A stretch of DNA of 64,000 bases from Lentisphaeria bacterium. GTDB lineage: Bacteria; Verrucomicrobiota; Lentisphaeria; Victivallales; UBA1829. This document shows positions 1 to 64,000 of the stretch, one piece after another. Position 1 is the first letter of the stretch; each line of letters opens with the position of its first letter. Where the stretch lies: contig JAFXYP010000002.1 of the NCBI GenBank assembly GCA_017541665.1, positions 1 through 64,000 on the forward strand, given 5' to 3'. Made by a program: the position numbers and the translations under genes. Under the pieces are notes generated by a model. The model did not search any database. It saw only the letters and a list, made by a program, of their open reading frames with translations, and was not told the DNA's origin.

Positions 1-587
1 GCAGGAGATTTTCTGTCGCTTCCGGTCAGGGCAAAAACAATGTGGTTTTGAATCATGCTGAAAGCCTGGTCGGTCAGGAAATCCATGACCTGAGCATTAA
101 TCACACCCTCGGCGATGTTAATGCAGAGCACGGCGGCATCGATCATGGACAGATACGAAAAAGTCTGCTGAGCTTCTTTCCCGACTGCCGTATGAAAACC
201 GGGTGTGTCAATGAAGATTGACCCCATGGGGAGGACTTTGCACGGAGCAATAAGCATTCCGGCGACATCTTCCTTCTCTCCGCTGACGATTTCGGAGAAC
301 TCGCCGAATGAAACACTTGATCTAATGCCGTCTGTTTCTTTGAAGTATTCAGTTTCCGTAATCCCTTCCGTTGGTTCAATCAGGCAGATTGCTTTTGTCG
401 TTGGCAAAATATCGGTCGGCAGATGCGTCCCGAGGATTGAATTGATCAGGCTTGATTTGCCCGCACTGAATTCCCCCAGGAACGCAATTTTGATACTGGC
501 TGTATTGCGGATTTTCTCAATCGTGTCGGAAAGGGAATTGATCTCGTATTTCCGGGCGATCTGTTCGACTTGTTCAAGCGCATTCAT
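1..587 (-). CDS. Dynamin-like / small GTPase, partial (C-terminus off the window)
   Basis: The leftward frame stays open from the ATG at 587 to the window edge (about 195 codons). It has a clear GTPase core: P-loop GEFSAGKSS at residues 38-46, a PTTKAI switch-I-like threonine near 62-67, and the G3 motif DTPGF at 127-131. The order and spacing fit the dynamin-like GTPase superfamily used by bacterial membrane-remodelling and stress proteins. The missing part should hold the stalk and any membrane-binding paddle. The start overlaps the upstream gene's stop by 4 bp (ATGA), so the two are translationally coupled. The GTPase call is firm; the membrane role is inferred. Confidence 0.8.
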   Translation of the reverse strand, partial: MNALEQVEQIARKYEINSLSDTIEKIRNTASIKIAFLGEFSAGKSSLINSILGTHLPTDILPTTKAICLIEPTEGITETEYFKETDGIRSSVSFGEFSEIVSGEKEDVAGMLIAPCKVLPMGSIFIDTPGFHTAVGKEAQQTFSYLSMIDAAVLCINIAEGVINAQVMDFLTDQAFSMIQNHIVFALTGSDRKSP

Positions 588-1258
588 TCCCGTTGCTCCT
601 CTATTGCCTGAACGTAGTTATCGTACTCTTTCAGGAGTTTCTTTTCCTCTGGAGTGGGAGTTCCGCCGTCTGCATTAATAATGAGGATGATAAGCTTTCT
701 GAAGAGCGCATAATCAGGTTCGGCGAGGCGACTGATTTCCTCAAATGCCTCTTTCAGCGTCGGGGGAGTACTCTTGTATTTTTGAACCTTTTGAATTACC
801 GCGGCAGGTAGTTTTTCTGAATGAACGCCATGTATGAACTGTCCGAGCTCGCGCATTTCGTCCTTGGACATATTCCAGTCAATGCTTGATGCCGCAAAAC
901 CAACGGCAAAGAGAGCAATGGCGAGCTGTGCATTCTGTTCAATATCCTGTTCTGCATTGTCTTTTATAGCTATTTTGAATTCCGTTTGAGCTTGTTTGAT
1001 TTGGTTCTTGACCGTCTGCTTCCTTTCCTCGTCCTGTGCAAGAACCTTCTCGCGTTTTTCCTGAATTTTGATGATTTCCGTAACCGATTCATTGTGTTCG
1101 GATGCTATCTGACTTTTTTTCTTCTCATCATCTTCGGCTGTTTCCATCAGCACACTTGCTCCTTTGACCACGCCAATAGCCGCCGCGGCCCCAAGCGGTC
1201 CGCCGACAATAGCTCCGCCAACTCCTGCAACCACGTACTTAAGCCATTTTTTACCCAT
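584..1258 (-). CDS. Glycine-zipper / TerB-like protein coupled to the GTPase
   Basis: A 224-residue protein. Its first 40 residues form a small-residue glycine-zipper-like hydrophobic segment (AGVGGAIVGGPLGAAAAIG). A charged, probably coiled-coil region follows at about 45-105, then a helical C-terminal half with a TerB-like acidic pattern (NADGGTPTPEEKKLL near the end). The ATG is preceded by an AGAGGAT ribosome-binding site. It overlaps the GTPase start, so the two products probably act together, perhaps with this protein inserting in or touching the membrane. No enzyme motif is visible and the function is unknown. Confidence 0.65.
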   Translation of the reverse strand: MGKKWLKYVVAGVGGAIVGGPLGAAAAIGVVKGASVLMETAEDDEKKKSQIASEHNESVTEIIKIQEKREKVLAQDEERKQTVKNQIKQAQTEFKIAIKDNAEQDIEQNAQLAIALFAVGFAASSIDWNMSKDEMRELGQFIHGVHSEKLPAAVIQKVQKYKSTPPTLKEAFEEISRLAEPDYALFRKLIILIINADGGTPTPEEKKLLKEYDNYVQAIEEQRE

Positions 1259-1359
1259 AACAGAATCCTCTTACGGAATTTTCCGCTGTGTTTATGTTTT
1301 TGAATGAAACTGAAAAAAAGAAATGCATACTGTTTTTCAGTAGAAAGATCTATTTTCGA

Positions 1360-1530
1360 TTAGCGTTCCTTTACCGATTCCACCACAATCTCGCGTCCAG
1401 GGTGTCTTGATTGAAGCATGCGCTCAATGGAAGCATTTGTCGCGCTCGGAAGGACATCAAGCACAACAGTGTTTCCACCGACTCTCTGTCCCTTGTCATT
1501 GTAGACGCCATAGTGAACTTCAACTTTCAT
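1360..1530 (-). CDS. Small hypothetical protein (56 aa)
   Basis: A short leftward frame encodes a 56-residue protein starting MKVEVHYGVYNDKGQ and ending IVVESVKER. The ATG at 1530 follows an AAGGAGAG ribosome-binding site, and composition and spacing look genuine. The pattern suggests a compact beta-alpha-beta fold, with an amphipathic helix around NASIERMLQSRHPG. It lies 101 bp upstream of the TerB-like gene on the same strand and probably belongs to the same transcription unit as the GTPase. I do not recognise the family. Confidence 0.6.
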   Translation of the reverse strand: MKVEVHYGVYNDKGQRVGGNTVVLDVLPSATNASIERMLQSRHPGREIVVESVKER

Positions 1531-1583
1531 TTCGTTTCTCTCCTTGCGGGTGATCCGCTATTATTTGTTTTTTGAGTAGGCAC

Positions 1584-1608
1584 AAAAACTGCTGAACAAA
1601 TACAGCAG
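1584..1608 (-). terminator. Intrinsic terminator or attenuator, leftward
   Basis: On the minus strand a 6-bp stem (CTGCTG/CAGCAG) with an 8-nt loop is followed by five T. It lies only about 55 bp upstream of the 56-residue gene. It therefore either ends a short leftward transcript from the gene-free stretch or attenuates the GTPase operon. Confidence 0.5.
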
Positions 1609-2129
1609 GATTTAGGCGATTTCTGTGGAGGCACACCCGACCAGCCGGATAAACGATTATCCGGTTGAAGGACGATAATGACTGTAGGAAACAATCGAAC
1701 AGGAGCATGGGCGGCCTCGGTGTGGAGTTAACAATCCTGCGCACGAGGCGGCGACCAGTTCAAATGGCGGTGTTGGTCAAGTTCAAAAACCTGATGTCTG
1801 ACCACAAAAAAAGCCGGACGATTCCCCATGCGTGGCGATGAAGGTCCGACCAAGAACCTGTTCCTGAAACGACAGAGAAACGCCCAGCAAGATACAAAGA
1901 CACTATGGTCCCTTGCTGGTTTATTTCTTTTCAGGAACAAAAGGTTTGGCGTAAACTTGGTCGGTTTTCATCGCCTTTTGCTAAAATAACCGATGTAAAG
2001 AACTCGGAAACGAAATCCGATACCCTCGGAAATCCTTTTCCAAACGGTAATATAACCCCATTTCGTCAAAAATCAAGCATAATTCTTTACTTTCTAATAA
2101 GTTTTTTTGAAGAAAAATGTAAATCGGCC
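1609..2129. other. Gene-free stretch with palindromes, between the GTPase operon and the Abi gene
   Basis: About 520 bp with no convincing gene on either strand. It holds a CCGGATAA/TTATCCGG hairpin near 1640-1665 and the long imperfect palindrome at 1834-1975. It is AT-richer than the window average. The stretch could carry promoters for the leftward operon, but I found no convincing -35/-10 pair. Confidence 0.5.
1834..1975. repeat. 142-bp imperfect palindrome (long stem-loop)
   Basis: Nested complementary segments run outside-in: GGCGATGAA (1834-1842) with TTCATCGCC (1967-1975); CCGACCAAG (1846-1854) with CTTGGTCGG (1956-1964); TTCCTGAAA (1861-1869) with TTTCAGGAA (1929-1937); CCAGCAAG (1884-1891) with CTTGCTGG (1912-1919). 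All share one centre near 1902, so the sequence folds into a single long hairpin. No gene lies inside. It could be a MITE-like remnant or a structured RNA. Confidence 0.7.
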
Positions 2130-2157
2130 TTGACTTTTGCTTTGGACGCGATATAGT
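2130..2157 (+). promoter_or_regulatory. Sigma70-type promoter for the short RNA ahead of the Abi gene
   Basis: TTGACT (2130-2135), a 16-bp spacer and TATAGT (2152-2157) predict a start near 2164. That start lies immediately before a compact hairpin with a terminal T run, so the promoter appears to serve a small RNA, with any read-through reaching the Abi_2 gene. Confidence 0.7.
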
Positions 2158-2163
2158 AAAGAT

Positions 2164-2220
2164 AGCATACCCCTGCAAGCCTCTCGGTTCGCCGATGCTC
2201 AACGTGCGGGGGGTTTTTTT
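2164..2220 (+). ncRNA. Putative short structured RNA upstream of the Abi_2 gene
   Basis: From the predicted start at 2164 the transcript is about 57 nt. It contains an outer 8-bp stem, CCCCTGCA (2170-2177) with TGCGGGGG (2205-2212, one G-U pair), an inner TCGG-TTCG-CCGA hairpin, and a T7 run at 2214-2220. AGCAT at 2164-2168 could alternatively pair with ATGCT at 2195-2199. The unit is complete (promoter, folded body, intrinsic terminator) and sits against an AbiF-type gene, the position where I recall a structured RNA being described for AbiF genes. Identity with that motif is inferred. Confidence 0.6.
2170..2220 (+). terminator. Intrinsic terminator inside the Abi_2 leader
   Basis: A GC-rich 8-bp stem is followed by seven T (2214-2220). 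It lies between the promoter and the Abi_2 start at 2237, so most transcripts should end here and the toxin-like gene would depend on read-through. Confidence 0.65.
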
Positions 2221-2236
2221 ATACGGATTCTCCCAA

Positions 2237-3142
2237 ATGAGCTTACCAACATACCCCCAAAACGCACTTGACATCCCATCTCAGCTGTTCTTGCTGGAAA
2301 CCCGTGGCGTCGTCATCGAAGACATGGCTTTTGCCCGCAGAGTTCTGGAAAACGTCAGCTTCTATCGCTTCAGAGCCTATTTGTTCCCGTTTCTTCGCAA
2401 GGACGGTTCCGGTAATTACGCTCCGGGAACCTCGTTCAATCAGTGTTGGCAGTATTACCGATTCGACCGCAGACTGAGGATTTGTGTCCTTGATGCAATC
2501 GAACGAATCGAGGTTTCGGTCAGGACGCAGATTGCAAACAACCTTTCATTGAAATACGGTCCTTTCGCTTACCGGGATCCGAGCATCTTCGCCGCCAGTC
2601 TGAACATGGCACGGTACAATGAGCTTCTCTCTTTTATCGCCACGGAAACAACCAAGAGCAAAGAGGAGTTCGTGGAATCGTTCCGCCGTACCTACGATAC
2701 CTCGAATGGGCTTCCTCTTTGGATGGTGGTTGAGGAGATGACGTTCGGAAACGTGCTGACGCTCTTCCGTCTGATGAAAAAACAGGACAAGCTGGCAATC
2801 GCGCAATCCCTTAACAGCAGCAAGACCGTCATCGAATCGTGGCTGACGAATTTGAACTACATTCGTAACATCTGCGCCCATCATGGTCGCCTTTGGAACC
2901 GGAAACTCGCTGTGAACCCACTGATCCCGTCCAAGGATGCGAAATGGCATGAGGCGAACTATCCTGTTAATGCTGACCGCATCTACTCCACATTGTGCAT
3001 CCTAAAAACATTGCTTGACGAGGTTGCACCGCAGTCGCAATGGAAGCAACGGTTCTATGCACTCCTCGCGGAATTTCCCTGCATTCACCGCGTTTCAATG
3101 GGCATCCCAGATGGCTTCGAGAACTCGGCCATCTGGAAATAA
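2237..3142 (+). CDS. Abi_2 / AbiD-AbiF family abortive-infection HEPN protein
   Basis: A 301-residue protein of the Abi_2 family, linked to phage abortive infection. The N-terminal part has the family pattern (LENVSFYRFRAYLFPF, then YRFDRRLR). The C-terminal HEPN-type motif R-x4-H is present as RNICAH (R210, H215), in the context RNICAHHGRLWNRKL, and is the probable RNase or RNA-binding site. An earlier in-frame ATG at 2195 falls inside the hairpin of the short upstream RNA, so I use 2237, which gives the usual family N-terminus; the ribosome-binding site is weak. With the RNA upstream it may form an RNA-controlled toxin-like module. Confidence 0.85.
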   Translation: MSLPTYPQNALDIPSQLFLLETRGVVIEDMAFARRVLENVSFYRFRAYLFPFLRKDGSGNYAPGTSFNQCWQYYRFDRRLRICVLDAIERIEVSVRTQIANNLSLKYGPFAYRDPSIFAASLNMARYNELLSFIATETTKSKEEFVESFRRTYDTSNGLPLWMVVEEMTFGNVLTLFRLMKKQDKLAIAQSLNSSKTVIESWLTNLNYIRNICAHHGRLWNRKLAVNPLIPSKDAKWHEANYPVNADRIYSTLCILKTLLDEVAPQSQWKQRFYALLAEFPCIHRVSMGIPDGFENSAIWK

Positions 3143-4025
3143 CTGCCTGCCCCCCCCCCAGCTGTCAATCTTTTGGAGCGAAACAGTACGATTTGTAGTA
3201 TTGCAGACAAATCCTGCCCGAAAAAACACGATCAAGTCCTCCTCAAAATAAATCACGAGGGCAATCTCAGCAGCAGAAAAAAAGACGAATTCGGTCTTTC
3301 TGTATGGGCCCAAGCTGAACAAGGGGCTCAAGCTGAACAGGGGCTCAAGCTGAACAAGGGGCTCAAGCTGAACAAGGGGCTCAAGCTGAACAAGGGGCTC
3401 AAGCTGAACAGGGGGTTCAAGCTGAACAGGGGTCCCAAGCTGGAAGTACGTCTGTGTCCTTCGGTTCTTTAAATTATGCCAAGATTGCGACCAATATTAT
3501 TTATAATTGGCAAAAAATTCTTGCCATCCGAAAAAAAGCCTCACACCCTCTTATTCCATTTTGAAAAAACTACAAAGGGTAGCGTTCCAACCGTATTTGA
3601 CGCAGATAAATCGGTTTCAGCCCTTGAAATGAGGATTATCCGTGATATAGTATCTTGTCAGACGGTTATCAGGGCCTGTCGCGTTGACGGGTTCGCTGTC
3701 CGGCGACAGCACTTTGACACTTGGAAATCTGCCCCATTTTTGCCCCACGAAAAGGCGAAAATGCCCCAAAACAGCCCCATTTTTCATGATGTGCGCACAC
3801 GCAGAAAAACTGGCATAGTTTGTTTTGGATAAAAGGGTAACAACGATTTTTGAGCGTATTTTTCGATACGGAAGCAGTCACACTCTCTCCGCCATTTTTT
3901 ACCTTGAAGACAAAAGGGTTCCACAGTTCGGGATGCGGCGGAACATGCCGCGGTCATTTTTCCGGAATTACGCAGCGCGGGAGCATTGTCTATTCTGCCG
4001 GGACGGGTTTGTTTGCCGGACAGAC
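3143..4025. other. Gene-poor stretch between the Abi gene and the lar genes
   Basis: About 880 bp with no convincing gene. It contains a nine-C tract near 3152, the tandem repeat at 3306-3442, and a GCGGC/GCCGC hairpin near 3935-3960 that lacks a clear T tract. Open frames here (for example 3476-3832) have no ribosome-binding site or recognisable domain. The composition changes from AT-richer to GC-rich on entering larE, so the edge of the accessory patch is probably here. Confidence 0.5.
3306..3442 (+). repeat. Tandem repeat, 18-bp (sometimes 17-bp) unit, about seven copies
   Basis: The unit is GGGGCTCAAGCTGAACAA with small variants (AACAA or AACAG). At least one unit is 17 bp, so the reading frame changes within the array. 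It is therefore unlikely to be a protein repeat under selection. AGCT-centred symmetry inside each unit (CAAGCTG) gives short palindromes. Confidence 0.85.
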
Positions 4026-4868
4026 TTATTCTTCGGGCTGACCGGGATCGTTCTTCCCGGTGAGGAACGGCTCGTCCATGCTGCCGGACCGGAACCCTTC
4101 CAGATCGAGCGTAACATAGGGAAACCCCTCTTCGCGGAGCGCGAACGCGATCTCAAATCGTTTGGCGGCAACCAGTTCGAAGCCTTCTGCATTGGTTTCG
4201 ATGCGCGCGACGTCGCCGTGGAGACGCAGACGCACCACATTCAAGCCGAATTCCCGCAGACATGCCTCGCCGCGCTCCACGCGCCGGAGCGCCTCTTCCG
4301 TCAAGGACGTGCCGTAGGGGAAACGCGTTGCCAGGCAAGGCGAGGAGGGCTTCCCGGCGACGGTGACCAGGAGTTCGCGAGCGGCAGCGCGGATCTCGTC
4401 TTTCGTAAACCCGCAGAGCGCCAGCGGACTCAGCACGCCGAGCTCTTCCAGCGCCTTGCGTCCGGGGCGGTATGTCCGCGTGTCGTCGGCATTGGTGCCG
4501 TCAACAAGGTTTTTGATGCCGTGCGCCTCCGCGATGCGCTTCATTTCGGAGAAAAGCCCGCGTTTGCAGTGGTAGCAGCGGTCTTTCGGATTCTCCCGCA
4601 GGACGGGGTCGGACAGGACGTCGCGTTCGACGAGTTCCGCCGGGACGCCGAGTTCCGCCGCCAGCTTCATCGCGGACGCGGTTTCCTCGGACGTGTGGAA
4701 CGCCGTGGCGAAAACGACCGCGAGCAGGGGGAAGCGATTCCGGGCATAGATCTCGGAAAGGACGGTCAGGAGCAGGGCGCTGTCGACGCCGCCGGAAAAT
4801 GCCGCGCAGACGCCGTCCGCGCTCAGTTCATCCAGGATACGCCGGAGTTCATTCAGTTTGCTTTTCAT
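4026..4868 (-). CDS. larE: LarE, sulfur transferase for nickel-pincer nucleotide synthesis
   Basis: A 280-residue PP-loop ATP pyrophosphatase. The PP-loop is SGGVDS at residues 25-30. The sulfur-donating cysteine is C176 in PSSPCLATR. A CYHC pair (C96, C99) is also present; together with C176 it resembles the LarE subtype thought to bind a [4Fe-4S] cluster rather than sacrifice its cysteine sulfur. LarE activates and sulfurates the carboxylated nicotinate intermediate made by LarB. An upstream in-frame start (4895) exists, but 4868 has a GAGGG site and the usual N-terminus. It overlaps the end of larC by 20 bp. Confidence 0.9.
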   Translation of the reverse strand: MKSKLNELRRILDELSADGVCAAFSGGVDSALLLTVLSEIYARNRFPLLAVVFATAFHTSEETASAMKLAAELGVPAELVERDVLSDPVLRENPKDRCYHCKRGLFSEMKRIAEAHGIKNLVDGTNADDTRTYRPGRKALEELGVLSPLALCGFTKDEIRAAARELLVTVAGKPSSPCLATRFPYGTSLTEEALRRVERGEACLREFGLNVVRLRLHGDVARIETNAEGFELVAAKRFEIAFALREEGFPYVTLDLEGFRSGSMDEPFLTGKNDPGQPEE

Positions 4869-5568
4869 CGCTGGCCCTCGCGGTTTCCGCGGCATCGCGG
4901 AAGAGATCGGAGAACGGCGCCCCGGATGCGGCCGCCAGTGCTTTGATGCTCTCGTATTCGGGGTAGTAGAACGTCTGCCCGTCGAAGCTGCATTTCTTGA
5001 CCTTTGCGGGGCCGGCGGGAAGCGTCACGTCCATGACCGTGCGGGCGAGGCAGGTGCGCCCGGCGCGGATGCGGCGGATGCCGATGGAACTCGTTTCCGT
5101 AAAGATGATGCGTTCCAGCGCGGAGGCGTCGGATTCGCGGCAGATTACGCGCAGGAGCCATGCCGGACGGTTCTTTTTCATGAAGGCCGGGATGAAATGC
5201 ACGTCCAGCGCGCCTGCCGCGAGCAGGGATTCCATTGCCAGGCCGAGCGTTTCGCCCGTGGAGTCGTCGATATTGGTCTCCAGGATCAGGACTTCGGCGG
5301 CGGGTGCGTCTTCAGCGGCGGTTTCCTCGATCAGCATGGCGCGAAGGACGTTCGGCATGCCGAAGTCGCGTTTGCCCGCGCCGAGTCCGATCTTCCTGAT
5401 CGTGAAGGATTCCGGCAGGGCGGAGCGGGTACGTATTGCGGCGGCGATGGCGGCGCCGGTCGGCGTGACCATTTCGCCCTGCACGGGGAGGATGCGGAGG
5501 GGAAGCCCGGCGGCGGCGACGATGTTCGCCACGGTGGGACGGGGACGGGAAGCAGCCCGTGCTGACAC
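4849..5568 (-). CDS. larC: LarC, C-terminal part (LarC2), in a different frame from LarC1
   Basis: This frame carries the second half of the nickel-insertion protein LarC, from PTVANIVAAAGLP onward, including GEMVTPTGAAI, LGAGKRDFGMPNVLR and ETNIDDSTGE, all typical of the family. The open frame begins with a GTG at 5568 but has no ribosome-binding site there. The natural reading is that ribosomes enter it from the LarC1 frame by a -1 shift near 5533-5552. It ends 20 bp inside larE. In Lactobacillus plantarum larC is also expressed as two frames joined by ribosomal frameshifting. A sequencing or assembly error remains possible. Confidence 0.8.
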   Translation of the reverse strand: MSARAASRPRPTVANIVAAAGLPLRILPVQGEMVTPTGAAIAAAIRTRSALPESFTIRKIGLGAGKRDFGMPNVLRAMLIEETAAEDAPAAEVLILETNIDDSTGETLGLAMESLLAAGALDVHFIPAFMKKNRPAWLLRVICRESDASALERIIFTETSSIGIRRIRAGRTCLARTVMDVTLPAGPAKVKKCSFDGQTFYYPEYESIKALAAASGAPFSDLFRDAAETARASDEKQTE

Positions 5569-6161
5569 TCCACGAACCCGGTCCCCTCGTTCAGGCCGGT
5601 TACCGCGACGTCGTCGATCCCGAGGTCGTCCAGACAGACCGCGGCGGCGGCAATGTCGACGATGGAGTCGATCGCGCCGACTTCGTGGAAATGCACTTCC
5701 TCGACGGGCTTGCCGTGTGCCCTGGATTCCGCCTCGGCCACGATGCCGAATATCTTCCGCGCGAGATCACGGGCGCGGGGGGTCAGGTTGCCGCTGTTCA
5801 GGATGGCCGTGACGTCCGCCAGGTTGCGGTGCACATGCGGATGCTCGTGGTCATGGTGTTCGCGGCTGTGGTCAGGCTGATACCCGTGGGCTTCATGCGG
5901 ATGTTCGTGTCCGAGAGCTTCGTGTTCGTGATGATGCTCGTGTTCGTGATGATGCTCGTGTTCGAGTTCGACGTCGAAGGAACAGGCGTCGACTCCGTGC
6001 GAATTGGCGCGGGCGATCGCGACGGAATACCCCTCCACGTTCAGGCTCTCAAGGGCGGTTAGCAGTTTGACTTTAGAGGCGCCGAGGTCAAGCAGGGCGG
6101 CCACGGTCATGTCGCCGCTGATGCCGGTGGCGCATTCGAGGTAGAGAATGGTTTTGCTCAT
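5331..6161 (-). CDS. larC: LarC, N-terminal part (LarC1), nickel insertion protein
   Basis: It starts MSKTILYLECATGISGDM, the family signature. Residues about 68-112 form a striking His/Glu-rich stretch suited to nickel binding (HEHHHEHEHHHEHE). The conserved HFHEVGAIDSIVDI and GFVECQHGLLPVPVP follow. Homology stops at the PVPVP segment, after which this frame continues only as an unrelated tail to 5331, while LarC homology continues one frame back. LarC puts nickel into the pincer cofactor in a CTP-dependent step. The start overlaps the end of larB by 4 bp. Confidence 0.85.
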   Translation of the reverse strand: MSKTILYLECATGISGDMTVAALLDLGASKVKLLTALESLNVEGYSVAIARANSHGVDACSFDVELEHEHHHEHEHHHEHEALGHEHPHEAHGYQPDHSREHHDHEHPHVHRNLADVTAILNSGNLTPRARDLARKIFGIVAEAESRAHGKPVEEVHFHEVGAIDSIVDIAAAAVCLDDLGIDDVAVTGLNEGTGFVECQHGLLPVPVPPWRTSSPPPGFPSASSPCRAKWSRRPAPPSPPQYVPAPPCRNPSRSGRSDSARANATSACRTSFAPC

Positions 6162-6913
6162 GGACGGTTCCCCTGTGTGACGAGCGTATTGATCCGGGCG
6201 GCGAGATACCCTGCGCCGAACCCGTTGTCGATGTTCACGACGGACATGCCTTCCGCGCAGGAGTTTATCATGGTCAGGAGCGGGGCGATGCCGCCGAAGG
6301 ACGCGCCGTAGCCCACGGACGTCGGGACGGCGATGACCGGTACGGAGACAAGCCCGGCGATCACGCTTCCGAGCGCGCCCTCCATTCCCGCGACGGCGAC
6401 CACGGCGTTCGCGGTTCGGATTTCATCCAGACAGGCGAATAGGCGGTGGATGCCGGCGACCCCGACATCGAAGAACCGTTTCACGTTCGCGCCGAAAAAC
6501 TCGGCGGTTTTTGCCGCCTCTTCGGCGACCGGGAGGTCGGACGTGCCGGCGGTGCAGACCGCCACGCATCCGGTCCTGGGATTCGGCTTGCCGATGAAGT
6601 ACAGCAGGTGCGATACGGGGTCGTACTGGACGTCGGGCAGGGCCGCACGGACGTATTCGGCCTGTTCCGCACTGGCGCGCGTGCCAAGAGCGTTTCCGCC
6701 TGCGGAGATGAAGCGTTCGAAGATGATCCGGACCTGTTCGGCGGTCTTGCCGGCGCAGAACACCGTTTCGATGCCGCCGCGGCGGAGCTTCCTGTGGTGG
6801 TCGAGTTTGGCGAAGCCGATGTCCTCGAAAGGAAGGTTGTTCAGGCGTTCGAGCGCCTGTTCCCTGGTTATGGCTCCGTTTTGGAAATCATCCAGTATCC
6901 TGCCTGCATCCAT
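6158..6913 (-). CDS. larB: LarB, pyridinium biscarboxylic acid mononucleotide synthase
   Basis: A 251-residue protein related to the PurE/NCAIR mutase fold. LarB carboxylates nicotinic acid adenine dinucleotide and hydrolyses it, the first step to the nickel-pincer nucleotide. Visible family segments include CVAVCTAGTSDLPVAEEA, AGIHRL, VAVAGMEGALGSVIAGLV and PTSVGYGASFGGIAPLL. I chose the ATG at 6913 (MDAGRILDDF) over a TTG at 6970 because it gives the usual length, although its ribosome-binding site is weak. It is first in the leftward larB-larC-larE unit; no larA-type racemase gene is in the window. Confidence 0.9.
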   Translation of the reverse strand: MDAGRILDDFQNGAITREQALERLNNLPFEDIGFAKLDHHRKLRRGGIETVFCAGKTAEQVRIIFERFISAGGNALGTRASAEQAEYVRAALPDVQYDPVSHLLYFIGKPNPRTGCVAVCTAGTSDLPVAEEAAKTAEFFGANVKRFFDVGVAGIHRLFACLDEIRTANAVVAVAGMEGALGSVIAGLVSVPVIAVPTSVGYGASFGGIAPLLTMINSCAEGMSVVNIDNGFGAGYLAARINTLVTQGNRP

Positions 6914-7036
6914 GGTGAAAGAACCCGTTTCGTTTCTGGTGGTGCTTTGTCGGAACGTGCAGTCCGTCAAGACGATGCAGGCGGAGCGATTGCCGATTTC
7001 GCAGTGCGCTCCGCCCCGGTATGAAGCCGGACGGGA

Positions 7037-8518
7037 TCAGATCCCGTTCGCGTCGATCGTTTTGTAGATGGAAATATATTTGCGGAAGAGGGCCTGGAGG
7101 TCGCCGTTGGCGCGCTTTGCGGCGATGACTTTGTCCGCGGCGTTTTTCACTTCGGTATTGCCGTGGCGGAATACGAATCCGTATTCCTCGGCGGGGATGG
7201 AGACGTTCAGCATCTCGATTCTGTCGATGTATTTGCCCACGGCCAGGTCGGCTTCGGTCTCGTCGTCGATGTAGGCGTCGATCTCATGATTGAGCAGCCC
7301 GATAATGCCCTCTGTGGCATTGTCGTAGTGGACCGTCTTCGCGTGAAGCTCGTTGAGGGCATATGCCTCATTCGTGGTGCCCTTCTTGGCGCCGACGACT
7401 TTGTGCTCCAGGTCTTCCAGATCACTGATCGTGGAGCCTGCTTTCACCAGGATCCGGCGTGTACTGTCCTCATAGGAGTTGGAGAACAGCACGGATTGGG
7501 CACGCTCCGGTGTAATGGAGATGCCGGTTGCACCCATGTCGGCAGCGCCATTCATGACAAGGGGAATAATCTCGGAGAAGGGAACGAGCCTGATCTGAAG
7601 CGGGCGCTTGAGTTCGGCGGCGATGGCCTCGGCCATTTCGATGTCCACTCCGATGAGGCGGTTGTTTTCCGTGAAAACGAACGGCGCGAACGAGGCTTCG
7701 ACGCAGACGACGAACGGTTTGACTCCTTCCATCTGCGTTTTTGCCCCGTATCCGGGGAAGGTCACGAGCGCATTCAAGTGTTTTTCGCGGCTCTTCTGGA
7801 GTTCGCCGGAAAGTTTGAACTTGTCGATCACAGCGTTGGCGACTTCCGCAAGGGCTGTGTTCGATTTGTTGAAGATGAGGCCATACTGTTCCTTGGACAG
7901 CGGCTTCGGGTTGATCCGGAAGGTGTCTCCAGTTGACTTGACCAGGAGTTCCGCCTGCATCTGGTCCATGATGGCAGCATCGGCCCTTCGGTCGGAGAGG
8001 GCGTGGTTCACTTCCTCCTGCGTGAGGAAGGGCAGGACGCTTCTCGGCTGGATGTGTTCCCGCAGGAACGTGAGGTCGCTCGTGCCTTCCTGTGCGGCGA
8101 CACGGGCGTTCTTCAAGGCGGTCTCATCCGTGATGGCGGAGTTCTTCGGTACCACGATCACCTGAGAGGAAACATCGTAGACGGTGGAGAAAAGGACGCG
8201 TTCGCCACGTTCCTGCGTGATCGTGATCCCGGCCGCGCCGATGTCCGCCTTGCCCATGGCGACGAACGAGAAGACCTGCTGGAACGGCAGGATCTTGTAC
8301 TGGACCGGACGACCGAGCTCTTTTCCGATCTCCTTGATGATGTCGATGTCGATCCCTGCGACCGGAGACTTGGCCTGGGATCCCAGATAATAGCAATAGG
8401 GGGACGAAGACGCTTCACAGGCGACGATCAGAGGTTTTTTGTCGTCGTCTTTGGAGCATGCCGGAAGGATGGCGACGCCAAGAAGCAGAACGGCGAGAAG
8501 AAGGAGGATCTTATTCAT
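7037..8518 (-). CDS. Lipoprotein with two tandem family-3 solute-binding domains
   Basis: A 493-residue lipoprotein. The signal segment ends in lipobox LPAC (Cys21), and a GAGAAAGG site precedes the ATG at 8518. Two successive bacterial extracellular solute-binding (family 3, amino-acid type) domains cover about 30-265 and 270-490. Each has the G-D/V-x-I-E/D-I pattern followed by GADMGATGISIT-like or KADIGAAGITIT-like segments. Binding domains of this type usually serve polar amino acid ABC importers, but no permease or ATPase is adjacent. It lies 124 bp upstream of larB on the same strand; a link to nickel or lactate metabolism would be speculation. Confidence 0.85.
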   Translation of the reverse strand: MNKILLLLAVLLLGVAILPACSKDDDKKPLIVACEASSSPYCYYLGSQAKSPVAGIDIDIIKEIGKELGRPVQYKILPFQQVFSFVAMGKADIGAAGITITQERGERVLFSTVYDVSSQVIVVPKNSAITDETALKNARVAAQEGTSDLTFLREHIQPRSVLPFLTQEEVNHALSDRRADAAIMDQMQAELLVKSTGDTFRINPKPLSKEQYGLIFNKSNTALAEVANAVIDKFKLSGELQKSREKHLNALVTFPGYGAKTQMEGVKPFVVCVEASFAPFVFTENNRLIGVDIEMAEAIAAELKRPLQIRLVPFSEIIPLVMNGAADMGATGISITPERAQSVLFSNSYEDSTRRILVKAGSTISDLEDLEHKVVGAKKGTTNEAYALNELHAKTVHYDNATEGIIGLLNHEIDAYIDDETEADLAVGKYIDRIEMLNVSIPAEEYGFVFRHGNTEVKNAADKVIAAKRANGDLQALFRKYISIYKTIDANGI

Positions 8519-8588
8519 AAAAAGCCTTTCTCCAGTACGGATGAAGTTTTTTGAGTTCAAAAACGCTGTTGTAATACAATGATTCTAT

Positions 8589-8616
8589 ACATTACCACGT
8601 TTTTTCGCGATTTCAA
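8589..8616 (-). promoter_or_regulatory. Possible promoter for the solute-binding lipoprotein
   Basis: On the minus strand TTGAAA (8616-8611), a 16-bp spacer and TAATGT (8594-8589) lie about 70 bp upstream of the ATG at 8518. Confidence 0.4.
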
Positions 8617-8725
8617 GCGAAAAAATGATGTTTTGCGCGTCTTTATTCTTTCTTTTCTTCGAAAGACTTGGGCAATGTGTCCCGCGGGCGGAAGCTCTCC
8701 CCGTTCTTCCGCAGGGATACCAGGT

Positions 8726-9409
8726 TCAGACGAAAAGACGGTGTTTCTTTCCCGCGTCGTAGTCCGGGACCGCGTATGCCGCCGTCCAGTCGCCGTTGCG
8801 ACCCTGCGTCAGCAGCACGCCGTGCAGATAGCCGCACCAGTCGTCCACGGAAAACGCGCGGACGCCCAGTGCCGAAAGGATCGACATCGCGAGTACGTCG
8901 TGCGAAACGAAGACCGCGCGTGCCGTCGGAAACGGCGTTTCCGTGAGAAACGCCAGAAGTTCCGCGGCGAAGGGACGCATGTCCTTCAGCGTCTCGGCGT
9001 GTCCCGTGGAAAAATACTCGCGCATCACGATCTCCGTATTATGGGTGCGGAGCATGGCCTCGAAATCCACCGGCCTGGAGAAGATGGTCAGGTCGCCGAG
9101 TTCGGGGCACTCCCGGACGCTTTGAAGCGGGAAACCGCCGCCTTTCATCAGGCAGACGGCTGTGTCGCGCGTCCGCCGCCGCGGAGATGCACCGAACAGG
9201 ACATCGCCGCCAAGCCCGGACAGCAGCCGTCCGCAGCGCTCGGCCAGTTTCTTGCCTTCCGAGGTCAATCCCGGATCAACCGAACCGGCCCGGAGCGATT
9301 CCCGGATGGAATGGCGCAGCACGAGGACGGTTCTGGCGGAGTCAGCCGCGAGAGCGGGAACATGCCCGAGCAGGACGGGTTCGGGATTGACAGCGAAGGA
9401 GGACGGCAT
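8726..9409 (-). CDS. Histidine phosphatase superfamily (phosphoglycerate-mutase-like) protein
   Basis: A 227-residue protein with the RH signature LRHSIRES (R32, phospho-accepting H33), the GLTSEGKKLAERCG segment typical of branch 1, an arginine-rich FGASPRRRTRDTA stretch and the second histidine in FVSHDV (H171). These give a complete catalytic set. The substrate cannot be read from sequence. No signal peptide is obvious. It starts 27 bp after the stop of the thioredoxin-fold gene on the same strand, so the two are probably co-transcribed. Confidence 0.8.
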   Translation of the reverse strand: MPSSFAVNPEPVLLGHVPALAADSARTVLVLRHSIRESLRAGSVDPGLTSEGKKLAERCGRLLSGLGGDVLFGASPRRRTRDTAVCLMKGGGFPLQSVRECPELGDLTIFSRPVDFEAMLRTHNTEIVMREYFSTGHAETLKDMRPFAAELLAFLTETPFPTARAVFVSHDVLAMSILSALGVRAFSVDDWCGYLHGVLLTQGRNGDWTAAYAVPDYDAGKKHRLFV

Positions 9410-9436
9410 GCGGAGGGGAAACGGCCGGGGACAGGT

Positions 9437-10612
9437 TCAGTTCGAAGACCGCTGGACGCCGGGGGCGCCGAAGCCGGTGTTGCCGCCGATTTTGAATCCG
9501 TTCGAATTCTTTTCTTTTGCTTCGCGCTTCGGTACGATGCGGTCGGCGTTCTCCACGAACGAATCGATCGACCTCTGGTTGTTGTCGAGCCGGCCGATCT
9601 CCGAACCGGAGGAGTTCAGGATGATGACCGTGGGATAGGAGGAGACATGGAACTGGTCGGCGATCCGGCGGTTGTGCTGCACCTGGTCCTTGTTCCGCTT
9701 GTCTTTGCTCGTGTCGGCATTGTTCGGGTAGTCCAGATACACGATGAGCAGACGGTCGCGCATTTTATTCTTGAATTTGCTGTTCTCCATGCGCTCGGTC
9801 TTGAATTTCCGCGAATTGTCGTTGTCGGAGGAGTGGAAGAACACGGCGACCGCCTTCCCGCTCTGCTGGGCCTTCGACATCGCGTCGTCGTAGTCGCAGA
9901 ACCATCCGTTCGGGGCGCGTGTCCAGCGGGCGGGAGTCGTGGGCGCCTCCAGCGTGGCAGTCCGGGCATTGTTGTGGATGAGCTCATCCACCTTCGAGTC
10001 GACCATTACTTTCGGTACGCTGTCGCCCAGGACCTCCTTGATCTTCCGGCGCGTCTCCTGGAATTCGGGACGGGTCGTGTTCGGCTGGTAGTTCGTGTCC
10101 TTGTACTGGTAATTGTTCCGGAAGGGATTGAAGTTGGGGTCGAACGTGGACCGGTCGAAATCCGAGTCGGATTTTTCCTTCTCCGGTTCGGGATACCGTT
10201 CCGAATAGGGGATGTACGTGCCGTCGGCGGAAAAGGACTTGCTGCCGGAAGACGATGTCCTGCTGCCGGCGGATGCGGAGGAAGAAGATTTGCTTCCGGA
10301 GGAAGCGGCCGAACGCGTCGTGCCGGACTTTGCCGAGGAGGAAGAGGTGGAGGAAGGCTTGCCGGTCTTGTCCGAAGAGGAATCCTCGTCACGCACACCC
10401 CAGGTGTCGGTCCTGCTGTCGTCGACGAGCTGGGCGGAACGCGACACGGACGGCTTGTGCGATTTCTCGCCGGGCAGTTCGATGAGCGTGTCGTCGTAGG
10501 GCGTGATGAAGTCGTCCATGAGTCCGCCTCCGAGCGGGCTTCCCCCGGCTCCGGCGAAAAGGACCGGCGCGGCGCATACGAAAGCCGTGACTGTAAAGAG
10601 AAGATATTTCAT
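9437..10612 (-). CDS. Secreted thioredoxin-fold protein lacking CxxC, with a Ser-rich linker
   Basis: A 391-residue exported protein. The signal peptide MKYLLFTVTAFVCAAPVLFAG follows an AGGAG site ahead of the ATG at 10612. Residues about 85-145 are a low-complexity Ser/Gly/Thr/Lys linker. The C-terminal third is a thioredoxin-like domain (GKAVAVFFHSSDNDNS, FHVSSYPTVIILNSSGSE with a cis-proline-like YPT). The usual CxxC redox motif is replaced by SSDND, so disulfide chemistry is unlikely and a chaperone or scaffold role is more plausible. It is probably cotranscribed with the phosphatase downstream. Confidence 0.7.
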   Translation of the reverse strand: MKYLLFTVTAFVCAAPVLFAGAGGSPLGGGLMDDFITPYDDTLIELPGEKSHKPSVSRSAQLVDDSRTDTWGVRDEDSSSDKTGKPSSTSSSSAKSGTTRSAASSGSKSSSSASAGSRTSSSGSKSFSADGTYIPYSERYPEPEKEKSDSDFDRSTFDPNFNPFRNNYQYKDTNYQPNTTRPEFQETRRKIKEVLGDSVPKVMVDSKVDELIHNNARTATLEAPTTPARWTRAPNGWFCDYDDAMSKAQQSGKAVAVFFHSSDNDNSRKFKTERMENSKFKNKMRDRLLIVYLDYPNNADTSKDKRNKDQVQHNRRIADQFHVSSYPTVIILNSSGSEIGRLDNNQRSIDSFVENADRIVPKREAKEKNSNGFKIGGNTGFGAPGVQRSSN

Positions 10613-10684
10613 TGTGATGCTCCTTTTGAAGCGGCAGGACAGCCGGTCCCGTCTCATAGATTTCAATATGACCGTGATATTAAT

Positions 10685-10713
10685 ACTATAAAACAGGAAA
10701 GCGGAAAAATCAA
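10685..10713 (-). promoter_or_regulatory. Promoter for the thioredoxin-fold gene
   Basis: On the minus strand TTGATT (10713-10708), a 17-bp spacer and TATAGT (10690-10685) lie about 70 bp ahead of the ATG at 10612. Confidence 0.5.
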
Positions 10714-10755
10714 ATCCGTCCCCGAAATTTCTGAAATATTTGTAAAGAAAAAAGT

Positions 10756-13011
10756 TCAGAGCAGGGAAAGGGCGTCCACGTCCACATACAGCTCCACGTC
10801 TTTCACCGTCCGGCGCCAGTTCATGACCTCCGCACGCAGGAATGCCCGGAACGCCGCGTCCGGCGGCGTCCTGACCGTGGCGAGATACCGGTAGCGCCCC
10901 TTGATGCGTTCGATTGGCGCGGGTGTCGCATCGCTGATCTCCAGCGGGGCCGGGAAACGTTCCGCGATGCGGTTTACGAGTCCGGCGGCATTCGCCTCGA
11001 TGGCGACCGGGTCCTCTCCGTCAAAATGAAGGACCGTGAGGTGCGAGAACGGCGGGAAGAGCAGTTCCTTCCGGACCGGAAGTTCCTCTTCGAAAAACAT
11101 TTTGCAGGAGTGTTCCGCCGCGCACAGGATGGCGGGGTTCTCCGGGGAAAATGTCTGAATGAGCACCTGTCCGTGGACTTCGCCGCGTCCGGCGCGGCCC
11201 GCGACCTGCGCGAGGAGCTGGAACGTGCGTTCGAGCGCGCGGAAATCGGGGAGATAAAGCCCCATGTCCGCGTTCAGCACGCCTACGAGCGTGACATTCG
11301 GGAAATCGAGCCCTTTGGCGATCATCTGGGTGCCGATGAGGATGTCGATGTCGCCGCCGCGGAACTTCGACAGGACCTCCTCGTATTTCTGCGGATTCGT
11401 CATGGTGTCCGAATCCATGCGGGCGATGCGCGCCCCCTGGAACAGCGCGCCGGCGAGGCTTTCGATTCGTTCGGTCCCCGTGCCGACGTAGTGGAAGTCG
11501 GCCTGTCCGCAGACGGGGCAGGCCGTGATCGCCGGGATGATCCGGCCGCAGAAATGGCAGATCAGCGAGGCGTTCTTCTTGTGGTACGTGTAGGCGACGG
11601 AGCAGTCCGGGCATGTCGGGACGAATCCGCAGGCACACTGGAGCTGGCGCGAGTAGCCGCGTTTGTTCAGGAACAGGATGCTCTGCTCCCCGGTCCGGAT
11701 CCGGCTGCGGACGGCCTGGATGAGGCGCTTCGAAAGCATCGGGATGCGGTCTTCGTCGTCCTTTTCAAGGCGCATGTCGACGATTTCGACCGCGGGCAGG
11801 ACGATCGACGGGTCCCAGCGGTTCGGCATGGCGGCGAGGGCGTACTTCCCCGTAACGGCGTTCTGCCAGGACTCCAGGGAGGGCGTGGCGGAACCGAGGA
11901 TCACGAGCGCGCCCTCCATCCTTCCGCGGACGACCGCCACGTCGCGGGCATTGTAGCGCGGCGCCTCGGACTGCTTGTAGGACGAATCATGCTCTTCGTC
12001 GACGATGATGAGCTTGAGATTGCGAAACGGCGCGAAGAGGGCGGACCGTGCGCCGACCGCGATGTCGACCTCGCCGCGGTATACTTTCATCCATTCGTCG
12101 TACCGTTCCCCCTGCGTGAGTCCGCTGTGCAGGACGCTGACGCGTTCGCCGAACCTCGCCCGGAAGCGCATCACGGTCTGCGGCGTAAGGGAGATCTCCG
12201 GCACCAGCACGATCGCATTGCCGCCCTGTTCCATGACGCGGGCGATGGCCTGCAAATAGACCTCCGTCTTGCCGCTGCATGTGACGCCGTGGAGCAGGAG
12301 CACGTGCGGGGATGCCGGCGGACGGTCCGGTGCGAGCATGGAGAAGATTTTCTCCAATGCGGCGCCCTGTTCGCCGGTGAGCTTGAGCGGGGAGGACGGC
12401 TGGACCTTGATGTTGCGGAAGGGGTCGCGGTCGGTACGGACTTCCTCGATGTTCAGGATGCCTTCCTTCACGAGGGCGCGGAGCTGAGGCGCCTTTGCCC
12501 CGGTCGCGGACTGGACCGTATCCGACGCGGCCCCGGGATGAAGCGTGATGAACTGAATGGCCTGCGCCCGCACCTTTGCGCGCGCCCCGGCTTTTTCCAA
12601 ATATGCCGCGGCTTTTTCCCGGGAGGCCAGGTAGCACCGGCGGATCTTTTTGGGCTTGATCCTGCCGCTCCTGACCGCCGACGGCAGCAGGGCGCGCAGG
12701 GCCTGTTCGCGGGTGCAGCAGTAGTAGTCGGCGATCCATGCGCCGAGCTTCGAAAGGGAATCCGGTATCTGCGGCACGTCACCGCAAATCTCCAGGATTT
12801 CCTTCAGGTCGCCGCGGTCGGGCCGCGGGATCAGGCGCACCACGGTCGCCGGGCGCGGCTTGCGGCCCTTGCCGAACGGCACATTGACCTTCATGCCGGG
12901 CTGGATGCGTCCGGCGAGGTGCGCGGGTATCAAATAATCGAAGGTCCTGTCAAGCGACAAGTTGACAAGAACCTCCACTGCCGGAAGAGATTGTGCGTCT
13001 CCGTCTGGCAT
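10756..13011 (-). CDS. priA: PriA, primosomal replication-restart helicase
   Basis: A 751-residue superfamily 2 helicase with the full PriA layout: an N-terminal DNA-binding domain (TFDYLIPAHLAG, PFGKGRK), Walker A GVTCSGKTEV, DEEH box VDEEHDSSYKQ, a zinc region with paired cysteines (CACGFVPTCPDCS, CHFCGR, CPVCG), then QMIAKGLDFPNVTLV and QVAGRAGRGEVHGQV. PriA reloads the replisome at stalled forks. No strong ribosome-binding site precedes the ATG at 13011. It is 59 bp from the upstream TIGR04073 gene and may be read with it. Confidence 0.95.
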   Translation of the reverse strand: MPDGDAQSLPAVEVLVNLSLDRTFDYLIPAHLAGRIQPGMKVNVPFGKGRKPRPATVVRLIPRPDRGDLKEILEICGDVPQIPDSLSKLGAWIADYYCCTREQALRALLPSAVRSGRIKPKKIRRCYLASREKAAAYLEKAGARAKVRAQAIQFITLHPGAASDTVQSATGAKAPQLRALVKEGILNIEEVRTDRDPFRNIKVQPSSPLKLTGEQGAALEKIFSMLAPDRPPASPHVLLLHGVTCSGKTEVYLQAIARVMEQGGNAIVLVPEISLTPQTVMRFRARFGERVSVLHSGLTQGERYDEWMKVYRGEVDIAVGARSALFAPFRNLKLIIVDEEHDSSYKQSEAPRYNARDVAVVRGRMEGALVILGSATPSLESWQNAVTGKYALAAMPNRWDPSIVLPAVEIVDMRLEKDDEDRIPMLSKRLIQAVRSRIRTGEQSILFLNKRGYSRQLQCACGFVPTCPDCSVAYTYHKKNASLICHFCGRIIPAITACPVCGQADFHYVGTGTERIESLAGALFQGARIARMDSDTMTNPQKYEEVLSKFRGGDIDILIGTQMIAKGLDFPNVTLVGVLNADMGLYLPDFRALERTFQLLAQVAGRAGRGEVHGQVLIQTFSPENPAILCAAEHSCKMFFEEELPVRKELLFPPFSHLTVLHFDGEDPVAIEANAAGLVNRIAERFPAPLEISDATPAPIERIKGRYRYLATVRTPPDAAFRAFLRAEVMNWRRTVKDVELYVDVDALSLL

Positions 13012-13070
13012 AAAACAAAAGAAACTGTGTTACGCCGGGGAGACAGGCCCCCCGGCTTCAAAATCATCCG

Positions 13071-13538
13071 TTACTGGATAACACCAGTCTGCGGATAGAA
13101 GAAATTCTGGTAGTTGTGGGCCGGGGAGAGGATCCATTCCGGGGTCAGGATCGGTCCGTAGCCCCACTGGGAGCGGTTGGGATCGTTGGGGTCGTTCGGG
13201 CTGCTCGGGAGCGGGAAGGGGAAGGTGAGGAGCTCGAGGATGCCGACGCCCTCGCGGACCAGGAAGTACCCGACGCCGCCGATTACGCCGTAGGTGGCGC
13301 CGGCGAGGTTGCCGTCTTCAAACTGAACGTGGGACATGAAAACCGGGATTTCGAACACGGCGAACGCCGTGTCGCAGATGCCGCGACCGAGCTTGCGCGT
13401 GATACGGTTCCAAAGGTTTTCGTATCCCGGCGGCTGATCGGGAGAGAGGTTCAGGTTGTCGATGGCGAGAGCCTGGGTCATCCCGCCGATCATGGCGAAG
13501 AAGACGATGCTCAAGACGATTTTTTTCCACTGTTTCAT
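13071..13538 (-). CDS. TIGR04073-type exosortase-system-associated secreted protein
   Basis: A 155-residue protein with an N-terminal signal or membrane segment (KKIVLSIVFFAMIGGMTQALA). The conserved core matches the exosortase-associated TIGR04073 family: NRITRKLGRGICDTAFAVFEIP, then GATYGVIGGVGYFLVREGVG. The family is common in Verrucomicrobia and Lentisphaerae that carry exosortase/PEP-CTERM systems; its biochemical role is unknown. An AAGGAG site precedes the ATG. Confidence 0.75.
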   Translation of the reverse strand: MKQWKKIVLSIVFFAMIGGMTQALAIDNLNLSPDQPPGYENLWNRITRKLGRGICDTAFAVFEIPVFMSHVQFEDGNLAGATYGVIGGVGYFLVREGVGILELLTFPFPLPSSPNDPNDPNRSQWGYGPILTPEWILSPAHNYQNFFYPQTGVIQ

Positions 13539-13736
13539 TTGGTACTCCTTGAGGGTTGTCTGAGTATATTTTTGAAAAAGTTCTTGTTTTTTTCGGGTTT
13601 TGACTGGAAAAATTCGAAAACGCGTTTAATATATTCTTGTATCCTTCATCAATCAAGTTAAAATCACGTTTTTTTTCGTTTTTTTTTCAAAAAAAGCGGA
13701 TTTCATCTGTAAATAACGTCTGAAAGGCCGAAAAAA

Positions 13737-14189
13737 ATGCCTCAAAATGAAAAAAAGGCAAAAAAAAGTCGGACGGCGCCTCTGCCGCACCCGACCCTGA
13801 CCCTCCTGTCCCGCAGCCATACCGAATATCCGGACTCCCCGGACAAGGCGAAGCTTGAGACGTTCGTCAACGCCTATCCGGAACGCGACTACGAAATCCT
13901 GTTCGACTGCCCGGAGTTCACAAGCCTGTGCCCTGTGACCGGACAGCCCGACTTCGGACACATCCGGGTGCGCTATATCGCGGACAAGCTGTGCATCGAG
14001 AGCAAATCCCTCAAACTCTACCTTTATTCCTTCCGCAACCACCACACGTTCCATGAGGAGGCGGTCAACCGCATCCTTTCCGACCTCGCGAAAGCCTGCA
14101 AGCCGCGCTGGATGGAGGTCAACGGCGAGTTCCGCCCGCGCGGCGGCATCGCCCTGACCATCACCGCGACCGAAGGGAAAAAGCCCTGA
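13737..14189 (+). CDS. queF: QueF, NADPH-dependent preQ0 (7-cyano-7-deazaguanine) reductase
   Basis: A 150-residue short-type (YkvM-like) QueF, which reduces preQ0 to preQ1 in queuosine synthesis. The nucleophilic cysteine lies in EFTSLCPVTGQPDF, the NADPH-binding segment is ESKSLKLYLYSFRNH, and the C-terminal signature is EFRPRGGI. A Lys-rich start (MPQNEKKAKKSR) precedes the fold. It is divergent from the TIGR04073 gene across a 198-bp AT-rich gap. I looked for a preQ1 riboswitch in that gap and did not see one. No other queuosine gene is in the window. Confidence 0.9.
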   Translation: MPQNEKKAKKSRTAPLPHPTLTLLSRSHTEYPDSPDKAKLETFVNAYPERDYEILFDCPEFTSLCPVTGQPDFGHIRVRYIADKLCIESKSLKLYLYSFRNHHTFHEEAVNRILSDLAKACKPRWMEVNGEFRPRGGIALTITATEGKKP

Positions 14190-14238
14190 GGCCCCAAACC
14201 GGTCATTTTTACCACAACTTATTTAGGAGATACTGGAA

Positions 14239-15486
14239 TTGAATTGCAACATCCCGTCCTTTGAAGAGATCGAAGGCGGCGGCGTGACTTCCGCGTCAGG
14301 ATTCGAAGCCGCCGGCGTCACCTGCGGACTCAAACGGAGCGGCAAGGCCGACCTCGCCCTCCTTTACTCCAGGACCGACTGCAACAGCGCCGGGACCTTT
14401 ACATCGAACCTTTTTCCCGCCGCCCCGGTCGTGCTCTGCCAGGAACGCGTCACCGGATCCGCCGGGATCCGCGCCGTTGTCGTGAACAGCGGCGTGGCGA
14501 ACGCATGTACCGGCGAACTTGGCATGGAGAACGCCCGCGCTGTCGCGAAGCTTGCCGCCGAAGCGCTTGGCATCGGCGAGCTTCAGGCGCTGTCCTGCTC
14601 CACGGGCAGGATCGGCGTCCAGCTCCCGATGGACAAGCTTGCCGCCGGGATCAAGGCCGCCGCCGCCGCGAAAAAGCCGGACGGGGGCCACGAGGCCGCA
14701 CTCGCCATCATGACAACGGATACCCGCCCGAAGGAATGTGCCGCAAGCTTCATGCTTGACGGGAAGAAGGTCACCGTCGGCGGCATGACCAAGGGCGCGG
14801 GCATGATCGCTCCGCACATGTACCCGGCCGTCCCGCACGCCACCATGCTCTGCTTCCTCACGACCGATGCCGCGGCGAGCAACGCCGACCTCACGCGGTT
14901 TCTGGCGGAGGCTGTCGAAGTCTCGTTCAACCGCATTACGGTCGACAACGACATGAGCACGAACGACACGTGCATCCTGCTGGCGAACGGAGAATCCGGC
15001 GCGAAGGTCGCGTACGACGGATCCGAGGCGGCACGTCTTTTCTCCGACGCGCTCCGCCATGTGGTGCAGACGCTCGCGAAGGGCATGGTCATGGACGGGG
15101 AAGGCTCCTCGAAGTTCGTGGAGGTCCTCGTCACCGGCGCGAAGGACGCCGCCCAGGCCCATATCTGCGCGAAGGCCATCGCCGACTCCATGCTCTGCAA
15201 GACGGCCTGGTTCGGCTGCGATCCGAACTGGGGGCGCATCCTCGCCGCCGCCGGGTATTCCGGGGCGCAGTTCCGCCCGGAAGACGTTTCGCTGGACTAC
15301 GACGACAAGCCCGTCGTGCGCGGCGGCATGGACGCCGGGACCCCGGAAGCCGAGCTCTCCGAGCTCATGAAAACAGGCAGCTTCACCGTTCACATCGACC
15401 TCGGCGCGGGCGTTGCCTCCGACACCATGTGGACGAGCGACATCACCTACGATTACGTCAAAATCAACGCGGATTACCATACGTGA
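14239..15486 (+). CDS. argJ: ArgJ, glutamate N-acetyltransferase / amino-acid N-acetyltransferase
   Basis: A 415-residue ArgJ precursor that moves the acetyl group between N-acetylornithine and glutamate and, if bifunctional, also makes N-acetylglutamate. The self-cleavage region has KGAGMI (185-190) and the nucleophile Thr202 in HATMLCFLTTDA. Six extra residues (YPAVPH) separate APHM from ATML compared with the common APNMATML form. A TTG start at 14239 is supported by TTTAGGAGA eight bases upstream. argB follows 29 bp downstream, forming an arginine-biosynthesis pair. Confidence 0.92.
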   Translation: MNCNIPSFEEIEGGGVTSASGFEAAGVTCGLKRSGKADLALLYSRTDCNSAGTFTSNLFPAAPVVLCQERVTGSAGIRAVVVNSGVANACTGELGMENARAVAKLAAEALGIGELQALSCSTGRIGVQLPMDKLAAGIKAAAAAKKPDGGHEAALAIMTTDTRPKECAASFMLDGKKVTVGGMTKGAGMIAPHMYPAVPHATMLCFLTTDAAASNADLTRFLAEAVEVSFNRITVDNDMSTNDTCILLANGESGAKVAYDGSEAARLFSDALRHVVQTLAKGMVMDGEGSSKFVEVLVTGAKDAAQAHICAKAIADSMLCKTAWFGCDPNWGRILAAAGYSGAQFRPEDVSLDYDDKPVVRGGMDAGTPEAELSELMKTGSFTVHIDLGAGVASDTMWTSDITYDYVKINADYHT

Positions 15487-15515
15487 TCCCCCCAAGCATA
15501 CAAGGAAACCCGATC

Positions 15516-16406
15516 ATGGATCCCAACCATAAGGAAAATCTCATCCACAAGGCGGACGTCCTCATGGAGGCGCTCCCCTACATCCAGCAGTTCCGCGACT
15601 CCATTGCCGTCATCAAGTTCGGCGGCAGCGCCATGGAGGACCCCGACCTCACCGCGCGCACCATGCGCGACATCGTCATGCTGGAAGCCATCGGCATGAA
15701 GGTCGTCGTGGTGCATGGCGGCGGCAAGGCCATTACCGCCCGCCTGAAAGAGCTCAATATCGAGACGAAGTTCGTGAACGGTCTCCGCTTCACCGACGCC
15801 GCGACCATCGAGGTCGTGGACGACGTGCTGCACAACCAGGTCAACCGCACCCTTGTCGACGCCATCCTGAAAACCGGCGGCATCGGCGCGCAGATATCCG
15901 GCAAGAGGATCCTCCGCTGCGAGAAGACGCTCTCCCGCGACCCGATCACCGGCGAGGAGTCCGATGTCGGGTTTGTCGGCCGCGTGATCGGCGTCGACGC
16001 ACGCCCCATTCTCGATTCCCTCAATTTCCGCATCATCCCGGTCATTACCCCGCTCGCCATGGATTTCCACGGGCAGCCGTACAACATCAACGCCGACCTC
16101 GCCGCCTGCGAAATCGCCATGGCGCTCCACGCCCGCAAGCTCGTCTTCCTCAGCGACGTCCCCGGTGTCCTCCGAGATCCGAAGGACGAGTCCACGCTCA
16201 TATCCGAGATCCGCACGTCCGCGGTCCCCGGCCTGGTCGAATCCGGCGTGCTCTCGGGCGGCATGCTTCCGAAGATCCGCAGCTGCGTCAATGCCATCGA
16301 AAACGGCGTCACGCAGGTCCACATGGCCGACGGACGCCTGCCGCATTCGCTCCTGCTCGAAATCTTCACGAACACCGGCGTCGGCACTCAGATCATCAAG
16401 GGATGA
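15516..16406 (+). CDS. argB: ArgB, acetylglutamate kinase
   Basis: A 296-residue amino-acid kinase catalysing the second step of arginine synthesis. It has the ATP-site segments IKFGGSAMED and VVVVHGGGKAI, the substrate segment NGLRFTD, the NINADLAA signature and the C-terminal LSGGMLPKIRSC motif. The ATG at 15516 follows AAGGA; longer in-frame extensions run through argJ and are not genuine. The N-terminal helix (NLIHKADVLMEALPYIQQF) is the type found in arginine-inhibited, hexameric ArgB, so feedback control is likely. Confidence 0.95.
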   Translation: MDPNHKENLIHKADVLMEALPYIQQFRDSIAVIKFGGSAMEDPDLTARTMRDIVMLEAIGMKVVVVHGGGKAITARLKELNIETKFVNGLRFTDAATIEVVDDVLHNQVNRTLVDAILKTGGIGAQISGKRILRCEKTLSRDPITGEESDVGFVGRVIGVDARPILDSLNFRIIPVITPLAMDFHGQPYNINADLAACEIAMALHARKLVFLSDVPGVLRDPKDESTLISEIRTSAVPGLVESGVLSGGMLPKIRSCVNAIENGVTQVHMADGRLPHSLLLEIFTNTGVGTQIIKG

Positions 16407-17638
16407 ACGTTTCCGGTTTCACGGATTCGACGCCGCCCGGGCGGAGGATCGCACATGCCTTCGCACTGGCGGCCGCGGCCGTCTGCGTCCTGTTCGTGAC
16501 GGCATGTTCCACGCCACGGGAATATCCCCGCACGGAGGCCGGGGTCCGGCAGCTCCTTCAGGATTTCGCCGACGGTTATATCGAAGACACGGACAGCGTG
16601 GGGATCGTCGTCGGCGCGATTCTGCCGGACGACTCCTCGCTCATCGCCGTTTCGGGGCGGTCCGATGTGCTTGACCCGTCGAAAGAGCTTTCGCCCGATA
16701 CCATCTTCCCGATCGGCTCCCTCACGAAAAACATGGTCTTCGAAATGGCAGGGGAATTGGAGCGAACCGGGCAGGTCGATTTCGACACCCCGTTGAAGGA
16801 CTGCTCCGGGCTGGGCCTGCCGCCGGAATACGACTCCGTCACCGTCCGCGATCTGCTCCTGCACCGGTCCGGGCTGCCGCGCGAAAGCTACACGCTCACC
16901 GAACTCTGGCCGGTCATTTCTGCCGAGATCTGGGATTCGAACGTGTACGAGAATTTCTGCACCCGCGAGGGGCTGATCGAAACACTTTCCAACTCCGAAT
17001 GCCGGTCCGCCGTTTCGCATCCCCGGAGCCGCTACAGCAACCTCGGATACGGTCTGCTCGGCCTCGCGCTGGAATCCATCACCGGGGAAACCGTCCCCGA
17101 ACTCATGGAGCACACTGTCATCCGCCCGTGGGGGCTCCGCGACACGTCGTTCGGCCCGCCGGAAGGCAAGGAGGACCGCATCGCCGGGACGCATTCCGGC
17201 GACATTCCGTTCTTCTGGTTCCGCGGACGCCATGTGCGTTCCCATTACCTCGGCGAAGGGCTCCGCACTGCGGGCGGCGTCTGGTCGAGCGCGTCCGACC
17301 AGATGATCTGCCTCCGCAAATACCGGGAACGTTTCCTCTCCATGGACCGCGAAAAACCGTTCGACGGTCCGACCGGGGAGACCGAAGTGTATTACAACTA
17401 CTACCTCGTCGATTCGCCCGGCGGACACCGCTGCCTCATCCGCTACGGCATGACATTCGGGGTTGCGTCGTTCTTCGGCATCGACCTCGACACCCGCACG
17501 GCGATCCTGATCCTCCGCAACAACTGCGACTGGCCCGACAGCGTCGGCATGGACCTGCTGGAACGCCTCGAGCAGGTGATCCCGGACGCGGAATCGTGGG
17601 GTGCCGACTCCGAAGATGTTGCCGCCGCTGCATCCTGA
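16403..17638 (+). CDS. Serine hydrolase lipoprotein (beta-lactamase class C / penicillin-binding-like)
   Basis: A 411-residue protein with an N-terminal hydrophobic segment ending in lipobox VTAC (Cys35), so probably membrane-anchored outside the cytoplasm. The beta-lactamase-related fold is shown by SLTK (S106 to K109), YSN (Y211 to N213) and the LLLHRSGLP segment. A clear KTG-like third motif is not obvious. It could be a peptidase or esterase acting on the cell wall or small esters; beta-lactam resistance should not be assumed. The start overlaps the argB stop by 4 bp. Confidence 0.8.
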   Translation: MNVSGFTDSTPPGRRIAHAFALAAAAVCVLFVTACSTPREYPRTEAGVRQLLQDFADGYIEDTDSVGIVVGAILPDDSSLIAVSGRSDVLDPSKELSPDTIFPIGSLTKNMVFEMAGELERTGQVDFDTPLKDCSGLGLPPEYDSVTVRDLLLHRSGLPRESYTLTELWPVISAEIWDSNVYENFCTREGLIETLSNSECRSAVSHPRSRYSNLGYGLLGLALESITGETVPELMEHTVIRPWGLRDTSFGPPEGKEDRIAGTHSGDIPFFWFRGRHVRSHYLGEGLRTAGGVWSSASDQMICLRKYRERFLSMDREKPFDGPTGETEVYYNYYLVDSPGGHRCLIRYGMTFGVASFFGIDLDTRTAILILRNNCDWPDSVGMDLLERLEQVIPDAESWGADSEDVAAAAS

Positions 17639-17743
17639 TCGGGAAGCCGAATCCACCCCCCAAAGCCTGAAAAGTAACGATCTTCTCCTGCATCCACGCA
17701 GGAATCATGCTTGAATCACGTTCAAGATGCAGGGCTTGAATGG
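17639..17743. other. Spacer between the serine hydrolase gene and the 177-bp repeats
   Basis: No gene. It contains a small hairpin CTTGAA-TCACG-TTCAAG near 17710-17727, perhaps a weak end-of-transcript structure, with no T run. Confidence 0.4.
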
Positions 17744-18169
17744 TGCTTCCCGCGCATACGCGCAAGATTCAGTTAAAAACGGTTCCTTTTAACTGAATCT
17801 TGATAGTTGAATGCTGTTCGAGATGTTTCATCGCATCTCGGCGATTCCCGGATTGATGCAACTCCCTGAGAGAATACGAATTCCTGTCCGATGTGAACTT
17901 TGTTAATTGGACTTTGTCCGTGCTTCCCGCGCATACGCGCAAGATTCAGTTAAAAACGGTCCCTTTTAACTGAATCTTGATAGTTGAATGCTGTTCGAGA
18001 TGTTTTCATCGCATCTCGGCGATTCCCGGATCGATGCAACTCCCTGAGAGAATACGAATTCCTGTCCGATGTGAACTTTGTCAATTGGACTTTGTCCGTG
18101 CTTCCCGCGCATACGCGCAAGATTCAGTTAAAAACGGTTCCTTTTAACTGAATCTTGATAGTTGAATGC
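17744..18169. repeat. 177/178-bp tandem repeats with perfect stem-loops (two full copies plus a partial third)
   Basis: Units start at 17744, 17921 and 18099 with TGCTTCCCGCGCATACGCGC. Each unit contains a perfect 16-bp stem, CAAGATTCAGTTAAAA with TTTTAACTGAATCTTG (unit 1: 17763-17778 and 17787-17802), with an 8-nt loop. The full units also carry a CGAGATG...CATCTCG hairpin. Units differ by only a few substitutions and one T, so the duplication is recent or kept uniform. The third copy stops after about 71 bp. No open frame is conserved. Confidence 0.92.
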
Positions 18170-18222
18170 CGTTCAACTGATTTTACAGCTTTTCGCAGGT
18201 TTGTTTGCAGGAAGAACAGAGG

Positions 18223-18936
18223 TCAGGAGACGATCGTGCCGGCGGAAAAATCGCCGGTCAGGACACGTCCGAGCGCGCCGGGTTCCTCGAATTTGCAGAC
18301 CACGATCGCGAGGTTGTTGTCCGCGCAGAGGGAGAACGCCGCGGCGTCCATGATCTTGTAGTGACCCTCGATGGCCTGCCGGAACGACAGTTCGTCGAAT
18401 TTCTTCGCGGTCGGGTCTTTCACGGGGTCGGCGGTGTAGATGCCGTTGACCTTGGTTGCCTTCACGAGCGCCTGGCAGTCCGATTCCAGCGCGCGGAGCG
18501 CCGCCGTGGTGTCCGTGGTGAAGAACGGGCAGCCGGTGCCGCCTGCATAAATCACGATCTCCCCGCGGGACAGCTGGTCCAGTGCGGCGTCGCGGTCGAA
18601 ACGCGGCGCGAAAGGACGCAGGTCGGCGGAAGCATGGACATTGACCGGGATGCCGGCCTTCCGGAACGCGTCTTTCAGGCGCAGGGCGTTCATGACAGTG
18701 CCGAGCATGCCCATGTGGTCGGCCGTCACGCGGTCCATGCCTACGGCGGATCCTCCGCGCCAGATATTTCCGGCGCCGACGACGAGTGCGAGCTGCACGC
18801 CGAGTTCACGGGCTTCGGCGATGCGTGCGACGGCGGCGTCCACGGCGGCCGGATCGTAGCCGAATTCCCGGTCGCCCTTGAGGGCTTCTCCGCTGATTTT
18901 GAGGAGGACACGCTGATAACGAAGATTGGATGACAT
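18223..18936 (-). CDS. pyrH: PyrH, UMP kinase
   Basis: A 237-residue bacterial UMP kinase (amino-acid-kinase fold) that phosphorylates UMP to UDP. Visible segments are LLKISGEALKGD, VVGAGNIWRG, the DHMGMLGTVMNAL helix, AGGTGCPFFTTDTTAALRA and KVNGIYTADPVKD. Length and motifs are standard. The usual neighbours tsf and frr are not beside it. It has its own promoter at 18982-19010 and is convergent with the serine hydrolase gene across the stem-loop repeats. Confidence 0.95.
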   Translation of the reverse strand: MSSNLRYQRVLLKISGEALKGDREFGYDPAAVDAAVARIAEARELGVQLALVVGAGNIWRGGSAVGMDRVTADHMGMLGTVMNALRLKDAFRKAGIPVNVHASADLRPFAPRFDRDAALDQLSRGEIVIYAGGTGCPFFTTDTTAALRALESDCQALVKATKVNGIYTADPVKDPTAKKFDELSFRQAIEGHYKIMDAAAFSLCADNNLAIVVCKFEEPGALGRVLTGDFSAGTIVS

Positions 18937-18981
18937 AATTGCTCCGCGGTTGAAAGGCTGTTTGGATGAAATCGCCAGATT

Positions 18982-19010
18982 AGTATATCACGGATTCGGC
19001 GATTCGTCAA
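18982..19010 (-). promoter_or_regulatory. Promoter for pyrH
   Basis: On the minus strand TTGACG (19010-19005), a 17-bp spacer and TATACT (18987-18982) lie about 45 bp upstream of the pyrH ATG. Confidence 0.65.
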
Positions 19011-19066
19011 GTGAAGAGGCGCTTTTTCTTTCGTCTCTTTTCCGATGGGTTTCTCCCGTTTTCCGC

Positions 19067-19094
19067 TTTAAATCGCCGTTTTCTGCTGTATATT
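19067..19094 (+). promoter_or_regulatory. Possible promoter for the ankyrin-repeat secreted protein gene
   Basis: A weak -35 (TTTAAA, 19067-19072), a 16-bp spacer and TATATT (19089-19094). The -10 followed by AAG matches other promoters in this window. Confidence 0.4.
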
Positions 19095-19179
19095 AAGATA
19101 TGCGCATTGTTTCGGTGTTTCCCGCGGAAGGTCCCTGCGGCCGGATGTGGCTTCATGAAAAACGGTCAGAGGTATTGTC

Positions 19180-20421
19180 ATGGTCATCAAAAAGCTGTTC
19201 CTTCCATTCCTTGTTTTGGTGGCTCCGTGCATCCTTCATGCCGCCGGCCTGGACCTGGAGAAAGACTGCAGGCAGGAGATCGCGATCTACCGGATCCGCC
19301 CGGGCCAGACGCGTTCGCTCCGAAGGGATCCGGACGGCACGCCCGTGTCCGAAAACCGGCTGAAAGCAGCCGTCGGGGATTTTTATGCCCGGCTCTATCC
19401 GCTTGGACCCGGATTCCTGAAACGGTTCAAGTTCAAGGAGGTTGTCTTCAAGGATACGCTCTACGACCGTGAAGGCGACTCGTACCAGTACCTGCGGATC
19501 GGCGACGACCTTTTCCTGGATGCCGACCTGGATGAAAAGCAGTTTTACACGAACCTCTTTTTCCTGCAGGCGACCGTGATGCCGCGGATGTATCTCGAGC
19601 GTTGGAACAAGCTCAATCCGGACGGTTTTTCCTACGAGCGGACGCGCGGGAACCTCTCCGGGAATGCGCAAAAAAAGCTTGAAGCGGTTCTGTCCGAATG
19701 GGACAGGTATTTCGTCAGCCGCGCCGCGATGTATGCCACGGAGACGGATATGGCGCAGACTTTCGCCTACATGGTCATAAAGGGGCCGAATGCTCTGGCG
19801 TTCGTGAAGGAACACAGCCCGGACGTGGAGAAAAAGTTCGCCCTGCTCGTCGAGGTCCTGGAATCGGTCAAGGCGATGGAGCGGGGCTACATGGACACCC
19901 TTATAGCAGAAGACCTCTCCAAACTCAAGACATACGTGCCGTACGCGTTGTCCGTCCGTCTCGAACGCGAGTATTCCGGCGTGTGGTCGTCCCCGCAGAT
20001 CGCCGGCCGGATGGAGAAAGCGGGTCCGGAAACGCCTTCCGGGATCGACGAGCCGGTCGAGGTCGCCGGGCGGAAGATCAAACCGCTCATCCTTTCGCTC
20101 GAAACAAAGAACTCGCGGCTTTTCAAGCTCCTGATGCAGGGCAAGGCCGATCCGAACGCCGTCAACGATAAAAAGGTCAGCGCCCTGATGCTGGCGATCG
20201 CAAACAACGACCCCGAATATGTGAAAGCCCTGTTGGAAGCCGGCGCGAACGTGTCGCCGGATGCTGCCCGGGCCGGCACCGCGTCCGGCGTCAATGCCGA
20301 AATCGTGAAGCTGATGAAGGCGTATCTGCCCGGCGTCCGGCAGCCCGGCAGCCCGGAAAGGAATCAGGACAATGCATCCGGGACCGGGAAAAAGGACGGC
20401 TCCTCGAAGGAAAAGCCGTGA
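19180..20421 (+). CDS. Secreted protein with C-terminal ankyrin repeats
   Basis: A 413-residue protein with signal peptide KKLFLPFLVLVAPCILHA. The middle section (about 60-200) is helical and ends in ATETDMAQTFAYMV. It loosely resembles zinc-metallopeptidase-like domains that surround a zinc site, but I see no HExxH, so activity is doubtful. Two ankyrin-type repeats follow (SRLFKLLMQGKADPNAVNDK and PEYVKALLEAGANVSPD, about 305-365), then a low-complexity polar tail. An AGAGG site precedes the ATG. ribF starts 12 bp after its stop, so it shares that unit. Function unknown; it probably binds proteins outside the cytoplasm. Confidence 0.65.
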   Translation: MVIKKLFLPFLVLVAPCILHAAGLDLEKDCRQEIAIYRIRPGQTRSLRRDPDGTPVSENRLKAAVGDFYARLYPLGPGFLKRFKFKEVVFKDTLYDREGDSYQYLRIGDDLFLDADLDEKQFYTNLFFLQATVMPRMYLERWNKLNPDGFSYERTRGNLSGNAQKKLEAVLSEWDRYFVSRAAMYATETDMAQTFAYMVIKGPNALAFVKEHSPDVEKKFALLVEVLESVKAMERGYMDTLIAEDLSKLKTYVPYALSVRLEREYSGVWSSPQIAGRMEKAGPETPSGIDEPVEVAGRKIKPLILSLETKNSRLFKLLMQGKADPNAVNDKKVSALMLAIANNDPEYVKALLEAGANVSPDAARAGTASGVNAEIVKLMKAYLPGVRQPGSPERNQDNASGTGKKDGSSKEKP

Positions 20422-20433
20422 AGAGATGCGAGT

Positions 20434-21429
20434 ATGAGCTGGAAAACTGCTGAAATGATCTGCTGCGATTCGCCGGCCGGACTGGTCGATCATGGCATCC
20501 GCGACGTCGTCTTCGCAATCGGGACGTTCGACGGGCTGCATCGCGGCCATCTGGCGGTTGTTCAGGCCATGCTGGAGGAAAGCCGCCGCCTGAATGCCGT
20601 TCCCGCCGTCCTGACGTTCCATCCGCATCCGCGGGCTGTCCTGACGCCGGACAATCCGCCTCCGCTTCTGATGTCCCGGGAGCGCAAGCTCGCCATCCTG
20701 GCCTCGCTCGGTGTCCGTGCCGCAGTGTTCCTTCCGTTCACGAAGGAGTTCGCGGCGCTTTCGCCCGAAGACTTCCTTTCCCGGTGCCTCATTTCCGGTC
20801 CGGTCCGCGTCCGCGGCGTCTGCGCCGGCTCCATGTGGCGGTTCGGCGCACGGTGCGCCGGGGATGTCGCGTTCCTGAAAAAACGGGCGGACGAACTCGG
20901 GTTTGTCTGCCGCGCAGTCCCGGAGATCCGCGACGGGCAGGGGATCGTGAGCAGCACGAGGGTCCGCGAGGCGCTTGCTGCCGGCGATGTGACGTTCGCC
21001 GCACATTGTCTCGGACGGAGGCCTGCCGTTTCGGGCGAGGTCGTCAGCGGGTACGGCGTCGCGGGGAACACTCTGCACTGCGCGACGGCGAACCTGGACG
21101 TGCGCTGCGGCATGCTCCCTGCGAACGGCGTTTATGCTGCATTCGCGGTCGTCGATGGCGAACGGTTCCCCGCCGTGGTGAACATCGGCGTCGCACCGAC
21201 GTTCGACTCCTACGGAAACGGCGGACAGGTCCGCGTGGAGGCGCATCTGCTGGTGGACGGCGCGCCCGACCTCTACGGAAAGGAAATGGCGCTCGGATTC
21301 GCCGCCCGCATCCGCGGCGAACGGAAATTCGAATCGCCGGAGGAGCTCGCCGCCCGCATTCGGGAGGACATCCTCGCCGCCCGCGCCGTATTGAATGAAC
21401 AAGCACAATCTTCCGAAAAGGAGGAATGA
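20434..21429 (+). CDS. ribF: RibF, bifunctional riboflavin kinase / FAD synthetase
   Basis: A 331-residue protein that makes FMN and FAD. The N-terminal adenylyltransferase half has AIGTFDGLHRGHL, TFHPHP and SSTRVREAL. The C-terminal flavokinase half has NTLHCATANLDV (usually PTANL), the GVYAAF strand, NIGVAPTFD and VEAHLLVDGAPDLYG. Length is normal. The proline normally found in PTAN is replaced by alanine, which should be tolerated but is unusual. It lies between the ankyrin protein and the MerR-like membrane protein with very short gaps. Confidence 0.92.
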   Translation: MSWKTAEMICCDSPAGLVDHGIRDVVFAIGTFDGLHRGHLAVVQAMLEESRRLNAVPAVLTFHPHPRAVLTPDNPPPLLMSRERKLAILASLGVRAAVFLPFTKEFAALSPEDFLSRCLISGPVRVRGVCAGSMWRFGARCAGDVAFLKKRADELGFVCRAVPEIRDGQGIVSSTRVREALAAGDVTFAAHCLGRRPAVSGEVVSGYGVAGNTLHCATANLDVRCGMLPANGVYAAFAVVDGERFPAVVNIGVAPTFDSYGNGGQVRVEAHLLVDGAPDLYGKEMALGFAARIRGERKFESPEELAARIREDILAARAVLNEQAQSSEKEE

Positions 21430-21438
21430 AAGACAGTC

Positions 21439-22695
21439 ATGGAACCTGAAAACCGCAATCTCTATTCGATCAGCGACCTGGCCGACCAGGTCGGCGTGCC
21501 GCGGACGACCATTACCGACTGGCTCGGCAAGTACGCCCGCTTCATGGAACTCCGGACGCAGGGACGCCGCCGTTTCTACACGGACCGCACCCTCTCCGTC
21601 CTCTGCAAGATCGCCGAACTCCGCACCGCCGGACGTTCCCTCGGCGACATCGACGGCGAACTCGAGCGCGTCTTCCCCGTCCATCCTACCGTGGAGCCGC
21701 CGGAACCTCCGGCCGGAGCCGAGACGGATCCCGCATCTCCCGCCGGGCCGGACCCCTCCGATCCGCAGACTTATCCCGTGATGAAACAGGAGAATTCCGA
21801 CGAGCTCTACGATCTGCTCGGCACGAAGTTCGCCGACCTGTGCGACGCCATGAGCGCGGTCGACCGGAAAGCCGATGCGTCCGCACGCCGCATGCGCCTG
21901 ATGCTCGCCGCGGCGGTCATGACCATCGTGGTCCTGGCCGGATTCCTGATCCTTTTCTATGTCAATTTCCTTGTTCAGCGGGACAACACCGCCGCAAGCC
22001 GCGACGCCGCGTCCGCCATCGCGGCGCTTTCCGCAGGCTCGGAAACGCGGGAAAATGCTCTCCGCGCCGATGTCGGCGGCCTGTCTGGCAGCGTGTCCGG
22101 TCTCGCGGGCAGCGTGTCCGGCATGGAGGGGCGTGTGTCCGGTCTTGCGGGCAGCGTGTCCGGCATGAACGACGAACTTCAGAAGCTTCGCGCCGACCTC
22201 CCCGCCCAGCGTGCGGCGTTCGAGGCGGCCATCGAGGAGATGAAACGAAGCAGCGGATCGGCGCTGGAGGCGCAGAAAGCGCAGTTCGAGGCGCAGATCG
22301 CCCTGGAAAAGGAGGTGTTCGCCGCCGAACGCCTCAAGCTCCTTCAGCAGATCGACTCCCTGCAGGACCGCCTGAACCAGGCCGTTTCCAGCGAACCCGC
22401 CCGCGCCGAGGAGCTCCGAAGGCTCCGGGACGAACTCTCCGCTCAGATCGAGCGCGGCAAGGACGTCGAAAAGCTCCGCGACGAGCTGGCCGCCCTTTCC
22501 GGCAAGGCGGAGGAGCTTCAGAAGAAAAATGATTCCCTCGCGGACGAACTCGCCGCCGCGAACAAACGCGCTTCGGACGAGGCGGAAGCACGAAAAAAGG
22601 CCGAAGCGGAAGCGGAAAACGCGCGCCGCGCCGCCACGCCGGTTCAGAACAACCAGTTCCCGCAGTTCGGCGGGTATCCCTACATGGGACAATAA
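21439..22695 (+). CDS. Membrane-anchored MerR-type HTH protein with long coiled coil
   Basis: A 418-residue protein with an unusual layout. Residues 7-75 are a MerR-like winged helix (YSISDLADQVGVPRTTITDW, then RRRFYTDRTLSVL). A Pro/Ala-rich linker follows (about 80-112), one transmembrane helix (about 154-178), a short GSVSGLAGSVSGM-type repeat (about 212-243), and a charged coiled coil to about 390. The DNA-binding domain would be cytoplasmic and the coiled coil outside, so it could tether DNA or carry an envelope signal. The end (QFPQFGGYPYMGQ) is Gln/Gly/Tyr-rich. A strong AAGGAGGAA site overlaps the end of ribF. Confidence 0.75.
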   Translation: MEPENRNLYSISDLADQVGVPRTTITDWLGKYARFMELRTQGRRRFYTDRTLSVLCKIAELRTAGRSLGDIDGELERVFPVHPTVEPPEPPAGAETDPASPAGPDPSDPQTYPVMKQENSDELYDLLGTKFADLCDAMSAVDRKADASARRMRLMLAAAVMTIVVLAGFLILFYVNFLVQRDNTAASRDAASAIAALSAGSETRENALRADVGGLSGSVSGLAGSVSGMEGRVSGLAGSVSGMNDELQKLRADLPAQRAAFEAAIEEMKRSSGSALEAQKAQFEAQIALEKEVFAAERLKLLQQIDSLQDRLNQAVSSEPARAEELRRLRDELSAQIERGKDVEKLRDELAALSGKAEELQKKNDSLADELAAANKRASDEAEARKKAEAEAENARRAATPVQNNQFPQFGGYPYMGQ

Positions 22696-22707
22696 GGAGG
22701 CCCTGCC

Positions 22708-24006
22708 ATGAACTTACTGCCGATTCCCCCCGGAATGGAGACGGAGGCCTTTGTGATGGACTCCGGCGCGCTGCGCGACGTGCCGGAACTCGTCCGTCGT
22801 TGTTTCCAGTCGCGCCGCCCCTGGATCGTGGCCGACGAAAACACCTGGCGTGCCGCAGGCTCCGCGCTCTTCGATATCCTGAAAACCGCCGGGCTCGACC
22901 CGCATGAGCCGTTCATCTTTCCCGCTGTCCCGATGATCCATGCGGACAACGCGCTGACCCCGCGCCTGACCGACGCCATGCCGTTCGACTGCGTGCCGGT
23001 TTCGGTCGGCGGCGGCACCATCAATGACCTCGTGAAGCGTGCTTCCGCAGTCACGCGGCACCGTTACCTCTGCGTTCCGACGGCCAGCTCGGTCGACGGT
23101 TACACGTCCTACGGCGCCGCCATGACGGACAACGGCCTGAAGAAGACGCTGCCCTGCCTCGCCCCGCTTGCCGTCGCGGCGGACACCGACGTTCTGAAGG
23201 CCGCTCCCGCTCCCATGGCCGCCTCCGGCTTTGCCGACCTGGCCGCGAAGGTCGCGGGCGGCGCAGACTGGGTGATCGCCGACGAACTCGGCATCGAGCC
23301 GATCCGGGCGGACGTGTGGGAGCTGGTGCAGAAGGACCTGCGCAAATGGATCTCCGACCCCGCCGACATCGGCGCGATCTTCCTCGGGCTCGCCGCCACG
23401 GGGTACTCCATGCAGATGTACCGCGAATCGCGTCCCGCCAGCGGCGCCGAGCACATGATCAGCCACCTGTGGGAAATGGAGAACCTCGAGTTCAACGGCA
23501 TCCCGGTGTCGCACGGGTTCAAAGTCGGCATCGGCACGCTTGCCTCCACAGCCCTGATGGAATGGCTCTTCAACGGCCATGACGCCGCCTGGGCGCGCGC
23601 AAATGCCCGTCCGCCCCGCACGGAGCAGGAACGCCGCGCCGAGGTCGAGGCTCTTCTTTCCCGCGGATGCTACGGCGCGAAGACCGGAGAGATCGCGATG
23701 GGCAAGTTCCTGGCCGGCGAGGCTCTGACTGCCCGCCGCGAACTCATTTTCGCCCACTGGGACGCCCTTGCGAAACGCACCGCGGAGTGCCTGATCCCGT
23801 TCGACACGCTGAAGGCCATGTTCCGTGCCGCGTCCTGCCCGGTCGCGCCCGCCGAGATCGGCCTCGACGCTGCCCAGTTCAAGCACGGCATCCTGGCAGC
23901 CCAGCTGATCCGCAACCGCTACACCATTCTGGACGTGTTGGACGAGCTCGGACTTCTGCGGGAAGCCGCCGATGCCGTCATGCTCCTTATGACGGGACAG
24001 CCTTGA
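22708..24006 (+). CDS. sn-Glycerol-1-phosphate dehydrogenase (AraM/EgsA family)
   Basis: A 432-residue member of the iron-alcohol-dehydrogenase/dehydroquinate-synthase-like superfamily. Diagnostic segments are SVGGGTINDLVK (nucleotide), PTASSVDGYTS, SGFADLAAKVAGGADW and the metal-binding histidines in SGAEHMISHLWEM and VSHGFKVGIG. The AraM/EgsA group makes glycerol-1-phosphate, the archaeal-type stereoisomer, from dihydroxyacetone phosphate. In Bacillus it feeds an ether-linked prenyl lipid. No G1P prenyltransferase gene is beside it. A GGAGG site precedes the ATG. Confidence 0.85.
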   Translation: MNLLPIPPGMETEAFVMDSGALRDVPELVRRCFQSRRPWIVADENTWRAAGSALFDILKTAGLDPHEPFIFPAVPMIHADNALTPRLTDAMPFDCVPVSVGGGTINDLVKRASAVTRHRYLCVPTASSVDGYTSYGAAMTDNGLKKTLPCLAPLAVAADTDVLKAAPAPMAASGFADLAAKVAGGADWVIADELGIEPIRADVWELVQKDLRKWISDPADIGAIFLGLAATGYSMQMYRESRPASGAEHMISHLWEMENLEFNGIPVSHGFKVGIGTLASTALMEWLFNGHDAAWARANARPPRTEQERRAEVEALLSRGCYGAKTGEIAMGKFLAGEALTARRELIFAHWDALAKRTAECLIPFDTLKAMFRAASCPVAPAEIGLDAAQFKHGILAAQLIRNRYTILDVLDELGLLREAADAVMLLMTGQP

Positions 24007-24033
24007 TTTTTCGCAAATTCATGCTATTATAAT
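24003..24033 (+). promoter_or_regulatory. Possible promoter for the PpiC-hemW unit
   Basis: A perfect TATAAT (24028-24033) is preceded at a long 19-bp spacing by TTGATT (24003-24008). It begins within the last codons of the upstream gene. Confidence 0.4.
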
Positions 24034-24094
24034 CAAATCCGCATTTTTTCACACAAACCGACCGATTCAAACCGCAGACCGAGGACGAGACAAG

Positions 24095-25111
24095 ATGATG
24101 AGGAAACTTCTGCTGAGCCTGGCTTTTGCCGCGTGTGCCGTTCCGGCCCTGCCTCTGGCGGCGGCCGACGAGCCGTCCATGGCCATGCCCATTCCCCTGC
24201 CGGACACTCGCATCGACTCGGTCCTGGTCTCCGTGAACGGCGAACCGATCACGATGCTGGATGTGATCCTGGAGACTGGCGGCCGCGAGAAGGAGCTCGC
24301 CGGAATCTATTCCGGGGACCGCCTGTTCTCCGAGACGCGCAAGCTCCGCGAGGAGACGGTCGAACAGATCGTGACGCGCAAGCTCATTTACGAGAAATAC
24401 AAGGCGGAGCCGTTCGACATCCCGCGCCAGGAGATTGAAAACCTGCTCGACGAGTTAGTCCGGTCCAGCGGTGCCGAGTCCCGTTCCGCCCTCGAAAAAA
24501 GCCTCCAGCCGTTCGGCATCACGCCGGAACGCCTCCGCGAGCAGGCCAGGGAGCGGATCGCCGTCGAGGTGCTCCTGATGCGCGACTGCAACTACCATGT
24601 GGACGTCACGCCGAAGGAGGTCTATGAGGACTACAAGGCCCACCCGGAACGGTGGACCGTCCCGGAGAAGATCTCGCTCCAGTTGCTTCAGATCAACGTC
24701 ACTGCCGGGGCCGCCGGGGGCGATCCGCAGGCCGCCGTCAAGGCCGTCCGCGCGGAGCTGGACAAGGATTCCTCGCAGAAGAATTTCACGCGCCTCGTGC
24801 TGGAGAGGTCCGACGGCGCGACGGCTTCCACGGGCGGCGTCATCGACGGCACGGAACTCAACAAGCTCCGTCCCGAATTCATCGAGGCGCTGAAGGACAA
24901 AAAGAGCGGCGACGTGGTCGGCCCGATCGAAGCGCCCGAGGCCTTTTTCTTCCTGCGCGTCATCGGCACCGAGCCCGCGAAGCTCATCCCGTTCAGCCAG
25001 GCCAACCGCGAGGTGCGGGAAGCCTTGTACAAGGCGAAAGCCGCCGAGAAGCGCAAAGAGTACGAAGAAGAGATCCGGCGGGACGCGTTCATCCGCCGCT
25101 TTTACTACTGA
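24095..25111 (+). CDS. Exported SurA/PpiC-type peptidyl-prolyl isomerase
   Basis: A 338-residue protein with signal peptide LLLSLAFAACAVPALPLAAA. The N-terminal helical domain (about 45-170) resembles SurA/parvulin-type chaperone domains (SVNGEPITMLDVI, then repeated helical segments). The C-terminal parvulin-like domain (about 175-310) has EKISLQLLQINV, FTRLVLERSDGATASTGG and GDVVGPIEAPEAFFFLRVIG. It probably chaperones outer-membrane proteins in the periplasm, which fits the two large secretins elsewhere in the window. hemW starts within its stop codon (TGATG). Confidence 0.82.
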   Translation: MMRKLLLSLAFAACAVPALPLAAADEPSMAMPIPLPDTRIDSVLVSVNGEPITMLDVILETGGREKELAGIYSGDRLFSETRKLREETVEQIVTRKLIYEKYKAEPFDIPRQEIENLLDELVRSSGAESRSALEKSLQPFGITPERLREQARERIAVEVLLMRDCNYHVDVTPKEVYEDYKAHPERWTVPEKISLQLLQINVTAGAAGGDPQAAVKAVRAELDKDSSQKNFTRLVLERSDGATASTGGVIDGTELNKLRPEFIEALKDKKSGDVVGPIEAPEAFFFLRVIGTEPAKLIPFSQANREVREALYKAKAAEKRKEYEEEIRRDAFIRRFYY

Positions 25112-26208
25112 TGCGCAACCTCTACATCCACGTGCCGTTCTGCGCCGGGAAGTGCGACTACTGCGCGTTTTATTCCGAGCCCGCTCCGGAACCGGAACGG
25201 ATCCGTCTTTGGCTTAACCGCATCCTGCTTCAGCTTGAGGAAAATGCACCCCGCCTCGCGGAAGCCGAAACCGTTTATTTCGGGGGCGGCACGCCTTCGC
25301 TTCTGCCTGAAGATGTCCTGATGCGCCTCTTCGCCGCCGTCCATGCCGCCGCGCCCGCCGCCGCGGAAATCTCCATCGAGGCGAACCCGTTCACCGTCAC
25401 GCCGGAGAAGGCAGCCGTCCTGACCTCGTTCGCGAACCGTGTGTCGCTCGGTGTCCAGTCGTTCGACCCTGCTCTGCTCGAAGCCGTCGGACGCCGCGAC
25501 CATGCAGGGCCCGGGCCGGAGGAGGCGGTGCGGAACCTGCGGGACGCGGGGCTCCGCAACCTCGGGCTTGACCTGATGTATGGGCTGCCCGGGGAAACGC
25601 CGGAACTCTGGCGGCGCGACCTGGAACGCGCGCTTGAACTTGGTCCCGAACACATCTCCGCATATTCCGTCACGCCGGAACCCGGCACGCCGTTCGCACG
25701 CCGGATCGCCGGACGCCCGGAAGACGATGCGCTTACGGAAGCCATGTGGGAGCAGGCGGGCGCGGTCCTCGGCGGATCGGGGCTTCCCCGGTACGAGATC
25801 AGCAATTACGCGCGCCCCGGCTTCGAGTCGCGCCACAATTCCAATGTCTGGCACGGTCAGACCTACCTCGGGCTCGGCCCGGCGGCCTGCTCGTTCGACG
25901 GGACCGACCGCTGGACGCAGGTTTCCGATTTGCAGGCGTGGCTGGACGGAGCGCCGCCGGAACTTGACCGCATCCCGAGGCGGGCACGCCTCGGCGAGAT
26001 CCTGATGATGGGGCTTCGCACCGTCCGTGGCTGGACCCGGCGGGAGTTCGAGGTTGCGGCGGGCTGTTCGTGGGACGGCTTCGCGGATCAGCTGAGCGGG
26101 CTTGCGGATCGCGGTCTCGTGACGTGCACCGCGGATGCCGTTGCGCCCACGGAACGCGGTCTGTCGTTCTGGAACGACATTGCGGAATCGCTTGTTTTTT
26201 CCACATGA
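25111..26208 (+). CDS. hemW: HemW, radical-SAM heme chaperone (HemN-like)
   Basis: A 365-residue radical-SAM protein with CAGKCDYC (C11, C15, C18) for the [4Fe-4S] cluster, YFGGGTPSLL, SLGVQSFDPALLEAVGR, DLMYGLPGET and a C-terminal HNSNVWHG. These match the HemW branch, which inserts heme, rather than true HemN. It was formerly annotated as oxygen-independent coproporphyrinogen oxidase. The ATG overlaps the PpiC stop by one base, so the two genes are tightly coupled. Confidence 0.88.
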   Translation: MRNLYIHVPFCAGKCDYCAFYSEPAPEPERIRLWLNRILLQLEENAPRLAEAETVYFGGGTPSLLPEDVLMRLFAAVHAAAPAAAEISIEANPFTVTPEKAAVLTSFANRVSLGVQSFDPALLEAVGRRDHAGPGPEEAVRNLRDAGLRNLGLDLMYGLPGETPELWRRDLERALELGPEHISAYSVTPEPGTPFARRIAGRPEDDALTEAMWEQAGAVLGGSGLPRYEISNYARPGFESRHNSNVWHGQTYLGLGPAACSFDGTDRWTQVSDLQAWLDGAPPELDRIPRRARLGEILMMGLRTVRGWTRREFEVAAGCSWDGFADQLSGLADRGLVTCTADAVAPTERGLSFWNDIAESLVFST

Positions 26209-26210
26209 AT

Positions 26211-26239
26211 TTGCATTTTTCCCGGCTTGGTGGTATATT
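26211..26239 (+). promoter_or_regulatory. Promoter for fhs
   Basis: TTGCAT (26211-26216), a 17-bp spacer and TATATT (26234-26239), starting three bases after the hemW stop. Confidence 0.6.
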
Positions 26240-26275
26240 ACAAAAATATACATCTCTGATACAAGGATATGCAAC

Positions 26276-27952
26276 ATGAAATCTGACCTCGAAATAGCGG
26301 CCGGCGTCCCCTGCCGTCCGATCTCGCAGATCGCCGCCTCGCTCGGCCTCACCGAAACCGACTACGCCCCGTACGGGCACAACAAGGCAAAGCTCGAACC
26401 GGGCGTGCTGAAACGCCTCGCCGGCAGGCCGGACGGACGGCTCGTCCTCGTGACCGCCATCACGCCGACCCCCGCGGGCGAAGGGAAGACCACCACGACC
26501 ATCGGCCTGGCCGACGCGCTCCGCCGTCGCGGGAAAAAGACCGTCGCGGCGATCCGCGAACCGTCCCTCGGCCCCGTGTTCGGGCGCAAGGGCGGCGCGG
26601 CCGGCGGCGGCTGGGCACAGGTCATCCCGATGGAGGACATCAACCTGCATTTCACGGGCGATTTCCATGCCGTCTGCGCGGCGAACAACCTGCTGGTTGC
26701 CATGGCGGACAACCATATCTTCCATGGCAACGCGCTTCAGATCGACCCGGACCACGTGGTCCTGAAACGCTGCCTGGACATGAATGACCGCGCCCTGCGC
26801 CATATTGAGCTCAGGACGGCGGGCAAGGGCGGCTACACCCGTCATGCGGGCTTCGAAATCACCGCGGCATCCGAGCTGATGGCCGTGCTCTGCCTGGCGT
26901 CGGATCTCGCCGACCTCAAGCGCCGCATCGCGGACGTGATCGTGGCGTACAATGTCCACGGCGAACCGGTCACGGCGGGCGACCTCCATGCCGCCGAAGC
27001 CGCGGCCGTCCTGCTGAAGGAGGCCATCAAGCCGAACCTCGTGCAGACGCTGGAGGGGACGCCAGTCCTGATCCATGGCGGACCCTTCGCGAACATCGCG
27101 CACGGCTGCAATTCCCTGCTGGCGACCCGGCTCGGCCTCAAGCTCGCCGACTACACGGTCACGGAGGCGGGATTCGGCGCCGACCTGGGCGCGGAGAAGT
27201 TCATTGACATCAAGTGCCGCCTCGGCGGCCTGAAGCCCGCCGCGGTCGTCCTCGTTGTCACCGTCCGCGCGCTGAAGATGCACGGCGGCCTCGCGAAAAA
27301 TGAGCTCGAACAGGAAGACCTTGCCGCGCTGGAACGCGGCCTTCCGAACCTCCTGCGCCACCTCGACAACCTCGTCAACGTCTTCCGGCTCCCCGCGGTC
27401 GTCGCCATCAACAAATTCCCCGCCGATACGCAGGCGGAACTCGACCTCGTCATGAAGGCGTGCGCCTCCCTCGGCGTCCGCACCGTGCTTTCCGACGTCT
27501 GGGCGAAGGGCGGCGAAGGCGGCCTGGAGCTCGCCGACGTCGTGGCGGAACTCTGCGAGGGCGCCGAAGGCCGCGAAACGGTGTTCGCCTATCCGCTCGA
27601 GGGCATGACCCTGCGGGAGAAGCTCGACACGATCGTCCGGCGCATCTACCGCGGTCGCGGCGCCGTCTTCACCGAAGAGGCGGAACGTCAGCTCGCCCTG
27701 CTGGCGAAGTTCGGCGGCGACACCATGCCGGTCTGCGTCGCCAAGACCCCGTACAGCTTTACGGGCGACCAGACGCTCATCGGCGCGCCGGAGGGATTCG
27801 GCCTGCTGATCCGCGACCTGAAGATCTCCGCGGGCGCCGGGTTCGTCGTGGCGCTGGCGGGCGACATCATGACGATGCCGGGCCTGCCGTCGTCACCGGC
27901 CGCGGAGCGCATCCATATCGCGGACGACGGTACGGTGGACGGGCTTTTCTGA
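26276..27952 (+). CDS. fhs: Formate-tetrahydrofolate ligase
   Basis: A 558-residue protein that makes 10-formyltetrahydrofolate from formate, THF and ATP. Diagnostic segments are TAITPTPAGEGKTTTTIGL (P-loop), REPSLGPVFGRKGGAAGGG, EDINLHFTGDFHAV, ANNLLVAMADNHIFHGN and VTVRALKMHGG. I use the ATG at 26276 after an AAGGA site; the in-frame extension into hemW is not coding. It may serve purine and one-carbon supply or an acetogenic branch; no other Wood-Ljungdahl gene is in the window. Confidence 0.95.
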   Translation: MKSDLEIAAGVPCRPISQIAASLGLTETDYAPYGHNKAKLEPGVLKRLAGRPDGRLVLVTAITPTPAGEGKTTTTIGLADALRRRGKKTVAAIREPSLGPVFGRKGGAAGGGWAQVIPMEDINLHFTGDFHAVCAANNLLVAMADNHIFHGNALQIDPDHVVLKRCLDMNDRALRHIELRTAGKGGYTRHAGFEITAASELMAVLCLASDLADLKRRIADVIVAYNVHGEPVTAGDLHAAEAAAVLLKEAIKPNLVQTLEGTPVLIHGGPFANIAHGCNSLLATRLGLKLADYTVTEAGFGADLGAEKFIDIKCRLGGLKPAAVVLVVTVRALKMHGGLAKNELEQEDLAALERGLPNLLRHLDNLVNVFRLPAVVAINKFPADTQAELDLVMKACASLGVRTVLSDVWAKGGEGGLELADVVAELCEGAEGRETVFAYPLEGMTLREKLDTIVRRIYRGRGAVFTEEAERQLALLAKFGGDTMPVCVAKTPYSFTGDQTLIGAPEGFGLLIRDLKISAGAGFVVALAGDIMTMPGLPSSPAAERIHIADDGTVDGLF

Positions 27953-28029
27953 TCCGTCCGACTCGCATCGAAGTCCGGCGGAAAGACGACCTTTTCATGC
28001 GGGAAGGCGTGCTTTTCCGGCGCAACCTC

Positions 28030-28057
28030 TTGCAAAAGCGTGTTTTTATGCTATATT
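28030..28057 (+). promoter_or_regulatory. Promoter for efp-epmA and following genes
   Basis: TTGCAA (28030-28035), a 16-bp spacer and TATATT (28052-28057), about 45 bp before the efp ATG. Confidence 0.65.
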
Positions 28058-28104
28058 AATGTTTTGACTTTAATCCGCAACCCTCAGCAAACGGAGAAAA
28101 TACC

Positions 28105-28680
28105 ATGGCAATGTATGATGCCGCAGACCTGAAGAAAGGTCTCAAAGTTGAGATCGACGGCCAGCCGTACGTGATCACCGATTTTGAATTCTGCAAGCCC
28201 GGCAAGGGCACCGCACTCTATCGCTGCAAGCTGAAAAGCATGATCAACGGCAGCACGATGGACCGCACCTACCGCCCCGTCGACAAGGTCGGCATCCCGA
28301 ACCTTGAGGAACGCGACATGTACTACTCCTACCACGACGGCCAGAACTACGTCTTCAGCGACGCCGAGACCTACGAGGAAATCTCCATCAACGAGGAAGC
28401 CCTCGGCAAGCGCACGTACTTCCTGATCGAGGAAGCCCTCTGCCAGGGCCTCTTCTTCAACGGCAAACTTATCGACATCACCCTCCCGACCTTCATCGAG
28501 AAGGTGGTCGCCGAGACCGAGCCCGGCGTCCGCGGCGACACCGCCAGCTCCAACGTGATGAAGCCCGCCAAGACCGACAACGGCTACGACGTCATGGTCC
28601 CGCTCTTCATCAACGTCGGCGACACGATCCGCATCGACACCCGCACCGGAGAATACGCCGAACGCGTCAGCAAAGGCTGA
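28105..28680 (+). CDS. efp: Elongation factor P
   Basis: A 191-residue EF-P, which relieves ribosome stalling at proline runs. The modified lysine is K34 in the loop KPGKGTALYR. The PGKG form is the one beta-lysylated by EpmA in Proteobacteria, and epmA lies directly downstream. The later OB-domain segments (YYSYHDGQNYVFSD, KVVAETEPGVRGDT, VPLFINVGDTIRIDTRTGEY) are standard. It follows its own promoter and starts with MAMYDAADLKKG. Confidence 0.95.
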   Translation: MAMYDAADLKKGLKVEIDGQPYVITDFEFCKPGKGTALYRCKLKSMINGSTMDRTYRPVDKVGIPNLEERDMYYSYHDGQNYVFSDAETYEEISINEEALGKRTYFLIEEALCQGLFFNGKLIDITLPTFIEKVVAETEPGVRGDTASSNVMKPAKTDNGYDVMVPLFINVGDTIRIDTRTGEYAERVSKG

Positions 28681-28699
28681 GGCTGAAAGCGGCCTGACC

Positions 28700-29638
28700 G
28701 TGGATCCCTTCACCCGGCTCCAGCAGACCGTCGCGGCGCTGAAATTCCGTGCCCGCGTCCTGGCCGCAGTCCGGGCAGGGTTTGATTCGCGCGGTTTCAC
28801 CGAGGTCACGACCCCGGTGCGCATCGCGGCGCCCGCGGCGGAGGAGTATATCGACGCTCCTCCGGCGGGCGCGTTCTTTTTGCGCACGTCGCCGGAACTC
28901 GAGATGAAGCGGCTGCTCTGCGCCGGCATGGACCGCATCTACCAGATCGGGCCCTGCTTCCGCGCGGGCGAACGCGGCCGTCTGCATCGCACCGAGTTCG
29001 ACATGCTCGAATTCTACATGGCGCACGCCGACTATCTGGAGCTTCTAAACGTCATCCGCGCGATCATTGTCGAAACCGCGGTCAAATGCACCGGCGGCAC
29101 GAAGATCAAGTCCCGCGGATACGAGATTGAGCTCGGCGGCGAATGGGCTATGCTCCCGGTCCGAGAGGCCTTCCGGACGTTCGCCGGCGTCTCCGCCGAC
29201 GAGGCCGCGGAACAGGAATCGCTGTTCGAGGAGATCCTGGTCGAAAAGGTCGAGCCGAACCTGCCGAAGGACCGTCCCTGCGTGCTGATCGACTACCCGG
29301 TCCGCTTCGGGGCATTCGCGAGGGCGAAAGCCGCCGATCCGACCCTCGCCGAACGCTGGGAAGTCTATGTGGCGGGCGTGGAGCTCGCAAACACCTACAG
29401 CGAACTGATCGACCCGTCCGTCCAGCGCGAACGCTTCGCCGCCGCCCGCGCCACCCGCAAGCGCCTCGGCATGACAGAATACCCGGAACCGACGGCGTTC
29501 CTTGATGCGATCGACCGAGGGATGCCGTCCGCCGCCGGGTCCGCGCTCGGGTTCGACCGCCTCGTAATGCTCCTGGCCGGGGCGGATTCCCTGTCGGAAA
29601 TCGACTTCCCGCTTGACGACGACGGACAGGAACCATGA
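28700..29638 (+). CDS. epmA: EpmA (PoxA/GenX), EF-P lysine ligase
   Basis: A 312-residue class II lysyl-tRNA-synthetase paralogue without the anticodon-binding domain. Seen are the motif-2-like FRAGERGRLHRTEFDMLEFY, FLRTSPELEMKRLL and a C-terminal GSALGFDRLVMLLAG (motif 3). EpmA attaches beta-lysine to EF-P K34. The start is a GTG at 28700, 19 bp after efp. EpmB, the lysine 2,3-aminomutase that supplies beta-lysine, is not in the window; hemW is a different radical-SAM protein. Confidence 0.93.
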   Translation: MDPFTRLQQTVAALKFRARVLAAVRAGFDSRGFTEVTTPVRIAAPAAEEYIDAPPAGAFFLRTSPELEMKRLLCAGMDRIYQIGPCFRAGERGRLHRTEFDMLEFYMAHADYLELLNVIRAIIVETAVKCTGGTKIKSRGYEIELGGEWAMLPVREAFRTFAGVSADEAAEQESLFEEILVEKVEPNLPKDRPCVLIDYPVRFGAFARAKAADPTLAERWEVYVAGVELANTYSELIDPSVQRERFAAARATRKRLGMTEYPEPTAFLDAIDRGMPSAAGSALGFDRLVMLLAGADSLSEIDFPLDDDGQEP

Positions 29639-30741
29639 AGATCCTCTTTGTCATCGCCCGTTATTTCCCCTACAGCGGCCTGCAGACCGACTTCCTGCGT
29701 GCCGCCGAAGCCGCGGCGGACCGCGGGCACGAAGTGACCTGCCTCGTCGGCTCGTGGGAAGGCAAACGCCCGGACGGCCTCAGGATCCTGACCGCGCAAC
29801 TCCCCGGGACGGGCGAGGCCGACGATCTGGACGCGCTGGAAACGGCGTATCGTGACCTCCTGATGCGCGAATCGTTCGATCGGACGGCGGCGTTCGAACT
29901 GATCCCGGGCGTGGACTTTTACTTTGCTGGCTTCGACTGCCTCGGCAGCGCCCCGGAGGACGCCGATCCGCAGCTCCTTGCGCGCGAAAAGGCCGTTTTC
30001 TCGCCCGGCGCCTCCCCATACATCTTCTACCTCGTTACGCCGCAGATCAACGCGTTCTTCGGCGTCTACGGCACGGAGCCTTCACGCTTCCTGCGCCTGC
30101 CGCCGGGCATGAACCCTGCCTGCGGCCGCGTGCCGGACCCCGATTCAGTCCGCATCCGCAAACGCGCCGAGCTCGGCCTGCTGGACGGCGAACGTCTGGG
30201 CATCACGGCGGCGCACGACATGCTGCTGAAGGGTGTCGACCGCATCCTGATTTCCTACGCCGAACTCCCGCCGGAACGCCGCAATCGTTTGCGCTTCTTC
30301 GTCACCGGCATCCTCGGCCGCGGGGAATGCGAGAAGCTTGCCGCCGAGCTCGGCATCGCCGACCGCGTGATCTTCGACGGCAACCGGCCCGACCTGCCGG
30401 AACTCCTCTGCGCCGCCGATTACCTGGTGCATCCCGCCCGGCGCGAAGCTGCCGGCTCCATTCTGATCGAGGCGATCGCATCCGGCCTGCCCGTGGTCTG
30501 CACGGAGGTCTGCGGATTTCAGGACATCGTGCTGGCGTCCGGCGGTCACGTACTGAACGAGCCGTTCTATCCCGGCGCACTGACTGCCGAGCTCGACTAC
30601 CTCGCGGGCATCTCCGACGACGGGCTGCACTACTGGCGGCAGCAGGTCCTGACGTACGCGCACGGCCCGGCGGATTTCTACCGGCGCGCCGACGTGCTTG
30701 TGAATTTCATCCAATCCCACAGCGCCGGAGACCGGCCATGA
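29635..30741 (+). CDS. GT4-type glycosyltransferase (WaaG-like)
   Basis: A 368-residue protein. The N-terminal MKILFVIARYFPYSGLQTDF and the C-terminal donor-site segment (REAAGSILIEAIASGLPVVCTEVCGF) define a GT-B family 4 enzyme. The overall pattern (ITAAHDMLLKGVDRILI, FFVTGILGRGECEKLAAELG) is closest to WaaG-like lipopolysaccharide-core glycosyltransferases, so it probably adds a sugar to the core of lipid A at the inner membrane. The start overlaps epmA and the end overlaps hrpA, each by 4 bp. Confidence 0.82.
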   Translation: MKILFVIARYFPYSGLQTDFLRAAEAAADRGHEVTCLVGSWEGKRPDGLRILTAQLPGTGEADDLDALETAYRDLLMRESFDRTAAFELIPGVDFYFAGFDCLGSAPEDADPQLLAREKAVFSPGASPYIFYLVTPQINAFFGVYGTEPSRFLRLPPGMNPACGRVPDPDSVRIRKRAELGLLDGERLGITAAHDMLLKGVDRILISYAELPPERRNRLRFFVTGILGRGECEKLAAELGIADRVIFDGNRPDLPELLCAADYLVHPARREAAGSILIEAIASGLPVVCTEVCGFQDIVLASGGHVLNEPFYPGALTAELDYLAGISDDGLHYWRQQVLTYAHGPADFYRRADVLVNFIQSHSAGDRP

Positions 30742-33700
30742 GCGGCGACCCGCGGCAGGTCCGGCGGCAGGTCGCGCGCATCTGGTCCTCCCTGCGGCTG
30801 ACCGACCGCGCCCGGCTGAGCAGGCGGCGGCGCGCGTTCCTGGACCTGCTGGACAGCGACCCCGAGGCGGCGGAACCGAAGCGCGAGGAGTTTTTCCAGC
30901 TTCTCGCCTCGGCGCAGAAACGTTCGCTCGTTCCCGTCGCGGATCGCATCCGCTGCGAATTCCCGGACAATCTCCCGATCACCGCAAAGATACCGGAAAT
31001 CCGTGCCGCTCTGAAGTCGCACCAGGTCATCGTCGTCTGCGGCACCACCGGGTCCGGCAAGACCACCCAGCTCCCGAAGGCCGCCCTGCTCGAAGGGTTC
31101 GGACGAGCCGGACGGATCGGCTGCACGCAGCCGCGCAGGATCGCCGCTTCCGCGCTGGCCCGCCGCCTGGCGAACGAGACCGGGTGCACCTGCGGGCACG
31201 AGATCGGCTACCAGGTGCGGTTCGACGACCGCACGGACGATGCCACGGTCGTCAAGTTCATGACCGACGGCATCCTGCTGGCTGAGACGCAGAACGACCC
31301 GAAGCTCTACCAGTACGACTGCATCATCCTCGACGAGGTGCACGAGCGCTCCCTCAACATCGATTTCCTGCTCGGATACATGAAACTCCTGCTCGCGCGG
31401 CGGCCCGAGCTCCGCCTGATCATTTCGTCCGCCACGCTCGACGCCACCCGCATCGCGTCGTTCTTCGGCGACGCACCGGTCATCGAGGTCGGCGGGCGCG
31501 TCTATCCGGTCGAGGACGTCTACCTGGAGCCGCTCCAGGACGAGGACCTCGCCGAGTCGGTCGCCCGCGGCGTGGAATCCCTGCTGGACCTGGGCGAACG
31601 CGGCGACATTCTGGTCTTCCTGCCCGGCGAACGCGAGATCCGCGACTGCGCCGACATGCTGACCGGGCGCGACTACCCCCACACCGAAATCCTGCCGCTC
31701 TTCGGCCGCATGAGCGCCGCCGAACAGGAACGTGTTTTCGCGCCGCTGTCCTCGAACCGCCGGATCGTGCTGGCGACGAACGTGGCGGAGACGTCCATCA
31801 CCATCCCGGGCATCCGCTACGTGGTGGACTCCGGGCTTGTCCGCCTCTCCCGCTACAATCCGAAGAGCGGCATCCAGGAGCTCCGCATCGAAGGCGTCTC
31901 CCGCGCAAGCGCCATGCAGCGCCGCGGCCGCTGCGGACGCGAACAGGACGGCATCTGCGTGCATCTCTGCGCCGAGCAGACCCTAACCGACGCCGCCGAG
32001 TTCACGCCGCCGGAGATCCAGCGCGCATCCCTGGCTGGCGTCATCCTGCAGATGGCCGCTCTGAAACTCCCTCCGATCGTGCAGTTCCCATTCGTCGATC
32101 CGCCGTCGCCCCAGCTGATCCGCGAGGGCCTGACCACGCTGACCGACCTGCACGCCATCGACGCGGCGGGCGAGCTCACGGAAGAGGGGCGCCGCCTGGC
32201 GGAGCTTCCCGTCGGGCCGCGCCTCGGCCGCATTCTGCTCGACGGCGCGGACCGCGGCGTCCTGCCGGAAATCCTGCTGATCGCGGCGTTCCTGTCGATC
32301 CAGGACCCGCGCGAACGCCCCTTCGAGAAGGCAAAGGAGGCGGACACGGCGCAGCGGCAGTTCGATGTGCCGGAATCGGATTTCCTGAGCATCGTGAAGC
32401 TGTGGCTGGCGGCGGACGAGGCGTTCCGCGTCTCCAAGTCGCAATTCCGCAAGTTCTGCCGAGCCAACTACCTGAATTTCCGCCGCATGCACGAATGGCG
32501 CAACCTGTGCGCCGACCTGCTCGAATACCTCCAGCCGGAAACCGAGCTGGAATCGCTCGAGATCGAACTCCGCGCGGACCGGTCCGACCCGATCCACAAA
32601 TCCCTCATGGGCGGCCTGCCGCGCCGCCTGGCGTGCTGGGACCCGGAGAAGAAGCAGTATTTCGACCGCACGGGCCGCATGTTCTCCATCTTCCCCGGCT
32701 CCGCGCTCGCCAAGCTCAAGAAAGCGCCGGAATGGCTTCTGTGCTTCACGATCGTGGAGACCAGTCGCGTCTTCGGGCGGTGCTGCGCCGTGGTCGAGGG
32801 CGCGTGGCTGGAGGAGATCGCGCCGGAACTGTGTTCCCGCACCTATGACCGCGTGAACTGGGACGAGGTCAGCGGGTTCGTGTACGCCCGCGAACGCGTC
32901 TTCGCCGGTGCGCTCCCGATCCATCCTGGCCGCCGCTGCCATTACGGGCGCGTCGACCAGGCGGCCGCGCGGACGGTGTTCATCCGCGAAGCGCTCGTGC
33001 CCTGCCGGATCAAGGACCCCGCCGCCCCGTGGCTCGTGCGCTGCAATGAACTGGTGCGCCGCCTGAACTCGTTCGAGGCGAAACTGCGGCGTTCCGGCTC
33101 CATCGTGGACCTGCACGCGCTCGAACGGCATTTCCTGCGCGTGCTGCCGCCGTGGATGTGCAGCGTGTCCGACATCCGCAGGGACTGGACCCGGCGGCAT
33201 CGTTCCTACGACCCGAAGCCGGAGGACATCGCGCTCGTGCCGCTCGACTCCCTGCCGGACGCGGATTTCCCGGACCGCCTGGAGGCCGAGGGCGAGAGCT
33301 ACCGCCTGGAATACCGTTACGACCCGGGCGAGGAGGACGACGGCATCACGCTCTTCCTGCCGGAGGCGCACCTGAACCTCATCCCGCGCAACGTGCCGGA
33401 ATACCTCGTGCCGGGGTTCCTCCGCATGAAGCTCGACTACATGTTCCGTTCCCTCACGAAGACCGAACGCAAGAAACTGCTGCCGCTGGACGAATGCACG
33501 GAGGCGTTCCTGGCGGGGCTGAAGAACGGCGAAATCTACCCTGCGCGCAACCTGCCGCGCGTGCTCGCCTCGTTCCTTCGGACGTTCCGCGGCTGCGAGT
33601 TCGACGAGGCCTCGTTCGACGGCATCGACCTGCCGGAATTCCTCATCCTCAAGTTCGCCGTCCTGAACGAACACGGCAAGCTCCTGCGCGTGATCCGAGA

Positions 33701-34643
33701 CCTGCCCGTGGTGGACGATTCGGTCGAGACCGTCTCCAGCCGCCACGCCGCCGCCCGCAAATGGGAGCTGCATGGCGAGACTTCCTGGCCGGACTCCATT
33801 CCCGAACTCCCCGTCTCCATCCGCCTGACCCACGGCAAGGGCCGCGAAGTCTACCCCGCGTTCTTCCGGGAGCAGGGCGGGCGCAGCATCGGGTGCGCGC
33901 TCTTTCTGGACGAATCCGAGGCGCGCGCCGAACACCGCCGCGCCGTCCTGACGCTCTTCCGCACCCGCTACCCGGAGATGTTTACGCACATGCGGAGCCT
34001 GGCGAAGCTCGGCCGTTCGCTCGAACGCGAGTTTTTTCCGGACGATCCCGACTGGCGCGCCGACCTGACCGACAACGCCGTCGCGCGCGCTATCGGATGC
34101 CCGCCGGAAGCGATTCGCGACGCCGGCGCCTTCGAAGACGCGTGCATGCGCCTGCGGGACCGTCTGGCGGACGCCGTGCGCGAGGACGTCTCCGCGCTGC
34201 TTCAGATGCTCGCCGCCTACGAGCCCGTCGAACGCCGCCTTGAGGACGTCCCGGCGGATTCCTTCACCGACGTCGACGTGAACCGCCAGCTCGCCGTGCT
34301 GTTCCGCAAGGGGTTCCTGCGGATGCCGGAGGCCGTGGCACGCTATCCGCGGTATCTGCGGGCACTCCGGGTGCGCCTGGAACGCGCCGACCAGTCCTAT
34401 GGCCGCGACCGTACGAAAGGCGAGGCGGTCACGCCGTTCCTCGATAAATTCCACCTGCTCTACGATGCCGGGGTCAGCCTGGAGGAGTGCCGCCCGTTCT
34501 ACGACTTCTTCCTGCTGGTGCAGGAGGCGCGCATCGCGGCATGGTCTCCCGAGCTCCCCACCGTGCAGAAGGCGACGCCCGCGACGCTCCAGGCCGCGCT
34601 CTCCGCCGTCCCGCTCTCCGCCATCCCGAATCGCAAGTCCTGA
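30738..34643 (+). CDS. hrpA: HrpA, DEAH-box ATP-dependent RNA helicase
   Basis: A 1301-residue protein matching HrpA in length and layout: Walker A CGTTGSGKTTQLPK, TQPRRIAASALARR, DEAH-type DEVHERSLNIDF, SSATLDA, then ATNVAETSITIPGIRYVVD and the AMQRRGRCGRE motif VI. These are followed by the long HrpA-specific C-terminal region. Bacterial HrpA rescues stalled ribosomes and processes some mRNAs. The ATG at 30738 overlaps the glycosyltransferase stop. Confidence 0.93.
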   Translation: MSGDPRQVRRQVARIWSSLRLTDRARLSRRRRAFLDLLDSDPEAAEPKREEFFQLLASAQKRSLVPVADRIRCEFPDNLPITAKIPEIRAALKSHQVIVVCGTTGSGKTTQLPKAALLEGFGRAGRIGCTQPRRIAASALARRLANETGCTCGHEIGYQVRFDDRTDDATVVKFMTDGILLAETQNDPKLYQYDCIILDEVHERSLNIDFLLGYMKLLLARRPELRLIISSATLDATRIASFFGDAPVIEVGGRVYPVEDVYLEPLQDEDLAESVARGVESLLDLGERGDILVFLPGEREIRDCADMLTGRDYPHTEILPLFGRMSAAEQERVFAPLSSNRRIVLATNVAETSITIPGIRYVVDSGLVRLSRYNPKSGIQELRIEGVSRASAMQRRGRCGREQDGICVHLCAEQTLTDAAEFTPPEIQRASLAGVILQMAALKLPPIVQFPFVDPPSPQLIREGLTTLTDLHAIDAAGELTEEGRRLAELPVGPRLGRILLDGADRGVLPEILLIAAFLSIQDPRERPFEKAKEADTAQRQFDVPESDFLSIVKLWLAADEAFRVSKSQFRKFCRANYLNFRRMHEWRNLCADLLEYLQPETELESLEIELRADRSDPIHKSLMGGLPRRLACWDPEKKQYFDRTGRMFSIFPGSALAKLKKAPEWLLCFTIVETSRVFGRCCAVVEGAWLEEIAPELCSRTYDRVNWDEVSGFVYARERVFAGALPIHPGRRCHYGRVDQAAARTVFIREALVPCRIKDPAAPWLVRCNELVRRLNSFEAKLRRSGSIVDLHALERHFLRVLPPWMCSVSDIRRDWTRRHRSYDPKPEDIALVPLDSLPDADFPDRLEAEGESYRLEYRYDPGEEDDGITLFLPEAHLNLIPRNVPEYLVPGFLRMKLDYMFRSLTKTERKKLLPLDECTEAFLAGLKNGEIYPARNLPRVLASFLRTFRGCEFDEASFDGIDLPEFLILKFAVLNEHGKLLRVIRDLPVVDDSVETVSSRHAAARKWELHGETSWPDSIPELPVSIRLTHGKGREVYPAFFREQGGRSIGCALFLDESEARAEHRRAVLTLFRTRYPEMFTHMRSLAKLGRSLEREFFPDDPDWRADLTDNAVARAIGCPPEAIRDAGAFEDACMRLRDRLADAVREDVSALLQMLAAYEPVERRLEDVPADSFTDVDVNRQLAVLFRKGFLRMPEAVARYPRYLRALRVRLERADQSYGRDRTKGEAVTPFLDKFHLLYDAGVSLEECRPFYDFFLLVQEARIAAWSPELPTVQKATPATLQAALSAVPLSAIPNRKS

Positions 34644-34729
34644 ACAGTTTTTGTGCCCGAGCGCAACCGGGCACTACTGCAGTGGAGACTCCGCCTCCCG
34701 GAAATCTCGAATTATCTTGTAGTCTTATC

Positions 34730-34758
34730 TTGAATTCCCTGCTTCAGAGATGTATATT
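34730..34758 (+). promoter_or_regulatory. Promoter for glmM
   Basis: TTGAAT (34730-34735), a 17-bp spacer and TATATT (34753-34758), about 70 bp before the glmM ATG. A GTGCCCG/CGGGCAC hairpin after hrpA (about 34651-34672) has no T run and is only a weak terminator candidate. Confidence 0.65.
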
Positions 34759-34831
34759 AAAGTAAACGTTTTTTTCATCGGCGGCGCCAAGCCGCTTCAA
34801 CAAGCCAATTCTGGAAAGGCCGAAAACTCTT

Positions 34832-36172
34832 ATGGAAAGAAAGCTCTTTGGAACCGACGGAATTCGTGGACAGGCTAACTCCCACCCCGTAACCCCGGAA
34901 ATCGCCCTTACCCTCGGCAAAGCCCTCGGCAAGATCTTCGTGAACAGCCAGCACGGCGGCACCGCCGTGATCGGCAAGGACACGCGCCTCTCCGGGTACA
35001 TGCTGGAAACTGCGCTTACCGCCGGCATGGTCAGCTGCGGGATGGATGTGTTCCAGGCGGGCCCCATGCCCACCCCCGCCATCGCCCACCTCGCCCGTTC
35101 CATGAACGCTTCCTGCGGCGTCATGATCACGGCCTCCCACAATCCGGCGAAGGACAACGGCATCAAGGTCTTCGGCGGCGACGGCTTCAAGCTCCCCGAT
35201 GAAGAGGAAGCCCGCATCGAAGAGATCATGGCCGGGACCATCAACGGCGTGGCCGGCGACAAGATCGGTAAGGCGTTCCGTCTCGACGACGCCCGCGGCC
35301 GCTACATCGAATTCGCCAAGCAGACCATCGGCAACGTGAGCCTCCGCGGCCTCCGCGTGGTGCTCGACTGCGCGAACGGCGCATCCTACGTGATCGCCCC
35401 GACCATCCTGCGCGAACTCGGCGCGGAAGTCATCGCCGACTCCGTCTCCCCCGACGGGCTCAACATCAACTACAACTGCGGCGCCACCCATCCCGAACGC
35501 ATCTGCCGTCTCGTGAAGGAATACCGCGCCGACATCGGCATTACACTCGACGGCGACGCCGACCGCGTGATCTTCAGCGACTGCCACGGCAACGAAGTGA
35601 ACGGCGACCGCATCATCGGCCTCTGCGCCCTCGACATGAAGGCGCGCAACCGCCTCCCGAACAACACCATCGCCGTCACCTGCATGAGCAATCTCGGCCT
35701 CATCGACGCCATGAAGCAGAACGGCATCACGACGGAGATCACCACCGTCGGCGACCGCTACGTCATCGAACGGATGCAGGAAAAAGGCATCTCCCTCGGC
35801 GGCGAACAGTCCGGCCACCTGATCTTCCTCGACTACGCGACCACCGGCGACGGCATCGTCTCCGCTCTTCATGTCCTCAAGCTCATGAAGCAGCACAACA
35901 AGCAGCTCCACGAACTCACCGGATTCATGGAGGAATACCCGCAGAAGCTTTCCGGTCTCGCCGTCAAGCAGAAACCCCCGCTGGCCGAGATCCCCGGCTA
36001 CAACGACCTCATCGCGCAGGCCGACAAGGAATTCGCCGGCACCGGCCGCACCGTCATCCGCTACTCCGGCACCGAGAACAAGGTCCGCATCCTCGTCGAG
36101 GCAAAGGACGAAGCCCTTGCCCAGAAATGGCATGACAAGATCAGCGACTTCCTGAAGAAGGCGCTCTGCTGA
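34832..36172 (+). CDS. glmM: GlmM, phosphoglucosamine mutase
   Basis: A 446-residue protein that converts glucosamine-6-phosphate to glucosamine-1-phosphate. The phospho-serine is S102 in ITASHNPAKDNGIKVF. The metal-binding loop is DGDADRVIF and the sugar-binding segment is GGEQSGHLIF. The phosphate-binding RYSGTENKVRI lies near the C-terminus. It stands directly before glmS, so the UDP-GlcNAc pathway genes are adjacent, with 243 bp between them. Confidence 0.95.
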   Translation: MERKLFGTDGIRGQANSHPVTPEIALTLGKALGKIFVNSQHGGTAVIGKDTRLSGYMLETALTAGMVSCGMDVFQAGPMPTPAIAHLARSMNASCGVMITASHNPAKDNGIKVFGGDGFKLPDEEEARIEEIMAGTINGVAGDKIGKAFRLDDARGRYIEFAKQTIGNVSLRGLRVVLDCANGASYVIAPTILRELGAEVIADSVSPDGLNINYNCGATHPERICRLVKEYRADIGITLDGDADRVIFSDCHGNEVNGDRIIGLCALDMKARNRLPNNTIAVTCMSNLGLIDAMKQNGITTEITTVGDRYVIERMQEKGISLGGEQSGHLIFLDYATTGDGIVSALHVLKLMKQHNKQLHELTGFMEEYPQKLSGLAVKQKPPLAEIPGYNDLIAQADKEFAGTGRTVIRYSGTENKVRILVEAKDEALAQKWHDKISDFLKKALC

Positions 36173-36415
36173 CCGTCTCCCGAACCGATGCGGCTCCCGG
36201 GGCTCGCGGTTCCCGCCGCCGCTTCCCGTCCCCTTTTTTCCCGCCGGAGGAGAGGGGGTGCGGGGCCGACGATTGAACTTGAAAACGCTTTCCCGCCGCA
36301 TGTCCGGGGATTTCGCCGTGCCGTTTTCCCGGCCGCCCTTCTCCGGACTTTCTGCCGCCCCGGACCGCGTGCGTTCCAAGCCGCAAACCAACCTCAACCA
36401 CGGAAAGATCACACC
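36173..36415. other. glmM-glmS intergenic leader
   Basis: 243 bp, very GC-rich, with a GAACCG...CGGTTC hairpin near 36182-36214 and a T run around 36234-36240. I see no glmS-ribozyme core. The hairpin could be a weak terminator after glmM or simply a leader for glmS. Confidence 0.35.
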
Positions 36416-38242
36416 ATGTGCGGAATCGTAGGATACACCGGGCCGAAGCCGGCTTTCGCATTTCTTATCGACGGACTTAAACGCCTGGAATACCGCGGCT
36501 ACGACTCCGCGGGGATCAGTCTTCAGGCAAAAGACTCCCTCCTGACCGTCAAATCCATCGGGAAGGTCGTCAACCTGGAGTCGAAACGCCCAGCCGGCGA
36601 GCAGAAGATGCATACCGGCATCGCCCACACACGCTGGGCCACGCACGGCATCCCGAGCGAACGCAACGCCCATCCGCATACCGATGAAAAAGGGCAGTTC
36701 GCGGTCGTCCACAATGGCATCATCGAGAACCATGCCGATCTTCGGAAACGCCTTGAGGCCGCCGGGCACAAGTTCGCATCCGACACGGACAGCGAAGTCA
36801 TCCCGCACCTGATCGAGGAGTTTTACCACGGCGATCTCGCCGAAGCCGTCGCCGCCGCCCTGCATCAGATCTCCGGCACCTACGGCATTGCGGTCGTCTC
36901 CGCGATGCACCCGGATACCATCATCACCGCCCGCCTCGGCAGCCCCATCGTCATCGGCCTCGGCAAGGACGCCAATATGGTCGCAAGCGACGTTACCGCA
37001 CTCGTGACCTACACGCGCGACGTCATCTACCTGAACGACGGCGAAATGGCCATCCTCACGCCTTCAAGGGTCGAGCTCCGTACTTTGGCGAACGTCCCCG
37101 TCCAGCGCCAGGCATCCCAGGTCTCCTGGGACATCTCCGCGGACGGCAAGGGCGCCTACGAGCACTACATGCTCAAGGAGATATTCGAGCAGCCGGAATC
37201 CGTCGAAAACTCCATCCGCGGCCGCCTGAACTTCAAAGCTGCAAACGCTGTTCTCTCCGGCCTCAATCTTACTCCGCGCGAAATGGCGCAGATCAACCGT
37301 ATCGTCGTCGCCGCCTGCGGCAGCAGCTACCATGCCGGGCTCGTAGGGTCCTACTATTTCGAAGACATCTCCGGCATCCCGGCGTCCGTCGAACAGGCTG
37401 CCGAGTTCCGTTACCGCAACCCCATCATCGAGCCGAACACCCTCGTTCTGCCGATCAGCCAGTCCGGCGAGACCGCCGATACGCTGGCCGCCGTGCGCGA
37501 AGCCGTGAACAAGGGCGCGATCGTCGCATCGCTCTGCAACGTCGTCGGCTCCACCATTGCCCGCGAAAGCGGACGCGGCATCTACCTGCACGCCGGACCC
37601 GAGATCAGCGTGGCCTCCACGAAGGCCTACACCTGCCAGGTCACGGTCCTGCTCATGCTCGCGCTGCTCCTCGGACGCAACCGCCGCCTCAACCACGAAT
37701 GGGGCGAGATCCTCGTCAAGGAGATCGAAGCCATCCCGGATCTCCTCCGCGAGGTCCTGAAACAGGCCCCGCGCATTGAGGAGATCGCCAAGGCTACGGC
37801 GCAGGCCAACGACCTGTTCTACATCGGACGCGGCTGCCTGTATCCCGCCGCGCTCGAAGGCGCCCTGAAGCTCAAGGAGATCAGCTACGTTCACGCCGAG
37901 GGCTACCACGCCGCCGAACTCAAACACGGCCCCATCGCCCTCCTCGAACCGTCCGTCCCCGTCGTCGCGCTCTGCAACGATATCCCCGGCAAGGACAAGA
38001 TGCTCGGCAACATTCAGGAATGCTGCGCCAGACGCTCCCCGATCATCGCGGTCGTCTCCGGCGATGACGATTGCTGCAACAAGTTTACGGACAACATCAT
38101 CCGCGTCCCGAAAAGCTCCCGGTTCGTTGCCCCGATCACCACGGTCGTCGCGCTCCAGATATTCGCCTACTATTTTGCCCGCGAACGCGGCTGCGAGATC
38201 GACCAGCCCCGCAACCTCGCGAAGAGCGTTACGGTCGAATAA
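36416..38242 (+). CDS. glmS: GlmS, glutamine-fructose-6-phosphate aminotransferase
   Basis: A 608-residue protein, the usual length. The N-terminal glutaminase begins MCGIVGYTG (catalytic Cys2) with YRGYDSAG and HTRWATHG. Two SIS sugar-isomerase domains follow (AACGSSYHAGLVG, LPISQSGETADTLAAV, SVASTKAYTCQV) and the C-terminal LKHGPIALLE and KSVTVE. It makes glucosamine-6-phosphate for cell wall and lipid A. The ATG follows GGAAAG; extension upstream into the GC-rich leader is not coding. Confidence 0.96.
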   Translation: MCGIVGYTGPKPAFAFLIDGLKRLEYRGYDSAGISLQAKDSLLTVKSIGKVVNLESKRPAGEQKMHTGIAHTRWATHGIPSERNAHPHTDEKGQFAVVHNGIIENHADLRKRLEAAGHKFASDTDSEVIPHLIEEFYHGDLAEAVAAALHQISGTYGIAVVSAMHPDTIITARLGSPIVIGLGKDANMVASDVTALVTYTRDVIYLNDGEMAILTPSRVELRTLANVPVQRQASQVSWDISADGKGAYEHYMLKEIFEQPESVENSIRGRLNFKAANAVLSGLNLTPREMAQINRIVVAACGSSYHAGLVGSYYFEDISGIPASVEQAAEFRYRNPIIEPNTLVLPISQSGETADTLAAVREAVNKGAIVASLCNVVGSTIARESGRGIYLHAGPEISVASTKAYTCQVTVLLMLALLLGRNRRLNHEWGEILVKEIEAIPDLLREVLKQAPRIEEIAKATAQANDLFYIGRGCLYPAALEGALKLKEISYVHAEGYHAAELKHGPIALLEPSVPVVALCNDIPGKDKMLGNIQECCARRSPIIAVVSGDDDCCNKFTDNIIRVPKSSRFVAPITTVVALQIFAYYFARERGCEIDQPRNLAKSVTVE

Positions 38243-39099
38243 TGCCCATGAGCGCCGCCGGAGGCCACAGGTTGCGTGTCAAGCCGGGTTCGCCGCCGCC
38301 CTCGCAGGCGGGCATCCGGTGCGTGATGATGGACCTCGACGGGACGATCTACGAAGGGGATTCTCTCTACCCGACGTCCCTGCCGTTCTTCGACGCGCTC
38401 ACCCGCCACGGCATCGCCTGGGGATTCGTCACCAACAACACGTCCCGGAGCATCGATTCCTACGTCGCACGGCTCCGGGGCATGGGGATCCCGCTCGCCG
38501 GACGAGACCAGGTCATCACTCCGGTCCTGAGCGTCGCCGACGCTCTCCGCACGGAATATCCTGCCTTCAAACGTCTCTTCCTGCTCGGCACGGAGGACTT
38601 CCGTCGGGAAATGCAGGCGTTCGGGCTGGAGGAAACCGCCGACTCGCCCGACGACCGCCCCGACGCCGTCATCACGGCCTTCGACAAATCGTTGAACTAC
38701 GACCGGCTGTGCCGTGCCGCCTGGTGGATCAAAAACGGCGTCCCGTGGCTCGCCACGCATCCTGACGTCTTCTGTCCCACTACGGAACGGACCTGGCTCG
38801 TGGATTGCGGTGCCATCACAGCGTGCCTGGAGACCGCCACCGGCGTCCGCTGTCAGCGCGTCTTCGGCAAACCCAACCCGGACCTGCTTCAGGTGATGCT
38901 GAAGCGCCTCGGGCTCCAGCCGTCCGAGCTTCTCATGGCGGGCGACCGGGAACACACGGACATCGAATCGGGTCTTCGCGCCGGGGTCCGCACCCTGCGC
39001 ATTTCCACGGGCGTCGGCGGAGGTTCGGCGGAAACGCGCGCGGATTACTGCTGCCGCGACCTCGGAGTCTTCCAACGGGCGCTTTTCCCGGAAGACTGA
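38242..39099 (+). CDS. HAD-superfamily phosphatase, NagD-like
   Basis: A 285-residue class IIA HAD hydrolase. Motif I is MMDLDGTIYEGD, motif II GFVTNNTSRS, and the C-terminal motifs are FGKPNPDLL and MAGDREHTDIESGLRAG. NagD-like enzymes dephosphorylate nucleotides or sugar phosphates. The ATG overlaps the last base of glmS (TAATG), so it is translationally coupled and may clean up phosphorylated amino-sugar intermediates, although the substrate is not determined by sequence. Confidence 0.88.
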   Translation: MPMSAAGGHRLRVKPGSPPPSQAGIRCVMMDLDGTIYEGDSLYPTSLPFFDALTRHGIAWGFVTNNTSRSIDSYVARLRGMGIPLAGRDQVITPVLSVADALRTEYPAFKRLFLLGTEDFRREMQAFGLEETADSPDDRPDAVITAFDKSLNYDRLCRAAWWIKNGVPWLATHPDVFCPTTERTWLVDCGAITACLETATGVRCQRVFGKPNPDLLQVMLKRLGLQPSELLMAGDREHTDIESGLRAGVRTLRISTGVGGGSAETRADYCCRDLGVFQRALFPED

Positions 39100-39511
39100 G
39101 CCGACCCGTTTCCCCGAAATGTCCGGCCCGCTCTCTTTGCCGGCTTTCCGTCCGGCGCATTTGGGATGTTTTGCGAACGATCCGTTTTTGACATTTTCAT
39201 TCGTTGTGTCCGAGTCGTGGAAAATGACATGGTTTTGATATGATTATGACGTTAATCTCATCAAAAAAACAGGGGGTGCGGCAAAAGGAGTTTCGGAAGA
39301 CAAAAACGCCGCTGGAAGGTTTTTTTCAGAGAATTTGCTTTAAAAGCTGAAGCAAACGTTAAAAAACTTGCCCTTTTTCCTTAAAAAGTCTCGTTTCGCG
39401 CTTGAAATCGGGAAAATGAGTGCTATGTTTTAGAATTACCGATGATGCATTGTGCCCCGACGGAGCGTCCATCATCGAATTTTAACTCAAAAATGATAAA
39501 GGCATAAAACA
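39100..39511. other. Intergenic region before secG, with promoter and 5' leader
   Basis: 412 bp without a gene. The latter part holds the secG promoter and a leader hairpin, CGATGATG (39440-39447) with CATCATCG (39470-39477), enclosing a smaller GACG/CGTC hairpin. The first part is ordinary spacer. Confidence 0.5.
39402..39429 (+). promoter_or_regulatory. Promoter for secG
   Basis: TTGAAA (39402-39407), a 16-bp spacer and TATGTT (39424-39429). It leaves an untranslated leader of about 75 nt containing an 8-bp stem. Confidence 0.55.
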
Positions 39512-39910
39512 ATGTCGACACTTGCGACAATTCTCAACACGCTGGTCGTGATTCTGGCGGTCCTTCTGATCGCCCTGATCCTGGTTCAACCGTCCAAGAG
39601 CGGCGGCGGCTTCGGCTCCGCGTTCGGCGGCCTCGGAGAAAGCGTTTTCGGCGCACAGGCCATGAGCCATCTTTCGAAGCTTACTGTCTGGTGCATCTCC
39701 ATTTTCTTCATCCTTACGCTCGCCTCGGCTATCGTCGCCGGACACATGCGGACGGCCGACACCAGCGTGGTCGAGGAAGAGTCTTCCATCGCCATGGCAG
39801 GTGAACCGGATCCGGTCGAAACGGTCGCGGAAACGGTGAAAACCGATGTCGCCGGAACGGAAAATGCGGCTGTCTCCGAGGATAGCCCCGCCTCGGAAAC
39901 GCAGAATTGA
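39512..39910 (+). CDS. secG: SecG, preprotein translocase subunit
   Basis: A 132-residue protein with two transmembrane helices (about 5-25 and 56-76) joined by the SecG loop VQPSKSGGGFGSAFGGLGES. An acidic Glu/Val/Ala tail extends beyond the usual end (about 80-132), a common variation in this group. It stimulates SecYE translocation. It precedes the pilus-like operon, whose products need Sec export. Confidence 0.88.
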   Translation: MSTLATILNTLVVILAVLLIALILVQPSKSGGGFGSAFGGLGESVFGAQAMSHLSKLTVWCISIFFILTLASAIVAGHMRTADTSVVEEESSIAMAGEPDPVETVAETVKTDVAGTENAAVSEDSPASETQN

Positions 39911-39978
39911 ACCCGGCCGGAGCAGGAAAAAAGTTCCGAAACTAAAAAAAATATTCAGATTTTTTTGGAGAAACACCC

Positions 39979-40007
39979 TTGAAAGAAAAGGAAAACAAGA
40001 GTATTTT
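39979..40007 (+). promoter_or_regulatory. Possible promoter for the pilus-like operon
   Basis: TTGAAA (39979-39984), a 17-bp spacer and TATTTT (40002-40007), about 60 bp ahead of the first gene. The surrounding 60 bp are A/T-rich. Confidence 0.45.
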
Positions 40008-40065
40008 CTATTCTATTAACAAAAGTGCTCTTCTCCCGAAACAAACCACGAAGAGGTCTGGAATC

Positions 40066-40917
40066 ATGAAAAAACTTCTCATTGCACTTTTCGCGGCAGC
40101 GGCCTTTACCGTTTCCGCTCAGTCCGCACGGTCCGGCAGCTGGGCGATCGAATTTCCCAAGGACGGGAAAGCCGTCAATGTTTCCCAGACCTTCACGCCG
40201 TTCTTCAAGATCGAGAACGAAGAGCGTGTGATCGATATGCGCCTGAACGAGCGCGACATGAACAATGCCAAGCACTGGCTCAGCATCGATGTCGTGTTCT
40301 CCACGAATGCGCCGAAAAGCTCTTCCTCGCAATGGAAGAAATGGCTCGACAACGTCGAAGTCGACATCTACGTTTTCGTCCCTTCCACCAATGACCGCGG
40401 CAATCCCATCTGGGCCGTCATCAACGGCAAGCAGACGCTTGCTTCGCTTCAGGCTGACGACAGCCGCCACTTCGTCCGCATGATGATCCCGCCCGAGGTC
40501 ATCTACCGTTATTTTGCGTTTGACGGCACGTCCGGCGACCTGCAGAAAGACTATGCGAAGATCACGTCCGAACTGAAAAAGCTGGCTCCGGATCTCCCCG
40601 TGATGGCCGTCATCACGTGCAACGGTCGCGTCGTATCCGGCTATCAGGCGTGCGGCAAGGAAGTCTTCAACCGTCTGGAGAAGGCCCAGAGCAGCAGCAA
40701 CCAGGCCAAGCTTTTCTACACCTACCTGAAACCGGACAGTGGAAGCACTCCTACGGTCGCAACGACCGCCAAGCTTTTCAAGTACATCTACGACAGCAGA
40801 TTTAACCCTCAGACCTACAAATATTTGCCGGATGAATTGCTTCCCGTTTCGAAAACCCCGTTCGCATGGGTTCTCTTCGACCGGTTTGAACCCATCAAAG
40901 AATCCGCGGGGAAATAA
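40066..40917 (+). CDS. Amuc_1102-like pilus-associated secreted protein
   Basis: A 283-residue protein with signal peptide KKLLIALFAAAAFTVSAQS. The domain (SGSWAIEFPKDGKAVNVSQTF, FTPFFKIENEERV) resembles the Amuc_1102 family, a beta-rich protein encoded beside the PilM-like protein in Akkermansia. I chose the internal ATG at 40066 because a GAGG site precedes it and it gives a proper signal peptide. It is the first gene of the operon, three bases before the PilM-like gene. Its role in pilus or secretion assembly is inferred from context. Confidence 0.78.
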   Translation: MKKLLIALFAAAAFTVSAQSARSGSWAIEFPKDGKAVNVSQTFTPFFKIENEERVIDMRLNERDMNNAKHWLSIDVVFSTNAPKSSSSQWKKWLDNVEVDIYVFVPSTNDRGNPIWAVINGKQTLASLQADDSRHFVRMMIPPEVIYRYFAFDGTSGDLQKDYAKITSELKKLAPDLPVMAVITCNGRVVSGYQACGKEVFNRLEKAQSSSNQAKLFYTYLKPDSGSTPTVATTAKLFKYIYDSRFNPQTYKYLPDELLPVSKTPFAWVLFDRFEPIKESAGK

Positions 40918-40920
40918 CCG

Positions 40921-42831
40921 ATGGCACAGCAAAACTTAATCCTCTGCATCGATGTCGGCGGCGACAGCATCAAAGCCGCCGAGTTTTCGTATGTTCCCGG
41001 GCAGAGTCTGAACCTGGAACGATTCGCCTATACGGAATATGAGTTTTCCTCGGATGAACCCCCCGCGGATGTGATTCTCAAGACCCTCGCCGACGTTATC
41101 AAGACAAACGCCTTCACGGCGCGTGACGTCTACGTCTCCATTTCGGGAAAGAATGCCTTTGTCCGGTTCGTCAAGGTCCCCGCCATGACCACGGACAAGG
41201 CCAAGATCCAGGAGATCATCTCCTACGAAGCCCAGCAGGCCATCCCGTTCTCTTCGGATGAGGTCGTCTGGGATTCCCAGCTTCTCCAGCCCCCCGCGGA
41301 CGCGGACGGCAGCGAGATCGACGCGATGATCGTCATCGTGAAGAAGCAGGAAGTTTCCCGCATCTCCGAACTGGTCGAAAAGCTCGGCAAACGTATTGCC
41401 CTGATCGAAGTCGCCGGCACGTCCTGCTACAACAGTGCCCGTGCGAACAGCGTCGGAGCCTCCGAATGCCAGATGATCCTCGACATCGGCGGCCGCTGTT
41501 CCACGCTCGTCTTCATCGACGGCTCCCGATTCTTTGTCCGCACCATTCCGATCGCGGGCGACACCATTACGCAGCAGATCGCCAAGGAATTCAACATTTC
41601 CTACGAGGACGCGGAGGAGATGAAGCGCAAGCACGGTTATGTCTCCCTGGGCGGCGCCTATGAGGAAGCCGAGTCGGAAGTCGCTTCCGCGGTTTCCAAG
41701 ATCGTGCGGAACGTCATGACCCGTCTGCACGGCGAGATCAACCGTTCCATCAACGTTTACCGCGCCACGCAGAAAGGCCGCAAGCCGGAGAAGCTTTTCC
41801 TTGCCGGCGGCACGTCCATTCTTCCTTACACTCCGCGCTTCTTCTCGGAAAAGCTGCGGATCCCGGTCGAGTACCTGAACCCGTTCCAGGTCGTGGGCAT
41901 CGGTTCCGCGGTCGACCAGCAGGTCCTCTCCGAGGTCGCGCACCTGTTCGCCGAGACGATCGGTCTGGCGCTTCGCCGCATCGGCACGTCCCCTGTCGAG
42001 ATCAGCCTGATTCCGGATTATTTCAAGAAACAGAACGAATTCCGTTCCAAACGCCCCTTCTTCCTCGCTTCGGCGGTCGTCCTGCTGCTCTATCTCCTCA
42101 TTACGCTCTGGGCTTACTCGCAGCAGGCGAAAAACATCGCGGAAAAGCGCGACGATTTCAGCACCCTCGTCGCCCAGCGGGAAGGGATCCAGAAGCGCGT
42201 GAAGGACGCCAACACCAAGCTTTCCGTAGCCAAGTCGACATTCGACGAGGCCGTCGATCTCCTGAAGACCCGCAACAATGTGATCGCGTTCTATTCGCTC
42301 ATCAAGTCCTGTATCCCGGACAACGTCTGGCTTACGGAATTGTCGATTTCCGCCGCGCCGAGCGCGGAAATCGAGGAAGGGCTTATGATGGACAACGATA
42401 ACGACCAGGATGAGAACGGAAACCCCACCAGGAAATCCAGGCAGCTTTCGATGGATATGCCCGATGAGGATGAAGAGGAAAAGACCGAGAGCGAATCGAT
42501 CTCGACCGAGGGCGGTCTGCGCTGGATCAACATGGTCGCCTACGTCATCTGCGAAAAGTATGACACGCGCCTCAACGACAGAAGCGCCGCGATTAACAAC
42601 ATCACCTCGAAAATGAAAGAGAACGGCGGTTTCTTCAAGGCGAAAGACGAAGAGATCAAGATCGTGTACGACGAGGGCCGCGAGATCTGCAATTACCTTA
42701 CCATCTGCAAATTCCTGCTGGCCGTCGAACTGAAAGAGCCCATCGATTCGCCGGAATTCGAAAAGATGCTCGCGAAAAAGTTCTCGCCTGTCGGTGTGGA
42801 CGAAGACGACGAAGAGGAGGAAGAAGAATGA
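40921..42831 (+). CDS. Amuc_1101-like PilM-PilN-type pilus assembly protein
   Basis: A 636-residue protein. Residues 1-360 are an actin-like PilM/FtsA-type ATPase (LILCIDVGGDSIKAAEF, ISYEAQQAIPFSSDEVVWD, MILDIGGRCSTLVFID, FLAGGTSILPY). A transmembrane helix follows at about 380-398, then a periplasmic PilN-like coiled coil and domain. The end is very acidic (DEDDEEEEEE). PilM and PilN functions are thus fused in one chain, as in the Akkermansia protein. It would form the inner-membrane platform linking to the secretins. The next gene overlaps it by 4 bp. Confidence 0.83.
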   Translation: MAQQNLILCIDVGGDSIKAAEFSYVPGQSLNLERFAYTEYEFSSDEPPADVILKTLADVIKTNAFTARDVYVSISGKNAFVRFVKVPAMTTDKAKIQEIISYEAQQAIPFSSDEVVWDSQLLQPPADADGSEIDAMIVIVKKQEVSRISELVEKLGKRIALIEVAGTSCYNSARANSVGASECQMILDIGGRCSTLVFIDGSRFFVRTIPIAGDTITQQIAKEFNISYEDAEEMKRKHGYVSLGGAYEEAESEVASAVSKIVRNVMTRLHGEINRSINVYRATQKGRKPEKLFLAGGTSILPYTPRFFSEKLRIPVEYLNPFQVVGIGSAVDQQVLSEVAHLFAETIGLALRRIGTSPVEISLIPDYFKKQNEFRSKRPFFLASAVVLLLYLLITLWAYSQQAKNIAEKRDDFSTLVAQREGIQKRVKDANTKLSVAKSTFDEAVDLLKTRNNVIAFYSLIKSCIPDNVWLTELSISAAPSAEIEEGLMMDNDNDQDENGNPTRKSRQLSMDMPDEDEEEKTESESISTEGGLRWINMVAYVICEKYDTRLNDRSAAINNITSKMKENGGFFKAKDEEIKIVYDEGREICNYLTICKFLLAVELKEPIDSPEFEKMLAKKFSPVGVDEDDEEEEEE

Positions 42832-44399
42832 AACAGTTCATCCTGAAAAATATCGTCCTTGTGGCGATTTTGGCCATAACGCTGGTCGGCAGCATCTTCC
42901 TTATTTTCTTTATTTGGAGCAAACAGCAGACGATCCAGCAGTCCATGAAGGATATCGAAGCGGACGTCGCAAAGGTCGAAGCCATCAATTCCGCCCGCAA
43001 TCCCAACAGCGTGGAGCAGAGCGAAAAGATGATCAAGGCCGATACCGAGACCCTGGCCAAGAAGAATGTCCAGATCTACCGTCATTTCGGCAAGCCCTAC
43101 CGTCCTGCCCTGCTCAAGCTTCTGAAGAACATCGCGTCGCCGGCCGAACTGGAAGCCGATCTGCCTCTGGATCCCACCCTGGTCGCCAAGCCGAAACCGA
43201 AAATCGAAGCGGAGGAGTCGGACGATGACGAGGATTCGGATGCCGAGGAAACCGCGCCCGCGGCTCCCGCCGCTCCGACCGACAAGGAAAAGGCGGTTTT
43301 CAATCCCGAGACCGGTCTCGTGATTCTTTCCTTCGAAGAGGACCAGCTTCGCACCATGCTCGCCGACCTTTATAAGGAGGTCCATCAGGAGTCCAACGAG
43401 GATACGTTCGTGATCCCCGATACGGTCCAGTCCGAGCGCGCCCAGCTTTTTGACAAGCTTTTCAACCAGATCATCGAAGCTCCGGAAGTGGTCGATTCCT
43501 CCCGTTCCGAGGATTTCCGCAAGGCCGCCGCCGCGAAGTTTGCGAAGGCGTTCGCGATTTTCCGGGAGGACGTCCAGGCGCTTACGCTGGAAGACGTCAC
43601 CGATAAAGTGGCGCACGAGCTCTTCCTGGATGCCCTCGGACTCCCGCGTCTGATGCGCCAACGCGACTGCAAGAACTACATCGACTCCCTTTACGAAAAA
43701 TACTTGAACTCCGATCTCATTCCCGGAATATCCTCCGGGGACACCTCGTTCAGCAGCACGAACCGCGTCCAGGAGTTCATCTACGGCAAGAACCTCAACC
43801 GCCAGGCGCTTCCCGTTGCCGAAATGGTGATCCCGATCATCCGCAATTTCCAGATCAAGGAAGACCTTTTCCGCAGGATGAAGGACTCCGGCATCGACGT
43901 TCTCCGCTCCATGAACGCCGGCGTCTTCTATGGGACCACTCTTGACAACGATCCGGAAGGCCCGATCCTCGAGTTTACCTATACGTTGGAAATGACGGCC
44001 TCCATGGAGGCGATTGACACGTTCATCAATTCGCTTCATGCCGCCTACAAGTCGGATCGCGTGTATGTGATCAAGAACATCAAGTTTACCGCTCCCTACG
44101 ACGATCTGATCGAAGCCAACACGCTTGTCAACCGGCACTCGAAGTCGTCCTCCGAAACGAATCCGGTCGAAACGACGGCGGGAACCGCCGCAAACCAGGC
44201 GCAGTCCGATGCCGCGTCGACCGACGACGGGGAGACCCAGGCTGCGGTTGTCGTGTCGTATACTCCCCAATACGAACTTACCGACCCCCGCAATTCCGAT
44301 TACGGCAGAATGCTGATCGGCGGGAAGCAGGATAAGATCAACTGCACGATCGTGGTGAATTATCTGTTCTATCGTGCCGATAATATCACCAACCAATGA
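42828..44399 (+). CDS. Amuc_1100-like pilus-associated membrane protein
   Basis: A 523-residue protein with an N-terminal transmembrane helix (about 8-30, VLVAILAITLVGSIFLIFFIW), a coiled coil (33-75), an acidic Asp/Glu/Ala/Pro linker (about 125-150) and a large extracytoplasmic domain. Position and layout match Amuc_1100, the Akkermansia surface protein studied for host effects (TLR2 signalling); sequence divergence is clearly high. A PilO-like role in the pilus or secretin alignment complex is plausible. Confidence 0.72.
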   Translation: MKQFILKNIVLVAILAITLVGSIFLIFFIWSKQQTIQQSMKDIEADVAKVEAINSARNPNSVEQSEKMIKADTETLAKKNVQIYRHFGKPYRPALLKLLKNIASPAELEADLPLDPTLVAKPKPKIEAEESDDDEDSDAEETAPAAPAAPTDKEKAVFNPETGLVILSFEEDQLRTMLADLYKEVHQESNEDTFVIPDTVQSERAQLFDKLFNQIIEAPEVVDSSRSEDFRKAAAAKFAKAFAIFREDVQALTLEDVTDKVAHELFLDALGLPRLMRQRDCKNYIDSLYEKYLNSDLIPGISSGDTSFSSTNRVQEFIYGKNLNRQALPVAEMVIPIIRNFQIKEDLFRRMKDSGIDVLRSMNAGVFYGTTLDNDPEGPILEFTYTLEMTASMEAIDTFINSLHAAYKSDRVYVIKNIKFTAPYDDLIEANTLVNRHSKSSSETNPVETTAGTAANQAQSDAASTDDGETQAAVVVSYTPQYELTDPRNSDYGRMLIGGKQDKINCTIVVNYLFYRADNITNQ

Positions 44400-44414
44400 T
44401 GGAGCACCCCGGAC

Positions 44415-45617
44415 ATGAAAAAGTTTCTTTTTGCACATTATGAAAAAATAATTCTGGCTGCCCTGCTCATCATCTTTGCGGGTCTTCTTTACTACCAGCT
44501 CCTGTTCGTCCAGAAGGCGCAGAACCAGGCCGTCGCGGCAATGGTCAATCCCGTTCAGAAACCGTCCGATTACCAGCCGATCGACTTTGCGGCGGAAAAG
44601 AAGTACCGGACGGAGATCGTCTTCTCCGAGTGGAACACGGTCGAACCTACGGAACCCTCCGCGGACAAGACCGGCCTGATGACACCCTATCCCATGGCCG
44701 AATGCGTTTTCTGCCATGCCCTCATCCCCGTTACGGCATACCCGGAAATCGGTGAAACGAAAAACGGCAGATGCCCGTCCTGCGGAAAGGCCCTCGCTCC
44801 CCGCGTCGCGGTTGAAACCGACGAACTCAACGGCAGAGCCGACCAGAATTCAAACGGCATCCCGGACGAATGGGAAAAGGAATTCAATATCCCCGCGCAG
44901 TATTCCCGCGCCGATTCGGACGGGGATTCCGACGGTTATACCCTGCTTCAGGAATACAAGGCCAAGACCGATCCCACCGATCCGCTCAGCCACCCGAAAT
45001 ACATCACGCAGATTTTTGTCTCCGCCATCAGCCAGCAGCGCTTCACCGGGTTGGAACTTGTCTCCGTCGATACGACCAAGTCCGATAAGAAAGACTGGGT
45101 CGCTACGTTCAATGTCGTCCGCGACTCCCGCAGGCGTTCCGCTTTCATGCGCATCAATGTCGGCACGTTCAAGAACAACACCACGGATTTCAGCGTCGTC
45201 GACATGGAAATGGACGAAGGGACGCAGGAACCGATCGTTTATATCCAGCGCGTCGGAAAAATCGAACGGATCCCCTGCCGTCCCAAGCAGGCTGTGTACG
45301 ACCCCGCCCCGCGTGTGCGTTTCCTCAACAAACTGTATGACCGCACGATCACCACTTCCGTCGGTGCCCAGTTCAAGCTCGGCACGGCCAAGACCGGAGA
45401 GGAACTGTACAAGGTGGTCTCCGCCAATCCGACTGCAAAGGAAGTCGTCGTGGAGACCGTCAACAGCGACGGCTCGCCCGGCGAGACCCTGAAGATCCTG
45501 CCCGCTGCAAAGTCCGCTTCCGCTTCGGCCTCCGCGGATTCCGGCAGCAAGACGAAAAGCTCTTCGACCACGAAATCGAGTTCGGATGGAAGCACTTCCT
45601 TCCTCCAGAAACAATAA
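44415..45617 (+). CDS. Amuc_1099-like pilus-system protein with zinc ribbon and calcium-type repeat
   Basis: A 400-residue protein with an N-terminal transmembrane helix (about 9-30). It has a zinc ribbon (CVFC and CPSC), then a thrombospondin-type-3-like Asp-rich segment (DQNSNGIPDEWEKEF and DSDGDSDGYTLLQEYK) that probably binds calcium. A beta-rich domain and a Ser/Lys/Thr-rich tail follow. Position and layout fit the Amuc_1099 family. A GGAG site lies near 44402. It may be a structural or pilus-alignment subunit. Confidence 0.7.
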   Translation: MKKFLFAHYEKIILAALLIIFAGLLYYQLLFVQKAQNQAVAAMVNPVQKPSDYQPIDFAAEKKYRTEIVFSEWNTVEPTEPSADKTGLMTPYPMAECVFCHALIPVTAYPEIGETKNGRCPSCGKALAPRVAVETDELNGRADQNSNGIPDEWEKEFNIPAQYSRADSDGDSDGYTLLQEYKAKTDPTDPLSHPKYITQIFVSAISQQRFTGLELVSVDTTKSDKKDWVATFNVVRDSRRRSAFMRINVGTFKNNTTDFSVVDMEMDEGTQEPIVYIQRVGKIERIPCRPKQAVYDPAPRVRFLNKLYDRTITTSVGAQFKLGTAKTGEELYKVVSANPTAKEVVVETVNSDGSPGETLKILPAAKSASASASADSGSKTKSSSTTKSSSDGSTSFLQKQ

Positions 45618-45682
45618 CCCCACCTCAAACCAACCTGTGATACGCAATCATTGATTCAAAATAAACAACCAAGGATGAGACA

Positions 45683-48451
45683 ATGAAGAAGAGACCCCAT
45701 TGTTTTCTTCGCCCGATTCTCCGGCCCGCCGCCGTGTTTGCTCTCGCGTTCGGCGTGACGTCCATGATGCTTTCCGCTCAGGACGAGGATGCGGCGCCGG
45801 AAGCGGATGCGGCCGTAACGGAAACCGCGGAGGAGGCTGCGCCCGACTTCGAGAATACCGACGCCGTGATGGATGAATCCGAAATCAAGCTTGAGATCCC
45901 CGAAGAAGACGACCTTGAACTCAAGGTCTCCGAAGAAGGCGAACTTGAACTCGGGACTCCCAAAGAGGCCGGCACCGATGCTTCCGAAGAAGAGGCTGGA
46001 AACGAGGCTTCCGAAGAGGAAGAGGCCGTCGAAGAGGAACCTGTGCTTTCCGGCGACGAGAAGGATGTCACGGAGGAGATAGAGGAAAACCTGATCGACA
46101 ACGAGGAGCTGTTCAACGAGTATCTCTCCCAGGCCAGGACCCGTACGGCCGAAAAGGAATTCGTTGAAGCGTTCAATCTTTTCGACGAGGCGAAGAACGT
46201 ACTTGAAAAGTGCGAGGTCTCCCCTGCCAAGGACGCCTTTGCCAGACGCCTTGCCGATGAACGCAAAAAAGCCCAGATCCTGTTCGGAAACCAGGTCCTT
46301 GAGGACTGCGAGAAGGATTTCAACAAGCTCCTTCTCCTCAATCACGACGACGAAATCCTCGATCTCGGGCAGAGAATCCTGAACGAACTCATCTGCGCCA
46401 ACGTTGTTTATTACCTCGGCATCCCGCCCCGGACAGACGAAAGCGGCAAATATATCGTTCCCTCCTATGACAATTCCGAACTTCAGATTGCCATTGCCAA
46501 CGATCCCGTGAAGGATAAAAAGTACAATTTCGCCGCCAACGTGGAATCCATGAGGAAATCGACGCAGGAGCGCATTGACAGCCAGAACTACTGGAACGAG
46601 ACCAGCCTTGACGCCGTGGATCCGCGCTACCACGAGCGCCAGCGTGAGATCAATCTGCTGTTCCGCGCCGGCCAGTTCCTCTATCAGCACGACCAGTGGG
46701 ACGACGCCCGCGACAAGATGGAGCAGATCCTGGTGAAGGATCCTTACAACGAGGACGCCATGACGCTCCTCGAAAAGATCTACCGCAGGCTCTATGCCAT
46801 CGCCGACGTTCGTTCGTACAATGAATTTCTCCGCGAACAGGCCCAGTCCGACTGGAGCTGGGTGGAGAGCATTCCCGACGTCCGCAACATCGTGATTACC
46901 GGCGGCGCCGAGGCCTACGAATCCGCCGGGAACGAGCTGTACAACCGCCTCAACGACCTGATGATCGACCATATCGAGTTCGAAGGGGCCGATATCGGCT
47001 CCGTCATCACGCTTCTCCGTGCCCGCAGCAAGGATCTGGACCCCCAGGGCGAAGGCTTCAACATCATCGTCCCGCAGGCGGAAAAATATGCGAATAAGCT
47101 GGTCACGCTCAACCTCGACCAGATCCCGCTGTATGAAGTCATCCGCTACATCTGCAAGATCACGGGACTTTCCTTCCGCATCGATGAAACCGATAAGATC
47201 ATCACGATCGGATCCGGTTCCGACGTCAGCGACATGATCATCCGCTATATCCCGATCCGCCAGGCCACCGTTCTGCGCATCGTCGGCAACATGCGCGCCG
47301 AAGGCATCGGCGACGGCATCACGCAGGAAGACACGGTCGGAGCCGGCGACACGGTTGGCTCGCTCATCACCCTGAGCGGCGCCGAATCCGATCCCGACGC
47401 CCAGCGCGTCACCTCCATTGCGCCGGAGACTCTCCGCACGTACTTCTCCGAAAGCGGCATCCCGTTCGAGGAAGGGTCCTCCATCGCATACGACGCCCGC
47501 GCAAACAAGCTCACGGTCGTCAATACCCCCGAAAACATCCGCCAGCTTGAATTCGCCATCCGCGACATGGACATGCAGGATCCGCTGATCCTCATCGAAT
47601 CCAAGATGGTCGAGATCAAGATGAACGACCTGGAAGAACTCGGTTTCGACTGGACCCTGACCCATACCGGCGGTGAAAACGAACATTTCAATTTCACGTT
47701 CACCTCCCCGTCCATCAGCTCCGGGTTCTCCGACAACACGCTCGTGAACAATCTGAACCTGCTCCCGAACTTCGGTCCGGGCGGCTCCTGGAGCCTCTTC
47801 CTCACGATCAACGCGATCGACCGCACCGACCGTTCGGAAATCCTCTCCACGCCGAAAGTCGTGACGGTGTCCGGCCGCCAGGCGCAGATCCAGATGGTCC
47901 GCCAGATGTATTTCCCGGAATCCTGGTCCGAACCCGAGATCTCCACCAGCTGCGGTTCCAGCGTCACGTTCGAACCGTCCTATCCCGAATTCGGTTCGCC
48001 GCGCGACATCGGCACCAGCCTGACGGTTACCCCGACCCTTCAGCCCAACAACTACACGGTCCGTCTGGAGCTGAATCCCTCGGTCACCGACCTTACCGGC
48101 TGGTCCGACTACAGCTACAACTACGTGATCGGCGAGTTCGCATCCGGCGAAGAGTATCCCATGACGCTCAAGATGCCGGAAATCTCCAACCGCGAAATCC
48201 AGACGACGATCAAAGTCTACGACGGCCAGACCGTCGTCATCGGCGGTATCCTCAGCGATACGCACGGCCAGCTCAGCGACAGATGGCCGCTCTTCGCCGA
48301 TATCCCGCTCATCGGCCGCCTGTTCACCGAGTCCGCTTCCGAGGCGCACAAGGACAATCTGATCATCTCCGTTTCGACACGTCTCATCAGCGGTGATGGC
48401 ATCCCTGTCCGAACCAATACGCAAAACGGTCTCCCGGACTTCAGACGGTAA
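45683..48451 (+). CDS. Secretin (Amuc_1098-like type IV pilus / type II secretion outer-membrane channel), copy 1
   Basis: A 922-residue secretin. A signal segment (PAAVFALAFGVTSMMLSAQ) is followed by an acidic low-complexity stretch (to about 135), a helical TPR-like region (about 140-400), N-domains (DHIEFEGADIGSVITLLRARS, LTVVNTPENIRQLEFAI), and the secretin core with IESKMVEIKMNDLEELGFDW and the VIGGI segment (VVIGGILSDTHGQ). It would form the ring-shaped outer-membrane channel. The ribosome-binding site is AAGGATGAG. It needs periplasmic chaperoning. Confidence 0.88.
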   Translation: MKKRPHCFLRPILRPAAVFALAFGVTSMMLSAQDEDAAPEADAAVTETAEEAAPDFENTDAVMDESEIKLEIPEEDDLELKVSEEGELELGTPKEAGTDASEEEAGNEASEEEEAVEEEPVLSGDEKDVTEEIEENLIDNEELFNEYLSQARTRTAEKEFVEAFNLFDEAKNVLEKCEVSPAKDAFARRLADERKKAQILFGNQVLEDCEKDFNKLLLLNHDDEILDLGQRILNELICANVVYYLGIPPRTDESGKYIVPSYDNSELQIAIANDPVKDKKYNFAANVESMRKSTQERIDSQNYWNETSLDAVDPRYHERQREINLLFRAGQFLYQHDQWDDARDKMEQILVKDPYNEDAMTLLEKIYRRLYAIADVRSYNEFLREQAQSDWSWVESIPDVRNIVITGGAEAYESAGNELYNRLNDLMIDHIEFEGADIGSVITLLRARSKDLDPQGEGFNIIVPQAEKYANKLVTLNLDQIPLYEVIRYICKITGLSFRIDETDKIITIGSGSDVSDMIIRYIPIRQATVLRIVGNMRAEGIGDGITQEDTVGAGDTVGSLITLSGAESDPDAQRVTSIAPETLRTYFSESGIPFEEGSSIAYDARANKLTVVNTPENIRQLEFAIRDMDMQDPLILIESKMVEIKMNDLEELGFDWTLTHTGGENEHFNFTFTSPSISSGFSDNTLVNNLNLLPNFGPGGSWSLFLTINAIDRTDRSEILSTPKVVTVSGRQAQIQMVRQMYFPESWSEPEISTSCGSSVTFEPSYPEFGSPRDIGTSLTVTPTLQPNNYTVRLELNPSVTDLTGWSDYSYNYVIGEFASGEEYPMTLKMPEISNREIQTTIKVYDGQTVVIGGILSDTHGQLSDRWPLFADIPLIGRLFTESASEAHKDNLIISVSTRLISGDGIPVRTNTQNGLPDFRR

Positions 48452-48463
48452 GGAGCAGCTGAA

Positions 48464-51442
48464 ATGAAGAAGATTAAAGATATGACATATTTCATGGAGG
48501 CTCCCATGCACGCTTTCCCCCGCTATTCCGCCATTCTCATGGCGCTTGCGATTTCGCTTCCTGCGGCATTCGCCCAGGAAGTCGAGGACCTCGACCTCAC
48601 CGTCGAGGAAGAAATGCCCGTCGTTGAGACGACCGGGACCGAAGATTCGGCCGATGCCGATGCCGCGGCCGATGCGATTGCCGATGCTGAAGCCGTGGCC
48701 GATGCGATCGACGCCGAGGCCGAAGCTGCGGCTGGCGCCGAAGCCCAATCCGAGCTTTCCGAGGTGGAAAAGGAGCTTCTCCGCGAGCAGACCGCCGCGT
48801 CCATTGAGGAACTGATCGCACGTCAGGCGCAGCAGCGCAACGCCGACGAGCTCCAGAGGAAAGCCTCTTCCGCGTTCGAGCACGAAGACTACGACGTGGC
48901 GGTCGACGCCTACGTCGACGTCCTGAAAATCCTCGAGTCCGAAGTCGTCAACGGCGAGATCCCGGAAACCAACAAACGGAAGATCGCCGAAGTCAAGAAC
49001 ATGATTTCCCAGTCCTACTATTTCTGGGCCCGGAAGATCTTCAACGAGGCGGAAAAGACCGCCCAGATCGGCCTCTACGACGAAGCCATCGAAAAATGCG
49101 AAGAGGCGATCAAGGTCTATCCGCTCTCGGAGCCCATCATGCGCAAGACCATCGACGAATACCTCATCATGAAGTCCTCCGCGCAGTACAAGAAGGATAC
49201 TTCCGAAGAGGAACTCATCCCCGAGGCGATGAACCGCGTGAAGCGCATCTCCCTCCTGATCCGCCAGGGCCAGACGCTCTACAACACCAAGCAGTGGAAC
49301 CGGGCGCAGGAAAAGTTCAACCAGGTCATAATCCTCGACCCGTACAACATCACGGCCATTGACTATCTCCGCCGTATCTACATCCATGAGTCCGAAGTCG
49401 GCGACCGCCGCCGCGGCGCCGTGATCCTGGAACGTGCCGCCGAAGCCATGTGGGAATTGATCGCCCCGATCCCGACCGGGTCCGAGACCTCCGACGATGT
49501 TGTTCAGGAAGAAATCAAGGTCAAGGAAGACAATGCCGGCACCACGCAGAAGAAACTCAACGATATCTTCATCGATCACATCGACTTCGAAGAAGTCTCC
49601 ATCGCGCAGGTCGTCCAGTTCCTGAAGCACACGAGCAAGGACAAGGACCCGGACCGCGTCGGCGTCAACTTCGTCCTCCGTTTCAACACGGACGAGACAG
49701 CTTCTTCCCCGCCGTCCGTTTCCGATGAAAACGAATTCGGCGATGACGATGAAGACGAAACCAGTTTCGAAGAAGATGAAGAATCGGAAGGTTCCGAAGA
49801 AGAAGGAGCCGTTGAAGACGATTTCTATTCCTATGACGATCCCTCCGGCAACATCGACAGCGGAAGCTCTTCCGTACAGACGGCCGAAAACACCACTGTC
49901 ACGCTTGCCGTCGACAACGTCTCCCTGATCGACGCCATCCGCTTCATCTGCAAGTCCGCCAATCTCCATTTCCGCGTCGAAAACTACGCGGTCGTGATCG
50001 CCGCCAAGGACGTCCCTCTCGACGAGTTCATCCGCAAGACGTACCCGATCGACAAGGAAATCCTCGCCAGCAGCATCATGGGCGACCTGAGCAACGACAA
50101 TGTCAAGCAGTACCTGATCGACCGCGGCATCCCGTTCCCGACCGGCGCCTCCGTCCGCTACGACGAGATGAGCAGCCGTCTGACGGTCTTCAACACCTCT
50201 GAGGCGCTTGCCAAGGTGGAGGACCTCATCGACCAGATGGACGTCTCCGACCCGCAGGTCCTGATCCAGGTCAAGTTCGTGGAAATCGAACTGAGCGACC
50301 TGCAGGAACTCTCCTTCGACTACACGTTCTCCCGCGTCTCCCCGTCGTGGCCGCCCAACGAGCCGACCGAGCTTAGCCCGACGTACGATTACGACGAAAA
50401 CGGCGAACTCGTACCGATTCCCGTGCAGAGCACGGAATCGTTCATCATGTATTACCAGAACGGTTCGGAAACGCGCAACAGCACCCTCGCCAACGCCTGG
50501 GTCACCCCGAGTGTCCAGGGGCTGAATTTCGAAGAGATGCAGTCTTTGAACGTGAATCCGGGCGATACCTACTACATTCCGGACAATCTGGAAGCGGGGG
50601 AAGGTTATTGGAAGGGCTACTCCCAGACCGAGGCCACGAAGAATTACGGGCGTCACATCACCTGGGGTCCGAACAGCCATTTCAACCGCAACGCGCAGAC
50701 CAGCGCCGGCATTTACGGCGCCTCCACTACAATCCAGAACGATGCTATCTTCAACTGGTCCACCTACAATGCGGACGGTTACCAGTTCACCGGCGGCATC
50801 CATGCCCTGGATAACGCCGACTCCACGGAAATCCTTTCCGCACCGCGCCTGACGACCATGAACAATCAGAACGCCGTCATCCGCATGATCACGGAAAAGT
50901 ACTACCCGACCGACTGGGACGACGCCGAACTCGAAACCGTCTCCACCAACGGGTCCAACGTGCCGGTCTTCACCCCGTCCATCCCGTCGTTCGGCGGCGC
51001 TACCGAAGAAGGCATTGCACTTCAGGTCCGTCCGCGCGTGGAAGAGGACAACTACACGATCTTCCTTGAAATGACCCCGGTCATCCAGGAATTCATCGGC
51101 TGGACCGACTACTCCTACTCCATCCCGCTGGGAGAAAACGACGAGCTGTATCCCAACACGTTGAAGATGCCGATCATCGAAGCCCGTTACATCAACACCA
51201 ACGTCATGAGCTACGACGGCGAAACCGTCGTCCTCGGCGGCGTGATCCGCGACGAACTCTCCATGATCGAAGACCAGTACCCGATCCTCGGCGACCTCCC
51301 GCTGATCGGACGCTTCTTCCAGGGCAAGGGCAAAGGCTCCAGAAAGACCAACCTCCTGATCTTCCTGACCAGCCGCCTGATCAAACCCGACGGATCCCCG
51401 TTCCGCGAAGACCAGAGCGGACGCGGCGTTCCCGCGATCTGA
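48464..51442 (+). CDS. Secretin (Amuc_1098-like), copy 2
   Basis: A 992-residue secretin immediately after copy 1, with the same layout: signal peptide (YSAILMALAISLPAAFAQ), acidic stretch, helical region (about 125-340), N-domain with IDFEEVSIAQVVQFLKHTS, LTVFNTSEALAKVEDLIDQM, and a core containing QVKFVEIELSDLQELSFDY and VVLGGVIRDELSMIEDQYP. It differs clearly in sequence and has an extra segment of about 100 residues in the core, so it is a diverged duplicate, not a recent copy. Two starts are possible: 48464 (AGGAG upstream) and 48506 (GGAGG upstream, giving a cleaner signal peptide). Confidence 0.86.
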   Translation: MKKIKDMTYFMEAPMHAFPRYSAILMALAISLPAAFAQEVEDLDLTVEEEMPVVETTGTEDSADADAAADAIADAEAVADAIDAEAEAAAGAEAQSELSEVEKELLREQTAASIEELIARQAQQRNADELQRKASSAFEHEDYDVAVDAYVDVLKILESEVVNGEIPETNKRKIAEVKNMISQSYYFWARKIFNEAEKTAQIGLYDEAIEKCEEAIKVYPLSEPIMRKTIDEYLIMKSSAQYKKDTSEEELIPEAMNRVKRISLLIRQGQTLYNTKQWNRAQEKFNQVIILDPYNITAIDYLRRIYIHESEVGDRRRGAVILERAAEAMWELIAPIPTGSETSDDVVQEEIKVKEDNAGTTQKKLNDIFIDHIDFEEVSIAQVVQFLKHTSKDKDPDRVGVNFVLRFNTDETASSPPSVSDENEFGDDDEDETSFEEDEESEGSEEEGAVEDDFYSYDDPSGNIDSGSSSVQTAENTTVTLAVDNVSLIDAIRFICKSANLHFRVENYAVVIAAKDVPLDEFIRKTYPIDKEILASSIMGDLSNDNVKQYLIDRGIPFPTGASVRYDEMSSRLTVFNTSEALAKVEDLIDQMDVSDPQVLIQVKFVEIELSDLQELSFDYTFSRVSPSWPPNEPTELSPTYDYDENGELVPIPVQSTESFIMYYQNGSETRNSTLANAWVTPSVQGLNFEEMQSLNVNPGDTYYIPDNLEAGEGYWKGYSQTEATKNYGRHITWGPNSHFNRNAQTSAGIYGASTTIQNDAIFNWSTYNADGYQFTGGIHALDNADSTEILSAPRLTTMNNQNAVIRMITEKYYPTDWDDAELETVSTNGSNVPVFTPSIPSFGGATEEGIALQVRPRVEEDNYTIFLEMTPVIQEFIGWTDYSYSIPLGENDELYPNTLKMPIIEARYINTNVMSYDGETVVLGGVIRDELSMIEDQYPILGDLPLIGRFFQGKGKGSRKTNLLIFLTSRLIKPDGSPFREDQSGRGVPAI

Positions 51443-51463
51443 TCGCTCTCTTGGGAAAACCAC

Positions 51464-51500
51464 AGACCCGGCGCCGATGATTCGGTTCCGGGTCTTTTTT
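51464..51500 (+). terminator. Intrinsic terminator after the pilus-like operon
   Basis: An 8-bp perfect stem, AGACCCGG (51464-51471) with CCGGGTCT (51488-51495), is followed by a T run. It lies 22 bp after the second secretin stop and closes the operon. Confidence 0.85.
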
Positions 51501-51844
51501 GTCTTTTTCATGAATCCGGGAACGGTTTCCGTCAGCCGGTTGCGGGATTCGTTGCCCCGACACATGGCGGTGCAGCACAAATGTCCGGGAAGGCCCTTTC
51601 CGGCGCATTTGAGGTCTGGAGGCAGGAGAATCCGCGTCTATGTGCGTCATGTCCGGCAATGGACCCGGAAAGGCCTCCGAACGAGTTTTTGAATGCCGAG
51701 CCGGGAAGAGGCGTGTGCCGGACACGGCCTGCCGGACGAATGATGCGGTTTGCGCCCGTTTTGATGCCTGTTCGGCGAAACGGTCTGTAATCCGGCGAAA
51801 AAAAAAGCCTCGAAACTTTTGCAAGTGTCTGAGGTTCTATCAGT
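51501..51844. other. Gene-free stretch between the pilus operon and the integrated element
   Basis: About 340 bp of chromosomal spacer with no convincing gene, RNA or repeat on either strand. It ends at the left attachment site of the integrated element. Confidence 0.5.
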
Positions 51845-51895
51845 AAAAATTGGAGCCGGCTCTCGGATTCGAACCGAGGACCGACGGTTTACAAA
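51845..51895. repeat. attL, 51-bp direct repeat of the tRNA-Thr 3' half
   Basis: It is identical to 59815-59865. It includes the TGGAGCCGGC end (complement of the tRNA 3' end with CCA) through the T-arm to the anticodon loop (ACAAA). After it the sequence diverges (GCAATAG versus ACCGTAG), so this is a tRNA fragment left by integration and not a working gene. Confidence 0.92.
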
Positions 51896-51936
51896 GCAAT
51901 AGTCCACAAGCTCAAAGATGAGCTGAAAACCGCGAT

Positions 51937-51956
51937 TTTCCGTAATTTTTCCGTAA
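51937..51956 (+). repeat. Arm-type integrase site pair (left end)
   Basis: Two TTTCCGTAA copies at 51937-51945 and 51948-51956, 11 bp apart. The same motif is repeated at the right end of the element, so these are probable integrase arm-binding sites. Confidence 0.65.
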
Positions 51957-51963
51957 AAGTTGC

Positions 51964-51992
51964 TTGAAAAACGCCGGAAGGTAGCGTATAGT
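51964..51992 (+). promoter_or_regulatory. Promoter for the integrase gene
   Basis: TTGAAA (51964-51969), a 17-bp spacer and TATAGT (51987-51992), just after the left arm-type pair. Integrase bound to the arm sites could therefore limit its own transcription. Confidence 0.6.
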
Positions 51993-52041
51993 ATCATAGC
52001 GTTTCAGTCAAAAAACCAACACACAACGGAGACGGCGGGCT

Positions 52042-53964
52042 ATGGTAAAACAAAAGAAGCAGGGCGGCGCGTGGTACTATGAGTTCATGCACCGCGGGAA
52101 GCGGCATTACGGAACGTGCGAAGGGGCGGCAAGCAAGCGGGAGGCGGAAGCCTTCGAGAAGACCGTCCGGGAGAAGGCGGCCCAGGCCGCCGGGCTGAAA
52201 AGCGTAAAGGCACTTTACGAGACGTTCCGGGAGGATTTGACCGGCGGAAAGCAAATCACCCTGGATGAAGCCTTTGATCTTTCCTTGAAGAAACCGCGGA
52301 AGAGAACACCCGCCGAAAAACAGATTGCTTTGAAGCGGGGAGTATGGCGCGATTTTCTCGACTTCATCCACGGCGAACACCCGGAAATTGTCACGCTTTC
52401 CGACGTGAAGAAGACACACGCGGAGGAGTATATCGTCCGGCTCCGTGAATCCGGGAAATATAACAAGGCCATTCAGTACAGCCGGGCCGGGAAGAGGCGC
52501 GGGACCGTTTCTTACAGCAGACCGGAAGACGCCCACCTGTCCCCCCGCACAATCAACTATTATCAAATCACCTGCGCCGAAGTGTTCACCCTGCTGAAAG
52601 ATGATGTCGGCTTGCAGGAAAACCCGTTTTCAAGCATCCTCAAACTCGATATGAAAAATGAGACCCGCGAAGCGTTCACGCCGGAGGAGTTGCAAACGAT
52701 CTTTGACAACCTCGACGGATTCACCCGCCCGCTTTTCATGCTTGCCGTATGGACGGGGCTCCGGGAGGGGGATATTTGCACCCTCAAATGGGGAGACGTG
52801 GACCTGGACCGGCGTTTGATTACGCGGAAAACGCGGAAAACTGGGGCCGTCGTTCAGATTCCCATATCCGACCAGCTCTATAGCCTGCTGTCTTCGACGC
52901 CTCGCGCGGAGGGGGCCGACTATGTTTTCCCCAAACACGCCGAAATGTATTTGAAGAACCCGGACGGCGTTTCCTACCGGGTGAAAAAGTACCTGGAAGG
53001 GCTCGGCATTCAAACCACGCGGAAGCCGGACGGGCGGACGCGGGCAATCAGCACAAAAGATTTGCATTCCTGCCGCCATACTTTCTGCTACTACGCCGGG
53101 CTTGCGGGGATTCCGCTTTCCGTCGTTCAAGCGATTGTCGGCCACATGTCCCCGGCGATGACCGCGCACTATTCCGCCCACGCCTCGATAGAAGACAAGC
53201 GGCACGGCATGAGGCGGCTTTCCTTCGCGCCCGCCGCCCTGCCGGAGCACGAAGACGAACCGGAACGGGCCGAAGCCCGCCGCCTTGTCGGCACGATGTC
53301 GCTTGACGAGCTCCGCGCCCTTCTCCGGGCAGTTTCAAGCAGGGAGGGCGACGGAATGACGAAGCGACCGAACGACGAAACGCCCGCCCCGGACCTCTGC
53401 CGTCCGGACGGGGATATATGCGGAATTGAGGAACGCCGCGAAGCTATAAGAAAACTTGCCCGCCGCCTGTTCACCTCACCCCTTCCGACCTCTGCTTTAT
53501 GCGCCCTGCTGAACGAGGATGAAGCGCCCCTTTGGGCCTTTGCGAAGCTCCCACGGCTTGCGAAAAAGGAAAAGGTATCACGGGAAGCGGGCGAAGAGTG
53601 GGCGGCTTGCGCCCCGCAAAGACGAGGCGGGCGTGAGCTCACAATGGAACTTCTCGACGCTACAATATACGAGCTTCAAAAGGAGCTCGGCAGACGCCCC
53701 AAAGCGGCGGAAGTTTGCCGGAGGCTAAGCGACAAGAGGGGAACGACGGAAGACGCGGAAAAAATAGCTGTCCGCCGCCTGTTCGCCTCGATTGTATGCG
53801 CTTATTCCCCGCAACATCTGGAAGCCATAAAAGAGGGTATTCCGGGGGATTACTGGGACCCCACAGCGGGAGACTGCGAAACGCCCGAAGAAAAGCCCGA
53901 AACCCTCACGGAGTATATCCGGACGCGGACGCTTACGCCCGAAGAGCTGAACGACCTTTTTTGA
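52042..53964 (+). CDS. Tyrosine site-specific integrase with extended C-terminus
   Basis: A 640-residue integrase. The tyrosine-recombinase set is complete: R241 (TGLREGD), H342 and R345 (HSCRHTF), H368 (GHMSPAM) and the nucleophile Y377 (TAHYSAH). The N-terminal part (about 1-75) is an AP2-like arm-binding domain (AWYYEFMHRGKRHYG), and a core-binding domain follows (about 85-200). The catalytic domain ends near 395, so about 245 extra residues remain. They contain a further helical domain (KAAEVCRRLSDKRGTTEDA) of unknown role. GGAGACGG precedes the ATG. It would integrate the element into the tRNA-Thr gene. Confidence 0.92.
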   Translation: MVKQKKQGGAWYYEFMHRGKRHYGTCEGAASKREAEAFEKTVREKAAQAAGLKSVKALYETFREDLTGGKQITLDEAFDLSLKKPRKRTPAEKQIALKRGVWRDFLDFIHGEHPEIVTLSDVKKTHAEEYIVRLRESGKYNKAIQYSRAGKRRGTVSYSRPEDAHLSPRTINYYQITCAEVFTLLKDDVGLQENPFSSILKLDMKNETREAFTPEELQTIFDNLDGFTRPLFMLAVWTGLREGDICTLKWGDVDLDRRLITRKTRKTGAVVQIPISDQLYSLLSSTPRAEGADYVFPKHAEMYLKNPDGVSYRVKKYLEGLGIQTTRKPDGRTRAISTKDLHSCRHTFCYYAGLAGIPLSVVQAIVGHMSPAMTAHYSAHASIEDKRHGMRRLSFAPAALPEHEDEPERAEARRLVGTMSLDELRALLRAVSSREGDGMTKRPNDETPAPDLCRPDGDICGIEERREAIRKLARRLFTSPLPTSALCALLNEDEAPLWAFAKLPRLAKKEKVSREAGEEWAACAPQRRGGRELTMELLDATIYELQKELGRRPKAAEVCRRLSDKRGTTEDAEKIAVRRLFASIVCAYSPQHLEAIKEGIPGDYWDPTAGDCETPEEKPETLTEYIRTRTLTPEELNDLF

Positions 53965-53974
53965 ATAAAAATCG

Positions 53975-53995
53975 GGAGCATAGTTTTTATGCTCC
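53975..53995 (+). terminator. Hairpin after the integrase gene (weak terminator)
   Basis: A perfect 8-bp stem, GGAGCATA (53975-53982) with TATGCTCC (53988-53995), lies 10 bp after the integrase stop. It is followed by GTTCTCC rather than a T run, so termination would be weak or factor-dependent. Confidence 0.4.
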
Positions 53996-54013
53996 GTTCT
54001 CCCGTGGTGTAAA

Positions 54014-54075
54014 GTGGTTTCAAGGGGACGCATTCCGCAACCCCACGAAACCACGGCGGCGAACTCAACGCCGCC
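54014..54075 (+). promoter_or_regulatory. Two-hairpin leader ahead of the excisionase-like gene
   Basis: Hairpin 1 pairs GTGGTTTC (54014-54021) with GAAACCAC (54047-54054), with GGGG (54024-54027) facing CCCC (54041-54044) inside. Hairpin 2 pairs GGCGGCG (54055-54061) with CGCCGCC (54069-54075). Both stems are perfect and adjacent, ending 10 bp before the GGGAGG ribosome-binding site, so they could control expression of the gene at 54096. Confidence 0.55.
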
Positions 54076-54095
54076 ACAACACACGGGAGGTCCTA

Positions 54096-54425
54096 ATGAC
54101 CGTTCAACACCTTTCCCCTCACGTCCTGGACGCCGCTGTACGGGTGCTTCAACCCGACGTCCCGGGCCTCACCCCCGCCGCGCTTTCCGCCGCTCTGCGT
54201 GAATTCCCGCGGGCAAAAAACGCCCTGCCGGAAAAGGCGCTCACCCGCCGGGAGACCGCGGACGTGCTGCACGTCTCGATCTCGACAATCAACCGAATGC
54301 TGAAAGCCGGAAAGCTGAAAGCGTCCCGCGTCAACTTCCGAAGCGTCCGCATAGACCCGGCAAGCGTCCGCGCCATTCTGGGCGGCAAGTACACTTACGG
54401 AGGGAGGCGGCGCGATGAGGTATAA
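54096..54425 (+). CDS. Excisionase-like HTH protein
   Basis: A 109-residue protein with a C-terminal MerR/excisionase-type helix-turn-helix (LTRRETADVLHVSISTINRM, then AGKLKASRVNFRSVRIDPASV). A helical N-terminal half may mediate dimerisation. A strong GGGAGG site precedes the ATG at 54096; longer in-frame starts overlap the integrase and are not credible. Its place between integrase and replication genes fits a directionality factor or the element's early regulator. Confidence 0.75.
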   Translation: MTVQHLSPHVLDAAVRVLQPDVPGLTPAALSAALREFPRAKNALPEKALTRRETADVLHVSISTINRMLKAGKLKASRVNFRSVRIDPASVRAILGGKYTYGGRRRDEV

Positions 54426-54675
54426 AGCAGTTATCCACACGGGTTTCCCCTCGACGCTGAAACACGAAGCCGAAGCCCGCGCAAAAGGGGCGGCGTTTCA
54501 CCCGCAGAATGAATTTATGCGGAAGTTTCGCGGTGCTTGGATAAAGGCCACAAAAGGACCGCGGAGCGGGCGGGCGCGGGCTCTTACTTCCGGTGCAAGC
54601 GAGCTGTACTGGCCGCGAGAAACAAACCGCCTTGAGGATGCCGAACTCGCCCGCTTGAAAGGGGGGAACGCATGA
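54415..54675 (+). CDS. Small element-encoded protein (86 aa)
   Basis: An 86-residue basic protein (MRYKAVIHTGFPSTLKHEAE) overlapping both neighbours by a few bases, with a GGAGG site upstream. It contains many Arg/Lys residues (GPRSGRARAL) and no known domain. The tight overlaps place it in an excisionase-to-primase operon. It may bind nucleic acid, but that is only suggested by charge. Confidence 0.6.
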   Translation: MRYKAVIHTGFPSTLKHEAEARAKGAAFHPQNEFMRKFRGAWIKATKGPRSGRARALTSGASELYWPRETNRLEDAELARLKGGNA

Positions 54676-57206
54676 ACCGCACCGCCACGAAAAAAGCCGC
54701 GCCGGAAAGGAACAGCGCGGCCACGGAAAAAGGAAAGCCCCTCGTTATGAATAATATAACCCCGTCAACGCAAAAAGCAAGCGGGAACGACACGAAAACG
54801 GCGATTTTACGCGCCGCTGAATTTTACCTCAAAAAAGGCTATTCCGTCCTGCCCGTTTCCAGGGAGACAAAAAATAACTGGCCGCAGACCTGGAAAGAAT
54901 ACCAGACCAGGCGCATGACGCCCGCAGAATTTACGCGGTGTTTTGAGGCGTGGACTATCAAAGAAAAGCCGAAGAAGCCCGCCGGAGAAAAGGCGGAGCC
55001 CGCGCGTGCCTTCAAGCCGGACGCCCTCGCCGTAATCTGTGGCGCGGTATCTGGAAATCTGGTGATACTGGACTTTGACAATCACCACGGCGGAGAAAGT
55101 GTCTTTGAAGAGTGGAAAAGCTACGTCTGCGAAACAGAAGCCGGGCGCGCGCTTTTCGCCCGTCTCGTTCTCGAACAATCCCAAAGCGGCGGGGTCCATG
55201 TTCCCTTCCGCCTCACAACCCCGCCGGGAAGCAAACAGGAACTCGCCAAAACGGAAGACGGCGGGAATGCGGTGATAGAGGCACTGGGGGAGGCGCACTT
55301 TGCCCTTTGTCCGCCGACGCCCGGATATAAGGCAATACAGGGTTGCCCCGGCGAATACCCCACGATCACCCCGGACGAATGGGGAATCCTCGCCACCGCC
55401 GCGGCACAATGCGACAAACGCCCGCTTGCGGGCCTGGAAGAGCTCCTACGCCACGAAAGGAAGAGCGAGGGGAAAGGATGGGCGGTAATGCCCGGCAAGG
55501 CATACAGCGCGCGGGAAAACGCATTGGAGGAAACGCGGGAAATGCTGATAGACGCCGGATGGACGCCGGACGGGGGCACCACGTGGAAAGGATGCCGTGG
55601 CGAGCATTTCACACGGCCAGGAAAAGACGCCGGAACGAGCGCCACACTTTTTGAAATGAAGACGGAAAGCGGAACCGTCCCGCTTTTCCACGTCTTCACC
55701 TCGAACGGCGCACCATTTGAAGCCGGGAAAACATACGACCCCTTCGGCGTCTATGCTCAGCTGAACCACAACGGGGATACAACCGCCGCCGCTGCGGCAC
55801 TTCACGCCGAAGGGTACGGGGAGAAGGGCGCCGCCTCGAAGAAAACGCCGGGCATAAATGAGCTTGCGGCGGGATTCCTCGCGGAATGGGACGCCGCTCG
55901 GACCGTGAACGGCGGCCACTGCTTGAAGAAGTACCGCGGCGCGTTCTATGAGTTCTGCCGTGATTCTGGATGGCGGGAAATTAGCGGCGAGGACCTCGGC
56001 GGCCATATCGCGGAGTACCTTTGGAAACGGAAAGTAGACGCCACGGCGAAACGGCAAAGCGATATAAAGGCCGCGCTTGGTGCACGAAATCTTTGTCTTT
56101 TGCCCTCGGACACGGAAACCCCTTTCTGCATTTCCACCGGGGAAAGCCTCGACCGCTCGGCGGTGATTCCGGTAAAAAATGGGGCACTGCGGATTCCGAA
56201 CGGAGCGAAAAGCCGGGCAGATTTACAGCTTGACCCGCTCACGGAGGATATTTTTTCCCCCTATTCTCTTCCCGTCCCTTACGAGCCGACGGCGGAAACG
56301 CCCGCATTTACCCGCTATCTGCGCGACGTTCTCCCCAGGGAGGCCGACCGGGAGACGGTCCGCCGGATGTTCGGTTATGCGCTCACGCCGGACCGGCGCT
56401 TGCAGGTGTTTTTCATCCTGTACGGGCCGCCGCATACAGGCAAAAGCCGTATTATTGAAACGTTCGATTCTCTTTTCGGAGAAAATCTGTGCTCCCATGT
56501 CCCGTATGAACAATTAGGGGAAAAATTCGGGCGCGCAGCACTGACAAGAGCGCTGGTAAACTGTGCGGCGGAACTCCGTTGCCGCGGGGAGGGTGAAGAA
56601 TTCTTAAAGCAGGCGGTAGACGGGGGGCGGGTGCACGTTGAGGAGAAATTCAAGGAAGCATACGACGCCGCGGCAACGGCTCTTTTAGTTTTTGCAAGCA
56701 ACAACCCGCCAAAGTTCCGGGATAAAACGGGCTCCGTATGGCGACGCCTTCGGCTTCTTCTTTTTGAAATTGTCATAGGAAATGAAGAAAAAGACGCGGC
56801 ACTTCAAAGCAAGATCAATCGGGAGCTTTCCGGCGTCCTCAACTTTGCGCTTGACGGCCTGCTGGAAATCCGGGAGCTAAACGCATTCCCGGAAAACAAA
56901 AGCGGAAAAGAGTTTCTGGAAGAATTACGGGAGCTTGAAGACCCCATACCGGAAGCGCTCGAAGCGTGTATTGTCGAAGCTCCGGGGGCATTTCTGGAAT
57001 CCGGCGAGCTTTACGGACGCCTGCGGCTGTATCTTCGGCAAAAAAAGAACTTGGAAAATGTCTCTGACGTCTGGCTCGCCGTCGGGGTAAAGCGGGCCCT
57101 TGGGATAAAAGGTAGCGTCCCGCGGCGAAACGGGCAGCGGGGTTTCCCGGATATTGCCCTCAAACAGACCAGTTTTGACGGGTTGTTGACGGGTTTTGTC
57201 GGGTAG
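54672..57206 (+). CDS. Bifunctional primase/polymerase-SF3 helicase (P4 alpha / D5-like replication protein)
   Basis: An 844-residue replication protein. The N-terminal prim-pol-like domain has GYSVLPVSRETKNNWP, VICGAVSGNLVILDFD (acidic catalytic pair) and QSGGVHVPF. The C-terminal D5/SF3 helicase has Walker A GPPHTGKS (K591), a DRETVRRMFGYALTPD entry region and the sensor FASNNPPKFRDKTGSVWRRLRLL. This combination drives replication of phage satellites and some plasmids. Its last codons (FDGLLTGFVG) are themselves iteron repeats, so the origin begins inside the gene. The ATG overlaps the previous stop. Confidence 0.88.
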   Translation: MNRTATKKAAPERNSAATEKGKPLVMNNITPSTQKASGNDTKTAILRAAEFYLKKGYSVLPVSRETKNNWPQTWKEYQTRRMTPAEFTRCFEAWTIKEKPKKPAGEKAEPARAFKPDALAVICGAVSGNLVILDFDNHHGGESVFEEWKSYVCETEAGRALFARLVLEQSQSGGVHVPFRLTTPPGSKQELAKTEDGGNAVIEALGEAHFALCPPTPGYKAIQGCPGEYPTITPDEWGILATAAAQCDKRPLAGLEELLRHERKSEGKGWAVMPGKAYSARENALEETREMLIDAGWTPDGGTTWKGCRGEHFTRPGKDAGTSATLFEMKTESGTVPLFHVFTSNGAPFEAGKTYDPFGVYAQLNHNGDTTAAAAALHAEGYGEKGAASKKTPGINELAAGFLAEWDAARTVNGGHCLKKYRGAFYEFCRDSGWREISGEDLGGHIAEYLWKRKVDATAKRQSDIKAALGARNLCLLPSDTETPFCISTGESLDRSAVIPVKNGALRIPNGAKSRADLQLDPLTEDIFSPYSLPVPYEPTAETPAFTRYLRDVLPREADRETVRRMFGYALTPDRRLQVFFILYGPPHTGKSRIIETFDSLFGENLCSHVPYEQLGEKFGRAALTRALVNCAAELRCRGEGEEFLKQAVDGGRVHVEEKFKEAYDAAATALLVFASNNPPKFRDKTGSVWRRLRLLLFEIVIGNEEKDAALQSKINRELSGVLNFALDGLLEIRELNAFPENKSGKEFLEELRELEDPIPEALEACIVEAPGAFLESGELYGRLRLYLRQKKNLENVSDVWLAVGVKRALGIKGSVPRRNGQRGFPDIALKQTSFDGLLTGFVG

Positions 57207-57458
57207 TGTCATTTGTAAAAAATTGAAAGTATAGGGGTTTTGTCAAGTTGACGGGTTAACTTGCGAAACCTCTATATATTTGTGTCTTTTTTCCGCTCTT
57301 CTTCATTTTCCCTTATGCTTTTTATATTCTCCCTTTTGGAACAAAAGTATATAAAAACCGAACTTAACCCGTCAACTTGACAAACATACTGGTAATAAGA
57401 GGATTAACCCGTCAAGCGCCCCGACAAAACCCGTCAACAACCCGTCAAAACCCGTCAA
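57175..57458. repeat. Iteron array, putative replication origin of the element
   Basis: TTGACGGGTT occurs at 57175, 57186 and 57248, with a variant TTGTCGGGTA at 57196. Its complement AACCCGTCAA occurs at 57366, 57406, 57428, 57439 and 57449. The repeats are in opposite orientation on each side of about 100 bp of A/T-rich DNA (57258-57360). A 22-bp near-perfect inverted repeat (57242-57263 with 57361-57382) flanks that core. This layout is what an origin bound by the adjacent primase-helicase should look like. Confidence 0.8.
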
Positions 57459-57681
57459 GAGTTTCGGCCTCTTGGCAAACACGGAGAACCCCGGTATTTT
57501 TGCCGCAACTTCCGCCGCTGCTTGCTTTTTTTTTTTCACCTGGAGCAAAACCCGGTAATATCCATTCGGAGCGACGAAAAACAAGCTGTATTTATAGTGA
57601 CGTAATGTCATAGTGAACAAAAAAGAGCGTTACAAGCTCAAAAATGTTGTAATAATTAATACAAAACGCCGTTAAAGACTC

Positions 57682-57710
57682 TTGACAAATAGCGCAAAAC
57701 GTGGTACATT
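57682..57710 (+). promoter_or_regulatory. Strong promoter within the element
   Basis: TTGACA (57682-57687), a 17-bp spacer and TACATT (57705-57710). The predicted transcript begins near 57717, where no ORF with a ribosome-binding site follows for almost 900 bp. Confidence 0.7.
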
Positions 57711-57716
57711 ACAAGT

Positions 57717-57910
57717 AAAAATGCGGTGTTTGCGCCACGAAAACACCCGCCGCCGGAGATTCTGCGCCCGTACCGGGCGAACCGGCCACACCGAGCAAAA
57801 GCCGGGGCGTCTCTGTGCGAATGACACCCCCGCCGCGGCATAACTGCGTTTTTGGGGGTACACCCCTCAAAACGAAAAACGCCGCACCCTTGCCCCTATG
57901 CGGGGCCAGA
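57717..57910 (+). ncRNA. Candidate structured RNA of the element
   Basis: Downstream of the promoter several hairpins follow: GGTGTTT/AAACACC (57725-57731 with 57741-57747), GCCCG-TAC-CGGGC near 57766-57778, CCGGC/GCCGG near 57782-57805 and GGGGG-TA-CACCCC near 57855-57867. The last part is the duplicated core also found at 59105-59190. The combination of a strong promoter, dense folding and no coding frame makes an RNA plausible; a mobilization or origin-type DNA site is an alternative. Confidence 0.45.
57818..57898 (+). repeat. Duplicated structured core, copy A
   Basis: It begins CGAATGACACCCCCGCCGCG and contains GTTTTTGGGGGTACACCCC and GCCGCACCCTTGCCCCT. Copy B at 59105-59187 shares these blocks with variable loop sequence. 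The GGGGGTACACCCC hairpin is perfect in both. Confidence 0.8.
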
Positions 57911-58601
57911 GCAAGAAAGGCTACGGCGGGGCGCGTCCCGACCGTGGCGCGTCCGCCGGGATTCGATGCCCCACGCGCGGAGACTCTTCCCGGCGGATGA
58001 AATAAGATACCCCAGAAACGCAAAAAGTCAAGTGCACCCGAAAAAAGCAAGGCTGAAACAACCGGCCTTCGCCAAAGCTCAACGTGGAAATAATCCCCAC
58101 GGGGTTCCGATTGCCTCAACCTTGACTCTCACAAAAAAGCCGTCAGACCCATATAGGGGAGACGGGAACCAAATCCCGCAACATCCCGGCGAATGACGGC
58201 ACAAAAAAGACCAACGGAGCTTTTTCGCGAATCCTGGAAATTGCCAAGAGCTTGAAGGGGACTAATGTCCGCCCTGCCGTCCGTCAGTCTTTGGAGAATA
58301 ATATACACCCGGTTCCGGGAAAAGTCAAACCCGCCTTTTTCGCAGGAAAAAGCGCCGGGCAGCTTGAAAAGGGAAAGCGGACGGGTTATATTATCTGCGT
58401 TCCGGCTGGAACCGGGACAGGGCTTTTATCTCACGGCGGGACCATCAACCCCGCCAAAAGCGGCACGCCGCCGCGAGCCTCCAAAGAGATTTTCTTTTTT
58501 ATGGGCGCTTGCCGCTTTGCGTGAAACCGGATTGATACCCCGGCGAGGTGTTCCAGCACCGACCGCAAGGCGGCTTTTTATGCCAGGAAAGCGTGGACTA
58601 C

Positions 58602-59111
58602 ATGAACCACACCGAAACCACCACCGCCACCAACACCCCGAACGCCACCCGCGCAAAAATGAAGAAGGGCGGCCCCCGCTTCAAGCTCTCGCCCCTTCTC
58701 TACTACGTCCCCTTTTCGGACAAGCGGGAAACACCGGAAACCGCCCTCTTCTGGAAGACAGGACGGCGGGAGTATTACGCCCCCATGACCCGCGAAGAGG
58801 CCGCCGGATTCCTGGCCGAATATTACGCGGGATGGCCGGAAGATGAAAAAGCCCTGGGAAAAGCCCTTGCCCCCTACGGCGCACATGTACCGGAACGCGT
58901 CCCGGGCGATAAGACGGAACGCCGCCGCGTCCTCGAAAAGACGCTTGAAGCTGTCCCGGACGGAAAGCTGGACCGCCTCTTGACCGCTTACCTCCTGGGA
59001 AACCTGGCACTCCTGGAAATCTTTGTTGCCGGTGCGAACCATGAACGGCGGAAAGTGGAAGCGGGCGGGAAGGACGCGGGCGAAAAAAGGGGGCTGTGCG
59101 TGAACGAATGA
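58602..59111 (+). CDS. Orphan element gene, unknown function (169 aa)
   Basis: A 169-residue protein beginning MNHTETTTATNTPNATRAKM, a Thr/Asn-rich start, then FKLSPLLYYVPFSDKRETPE, FLAEYYAGWPEDEKALGKAL and a helical region (DGKLDRLLTAYLLGNLALLE). No signal peptide or known catalytic motif is visible. It is the only clear gene between the origin and the right end. Its stop codon lies within the first bases of repeat copy B. It is a candidate cargo or helper-interference gene, but nothing in the sequence tells its role. Confidence 0.6.
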   Translation: MNHTETTTATNTPNATRAKMKKGGPRFKLSPLLYYVPFSDKRETPETALFWKTGRREYYAPMTREEAAGFLAEYYAGWPEDEKALGKALAPYGAHVPERVPGDKTERRRVLEKTLEAVPDGKLDRLLTAYLLGNLALLEIFVAGANHERRKVEAGGKDAGEKRGLCVNE

Positions 59112-59187
59112 CACCCCCGCCGCGGCGCTGTTCAGTTTTTGGGGGTACACCCCCTCGAAAGCGACCAGCGCCGCACCCTTGCCCCTC
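59105..59187 (+). repeat. Duplicated structured core, copy B
   Basis: It shares CGAATGACACCCCCGCCGCG, GTTTTTGGGGGTACACCCC and GCCGCACCCTTGCCCCT with copy A, 1.29 kb to the left, in the same orientation. The loops between blocks differ, so the conserved pieces are probably selected. Confidence 0.8.
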
Positions 59188-59814
59188 CGGGCGAACAAAG
59201 ACCGCGCCGCTCTCTCGCCGGGCGGCGCTTTCCTTTTGTCTCGATGCCGGACGCGCTGCACCCGCCGCAACGTCGAACGCCCCGCGCCGGGATCGCCTCG
59301 CCCGGATTACGGAATAGTTACGGAAAGACAAAAGGGCGCGAGAAAAAAGCGCAAGCCCGCCGTATTTATGCCGCCGATTCCGCCCGCCCGGCGCATGTTC
59401 CCGCCCTGCTTTCCGATCGTTTCGTGCTTGACGCCGCCACGGACCGCCCGAAACTCCCGGCCCGTCTGGTCCTTTCCGCGCGGGCGCAAGAGGACGGAGC
59501 GGGAAAAGCGGCGCACCTCAAACCGCCGGATTTTCTGCGCCTCAAACCGTGCTCAGATTACGGAAAAATTACGGAAAACCGGGCCGCCGGACCGCCCTGT
59601 ATTTGCGATTTGAGGTAAAAGGGAGAATGCCCGCCGGGCCTTTCCGGGCTTTCCGTAAAAGACCGCCCCGGACGCCCCGCTCGAACCGGGGAAAGACCCC
59701 GTTTTAGCCTCAAAACTGCCGGGGATTCTTTCCGTAATTTTTCCGTAATTCTTGCCACAAAGTCACAAAAAACCAGACGGTTTCACGCGATAGCAAAACA
59801 GGGGATTTAGCCTC
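59188..59814. other. Right-end non-coding stretch of the element with arm-type sites
   Basis: About 630 bp with no convincing gene. It contains an inverted TTACGGAA pair (59307, 59318), an inverted pair (59558, 59569), a single TTTCCGTAA (59650) and a direct pair (59729, 59740). These probably form the right attachment arm of the integrase. Confidence 0.55.
59729..59748 (+). repeat. Arm-type integrase site pair (right end)
   Basis: TTTCCGTAA at 59729-59737 and 59740-59748, 11 bp apart, in the same form and orientation as the left pair at 51937-51956. Confidence 0.65.
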
Positions 59815-59865
59815 AAAAATTGGAGCCGGCTCTCGGATTCGAACCGAGGACCGACGGTTTACAAA
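59815..59865. repeat. attR, 51-bp direct repeat within the tRNA-Thr gene
   Basis: It is identical to attL and lies across the tRNA 3' half, so the element restores the gene's 3' end on integration. The uninterrupted 5' half lies outside the element to the right. Confidence 0.92.
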
Positions 59866-59895
59866 ACCGTAGCTCTACCGCTGAGCTAAGCCGGC
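59821..59895 (-). tRNA. tRNA-Thr (anticodon TGT)
   Basis: A complete cloverleaf on the minus strand: acceptor GCCGGCT/AGCCGGC, D-arm GCTC...GAGC, anticodon stem ACGGT/ACCGT with loop TTTGTAA (anticodon TGT), T-arm CTCGG-TTCGAAT-CCGAG and encoded CCA (59823-59821). It is the integration target of the 8-kb element, and its 3' half is duplicated at 51851-51895. Confidence 0.95.
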
Positions 59896-60024
59896 GTATC
59901 GTTTTCAGGATTCCTGGAATTCCCGTTTCGGAACCGCGCACTTGCGGCCGCGGACGGTTTCCCGTCGAGCCTCATGGACTCCACCCTCGCGGACAAGGGA
60001 AAGCCGACCGAATTCCGAGCTGTA

Positions 60025-60054
60025 TTAATATGGCATATTTTTTTCAAAAGTCAA
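60025..60054 (-). promoter_or_regulatory. Possible promoter for the tRNA-Thr gene
   Basis: On the minus strand TTGACT (60054-60049), an 18-bp spacer and TATTAA (60030-60025), about 130 bp upstream of the tRNA 5' end. Confidence 0.4.
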
Positions 60055-60160
60055 ACTCTTTCCCTTTCTTTTTCGCGTTTTCGTGGTATAGTATGATAAT
60101 CTGTTTGCTCGGCCCGCCGTGAGCCGACGCCGAAATCTCTGGAAAGGAAGTCCCGTCTCT

Positions 60161-60910
60161 ATGTCCCAACGCTGGCTGATGATCGCCGATGCGCACCTGA
60201 CGTGCAGCAAACCGGAGGACGAGTTCTTCCGCATGCTGAACGCAGCAGGCCGACTGCCCGGGGACGTCGGGATCGTGTTCCTCGGGGACGTTTTCGACCT
60301 GTGGATCGCACTGCGCGGATACGAGAACGACGATCATCGGCGGTTCCTCGACTGGTGCCGCGCGGAGAAGCGGAAGCGGAAGATCGTCTTCCTGGAGGGC
60401 AACCACGAGTTTTTCGTCGCGAAGACTTACGCGGACGCGTTCACGTTCGCCGGGGAGGACTCGTACCAGGACGGCCTGCTGCAGTGGTTCCACGGCGACC
60501 GCATCAACAAGCGGGACCACGCCTATGCCGTGCTGCGGTTCATCATCCGCAACCGGCTGACGCGGTGGCTGCTGCAGCTGTTCGGGGCCACGATCGGGCC
60601 TGCGTTCGCGCATTATGTCCGCGAACGCCTCCGCACCACGAACCAGGCGCACAAACACTATTTCCCGGAACCGCACGCACTGAGGTATCTTTCCTCGTGC
60701 CCGGCGGGTTCCGTCGTTTTCGCGGGGCATTTCCACGACCGGGTCACGAAGTCCGTGGACGGCAGGATCATGGAAGTCCTTCCGGCGTATGCCGATGCTT
60801 CGGAGCTCGCATATTACGACCCGTCGTCGCCGTCGCTCGCGGTGTTTCCCGCGGACCGGATCGCCGACGTGTGCGGCAAACCAATCAACCAGGAGGCGGC
60901 TGAATCATGA
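60161..60910 (+). CDS. lpxH: LpxH-like UDP-2,3-diacylglucosamine diphosphatase
   Basis: A 249-residue metallophosphoesterase with DAH (D10, H12), GDVFDLW, GNHEFF and GHFH, the usual metal-binding set. FLGDVFDLWIAL and the helical insert (RNRLTRWLLQLFG) are typical of the LpxH family, which cleaves UDP-diacylglucosamine to lipid X in lipid A synthesis. The ATG at 60161 follows AAGGAAG and is preferred to an upstream GTG at 60119. It heads an overlapping lpxH-coaD-YceD-like operon. Confidence 0.82.
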   Translation: MSQRWLMIADAHLTCSKPEDEFFRMLNAAGRLPGDVGIVFLGDVFDLWIALRGYENDDHRRFLDWCRAEKRKRKIVFLEGNHEFFVAKTYADAFTFAGEDSYQDGLLQWFHGDRINKRDHAYAVLRFIIRNRLTRWLLQLFGATIGPAFAHYVRERLRTTNQAHKHYFPEPHALRYLSSCPAGSVVFAGHFHDRVTKSVDGRIMEVLPAYADASELAYYDPSSPSLAVFPADRIADVCGKPINQEAAES

Positions 60911-61395
60911 AACGACTCATGTATCCCGGCAGTTTCGACCCTGTCACAAACGGTCATCTGGACGTCATCCGGCGCGCGTCGCGCATCGCCGACGAGGTCC
61001 TGGTGGCTGTCGCGCGCAATTCGGAGAAATCCCCGCTGTTCACGACGGAGGAGCGCATCGAGCTCATCCGCACCGTCACGGCGTCCATTCCGAACATCCG
61101 CGTCGTCACGTTCACCGGACTGCTCGCCGACGCCGTGACATCGTTCGGCGTCTCGGCGGTCATCCGCGGCCTTCGCGCCGTCTCCGACTTCGAATACGAA
61201 TTCCAGATGGCGCTGATGAACCGCGAACTGAATCCGGCCTGCGAGACCCTCTTCATGATGCCGAGTCCGGAATATTCGTTCCTGAGCTCGCGCCTCATCC
61301 GCGAGATCGCATCCTGCGGCGGGTCCGTGTCCGCGTTCGTGCCGCCGGAAGTCGTCGAAGCCATCCGCACCAAAATGGAGCAAACCAGACCATGA
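60907..61395 (+). CDS. coaD: CoaD, phosphopantetheine adenylyltransferase
   Basis: A 162-residue protein that makes dephospho-CoA. It has YPGSFDPVTNGHLD (nucleotide-binding HxGH region), FTGLLADAV, VIRGLRAVSDFEYEFQMALMNREL and EYSFLSSRLIREIA, all standard. The start overlaps the LpxH stop and the end overlaps the next start, each by 4 bp. Confidence 0.95.
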   Translation: MKRLMYPGSFDPVTNGHLDVIRRASRIADEVLVAVARNSEKSPLFTTEERIELIRTVTASIPNIRVVTFTGLLADAVTSFGVSAVIRGLRAVSDFEYEFQMALMNRELNPACETLFMMPSPEYSFLSSRLIREIASCGGSVSAFVPPEVVEAIRTKMEQTRP

Positions 61396-62054
61396 TCATC
61401 ATCAATACTTCGCACATCCTCCCCGATACTCCGTACCTGCTCGACGGCACGGAATCCTCCGACGTCCTGGAACTCCCCGCCGACGCCGATCCGCCGCTTG
61501 CGCCCGCGGGCGACATTACGTACCGCCTTTCCGCAGTCATGGCGGGCGCCGACCTGGTCGTGACCGGCAGCGCATCCGTGCCGCTCGCCACGGTCTGCGC
61601 GCGCTGCCTCGACGACATTCGCGTCCCGATCGCGGTGAAAAACATCTGCCTCCACTTCGAGAAAGTGCGCGACTTGGAGGTCGACCTCACGGACGATGTT
61701 CGCGAGGAACTCCTCCTCGCCATCCCGTCCTGCTTCTACTGTTCCCCGGACTGCAAGGGCATCTGCCCCGTATGCGGCACGAACCTCAACCACGCTTCGT
61801 GCTCCTGCGACAGGGACCGGGCGGAACCCGAACCGGACCCCGCGGCTCCGTCGCCCTGGGACCAGCTCGATGCCCTGAACTTCGCCCCCGAAAAAACTGC
61901 GAGGAAGCAGGCGAAAACGACCGCGAAAACACCCGCGAAGAAAACCTCCGAAACACCCGCGAAGAAGAAAACCCCTGCAACTGCAGAGAAACCCGCGAAG
62001 AAAAAAACCTCCGCACCGGCATCCGGGAAATCCGGCGGGCGCGGCAAAAAGTAA
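61392..62054 (+). CDS. YceD-like (DUF177) protein with a lysine-rich tail
   Basis: A 220-residue protein. The N-terminal DUF177/YceD domain (about 1-150) has the family cysteines (CARCLDD, then CPVCGTNLNHASC). YceD-type proteins are linked to 23S rRNA accumulation and normally precede rpmF (ribosomal protein L32). No rpmF is here; the gene is followed by a convergent transporter. The last 60 residues are a repetitive Lys/Ala/Pro/Thr tail (TAKTPAKKTSETPAKKK), resembling RNA-binding basic tails. Confidence 0.8.
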   Translation: MIIINTSHILPDTPYLLDGTESSDVLELPADADPPLAPAGDITYRLSAVMAGADLVVTGSASVPLATVCARCLDDIRVPIAVKNICLHFEKVRDLEVDLTDDVREELLLAIPSCFYCSPDCKGICPVCGTNLNHASCSCDRDRAEPEPDPAAPSPWDQLDALNFAPEKTARKQAKTTAKTPAKKTSETPAKKKTPATAEKPAKKKTSAPASGKSGGRGKK

Positions 62055-62081
62055 GATCCCAAACGGGATTCAAACCCGCGT

Positions 62082-63434
62082 TTATTTTCGCGGGAGACGC
62101 TCGGTGCGGATCGGGAGCAGGTAGAGCGCCGTCAGGAAATTGACCGCCGCGACGAGCACGAAGACGCCGACGGCGGAGATGATCCCGTGCGCCATGAGCT
62201 GTGCGGAGACGATCGTGCCGAGCGCGATCGCGAAGGAGTTCACGATATTGTTCGCGGCAACGGCGCGTGCGACCTGCTGCGGGTCGGCTTTGTGCTGGAG
62301 CAGGGCGTTCAGAGGGACGGAGTAGAATCCGCCGCATGCCGCAAGCAGCACGAGGTCGGCGGCGATCCGCCAGAAGACGGGAAATCTGAGGAGTTCGCCG
62401 ACCGTGAAAAGCGTTCCCGGGGCTTTTAGTGTCGCCTCTGACAGTGTAGTCAGTGCCGTTATTTCGCCGACCGTGAAAAGCGTTCTCGGGTCTTCCGGGA
62501 CATGCGTCCACGAACGTGCCGCGAAGAAGAGGTCGAGCGTGAAGAACGCCATGACGACCAGTGCGAGGGAGACGAGCGGCATCACGGCGCGGCGGCGTCC
62601 GATGGTCTGGCAGGCCACCGACCCGATCGCCACGCCCGCCGAGAAGAGCATGTACAGGATCGGGACGAGGTGCGGCGTCGCGCTCAGGACGTCCTTGCAG
62701 AACCCCGCCAGCAGCGATACGTAGAGCGCGGCGGTCATCCAGAACGTGGAGAGCCCGATCACGCAGTGGGTCAGGACTTTGTCCCGGAACACGGCGCGCA
62801 GGACGTCCCATGACGCGCGGATGATGTTCGGGTCGATGCGTAGCGCGGGGGATTCCGGCGGCATGTCCGGGATGAGGAATGCGCCGCAGAGCCCGAGGGC
62901 GGCCATCAACAGAATGACGGCGCCTGTCACGAACCCGCCGTGGGGGACGGTGATCAGGTAGTTGCCGAGCACGGCGCCGAAGATGACCGCAATGTAGGTC
63001 CCGGCATTCACATAGGCGTTTCCGCGCAGGAGTTCACGTTCCTCCAGCATCTGGGGGATGTAGGCATATTTGAGCGGGCTGAAAAGCGCGGACTGCGTGC
63101 CCATGAAGAACAGCAGGGCGAGGAGCGGCCACACGCTGCCGCGGAGAAACGCGAAGAAGACCGGGACCATGAGGACGAACTCCATGATCTTGCAGGCGCG
63201 GAAGAGCTTGTGGCGCGGGAACTTGTCCGCGAGCTGCCCGGCGGTGGCGGAGAACGGGAAGTACGGGAGCATGAGGAGCGCCATGGCAGTGAAGGAGAGG
63301 GCGTTGGCCGTGCCGGAGGAATAGCCCGACTGGTAGGAGATCATGATGACCAGCGCGTTGCGGAAGAGGTTGTCGTTGAACGCGCCGAAGAAGAACGTCA
63401 GGAAGAACGGAAAGAATCTGCGGGAGAAAAACAT
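62082..63434 (-). CDS. MFS transporter, LplT-like (lysophospholipid transporter family)
   Basis: A 450-residue membrane protein with about 12 helices. The N-terminal FFPFFLTFFFGAFNDNLFRNA is typical of the LplT-like major-facilitator group found beside acyltransferases that recycle lysophospholipids. The ATG at 63434 is used because longer starts lie upstream of the first helix. In the middle loop (about 318-350) TLFTVGE occurs twice, 23 residues apart, from a 22-bp DNA repeat (62394-62415 and 62463-62484). The insertion keeps the frame and probably lies in a loop. Confidence 0.82.
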   Translation of the reverse strand: MFFSRRFFPFFLTFFFGAFNDNLFRNALVIMISYQSGYSSGTANALSFTAMALLMLPYFPFSATAGQLADKFPRHKLFRACKIMEFVLMVPVFFAFLRGSVWPLLALLFFMGTQSALFSPLKYAYIPQMLEERELLRGNAYVNAGTYIAVIFGAVLGNYLITVPHGGFVTGAVILLMAALGLCGAFLIPDMPPESPALRIDPNIIRASWDVLRAVFRDKVLTHCVIGLSTFWMTAALYVSLLAGFCKDVLSATPHLVPILYMLFSAGVAIGSVACQTIGRRRAVMPLVSLALVVMAFFTLDLFFAARSWTHVPEDPRTLFTVGEITALTTLSEATLKAPGTLFTVGELLRFPVFWRIAADLVLLAACGGFYSVPLNALLQHKADPQQVARAVAANNIVNSFAIALGTIVSAQLMAHGIISAVGVFVLVAAVNFLTALYLLPIRTERLPRK

Positions 63435-63632
63435 GTGGGATCCGGTTCGGGGTGGGAGGACATCGGGGGGCGGCGCCGGTGCAATTTGCCGGATATAATA
63501 TAAAACTCTATGGTGGAATGTCAAGTGCGCCGGGCGGGTTTTCCCGGGGAGATGCGGAACTGCCGTCCCGCTTCATGCCGTCCGGGGCGCGGTCCGGCGG
63601 GTCGTCTTTTCGCTTTTTTTTGCGAAAGATGC

Positions 63633-63661
63633 TTGACAAATCCTTATAAAAGAGTTATCTT
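63633..63661 (+). promoter_or_regulatory. Promoter for the right-edge gene
   Basis: TTGACA (63633-63638), a 17-bp spacer and TATCTT (63656-63661), 45 bp before the ATG at 63707. Confidence 0.65.
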
Positions 63662-63706
63662 AATATTTTCAAATGGTTTTTACAACTTAACGAAACAGGT
63701 TTTATT

Positions 63707-64000
63707 ATGGCGACTTATGATGTCAAGGACGTGAACGGCGTCGAACACCTCAAGCTCGAGGAATCCGACGTCGCCGCTCTCGTCGAATCCGATCAGGTCA
63801 CGTCCACGTGCCCCATGAAGAAATCCCCCATGCCGTCCTGGTCCACCGCTGCCAAGTTCGATTTCCTCACCAATCTGCTCGACGAACAGCGCAAGCGCAT
63901 CGCATTGAACGCGGCTGCGGCGCGTTCGGACGGAGGCAAGGACCTTACCGACCAGCAGAAAATCGCGCTTGCCGAGGAAAAGAAATTCGTTGCGAAACCG
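63707..64000 (+). CDS. Unrecognised gene, partial (C-terminus off the window)
   Basis: The frame is open from the ATG at 63707 to the edge (98 codons), starting MATYDVKDVNGVEHLKLEES. It has a CPMKKSPMPSWS segment and a charged helical part (FDFLTNLLDEQRKRIALN). Codon use matches the neighbouring genes and a strong promoter precedes it. I do not recognise the family from this fragment. Confidence 0.7.
   Translation, partial: MATYDVKDVNGVEHLKLEESDVAALVESDQVTSTCPMKKSPMPSWSTAAKFDFLTNLLDEQRKRIALNAAAARSDGGKDLTDQQKIALAEEKKFVAKP

Follow-up and report, generated by a model that had tools for sequence, protein, structure and literature searches.

A putative phage-satellite-type element of a Lentisphaeria bacterium with a C4-like RNA module shared with prophages

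Described satellites and how the element compares

Only a few bacterial groups are known to have phage satellites, and phage immunity based on RNAs of the C4 and CI type has been described mainly in Proteobacteria. The P4 CI RNA acts similarly to C4. To our knowledge, almost no phage biology exists for the phylum that contains the Lentisphaeria. C4 of phages P1 and P7 represses ant via complementary loop sequences and sets heteroimmunity (PMC12197685), and c4-a1b1, a motif of Proteobacteria and phages, is listed as its companion (PMC2864571). The hallmarks of P4 are psu, sid, delta and epsilon (PMC8628076). Phage-inducible chromosomal minimalist islands (PICMIs) are described from the Vibrionaceae (PMC10803314).

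The element described here lies in a 64-kb window, the whole stretch of DNA that was analysed, from an uncultured rumen Lentisphaeria bacterium whose genome is 77% complete in 87 contigs. The relatives of the host genome belong to the Lentisphaeria/Victivallales and are mostly rumen MAGs (G, C and L numbers are our handles for genomes, contigs and loci). The gene order is that of a PICMI: an integrase, an AlpA-type regulator (PF12728), a small gene, a DUF5906 primase and an uncharacterised gene. PICMIs are recognised by a tyrosine integrase, AlpA (PF12728 or PF05930) and a DUF5906 or DUF3987 primase in this order, and the element has all three. It is likewise tiny, is bounded by direct repeats and has no capsid-remodelling genes. 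PICMIs are inserted next to fis, whereas the element is inserted in a tRNA-Thr gene. It also differs in its Lentisphaeria host, the fusion of PrimPol to SF3, the iteron origin, the C4-like RNA and an extra integrase domain. PICMIs are induced and packaged by a helper phage; for the element, such dependence is a prediction.

Integration of the tRNA type, an AlpA/Vis-like protein and a primase-helicase with a cognate origin are likenesses to P4. The counterpart of the alpha-type primase-helicase with its own origin is a PrimPol-DUF5906 protein with iterons, which does not match P4's own profile. The RNA module of the element, judged by its structure and loop covariation, would be the counterpart of the leader antisense RNA (CI) immunity of P4, and P2-type phages occur in the same host class. 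However, the proteins are unrelated to those of P4 beyond domain folds, and the RNA is unmatched by known models. psu, sid, delta and epsilon had no Pfam match in the ORFs of the element, and none of them is among the PHROG families that were listed in a scan of 11 elements. Because the site, host, origin and RNA are different and the P4 hallmarks are missing, the element is placed in neither group. We therefore call it a satellite-type element, working like PICMIs and P4 but a member of neither. A reading of the DNA without database searches (the sequence-only reading) had likened it to P4-type satellites. This interpretation is supported in part. The RNA module held in common with P2-type prophages strengthens the analogy, whereas the gene order is nearer to PICMI than to P4 and the proposed reliance on a helper is still an inference.

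Other described elements are further removed. PICIs have their own terminase small subunit or packaging interference genes, which are absent from the element; a terminase small subunit is present in a related element (G120). Mobilizable elements of the IME/NBU type have a relaxase, and none was found by Pfam among the ORFs of the element. Tycheposons and other integrative elements with their own replication combine a tRNA-targeting tyrosine recombinase with a replication module, as the element does. Tycheposons are set apart by their description, which places them in another host phylum and another size class.

Integration site, genes and relatives

The element spans positions 51845-59865 in tRNA-Thr(TGT), and the insert is 7,970 bp (Table 1). 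The 51-bp att repeats proposed by the sequence-only reading are identical at 51 of 51 bases (BLAST E 1e-24), the tRNA gene is intact, and the site is empty in four genomes of the same genus (G003, G004, G009, G010). In these genomes the terminator hairpin directly follows the tRNA-Thr gene, and the two are contiguous at 81-85% over about 100 bp. This contiguity indicates a clean insertion between the tRNA and its terminator, and the insertion is real. Arm-type repeats of the integrase, TTTCCGTAATTTTTCCGTAA, are present at both ends of the element. For the TTACGGAAA repeat, the window has 11 copies, of which 8 are located at the ends of the element (0.3 expected by chance). An analogous repeat occurs at both ends of the element in G006.

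Table 1. Features of the element and its insertion site (positions in the window)
Feature	Position	Strand	Remarks
Ancestral tRNA-Thr terminator hairpin	51799-51843	-	now 8 kb away from the tRNA, left of the element
attL	51845-51895		51 bp copied from the 3' end of tRNA-Thr, equal to 59815-59865
Arm-type repeat pair TTACGGAAA	51937-51956		near attL; partner pairs 59306-59326, 59557-59577, 59729-59748
Tyrosine integrase, 640 aa	52042-53964	+	PF00589, 5e-21
AlpA/Xis-type HTH_17 regulator	54096-54425	+	PF12728, 7e-7; PHROG excisionase, 2.5e-7
Orphan ORF, 86 aa	54415-54675	+	between HTH and primase genes; no family match (Pfam, PHROG)
PrimPol + SF3 (DUF5906) primase-helicase, 844 aa, intact	54672-57206	+	PF09250, 1.9e-9; PF19263, 3e-14
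Replication origin (predicted)	57172-57458		inverted TTGACGGGTT iteron clusters around an AT-rich centre; inverted repeats I1 and I4
Direct repeat	57797-57897 and 59084-59186		84% over 82 nt; flanks the RNA/orfX cassette
Sigma-70 promoter TTGAAA-17-TATATT	58364-58392	+	equivalent in nearly all relatives
5' hairpin at presumed transcript start	58399-58418	+	loop CUGGAA, predicted to pair with the variable loop of the RNA
C4/CI-like three-way-junction RNA, 75 nt	58509-58583	+	ends in a U-run; kissing loop UUCCAG
orfX, orphan, 169 aa	~58602-59111	+	about 20 nt after the RNA; position of an antirepressor or controlled gene
attR	59815-59865		inside the intact tRNA-Thr(TGT) (59821-59895, minus strand), its 3' part

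The integrase, the excisionase-like regulator and the primase/SF3 helicase named in the sequence-only reading are all matched by Pfam families, the last two also by PHROG families, and the integrase and primase are intact. The primase-helicase matches the DNA primase family phrog_1156 (2e-53); as a single-protein query it had no match in the genome or viral collections. The origin named there corresponds to eight exact copies of the iteron within 57175-57458, three in one orientation and five in the other, with one further exact copy in the rest of the window. The two or so unknown genes are the 86-aa ORF and orfX. No homologue of orfX was found by Pfam, PHROG or further homology searches, and its AlphaFold model is poor (pLDDT 52). 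Structural, terminase and relaxase genes were again not found among the ORFs of the element (the relaxase by Pfam scan). The window's copy also has no packaging site, terminase small subunit or capsid-remodelling gene. The direct repeats around the promoter-RNA-orfX cassette include GGGGGTACACCCC, and the core motif is absent elsewhere in the genus; these flanking repeats could mark cassette exchange.

The RNA module at 58364-58583, the arm repeats at both ends and a 206-aa extension of the integrase had gone unmentioned in that reading. The catalytic part of the integrase comprises aa 1-434, and the extra C-terminal domain comprises aa 435-640 (53347-53961). Relatives match only aa 1-434 (42-72%), and no homologue of the C-terminal domain was found. 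At the corresponding place in PICMI-type elements, a separate gene overlaps the end of int (PMC10803314). The extension may be a fusion with such a gene, which its position fits, in a domain that is itself without homologue.

Relatives of the catalytic part are 57-72% identical within the genus and 42-53% beyond it. The 56 integrase loci in species genomes are nearly all named Lentisphaerae, with a small remainder on MAG contigs that bear the names of other phyla. Single scans of viral contigs with the integrase and with orfX gave no match, after which an alignment of the integrase retrieved distant relatives (30-40%) on viral contigs of 22-55 kb. The closest integrase (72%) is located in G001 beside a tRNA-Arg fragment, with the same arm-repeat pair between the two, and is accompanied by HTH_17 and SF3 genes. 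The G001 element (L065:446-7789) also encodes a reverse transcriptase (PF00078, 8e-35), as well as a pair of unclassified genes, one of which is nucleotidyltransferase-like. Two integrase relatives (L077, L079) have serine for the first catalytic arginine (GLSEGDIC vs GLREGDIC).

The sequence-only reading would have been undermined if the relatives were larger prophages or did not exist. Relatives bounded by att repeats are instead 3.5-11 kb in size and occupy tRNA-Arg, Val, Met, Leu, Lys and Thr genes of other Lentisphaeria. Complete examples are found in tRNA-Arg(CCT) (5.8 kb, G006), tRNA-Val (5.5 kb, with SF3 helicase, G003), tRNA-Met (about 7.8 kb, with DnaB, a Victivallis MAG), tRNA-Arg(TCT) (about 3.5 kb) and tRNA-Thr(CGT) (11.3 kb). 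These elements share the integrase, have swapped replication genes and are nearly without virion genes. The replication modules that accompany the shared integrase are thus interchangeable. Among the 25 of 37 PHROG families listed for the 93 ORFs of 11 small elements, one terminase small subunit is the sole head or packaging match. It belongs to the G120 element (phrog_309, 4e-30), which has a weak tape-measure match as well and is without large subunit, portal or capsid. A tape-measure-like gene is kept in some small relatives. The 8.86-kb element in tRNA-Thr of G189 encodes a large cargo protein (L286:7010-9043; phrog_8741, function uncharacterised, 5.6e-89).

A structured leader RNA with complementary loops

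The RNA module was first seen in a comparison of the window with the tRNA-Met element, as a conserved non-coding leader before unrelated small ORFs. Exact sequence patterns located it in two more Victivallales elements. The four founder RNAs fold alike into an 11-bp stem that encloses two hairpins, with a U-run at the end, and the folding energy of the window RNA is -30.9 kcal/mol (z -3.9). The conserved core is GUGAAG ... GCAAGGUG-loop-CACCGACC. A covariance model built from the four founders only found a match in 26 of 198 class genomes, and a second model matched only in the class Lentisphaeria among 388 genomes of the phylum. In a 30-row alignment, which was fitted to the structure and contains a few weak rows, 96.1% of the cells are paired (38-47% when slid) and both sides have changed in 21 of 22 pairs. 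Covariation is 0.518 as opposed to 0.177 in shuffled alignments (0/500).

The RNA has no match in Rfam, and the C4 model RF01695 matched none of 20 RNA members at E 1. Among the RF01695 matches in 137 genomes, none is at an RNA site and none is above the cut-off. This putative RNA switch is previously uncatalogued as far as the open-access literature is concerned. Sub-threshold RF01695 matches occur elsewhere (36-37 bits, cut-off 45; G055:C68:36418-36500 and G081:C24:36730-36792), and a true C4 relative may also exist in Lentisphaeria genomes. Rfam matches close to the element (suhB, gyrA) did not reach the cut-off and lack credibility. Judging by their flanks, locus L236 and the matches in IMG/VR to an 18-mer of the RNA (L224-L228) arose by chance. 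A gapped pattern of the RNA gave 120 matches in IMG/VR, about as many as chance would produce, and the model scored none of them convincingly (one short weak match, E 0.007).

The RNA is present in both small elements and prophages. The small att-bounded elements that carry it are those of the window (7.97 kb), G006 (5.82 kb), G015 (7.67 kb), G038 (about 7.8 kb), G073 (about 7.9 kb), G081 (8.22 kb) and G120 (8.82 kb), together with G189 (8.86 kb) as a weak match. In the cultured strain WC36 (L279, CP085689), the RNA is located in a P2-type prophage with P2-family TerL, scaffold, capsid (1e-87), gpM and gpL. No close counterpart of this prophage region was present in the collection of phage records, and a SIR2-like gene (PF13289, 7e-26) is directly upstream of its RNA module. 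Other RNA-bearing prophages have a phrog_68 portal, baseplate and tail fibre (G055), a large terminase (G066) or a head-tail adaptor (G028). The antirepressor genes Bro-N or Phage_pRha (Rha) are directly downstream of the RNA in three prophage loci, and orphan ORFs such as orfX occupy the same position in small elements. G028 has two tandem modules with different loops, one before Bro-N and one before Phage_pRha, and a 54-nt repeated promoter region (L281:8599-9313). The window and the elements of G001:C6 and G005:C3 have only 230 bp in common (58362-58591, 78%), from the promoter to the RNA and with the same loop, which indicates that the module moves between elements. Most integrase-sharing elements are without the RNA, and the link between the two is therefore loose.

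In the four founders, the variable loop of the second hairpin has an exact 8-nt complement 81-104 nt upstream. Complementarity was then assessed in members found by the covariance model, which carries no information on the upstream region. The complement is located 59-114 nt upstream, usually 12-15 nt past the -10 box of a sigma-70 promoter, and occupies the loop of a short hairpin with which the transcript presumably starts. Of the 21 unique loops, 19 have their own complement of 6 nt or more, as opposed to 4.8% of cross pairs on the apical loop (0/100,000 permutations); out of sample the count is 15 of 17 (z 8). No complementarity signal came from a control region or from the other hairpin. 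A downstream complement is enriched in the first 40 nt, where the start codon lies (z 3); over 70 nt the downstream test is not significant. Loop sequences vary widely between elements with otherwise similar RNAs, and the complementarity is kept. Where one genome has several copies of the RNA (G028, G045, G066, G081), their loops always differ, in numbers too small for a test. By analogy, this loop pattern matches the antisense-RNA heteroimmunity of P1 C4 and P4 CI.

The likeness to C4 (P1/P7, RF01695) with its c4-a1b1 target and to IsrK of Gifsy-1 lies in a structured RNA of about 77 nt in an antirepressor-gene leader. Specificity that comes from short complementary loop sequences and an upstream target on the same transcript are further likenesses. 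The leader is that of an antirepressor gene in the three prophage loci, whereas the gene in the window is an orphan. The RNA differs from C4 in that RF01695 matches no site, in its distinct core, in its kissing 5' hairpin partner and in its restriction to Lentisphaeria in the genomes searched.

Proposed mode of action and alternatives

We consider it probable that the element is an intact minimal integrative element of the phage-satellite type, similar to PICMIs and P4, with a C4-like switch that would act in trans and a helper that would package it. From protein families and anatomy, the integrase, the AlpA-type Xis and the arm sites would excise the element from tRNA-Thr, and the PrimPol-SF3 protein would replicate it from the iteron origin. 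In the integrated state, the promoter would constitutively transcribe the leader and yield the 75-nt RNA. This RNA would repress in trans, with its loop in kissing contact with the 5' hairpin of the leader from which it comes. In some relatives, it may pair near the start codon as well. Such pairing would keep orfX silent and provide sequence-specific immunity, like C4 in P1/P7 and CI in P4, with loop diversity conferring specificity. A helper phage would lift the repression; expression of orfX would follow, with excision and replication of the element and its packaging in helper particles. Against this reading, the 77%-complete host genome yielded neither a helper nor a matching prophage with the one portal family tested. 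The lack of packaging functions in the window's copy, the orphan state and poor model of orfX and the loose link between integrase and RNA also speak against it.

The complementary loops would equally arise from purely cis pairing, and the RNA could be an attenuator only, in which the loops contact each other within one transcript and tune read-through into orfX without immunity in trans. In every case a single transcript holds both loop partners, and a terminator-like U-run closes the RNA. We nevertheless regard this reading as rather unlikely, since the loops diversify widely among similar RNAs with complementarity kept and the start-codon-proximal complement is enriched. The different loops of same-genome copies, in four genomes, are too few for a test but are what heteroimmunity predicts.

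Two further alternatives concern the element as a whole. An integrative plasmid or mobilizable element would excise, replicate from its iterons and be moved by a co-resident conjugative element or another non-phage route. The complete integrase, excisionase and replication set with an iteron origin is as found in integrative plasmids, and no virion or packaging gene occurs in the window element. This origin is unlikely, however, as no relaxase was found in Pfam scans of its ORFs, the RNA module is otherwise located upstream of phage antirepressors and in P2-type prophages, and a module-sharing relative of the same size has a terminase small subunit. It is highly improbable that the element is a decayed prophage that lost its virion genes, even though full prophages have the same RNA switch, the distant integrase relatives are on large viral contigs, and a tape-measure-like gene survives in some small relatives. 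The integrase and primase are intact and the att repeats perfect. Moreover, independent elements of 5.8, 7.7, 7.8, 7.9, 8.0, 8.2 and 8.8 kb retain integrase, excisionase and replication genes intact and in the same order, and recurrent decay would not yield such similar sizes and gene order.

Returning to the satellite-type reading, the small elements and prophages with a common RNA suggest a new family of viral parasites. A wider and more tentative picture, which we hold to be nearly as likely as not, is a P2/P4-like helper-satellite world of the Lentisphaeria. In it, a new family of tRNA-inserted satellites of about 8 kb and P2-type prophages would exchange horizontally an undescribed antisense RNA that has the role but not the sequence of C4, and its kissing loops would define immunity groups through which they sense or exclude each other. 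Release of phage particles is reported for WC36 (PMC11361711), and this cultured strain has one copy of the RNA in its P2-type prophage, which makes the idea testable. If it is true, helper-satellite relations would be readable from sequence, with equal loops predicting cross-immunity, and antisense heteroimmunity would have arisen or spread far more widely than in the Proteobacteria.
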